A stretch of 8,854 nt of DNA from Holophagales bacterium (GTDB lineage Bacteria > Acidobacteriota > Holophagae > Holophagales > Holophagaceae): the NCBI GenBank assembly GCA_031281385.1, contig JAITFL010000160.1, forward strand, positions 1 to 8,854. The letters are read 5' to 3'. Numbering within the stretch: the first letter of the stretch is position 1; every line of letters begins with the position of its first letter. A program made the position numbers and the translations under genes. Under the pieces are notes generated by a model. That model did no database searches. It had not been told where the DNA came from and saw only the letters and a list, made by a program, of their open reading frames with translations. This document shows, one piece after another, positions 1 to 8,854 of the stretch.

Positions 1-26
1 CGAAATATTAGTGGACGGTGACGTCC

Positions 27-1247
27 ATGATTAAGAAAGTCAATATTGCAGACCTCAGGCCCGGAATGTACCTCCATGACGTAAACGTCCCATGGCTGGA
101 AAGCGGATTTCTGTTGGGCCGGTTCATGCTCCAGCGCGAAGACCAGATTGAAAAATTGGCGAGCGCAAACATTTTGGAAGTACTCATAGACACCGAAAAG
201 GGCTTGGACGCTATAAATGCACCGACAGAGGAAGAGGCAGAAGCGGCCCTGATGGAAGAAATTATTGGGTCGTTTTCAGCGGAGAGCGATGAGTACGTTG
301 CCGCCCAGCAACGGCTGCGGTGGGCAGAGTCAAAGCGGGTTTACAAAGAGGCCATCAAAATAGTCACCAGCATCTTTAATGACGCACGACTCGGCTACCG
401 CACCGGGTTTCAGCACGCATTCCCCGTCGTGGCAAGTATCGCAGAGGGAGTCATGCTGGACGAAGGCGCCTTGGTCAGCCTGTGCAGGCTAAAAAACCGG
501 GACGCCTACACGTTCCAGCACTCTGTAAGTGTTTCCGCGCTCTTGGTAACGCTTTGCAGTGCCATCGGAGGTTATTCCAAAGACGACCTCATTCAAATCG
601 GCCTTGGGGGGCTGTTCCACGACATTGGGAAAATGATGACCCCAGACCATATTCTGTACAAGCCCGGACGGCTGACAGAGCCTGAACACGAAATAATGAG
701 GGCCCACGTCAACGAGGGCATAGACTACCTTCGCAGCGAACATGGCCTACGCGATTTGGCATTGTGCGCGGTGGCGGAACACCACGAAAGGTATGACGGC
801 AGCGGCTACCCCAAGGGGCTGTCTAAGGGGCGGATATCAAAAATCGGCCAGATGGCCTCGATCATTGACGTCTATGACGCGATCACATCAAACAGGGTGT
901 ACCACGGCGCAATAGAACCCACCGCCGCCATCAGGCTGATATACGAATGGGCCGGAAGGCACTTTGATGGGGCCTTTGTGCGCAGCTTTATCAGGGCGAT
1001 TGGCATTTACCCTGTGGGGTCATTGGTCCGCCTGCAAAGCGGGAGGCTGGCCATAGTGCTTCGCCAGGGCGAGAGGAGCCTGCTTCAGCCATTCGTAAGG
1101 ATCATCTATGACGCCGTTAAGGGCCAGCGCGTCCCTGTCCAAGATGTTGATCTGGCTTCGCCGGGCTGCATGGATCAAATAGTTGGCTTTGAGACGCCCG
1201 GCATCTGGGACATAGATCCCATAAGGTTCATCGCGAAAGACACTTGA
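27..1247 (+). CDS. HD-GYP domain protein with DUF3391-type N-terminus (copy 1), probable cyclic-di-GMP phosphodiesterase
   Basis: 406 residues. HD-GYP enzymes hydrolyse the second messenger cyclic di-GMP, usually to GMP, at a two- or three-metal site in the cytosol. The N-terminus (about residues 1-130) has the DUF3391 signature: IKKV, then DLRPGMYLHD, then VPWLE. The HD-GYP domain covers about 140-310 and its motifs are all present: QHS with His165, HDIGK at 198-202, His227 in AHVNEG, HHERYDGSGYPKG starting at His252, and DVYDAITS from Asp281. The C-terminal ~90 residues, including IYPVGSLV, are typical of this subfamily. No GGDEF, PAS, receiver or membrane segment is visible. I chose ATG 27 because it aligns exactly with the start of the downstream paralogue; an in-frame GTG at 18 would add three residues. 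No clear Shine-Dalgarno precedes either start. Family assignment is firm; catalytic activity is inferred from intact motifs. Confidence 0.93.
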   Translation: MIKKVNIADLRPGMYLHDVNVPWLESGFLLGRFMLQREDQIEKLASANILEVLIDTEKGLDAINAPTEEEAEAALMEEIIGSFSAESDEYVAAQQRLRWAESKRVYKEAIKIVTSIFNDARLGYRTGFQHAFPVVASIAEGVMLDEGALVSLCRLKNRDAYTFQHSVSVSALLVTLCSAIGGYSKDDLIQIGLGGLFHDIGKMMTPDHILYKPGRLTEPEHEIMRAHVNEGIDYLRSEHGLRDLALCAVAEHHERYDGSGYPKGLSKGRISKIGQMASIIDVYDAITSNRVYHGAIEPTAAIRLIYEWAGRHFDGAFVRSFIRAIGIYPVGSLVRLQSGRLAIVLRQGERSLLQPFVRIIYDAVKGQRVPVQDVDLASPGCMDQIVGFETPGIWDIDPIRFIAKDT

Positions 1248-1270
1248 ACCAATTGCAAAAAGTCGAGCCA

Positions 1271-1294
1271 CTTGCAAAACGTCAGTTTTGCAAG
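1271..1294. repeat. Perfect 10-bp inverted repeat, 4-nt loop, after HD-GYP copy 1
   Basis: The arms 1271-1280 (CTTGCAAAAC) and 1285-1294 (GTTTTGCAAG) pair perfectly around GTCA. The unit starts 24 bp after the stop codon of HD-GYP copy 1. It is AT-rich and no T-run follows, so it is a poor intrinsic terminator; it could block 3' exonucleases or bind a protein. An imperfect direct repeat of its left half lies just before it (TTGCAAAAAGTC at 1253-1264 against TTGCAAAACGTC at 1272-1283, 11 of 12 identical). Confidence 0.7.
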
Positions 1295-1420
1295 TCACCG
1301 GATGTGTAGGCTGCGCCCGACCGGAGCAGGCTCTGGCGTGAAACACTGAAAACAAGCAAGTTACAAAACCCAGCCAGAGCCAGCGGAAGGTCGGGAGCAG
1401 ACGTACCGCTGGGTTTTGCA
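1273..1420 (+). other. Candidate structured RNA element with nested and competing helices between the HD-GYP genes
   Basis: Reading the + strand as RNA, a nested set of exact helices is possible: 1273-1280 with 1413-1420 (8 bp), 1316-1322 with 1389-1395 (CCCGACC/GGTCGGG, 7 bp) and 1330-1337 with 1373-1380 (GCTCTGGC/GCCAGAGC, 8 bp). Three alternatives compete. The left strand 1271-1280 can fold locally with 1285-1294. The segment 1364-1374 pairs perfectly with 1408-1418 (11 bp), which would cross the 1330-1380 stem as a pseudoknot. The segment 1380-1386 also pairs with 1406-1412. The pairings are seen in the sequence; that they form an RNA is inference. It does not match the c-di-GMP riboswitch consensus as I remember it, and the best promoter for the next gene lies downstream. 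It could therefore be a 3' UTR of copy 1, a separate small RNA, or a DNA repeat element. Confidence 0.4.
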
Positions 1421-1439
1421 TGAAACTCAGTCCACTTGG

Positions 1440-1469
1440 TTGCAATTCACTGAAAATTAATGATATTAT
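1440..1469 (+). promoter_or_regulatory. Probable sigma-70 promoter for HD-GYP copy 2 (extended -10)
   Basis: A -35-like TTGCAA (1440-1445) is separated by 18 bp from TATTAT (1464-1469). A TG one base upstream of the hexamer (1461-1462) makes an extended -10. Transcription would start near 1476, giving a leader of about 33 nt. That leader has no evident Shine-Dalgarno and a small TTGGC/GCCAG stem with a T5 loop (1481-1495). Its presence suggests copy 2 can be transcribed independently of copy 1. Confidence 0.5.
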
Positions 1470-1508
1470 TTCTAGGCGATTTGGCTTTTTGCCAGTCCGT
1501 TTGAACTT

Positions 1509-2750
1509 ATGATCAAAAAAGTAAAATCGGCCGACCTGAAAGTCGGAATGTTCGTCCACGACATAAACGTGCCGTGGCTAGAGCATAGCTTTGCCCGCAA
1601 CCGGTTCTTGATCCAGAATGAAAAACAGATAGAAAAAATCCTTGCCATCAACAAACTTGACGTGCTCATTGACACATCGAGGGGGGCCGACGCGACCAAT
1701 GCGCCGACGCTGCAAGAGTCAGAAATAGCATTGATGGGAAAGCTGTTGGACATTGCATCCGAACCCGCCGAAGAACTGCCCGCCCATCTCGGGGAGCAGC
1801 CAACCCATCACATGGATTTGCTATGGCAAGAGTCCAGCCATGTCCGCGAAGAGGCCATAGAGGTCGTTGGCAACATCTTGGCCGATGCGCGAATTGGCAA
1901 GCAGGTTGATGCCAAGCAAGCGGGGGCAGTGGTTTCTAGTATCACGGACTCGGTGTTGAGCAACGATGGAACCTTGGTGAGCCTTTGCAGGCTCAAACAG
2001 CGGGACAAATACACCTTCCAGCACTCGGTTAGCATTTCTGCGCTATTGGTGACATTCTGCCATGCAATGGGGGGATTCAGCAAAGACGATCTGCACGACA
2101 TAGGGCTTGGCGGATTGTTCCACGACATCGGCAAAATGAAAATCCCAGATGAAATCCTGAACAAGCCTGGGAGCCTCACCGACCATGAATACTCAATCAT
2201 GATGACGCATGTCCTAGAGGGGGTAAGCTATCTTGGGGAAAGCCACATCTTAAGCCAACCTGTGATGAAGATAGTGTCGGAGCACCATGAAAGGTTCGAT
2301 GGAACGGGGTACCCAAAGGGCATCGCCAGGAACGCTATTTCGCTGCTCGGCCAAATGGCTTCCATTGTGGATGTGTATGACGCCATAACATCTGCCAGGG
2401 TGTACCACAGCGCCATCGAGCCTGTGACGGCGCTCCAGCGCATTTATGAATGGGGCGGCAAGCACTTTGACGAAACACTTGTCCACAGTTTCATAAAGGG
2501 CGTCGGGATATACCCCGTAGGGTCACTGGTACACATGGACAGCGGCCGATTGGCCATCGTTGTCCGCCAAGGCACGGAGAGCTTGCTTAAACCCATAGTC
2601 AGGGTGGTGTTCGACACAAAGGCGATGCAAAAACTTTCGCCCAAGGACATCAACTTGGCGGCGCCTAGCTGCCAAGACCATATTTCTGGATACGAAATCC
2701 CCGAAAACTGGGGCATAGACCCATTTTTCTACCTTGGGCATGCGGTGTGA
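1509..2750 (+). CDS. HD-GYP domain protein with DUF3391-type N-terminus (copy 2), probable cyclic-di-GMP phosphodiesterase
   Basis: 413 residues, a close paralogue of the upstream gene along its whole length. The start MIKKVKSADL and the VPWLE motif align residue for residue with copy 1. The catalytic set is complete: His172 in QHSVS, HDIGK at 205-209, His234 in THVLEG, HHERFDGTGYPKG starting at His259, and DVYDAITS. The copies differ most in the linker between the two domains (about residues 80-135), where copy 2 is a few residues longer, and at the extreme C-terminus. The catalytic core is much more conserved than the linker, which argues for two working enzymes with different inputs rather than a decaying duplicate. 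ATG 1509 is supported by the paralogue, though no Shine-Dalgarno is visible. The stop is 22 bp from that of the convergent PLP enzyme gene, with no terminator between them. No sensory domain other than DUF3391 is seen. Confidence 0.93.
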   Translation: MIKKVKSADLKVGMFVHDINVPWLEHSFARNRFLIQNEKQIEKILAINKLDVLIDTSRGADATNAPTLQESEIALMGKLLDIASEPAEELPAHLGEQPTHHMDLLWQESSHVREEAIEVVGNILADARIGKQVDAKQAGAVVSSITDSVLSNDGTLVSLCRLKQRDKYTFQHSVSISALLVTFCHAMGGFSKDDLHDIGLGGLFHDIGKMKIPDEILNKPGSLTDHEYSIMMTHVLEGVSYLGESHILSQPVMKIVSEHHERFDGTGYPKGIARNAISLLGQMASIVDVYDAITSARVYHSAIEPVTALQRIYEWGGKHFDETLVHSFIKGVGIYPVGSLVHMDSGRLAIVVRQGTESLLKPIVRVVFDTKAMQKLSPKDINLAAPSCQDHISGYEIPENWGIDPFFYLGHAV

Positions 2751-2772
2751 CCTTACCGATCCAAAGTTAACA

Positions 2773-3753
2773 TCACATAAATCCCTTTTCTCTCATCCAA
2801 TCATCGTTGTAGATGGTGCTCAGGTACCTGCTTGCGCTGTCCGGGAATAGGGTAACCACTGTGGAGCCGGGCGGCAGGCCCTTGGCGATTTGCAGTGTGG
2901 CGAAAATGGCGGCTCCGCTCGAACCCCCAGCCAAAAGGCCTTCCCGCTTTGCAAGCTCCCTAGCGGCCAAAAATGCGATGCGGTCTGCTACTTGCACCAT
3001 GTCATCTATTACAGAAAAATCCGCAGTCCCTATCAAAAATTCGTCTCCAAGGCCCTCTAGCAAATATGGGCTTGGCTCGCCGACTTTTCCCGTTCTAAAG
3101 TATTCCGTAAAAATAGACCCCTCAACGTCAACGCCGACAATCTTGATGTTTGGGTTTTTCTCTTTCAGGAAACGCCCAACGCCGGCGATGGTCCCTCCGG
3201 TACCCATCCCCGCAACAAAAGCATCTATATGGCCCTCCATCTGCTCCCATATCTCTGGGCCTGTGAATCTGTAATGTGCCTCATTGTTTTCCCTGTTGTT
3301 GTGCTGGTCGGGGAAATAGCAGTTCGGCAGTTCCTTTGCAAGTCGCGGCGTGATGTTGTTGTAGCTGTCGGGGTGGCTGGGAGGCAGGCTTGCGTCAACC
3401 CTGTGAACGTCCACGCCCAATATTTTCAGTTGGTCTAATTTTTCTTTGCTGGTGCGGTCCCTCACGACGGCCTTTAGTCCGTATCCCTTTTGGATGGCCA
3501 TCAGTGCAAGCCCCATAGCGGTGTTGCCGCTGGAGTTTTCAATTATCAGGCCACCGGGCCTTAATCTCCCATCTTTTTCTGCCTGCTCGACCAGATACTT
3601 GGCTATGCGGTCTTTGCTGCTGCCCATCGGGTTCAGGAAGTCCAGCTTGGCATAGACGTTTGCGCCAATGCCTTCTGCTATCTTGTTCAGCCTGACCATC
3701 GGCGTCTGGCCGATCGCGTCCATTATGCTTTCAAATCTGCGTGGGTGCGCCAT
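2773..3753 (-). CDS. PLP-dependent cystathionine beta-synthase / cysteine synthase family enzyme
   Basis: 326 residues, fold type II PLP enzyme. Expected chemistry is beta-replacement on serine or O-acetylserine, with homocysteine or sulfide as nucleophile. The Schiff-base lysine is Lys47 in GSSKDR. The asparagine loop is SSGNT (74-78), the phosphate-binding loop GTGGT (184-188), and GGSSGA at 276-281 and PDSASRYLS (304-312) close the cofactor site. The stretch ASLPPSHPDSY, the EGLG at 233-236 and the end DDWMREKGF resemble the catalytic core of cystathionine beta-synthase more than CysK. There is no C-terminal CBS-domain pair, so it would lack S-adenosylmethionine control. Ser46 before the lysine (often Val) and SSGNTAMG (often TSGNTGIG) are slightly unusual; another nucleophile or donor is possible. 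The start is supported by GGAG seven bases upstream. It is divergent from fabZ across the hairpin-rich region and appears monocistronic. The exact substrate cannot be read from sequence. Confidence 0.85.
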   Translation of the reverse strand: MAHPRRFESIMDAIGQTPMVRLNKIAEGIGANVYAKLDFLNPMGSSKDRIAKYLVEQAEKDGRLRPGGLIIENSSGNTAMGLALMAIQKGYGLKAVVRDRTSKEKLDQLKILGVDVHRVDASLPPSHPDSYNNITPRLAKELPNCYFPDQHNNRENNEAHYRFTGPEIWEQMEGHIDAFVAGMGTGGTIAGVGRFLKEKNPNIKIVGVDVEGSIFTEYFRTGKVGEPSPYLLEGLGDEFLIGTADFSVIDDMVQVADRIAFLAARELAKREGLLAGGSSGAAIFATLQIAKGLPPGSTVVTLFPDSASRYLSTIYNDDWMREKGFM

Positions 3754-3771
3754 GCACGTTCTCCATACTTA

Positions 3772-3800
3772 TTAAGATTAACAGGGGCTTTTGATTTCAA
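3772..3800 (-). promoter_or_regulatory. Weak promoter candidate for the PLP enzyme gene
   Basis: On the minus strand TTGAAA (+ strand 3795-3800) is followed after 17 bp by TCTTAA (3772-3777). The -35 is good and the -10 poor (3 of 6). It sits about 20 bp upstream of the start codon, between the start and the first large hairpin. Position and spacing are reasonable but the match is marginal. Confidence 0.25.
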
Positions 3801-3802
3801 TT

Positions 3803-3838
3803 CTAATTCAAAATTGCGTCCGTGCAATTTTGAATTAG
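3803..3838. repeat. Perfect 15-bp inverted repeat with 6-nt loop
   Basis: The arms 3803-3817 (CTAATTCAAAATTGC) and 3824-3838 are exact reverse complements around GTCCGT. It lies at the end of the cascade nearest the PLP enzyme gene, about 50 bp upstream of that start codon. It is AT-rich and lacks a terminator T-tract, and could form a cruciform or bind a dimeric regulator. Confidence 0.8.
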
Positions 3839-3891
3839 TCGGCTGCGGCGAGGCAAGCTCGCCTGGCCTCACGAAATGCTACGCACTTCGG

Positions 3892-3910
3892 GCGCGACAT
3901 CCTGTCGCGC
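3892..3910. repeat. GC-rich 8-bp perfect hairpin, TCC loop
   Basis: GCGCGACA (3892-3899) and TGTCGCGC (3903-3910) pair around TCC. It directly abuts the next hairpin, which starts at 3911, and follows a 6-of-7-pair hairpin ending at 3890. It is the most stable short stem of the cascade and the one most like a repetitive extragenic palindrome. Confidence 0.75.
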
Positions 3911-3959
3911 ATTCCAAGTTCTAAATATAATCATGGCTGATTCTATTTAGAATTGGAAT
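3911..3959. repeat. Long imperfect palindrome (21 pairs) with TGGC loop
   Basis: Arms 3911-3917/3953-3959, 3919-3927/3944-3952 and 3929-3933/3938-3942 stack into one long hairpin. The only interruptions are a bulged G3918 and a T3928/C3943 mismatch, and the loop is TGGC (3934-3937). A perfect TATAAT (3926-3931) lies inside the left arm and is a possible -10 for fabZ, but no convincing -35 stands 16-18 bp upstream of it. Confidence 0.75.
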
Positions 3960-3962
3960 GAC

Positions 3963-4012
3963 AAATTGGCGATTTGCCGCCGCCAATTTTTGCAGGGCCA
4001 CAAGCGGCAAAT
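3963..4012 (+). promoter_or_regulatory. Two mutually exclusive hairpins upstream of fabZ
   Basis: Stem A pairs AAATTGGCG (3963-3971) with CGCCAATTT (3981-3989) and runs into a T5 tract (3987-3991). Its entire 9-nt loop, ATTTGCCGC (3972-3980), is an exact reverse complement of GCGGCAAAT (4004-4012), making stem B. The two can form only in alternation, or partly together as a pseudoknot. The element ends 34 bp before the fabZ start and would lie in its leader if transcription starts upstream. Pairings are observed; a regulatory switch is inferred. Confidence 0.45.
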
Positions 4013-4046
4013 ATTGTGCGAAAATGGATTTTTGGGAGAACCATTA

Positions 4047-4523
4047 ATGACCGAGAACGAGGCACCGCAGTCAAAAGTGATTGACATCCAAGGCATCCAA
4101 AAACTATTGCCCCACCGCTACCCCATTCTGCTGGTGGACAGAATTCTGGATTACGAAAGGGGCCAGTGGATCAAGGGCATCAAAAATATTTCGATGGGAG
4201 AGCAAGTGTTTCAAGGGCACTTCCCCAAACAGCCCGTGTTCCCCGGCGTGATGATAGTGGAGGCCATGGCCCAGACTGCCGGCTGCCTGGTGACGCTGGA
4301 CATCCCGAACCCAGAAGAAAAAGTCATGTATTTTATGAGCATAGATGGAGTCAAGTTTCGCAAGCCTGTTGTGCCGGGCGATCAGATGGTGATGGAGGTA
4401 AAAATCCTAACACTGCGAGGCAACATCGCCAAGATGAGAGGCGAGGCCTTCGTTGAAGGCACCAAGGTAGCCGAGGCCGAATTTATGAGCATGGTGGCAG
4501 ATGCAAAGGGGAAGGCCGAATGA
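4047..4523 (+). CDS. fabZ: 3-hydroxyacyl-[acyl-carrier-protein] dehydratase FabZ
   Basis: 158 residues, the usual FabZ length. It dehydrates 3-hydroxyacyl-ACP to trans-2-enoyl-ACP in the cytosolic fatty acid elongation cycle and competes with LpxA for 3-hydroxyacyl-ACP. LPHRYPILLVDR (21-32) is the family N-terminal signature. The hot-dog active site is GHFPKQPVFPGV (57-68) with catalytic His58, followed by EAMAQ with Glu72. The start is ATG 4047, preceded by GGGAG eight bases upstream. An in-frame TTG at 3966 would extend the protein back into the hairpin region and is unlikely. The gene ends in an ATGA overlap with lpxA, so the two are translationally coupled. The lpxD gene that usually precedes fabZ is absent; a long hairpin-rich region is there instead. 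Confidence 0.97.
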   Translation: MTENEAPQSKVIDIQGIQKLLPHRYPILLVDRILDYERGQWIKGIKNISMGEQVFQGHFPKQPVFPGVMIVEAMAQTAGCLVTLDIPNPEEKVMYFMSIDGVKFRKPVVPGDQMVMEVKILTLRGNIAKMRGEAFVEGTKVAEAEFMSMVADAKGKAE

Positions 4524-5305
4524 CAGCAAAAATACACCCTATGTCCGTTGTGAGCGCGGACGCTGAACTTGGGGATGACGTTGTCATCGGGCCTTTCTGC
4601 GTAGTAGAGGGTCCATCAAAGATAGGCAGCAGGACTGTGCTCCGCAGCCATGTTGTCGTAGGGCCAAACACCGAAATCGGCGAAGACAATGACATTTTCC
4701 CCCACGCCACGCTTGGGCTGCAATGCCAAGACATCAGCTACAAGGGCGAGCTTACGCGCCTTGTGGTTGGAGACCGAAACACCATCCGCGAATCAGCCAC
4801 GCTCCACAGAGGCACTGCAAAGGGCGGGGGCATCACAACGGTCGGCAGCGACAACTTCATAATGACGGGAGTTCACATCGCGCACGATTGTTCGGTGGGA
4901 GACCAAGTGATCATGGCGAATTGCGCATCCTTGGCCGGCCACGTCCATGTTGGCAGCTTCGCAAATATCAGCGCCTTTTCGGCGGTCCACCAATTCTGCC
5001 GCGTCGGCGACTACGCCTTCATGGGGGGCTTCACCACGGCCAATATGGACGTACTGCCCTACATGAAGACCGCCGGAACTCGCGAGGCCAAAAGCTATGG
5101 CGTAAACACAGTTGGGCTGAAGCGCAGGGGCTTTTCAGAGGAAACTATAGCGGCCATCCGCCAGGCCCACCGAATCCTATTCGGAATGGGACTTCTAAGA
5201 GCAGAAGCGCTGGAAAGGGCCGAGCGCGAACTGGGCTCCCACCCAGAAGTGGCATACTTGCTGGACTTCATCAGAACCTCAAAGCGCGGCGTGATAAGAG
5301 GCTAA
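4520..5305 (+). CDS. lpxA: UDP-N-acetylglucosamine O-acyltransferase LpxA
   Basis: 261 residues (E. coli LpxA has 262). It performs the first step of lipid A synthesis: transfer of a 3-hydroxyacyl chain from ACP to the 3-OH of UDP-GlcNAc, in the cytosol, as a trimer. Residues 1 to about 190 are left-handed beta-helix hexapeptide repeats, for example VVIGPF, TEIGED and VHVGSF. The catalytic His is His122 in AHDC, equivalent to E. coli His125; His141 and His157 match E. coli His144 and His160. GLKRRGFS (199-206) opens the C-terminal helical domain. By counting from HQF, Gly170 occupies the chain-length ruler position (E. coli Gly173), which suggests a long acyl chain of the C14 class rather than C10. 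It overlaps fabZ by 4 bp with a purine-rich ribosome site inside fabZ (AAGGGGAAGG). lpxB, its common downstream neighbour, is replaced by era. Confidence 0.97.
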   Translation: MTAKIHPMSVVSADAELGDDVVIGPFCVVEGPSKIGSRTVLRSHVVVGPNTEIGEDNDIFPHATLGLQCQDISYKGELTRLVVGDRNTIRESATLHRGTAKGGGITTVGSDNFIMTGVHIAHDCSVGDQVIMANCASLAGHVHVGSFANISAFSAVHQFCRVGDYAFMGGFTTANMDVLPYMKTAGTREAKSYGVNTVGLKRRGFSEETIAAIRQAHRILFGMGLLRAEALERAERELGSHPEVAYLLDFIRTSKRGVIRG

Positions 5306-5317
5306 GCGGATCACTGG

Positions 5318-6223
5318 ATGGCCAAAAAATTCGCAAGTGTAGCCATAGTCGGCCTTCCCAACGTCGGCAAATCCACCCTGCTCAACGCCCTAGTGGGAGA
5401 AAAGCTGGCCGCCGTCAGCCAGACGCCCCAGACCACACGCACAAAGATATTGGGGGTGGCGATTCTCGGCGATACCCAACTGGCTTTTCTGGACACCCCA
5501 GGCATCCACCATGACGGGCGCTCACTGAACAAGCGCATGATGGGGCATGTCGAAATTGCCCTCACCGACGCCGACTTGATATTGTGGGTGATAGACGCAG
5601 ACGGGTTTTACGGCCCAAAAGAGCGGGCCTTTGCAAAGAGGCTGGGCCAGGCGAGACAACCAGTTTATTTGTTGATAAACAAGATTGATCTGTTACCAAA
5701 GGCAGCGCTGATGGAAAAGGTTGCGGCGTACAAAGACTTGGCCCCCTTCAAAGAGATAGTGCCTATCGCCGCCAAGCAAAAACAAAACCTAGAGCCGCTA
5801 TTGGAAATACTGTCAAAGGACGCGCCGGAAGGCGATTGGCAGTACGGCCAGGACGAGTTTACCGACCAAACAGAGCGCGGGCTTGCATCAGAATTTATCC
5901 GCGAAAAGGTACTGCGAAAAACTAGGGAGGAAGTCCCCCACGGAGTCGCCGTGGTCATCTCCGAATGGATAGAGGATGGGGAAAACTATCCAGAAGACAT
6001 GGATGCCGGAGGTGCGTTCATCAGAGCAACGATTCTGTGCGACCGCGAGAGCCACCGAAAAATCCTTTTGGGCAAGGGCGGGGAGATGATAAAGGACATC
6101 CGCCAGAGCGCGCAGCGGGAACTCAAAAAAATGCTCCAGCGCCAGACGAGGCTTGAACTGCACGTAAAAGTGGATGAAGGGTGGCGGGACAGGCCCTCAA
6201 AGCTGGACTGGCTCAGGCTGTAA
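5318..6223 (+). CDS. era: GTPase Era, ribosome small-subunit assembly factor
   Basis: 301 residues, the same length as E. coli Era. It is a GTPase that binds the 3' end of 16S rRNA and chaperones 30S maturation, near the membrane and on pre-30S particles. The G domain contains G1 GLPNVGKST (12-20), switch I QTPQTTR (35-41), G3 DTPG (59-62) and G4 NKID (121-124). The G5 region reads PIAAK (149-153), with Ala where the family usually has Ser. The C-terminal KH domain carries LLGKGGEMIKDI (250-261) and the gene ends with the usual VDEGWR-type tail. It lies 12 bp after lpxA, so it is probably the last gene of a fabZ-lpxA-era transcript. The linker just before the ATG reads GGATCAC, resembling the GAUCA core that Era recognises in 16S rRNA. 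No strong Shine-Dalgarno is seen. The pairing with lpxA rather than rnc or recO is unusual. Confidence 0.97.
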   Translation: MAKKFASVAIVGLPNVGKSTLLNALVGEKLAAVSQTPQTTRTKILGVAILGDTQLAFLDTPGIHHDGRSLNKRMMGHVEIALTDADLILWVIDADGFYGPKERAFAKRLGQARQPVYLLINKIDLLPKAALMEKVAAYKDLAPFKEIVPIAAKQKQNLEPLLEILSKDAPEGDWQYGQDEFTDQTERGLASEFIREKVLRKTREEVPHGVAVVISEWIEDGENYPEDMDAGGAFIRATILCDRESHRKILLGKGGEMIKDIRQSAQRELKKMLQRQTRLELHVKVDEGWRDRPSKLDWLRL

Positions 6224-6237
6224 AAGGCCATATCAGG

Positions 6238-6301
6238 TACAAGCTACAATGTACAAGATGAAAACCGTTGCTTCAAGCGGCTCTGTATCTTGCACCTTGT
6301 A
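6238..6301. terminator. Candidate bidirectional stem-loop between era and tRNA-Leu
   Basis: Nested short helices: 6238-6243 with 6296-6301 (TACAAG/CTTGTA), 6254-6259 with 6287-6292 (CAAGAT/ATCTTG), and 6265-6269 with 6276-6280 (one G-U). It sits between convergent transcription units, where a shared terminator is expected. No good T-run follows on either strand, so intrinsic termination is uncertain. TACAAG recurs at 6252-6257 as a short direct repeat. Confidence 0.35.
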
Positions 6302-6320
6302 ACTTTGAACTGGTACGACT

Positions 6321-6406
6321 TGGTGCCCGCGAGCAGACTCGAACTGCTACGGCTTGTGGCCACCACCCCCTCAAGATGGCGTGTCTACCAATTTCACCAC
6401 GCGGGC
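6321..6406 (-). tRNA. tRNA-Leu, anticodon GAG
   Basis: The reverse strand folds as a class II tRNA. The acceptor stem GCCCGCG (6400-6406) pairs with CGCGGGC (6325-6331). The discriminator A and CCA are encoded (6321-6324). The D-arm contains AAATTGGTAGAC. The anticodon stem CCATC/GGTGG encloses loop TTGAGGG, with anticodon GAG on + strand 6370-6372. A long variable arm (GGC-CACAA-GCC) follows, then the T-arm AGCAG-TTCGAGT-CTGCT. It reads CUC and CUU leucine codons. It follows secG on the same strand with a 72-bp gap; secG followed by tRNA-Leu(GAG) is also found in E. coli. Confidence 0.97.
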
Positions 6407-6419
6407 AAATCAACGACCT

Positions 6420-6448
6420 ATGTTGGCATGCTTTTGGTTCAGTGTCAA
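6420..6448 (-). promoter_or_regulatory. Probable promoter of tRNA-Leu in the secG-tRNA gap
   Basis: On the minus strand a perfect -35 TTGACA (+ 6443-6448) is followed after 17 bp by CAACAT (6420-6425). Transcription would begin about 7 nt before the mature tRNA 5' end. The -10 is weak (3 of 6), but the exact -35, spacing and position fit a separate tRNA promoter in addition to read-through from secG. Confidence 0.45.
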
Positions 6449-6478
6449 CACTCTTCATTCTAAACCAACTGCGGGCCT

Positions 6479-6844
6479 CTATTTAGCGGCCTCTGTCGGA
6501 GGCTCAGCGGGCTTCTCAACAGGTGGCTCAGTTTGCGGCTCTTGCGGCGTTTCGAGGGTTTCGGTCAGAGGAGCTTGAGGTTCCTGTATTTTGTCTAGGA
6601 CGGAGCGGCCTTCCCTGATGATGAATATTTCTATCGCCAAACAGGTCGCCATGAATCCACCCGCCAGCCAATACGTCAGCTTGGCCAAGATGGGCGCCGC
6701 GCCGCGCGCGCCAAAGGCCGAATTGGCGCCGCCGCCACCAAAGACCGATCCCATGCCCCCGCCCTTGGCCCCGGGCTGCAGCAAAATACCGCCTATCAGC
6801 AACACGCTTACAATCACATGAAGGACGTACAAAAGGGCATTCAT
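6479..6844 (-). CDS. secG: Preprotein translocase subunit SecG
   Basis: 121 residues. SecG is the small auxiliary subunit of the SecYEG channel in the inner membrane and aids SecA-driven export. Two membrane segments are visible (about 2-22 and 53-75). They are joined by the conserved cytosolic loop LLQPGAKGGGMGSVFGGG, then NSAFGARG, the most diagnostic part of SecG. The tail (about 87-121) is rich in Pro, Glu and Thr and low in complexity, common in proteobacterial SecG. I chose the start at 6844 because GGAG (+ 6851-6854) stands six bases upstream and the first membrane segment begins at once. A longer reading from 6895 would add 17 residues through the promoter and ribosome site. tpiA, often upstream of secG, is not here; a divergent biotin-carrier gene takes its place. 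Confidence 0.94.
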   Translation of the reverse strand: MNALLYVLHVIVSVLLIGGILLQPGAKGGGMGSVFGGGGANSAFGARGAAPILAKLTYWLAGGFMATCLAIEIFIIREGRSVLDKIQEPQAPLTETLETPQEPQTEPPVEKPAEPPTEAAK

Positions 6845-6863
6845 AAAGCACTCCAGAGCCATT

Positions 6864-6892
6864 ATTTTATCAGGGGATCGCGGCACTGTCCA
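6864..6892 (-). promoter_or_regulatory. Promoter of secG (extended -10)
   Basis: Minus strand: TGGACA (+ 6887-6892; 5 of 6 to TTGACA), a 17-bp spacer, then TAAAAT (6864-6869; 5 of 6) preceded by TGA, forming an extended -10. The expected start near 6857 leaves a leader of about 13 nt that just contains the GGAG ribosome site. Confidence 0.6.
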
Positions 6893-6898
6893 CAATTA

Positions 6899-6924
6899 AT
6901 ACCAAGTTGAGCGCAAATTGGTAT
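6899..6924. promoter_or_regulatory. 26-bp palindrome overlapping the biotin-carrier promoter, candidate operator
   Basis: The sequence is symmetric about 6911/6912 with 11 of 13 base pairs matching. The outer arms ATACCAA (6899-6905) and TTGGTAT (6918-6924) are perfect; inner TTG/CAA and the central GC also match. It overlaps the -10 region of the rightward promoter and lies 7 bp beyond the secG -35, so a bound dimer could control the biotin-carrier/murD unit and perhaps secG. The regulator is unknown; the palindrome differs from the BirA operator as I recall it. Confidence 0.5.
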
Positions 6925-6927
6925 GAT
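6919..6927 (+). promoter_or_regulatory. Extended -10 promoter for the biotin-carrier/murD unit
   Basis: TG (6919-6920), one base, then TATGAT (6922-6927; 5 of 6 to consensus). No good -35 is present, as expected for an extended -10 promoter or one that needs an activator. Transcription would start near 6934, about 20 nt before the start codon, leaving room for GGAG at 6943-6946. Confidence 0.5.
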
Positions 6928-6954
6928 GGTTTTAGACGAGATGGAGACAACCAC

Positions 6955-7500
6955 ATGAAGAGAACGCTGGCGATAGGGGATGAAACGCATGAGCTGGAGA
7001 TGTTCCGCCACCAGGGCGAACTGTTCATGGTATGGGACGGAGAAAAAACACCTCTGGACATAATCAGGGTGGAACCCACCAGCTATTCGGTGATCATCAA
7101 CAAGCGCAGCGTTGGGGTAAACGTTGACAGAATACGCATCGCGGAAGACCCAGACCTGCACGGCTACCGAGGCAGCTTCCATGCTGGCGCACTGGAGTTC
7201 ACACTGCAAGACCCAAACAAAAAGCTGCTGGCGCAGGCTATGGCGAAATCCCCGCAGGGCGGCGGCAAACTGATGAAGGCCCAAATGCCAGGCAAGCTGA
7301 TGAAATACTTGGTGAGGGTGGGCGAAGAGGTTGAAGAGGGCCAGCCACTGTTCATACTGGAAGCCATGAAAATGGAAAATGAATACCGCGCAGCCAATGC
7401 TGGGCGCGTGGCGGAAATCCATGCCCAAGAGGGGGCAAGCTTGGAAATATTCGCGCCGATACTGACGCTGGAACCGATGGATGCACTGGCTCAAAAATGA
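6955..7500 (+). CDS. Biotin-carrier (biotin/lipoyl attachment domain) protein
   Basis: 181 residues. The C-terminal domain (about 108-173) is a biotinyl domain: MPGKLMKYLVRVGEEVEEGQ, then EAMKMENE with biotin-acceptor Lys139 in the classic AMKM motif, then a mirrored half ending ILTLE. The usual Gly of the final turn is replaced (SLEIFAP). The first ~95 residues are beta-rich and resemble the linker region that precedes the biotin domain in acyl-CoA or pyruvate carboxylases, but I do not recognise a named domain there. It probably carries carboxybiotin for an acyl-CoA-type carboxylase whose biotin carboxylase and carboxyltransferase subunits are not in this window. The start 6955 is supported by GGAG eight bases upstream; a TTG at 6907 would start before the predicted transcript. 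murD follows after 20 bp, so they are likely co-transcribed. The standard acetyl-CoA carboxylase AccB is less likely because no accC follows. Confidence 0.85.
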   Translation: MKRTLAIGDETHELEMFRHQGELFMVWDGEKTPLDIIRVEPTSYSVIINKRSVGVNVDRIRIAEDPDLHGYRGSFHAGALEFTLQDPNKKLLAQAMAKSPQGGGKLMKAQMPGKLMKYLVRVGEEVEEGQPLFILEAMKMENEYRAANAGRVAEIHAQEGASLEIFAPILTLEPMDALAQK

Positions 7501-7520
7501 CCGGTGCATCAGGCGGCTAA

Positions 7521-8854
7521 ATGAATAGTCACACTGTCATCGTAGGCGCTGGTAAGTCGGGGCTTGCCGTGGCTAGGCATCTGGCCATGTCGGGAAGCCC
7601 ATTCACCATCACAGACAGCGGGCCATGCCCCAGCGCCGATTTGGCGGCCCAGCTTGCAAAATGGGGTGCGCGGTGCGCTTGGGGCGGCCACCCAGACTCG
7701 CTATTGGACAATGCTTCGGAAGTGGTGCTCAGCCCGGTCGTGAACCCAAGGGCCGGCTTTGCCCTGGAGGCTACGAAGCGGGGCATACCCCTGATTGGGG
7801 AGCTGGAATTTGCCCACAGGGCCCTGCGAGAAAAAGACCCAACGGCAATGGTGCTGGCGGTGACGGGCACAAATGGCAAAAGCACCACCACAGACTTGGC
7901 GGCCCACCTGCTGAAAGCGGGGGGGCAACCCTCGGTGGCTTGCGGGAACCTTGGCCTGCCACTCATGGACGCAGTGGATGGGGCAAAGACGGGTACGCGC
8001 TTCGTCGTGGAGTGCTCGAGCTACCAATTGGAGACTGTTCATGGCTTTAGAGCGGAGGCGGCGGCTATTCTCAACCTTTCGCCGGATCACCTTGCGCGGC
8101 ATGGAACGATGGAAGCCTACTTGGCGGCAAAATGCCGCATCTTTGAAAGGCAGGGCCTTGGCGACCTATGTGTGTCCCCTATAGGCGCGAATTTTTCTGT
8201 GCCGCACTGTCCAGATGCCCGCGCCGCGATGTTTGGGCGCGAACCAGATGGCTGGCAGGGGAATGTATCTGCGCTTGCCGCCTATGGGGCTTGGGCAGGA
8301 AAGGACGGCGGGCTGTTCCTGCGGGACGAGGATGGCCGCGAAACGCAGTTGGTACATAGCTCCGACCTGCTGATACCCGGGTGGCACAATGTCGAAAACG
8401 CGCTGGCCGCAACCCTGCTGGCCATCCATGGCGGGGCGGCCATAGAAGGGGTGCGCGACGGCCTAAAGACATACCCAGGGCTGGCGCACAGGCTTTCATT
8501 CTGCGGGGAAAAAGATGGGGTCAAGGCGTACAACGATTCCAAGGCGACAAACGTAGATTCAACGCTGACAGCCATCCGCGCCCTGCCGGGCCCTTTGGTA
8601 TTGATTTTAGGGGGAGAGGACAAGGGAAGCAGCTATGGGCCGCTTCGACCCGCGCTGGAGGGCAAACTGCGGCACCTAGTCTTTTTGGGCGATGCGATAC
8701 CCATGCTGGAGAGAGACTTGGGCGACCTGCCCCACACAACCATAAAGAGCTTCGACGAGGCAGTGGCAAAAGCCCTAACCATCGCCGCGCCCGGCGACCA
8801 AGTGCTGCTGAGCCCCGCCTGCTCCAGTTTTGACCAATTCAAAAATTTTGAGGA
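7521..8854 (+). CDS. murD: UDP-N-acetylmuramoyl-L-alanine--D-glutamate ligase MurD (3' end beyond the window)
   Basis: 444 residues are present with no stop before the window ends; the family length implies some 10-20 more. It adds D-glutamate to UDP-MurNAc-L-Ala with ATP, a cytosolic step of peptidoglycan synthesis. The N-terminal Rossmann-like motif is GAGKSGLA (9-16). The P-loop is TGTNGKST (115-122), with Glu164 in ECSSYQLE and His190 in SPDHLARHG. Lys204 in AAKCRI matches the carbamylated lysine of E. coli MurD. The C-terminal domain shows AHRL (322-325), NDSKATN (338-344), GGEDKG (364-369) and SPACSSFDQFKNFE (431-444), which binds D-Glu in the family. These argue for MurD over MurC, MurE or MurF. 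A weak AGGCGG lies just before the ATG. It is placed after a biotin-carrier gene, not after mraY as in a typical dcw cluster. Confidence 0.96.
   Translation, partial: MNSHTVIVGAGKSGLAVARHLAMSGSPFTITDSGPCPSADLAAQLAKWGARCAWGGHPDSLLDNASEVVLSPVVNPRAGFALEATKRGIPLIGELEFAHRALREKDPTAMVLAVTGTNGKSTTTDLAAHLLKAGGQPSVACGNLGLPLMDAVDGAKTGTRFVVECSSYQLETVHGFRAEAAAILNLSPDHLARHGTMEAYLAAKCRIFERQGLGDLCVSPIGANFSVPHCPDARAAMFGREPDGWQGNVSALAAYGAWAGKDGGLFLRDEDGRETQLVHSSDLLIPGWHNVENALAATLLAIHGGAAIEGVRDGLKTYPGLAHRLSFCGEKDGVKAYNDSKATNVDSTLTAIRALPGPLVLILGGEDKGSSYGPLRPALEGKLRHLVFLGDAIPMLERDLGDLPHTTIKSFDEAVAKALTIAAPGDQVLLSPACSSFDQFKNFE

Follow-up and report, generated by a model that had tools for sequence, protein, structure and literature searches.

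A palindrome row between cysK and fabZ in a Holophagales genome is mostly one MITE, most likely derived from an IS630-type element

Introduction

Prokaryotic MITEs are described as intergenic elements shorter than 500 bp that carry direct repeats as well as terminal repeats of 4-30 bp and form stable stem-loops (PMC10969869). RUP of Streptococcus pneumoniae, a repeat of 107 bp in 108 copies at TA targets, is proposed to be mobilised by IS630-Spn1, to which its terminal repeats and TA targets link it (PMC2229807). In the overview given by the same source, bacterial repeats other than CIR form one stem by end-to-end pairing, whereas CIR, from Caulobacter and Brucella, has two arms and a GANTC motif, with no terminal repeat listed there and an uncertain duplication (PMC2229807).

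Here we analysed 8,854 nucleotides of DNA from a Holophagales bacterium (contig JAITFL010000160.1, hereafter the window), in which a row of hairpins separates cysK from fabZ. Five of these hairpins form a copy of a dispersed repeat, named family A, whose other copies were found in G001, the 2.1 Mb draft genome of a relative. Family A resembles prokaryotic MITEs in all the traits listed above and differs from those described there in that each of its ends is a palindrome in itself and a row of dissimilar hairpins lies between them (PMC10969869). Like RUP, it is a small, intergenic, high-copy repeat with stops in all frames and ends like those of a resident IS630-type element; its TNA duplications and five side-by-side hairpins set it apart from RUP as described (PMC2229807). 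It shares with CIR the dispersed repeat with separate stem-loop arms, and differs from the CIR of that account in having five hairpins, terminal repeats and duplications (PMC2229807). Short intergenic palindromes in high copy number are also features of REP and BIME sequences as portrayed in the sources cited (PMC3733652, PMC2817692), from which family A departs by its target duplication and terminal inverted repeats, with no Y1_Tnp match in the draft G001. Family A is a MITE, most likely derived from an IS630 element, and its distinctive traits are the TNA duplication and the five side-by-side hairpins.

Results

A first-pass annotation of this DNA had reported six inverted repeats in a row, and all six were found at the same positions within 3803-3989. 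The flanking genes diverge, as it had said, the minus strand encoding a cysK-like PALP enzyme (2773-3753) and the plus strand fabZ (ATG at 4047), in a neighbourhood that also holds two DUF3391/HD-domain genes, lpxA and an era-like GTPase gene. Folded as DNA, 3803-3989 reaches −58.8 kcal/mol against −26.1 ± 3.1 kcal/mol in dinucleotide shuffles (z −10.6), with 0 of 200 shuffles as good, and RNA folds of a wider region gave z −6.5 on the plus strand and z −6.8 on the minus strand. The pairing density is not matched by shuffled sequence, and the observation of a row beyond chance stands. A tRNA-Leu (gag) gene lies elsewhere in the window (6321-6406, minus strand), with the era-like gene on one side and a secG-like gene, named by eye, on the other.

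Five of the six hairpins belong to one mobile element, a MITE of 164 bp on the plus strand (3795-3958), which matches dispersed G001 copies from end to end. It is bounded by the terminal inverted repeats TTTCAATTCTA on the left (3795-3805, plus strand) and TAGAATTGGAA on the right (3948-3958, minus strand), which, compared as TTTCAATTCTA and TTCCAATTCTA, match at 10 of 11 positions; at the left end, likeness to the right end of an IS630-type element runs on to about 3817. Identical TGA trinucleotides flank the element at 3792-3794 and 3959-3961, forming a target-site duplication of the TNA type, a rule taken from the G001 copies. The window copy thus has the terminal inverted repeats and target-site duplication of a MITE, and with stops in all six frames and a length well within 500 bp it also has the size and the lack of coding capacity.

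Hairpins 1 and 5 are end palindromes, the former (3803-3838) with perfect 15-bp arms and the latter (3912-3958, the inverted repeat running from about 3911 to 3959) with 15-bp arms at 93%, a further 8 bp outside them, and the terminal repeat on each arm. Versions of TTYCAATTCTA occur at the left end (3795-3805) and on both arms of hairpin 5 as one common terminal repeat, contradicting the earlier statement that all arms are unrelated in sequence. The core modules between them are the GC-rich hairpin 2 (3847-3863), with 6-bp arms that are longer in the fold; hairpin 3 (3872-3890), with eight arm positions, including one A/C mismatch in the window, which is fully paired in most of 26 aligned G001 copies; and hairpin 4 (3892-3910), with 8-bp arms. 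A 19-base piece of hairpin 2 recurs inside an unrelated repeat, family B, of another genome, G005.

Hairpin 6 (3963-3989, 9-bp arms) stands in the fabZ leader, beyond the right target duplication, and the G001 copies stop short of it. It is no part of the mobile unit, and the six hairpins do not form the single unit they had been taken for. The window has three perfect 9-bp hairpins, hairpin 6 included, where five shuffles averaged 0.0; the RNA fold of the fabZ leader that holds it (3962-4046) is at chance level (z −0.54). The 9-base loop of hairpin 6 (3972-3980) is fully complementary to 4004-4012, 23 bases downstream in the same leader.

Relatives were drawn from an LpxA search of a species collection, in which the closest of 10 loci were L001 (79%), from the MAG Holophagales bacterium Mcx344_bin57 (genome G001), and L004 (77%), from the MAG Holophagaceae bacterium Nt197P3bin133. 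Going by the isolate labels, these could be termite-gut bacteria. At L004 the cysK-fabZ gap measures 126 bp and the palindromes are absent. Subtracting the element and one copy of the duplication from the window gap (293 − 164 − 3) leaves 126 bp, exactly the L004 length, and since the L004 gap has diverged and its flanks align only loosely, the comparison is one of equal length. With flanks that can be aligned loosely, L004 represents the site without the element in a relative.

Among the four genomes behind L001 to L004, G001 alone gave significant matches to the palindrome region, and did so at many places. The best 40 of 108 first-look candidates, when scored, matched a stretch of about 3794-3959 at about 70-88% identity, and at least 41 dispersed stretches, some cut by contig ends, were extracted from 38 loci. 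The element is thus present in many copies in one genome, a count that refers to the relative and not to the window organism. No family A copy was found in any of 59 other relatives beside G001, with up to 14 candidates scored per genome; a distant-mode search of the element region against plasmids and phages gave no match, nor did two core patterns searched in viral contigs. When 26 full-length G001 copies were aligned with the window, a single module order held throughout. Most copies measured either about 163-166 bp or, with an extra GC-rich module, about 196-200 bp; they started with TTCCAATTCTA or TTCCATTTCTA and ended with TAGAATTGGAA.

The pattern TNATTCCAWTTC, which joins the terminal repeat to TNA, matched G001 126 times, and its reversed form did so twice. 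We then searched G001 for the 11-bp terminal repeats with up to two mismatches and paired ends 150-220 bp apart, setting aside 11 of 36 pairs that lacked TNA on one side or were mispaired. The duplications were identical in 22 of the 25 pairs with TNA on both sides, against 9.9 on average and at most 19 in 10,000 permutations, and the left trinucleotides of these 25 copies were TAA (14), TTA (6), TCA (3) and TGA (2). Three of the pairs set aside (L030:2816, L035:1538 and L104:846) may be true copies with decayed duplications. L094 and L095, which are among the 25 and have identical duplications, have the ends and left hairpin in common with the other copies and a different core. The end pattern failed to pick up L038, whose right end contains a gap; this copy is nonetheless included in the copy alignment.

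Three further arrangements in G001 were noted by eye. A family B-like element is nested in a family A end palindrome at a TA (L028:1342-1636). At L042:1713-1759 the loop of the right end palindrome has the opposite orientation to that in other copies, as though this hairpin had turned over. At L062:316-760 a family A copy is directly adjoined by a shortened IS5-type element whose own ends are GTGGACATGAG..CTCATGTCCAC.

Insertion sites could be joined in 27 cases, of which 7 lay in tandem, 7 in convergent and 5 in divergent gaps, 3 could be classed on one side only, and 5 were spanned by a frame; for this classing, overlapping frames were reduced to the longest, and at five sites one side has fewer than 400 bases. 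At 22 of the 27 sites, including the three with one side classed, no kept frame of at least 100 aa crosses the junction. The five frame-spanned sites, which include the window, have no ATG-started frame of at least 100 aa across the junction either, the first ATG lying past it in the window, L025, L034 and L035, and L021 having no ATG; genic insertion at five of the 27 sites was dropped on this ground. Because tandem, convergent and divergent gaps are all used, the divergent setting of the window is not special.

A candidate parent was found in G001 at L113 (contig C130), where an unpaired terminal repeat leads inward to 65 residues of a transposase C-terminus that matches Pfam DDE_3 (E 4e-6; 27.1 bits, under the curated cut-off of 28.6). 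In three places (contigs C130, C161 and C102) such a DDE_3-like C-terminus runs straight into ..TAGAATTGGAA|TNA. Homologues on plasmids comprised 47 records, and among the 15 listed, 7 are annotated as IS630 family or IS630-like, at 43-60% identity. At L107 (contig C44), an IS-like left end, TCA|TTCCAATTCTAAATAGA, is followed by MARLPRGHEVLEKAQKLLEKAVNADDLRM, an ATG-started frame that over 29 residues looks similar, as judged by eye, to the N-termini of the plasmid homologues. The whole parent IS is on no G001 contig, its two ends lying at different contig ends, and we infer that the L107 left end and the transposase right end are those of one IS.

When the ends were compared beyond their common 11 bases, the IS right end agreed with an element end from G001 at 16 of 19 positions, a score reached by 2 of 100,000 shuffles, and with the window left end at 10 of 12, reached by 62 of 100,000. 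Over 17 bases the window right end is identical to the IS-like left end; inside the repeat it agrees with the IS right end at only 11 of 19 positions. Fits over 25 bases gave the window left end 21 with the IS right end versus 15 with the IS left end, and the window right end 20 with the IS left end versus 18 with the right, while in G001 the IS right end gave the better fit to either element end (21 and 22, versus 15 and 19 for the IS left end), so that element ends and IS ends do not pair cleanly. All of these comparisons were picked after the sequences had been seen.

The element thus has ends in common with a resident IS630-type element of G001, itself seen in parts, while its duplication is not the TA of IS630-derived MITEs but TNA with a varying middle base. 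Because the duplications are TNA, our claim is of an IS630-like parent and not of membership in the TA-target group; judged from its ends and partial transposase, that parent is most likely an IS630-family element with a TNA target in G001. Among six plasmid loci examined, three (L197-L199) have ends TTA|TTCCATTTCTAATTC or TTCAATTTCTAATTC with TTA on both sides, an arrangement that a TA rule also fits, and three (L195, L196 and L200) have no such ends.

A search of G001 turned up seven short palindromes (L032 and L097-L102), 43-51 bp long and with TNA on either side. Six of them consist of an element end folded back upon itself: four versions of hairpin 5, of 47 bp, standing apart (L032, L098, L101 and L102), and two versions of hairpin 1, of 51 bp, with both terminal repeats (L099:2259-2309 and L100:988-1038). 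The seventh, L097 (43 bp), has a different interior, and the palindrome at L099 also ends a 376-bp pair with matching TTA flanks and may be the end of a larger element; two of the seven are thus not clean solo ends. An eighth short palindrome (L111:936-982) lacks TNA on one side. Unlike in full copies, the TNA flanks were inverted in five of the seven and direct in one, a small number from a search that required TNA, which hints at inverted duplication instead of transposition. These solo end palindromes suggest that the element is composed of two of them around GC-rich hairpins. In G001 loci not picked for the element, a small and mostly coding sample, there was no clear excess of palindromes (2 hairpins in 21.9 kb versus 0.8 in shuffles).

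Of 1501 cells scored over 27 copies and 56 base pairs, 24 are unpaired and 98.4% pair. In 4 of the 56 pairs a double change preserved pairing, in a single copy each time, where shuffling predicts 0.5; none of 500 shuffles reached four, a test inflated by the relatedness of the copies, and slid structures reached at most two. The RNAalifold covariation term, +0.24, is not favourable. This amounts to a slight sign, weak as evidence, of stem compensation, by selection or by template-directed correction. The first-pass annotation had held that arms drifting in relatives without compensation would speak against its reading, and the copies answer in both directions, with the double changes on one side and the covariation term on the other.

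Discussion

We consider it very probable that the feature is a copy of a non-autonomous transposon, a MITE, that depends on an IS630-type transposase and inserts at TNA. The possibility of a mobile palindrome family, which had been raised among others for this locus, is borne out: terminal repeats, 3-bp duplications and dozens of copies mark the five hairpins as a single element that moves together. The element, made of two end palindromes, each with a TTCCAATTCTA-type terminal repeat, around a GC-rich hairpin core, would have integrated into a TGA site in the cysK-fabZ gap. An IS630-family transposase made elsewhere in the genome would recognise the terminal repeats, excise the element and insert it at TNA sites with duplication of three bases; on sequence grounds, movement in trans by such a transposase is probable. 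Because the IS ends differ inside the repeat and the end palindromes are self-complementary, some step would have made the ends palindromic, and inverted duplication of IS ends or template-switch correction may have been that step. The hairpin row is probably a by-product of the element's origin, tolerated between genes, and we found no support for a host role of the element.

Two other ways of moving such a repeat were weighed. The IS1031 group of the IS5 family uses TNA targets, and six IS5-type fragments are present in G001 (four DDE_Tnp_1 and two DUF4096); on the TNA duplication, an IS5-type parent was at first thought likely. At the six fragment loci, however, no terminal repeat of their own was found within one mismatch, only two single matches at two mismatches, and at L062 the repeat belongs to the adjacent family A copy; some fragment loci stop at a contig end, beyond which one IS end may lie. 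The end of the IS630-type transposase carries the repeat in three places, and that the element belongs to an IS5-family (IS1031-type) transposase is highly unlikely. A second reading would have REP- or BIME-type palindromes moved by a RAYT (Y1_Tnp) single-strand transposase, and one hairpin had been likened to REP sequences; the short GC-rich hairpins, the many dispersed copies and the intergenic position would fit. Y1_Tnp matches numbered 0 in G001, 0 in G002 and 1 in G005, all drafts, and G005, which has the match, yielded no family A copy (14 of 75 and 40 of 83 candidates scored). To our knowledge, IS200/IS605-type and RAYT transposases make no target duplications, whereas this element has 3-bp duplications as well as terminal inverted repeats, and a REP origin is scarcely credible.

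The stability of the folds and the four double changes that no shuffle reached are what a structured non-coding RNA or cis-regulatory leader with a fold under selection would show. Yet no Rfam match was found at the hairpins up to E = 1, the one match over the whole window lying elsewhere and far below its gathering score, and the copies sit in tandem, convergent and divergent gaps alike. Compensatory cells, 4 of 1501, are also outnumbered by the unpaired ones, and the covariation term is unfavourable, leaving the structured RNA once proposed extremely unlikely. The remaining proposal, a process that makes or maintains palindromes as such, fared differently in its parts. As locus-specific de novo palindrome making by replication template switching, with the row made in place, it draws on end palindromes that are self-complementary inside though the two IS ends differ, and on the mostly inverted flanks of the short palindromes. 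The same row, in the same order, at many places with target duplications points instead to movement as a block, and making in place is hardly tenable; because the row recurs as a block, no palindrome process at the locus is needed. What stands of the proposal is the self-complementarity of the end hairpins together with the few double changes, and template switching may be the origin of the founding element.

The MITE reading explains the striking row of palindromes and calls for no new process at the locus. It would also provide a worked case of MITE assembly, in which IS ends were made self-complementary around hairpin modules, with the end palindromes as possible intermediates. An IS630-type element with TNA instead of TA duplications would widen the known target choice of this transposase family, and dozens of copies in one genome make the origin of the palindromes a testable question. 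A bolder generalisation, which we regard as unlikely though worth stating, and the less likely for the fit of both G001 element ends to the IS right end and for the two short palindromes that are not clean solo ends, is that in this bacterial family hairpin-templated replication repeatedly turns IS630-type ends into perfect palindromes, which would either stand apart (47-51 bp, often with inverted TNA) or pair around captured hairpins as new TNA-target MITEs, the rows in families A, B and C being products of this one route.

Family B is a hairpin-rich repeat of G005 (L114-L133), about 125 bp long with TATAGC..GCTATA ends. Its 19-base motif occurs at 37 places in G005 (each E 0.57), and all 20 places fetched carry the repeat, some cut by contig ends, at 91-99% identity to a query built from the copies. 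G005 had been a candidate carrier of family A, with 75 first-look candidates, and was rejected when the common part proved to be only this 19-base hairpin motif within family B. Family C, a further hairpin-rich repeat unrelated to family A, has a copy of 164 bp in the window (1265-1428) between the two HD-domain genes, with ends GAGCCACTTGCAAAAC..GTTTTGCA..CTC and AGTC on both sides (1261-1264 and 1429-1432). Matches to family C at E 0.01 numbered 36 in G005, 17 in G006, 7 in G001 and 3 in G002.
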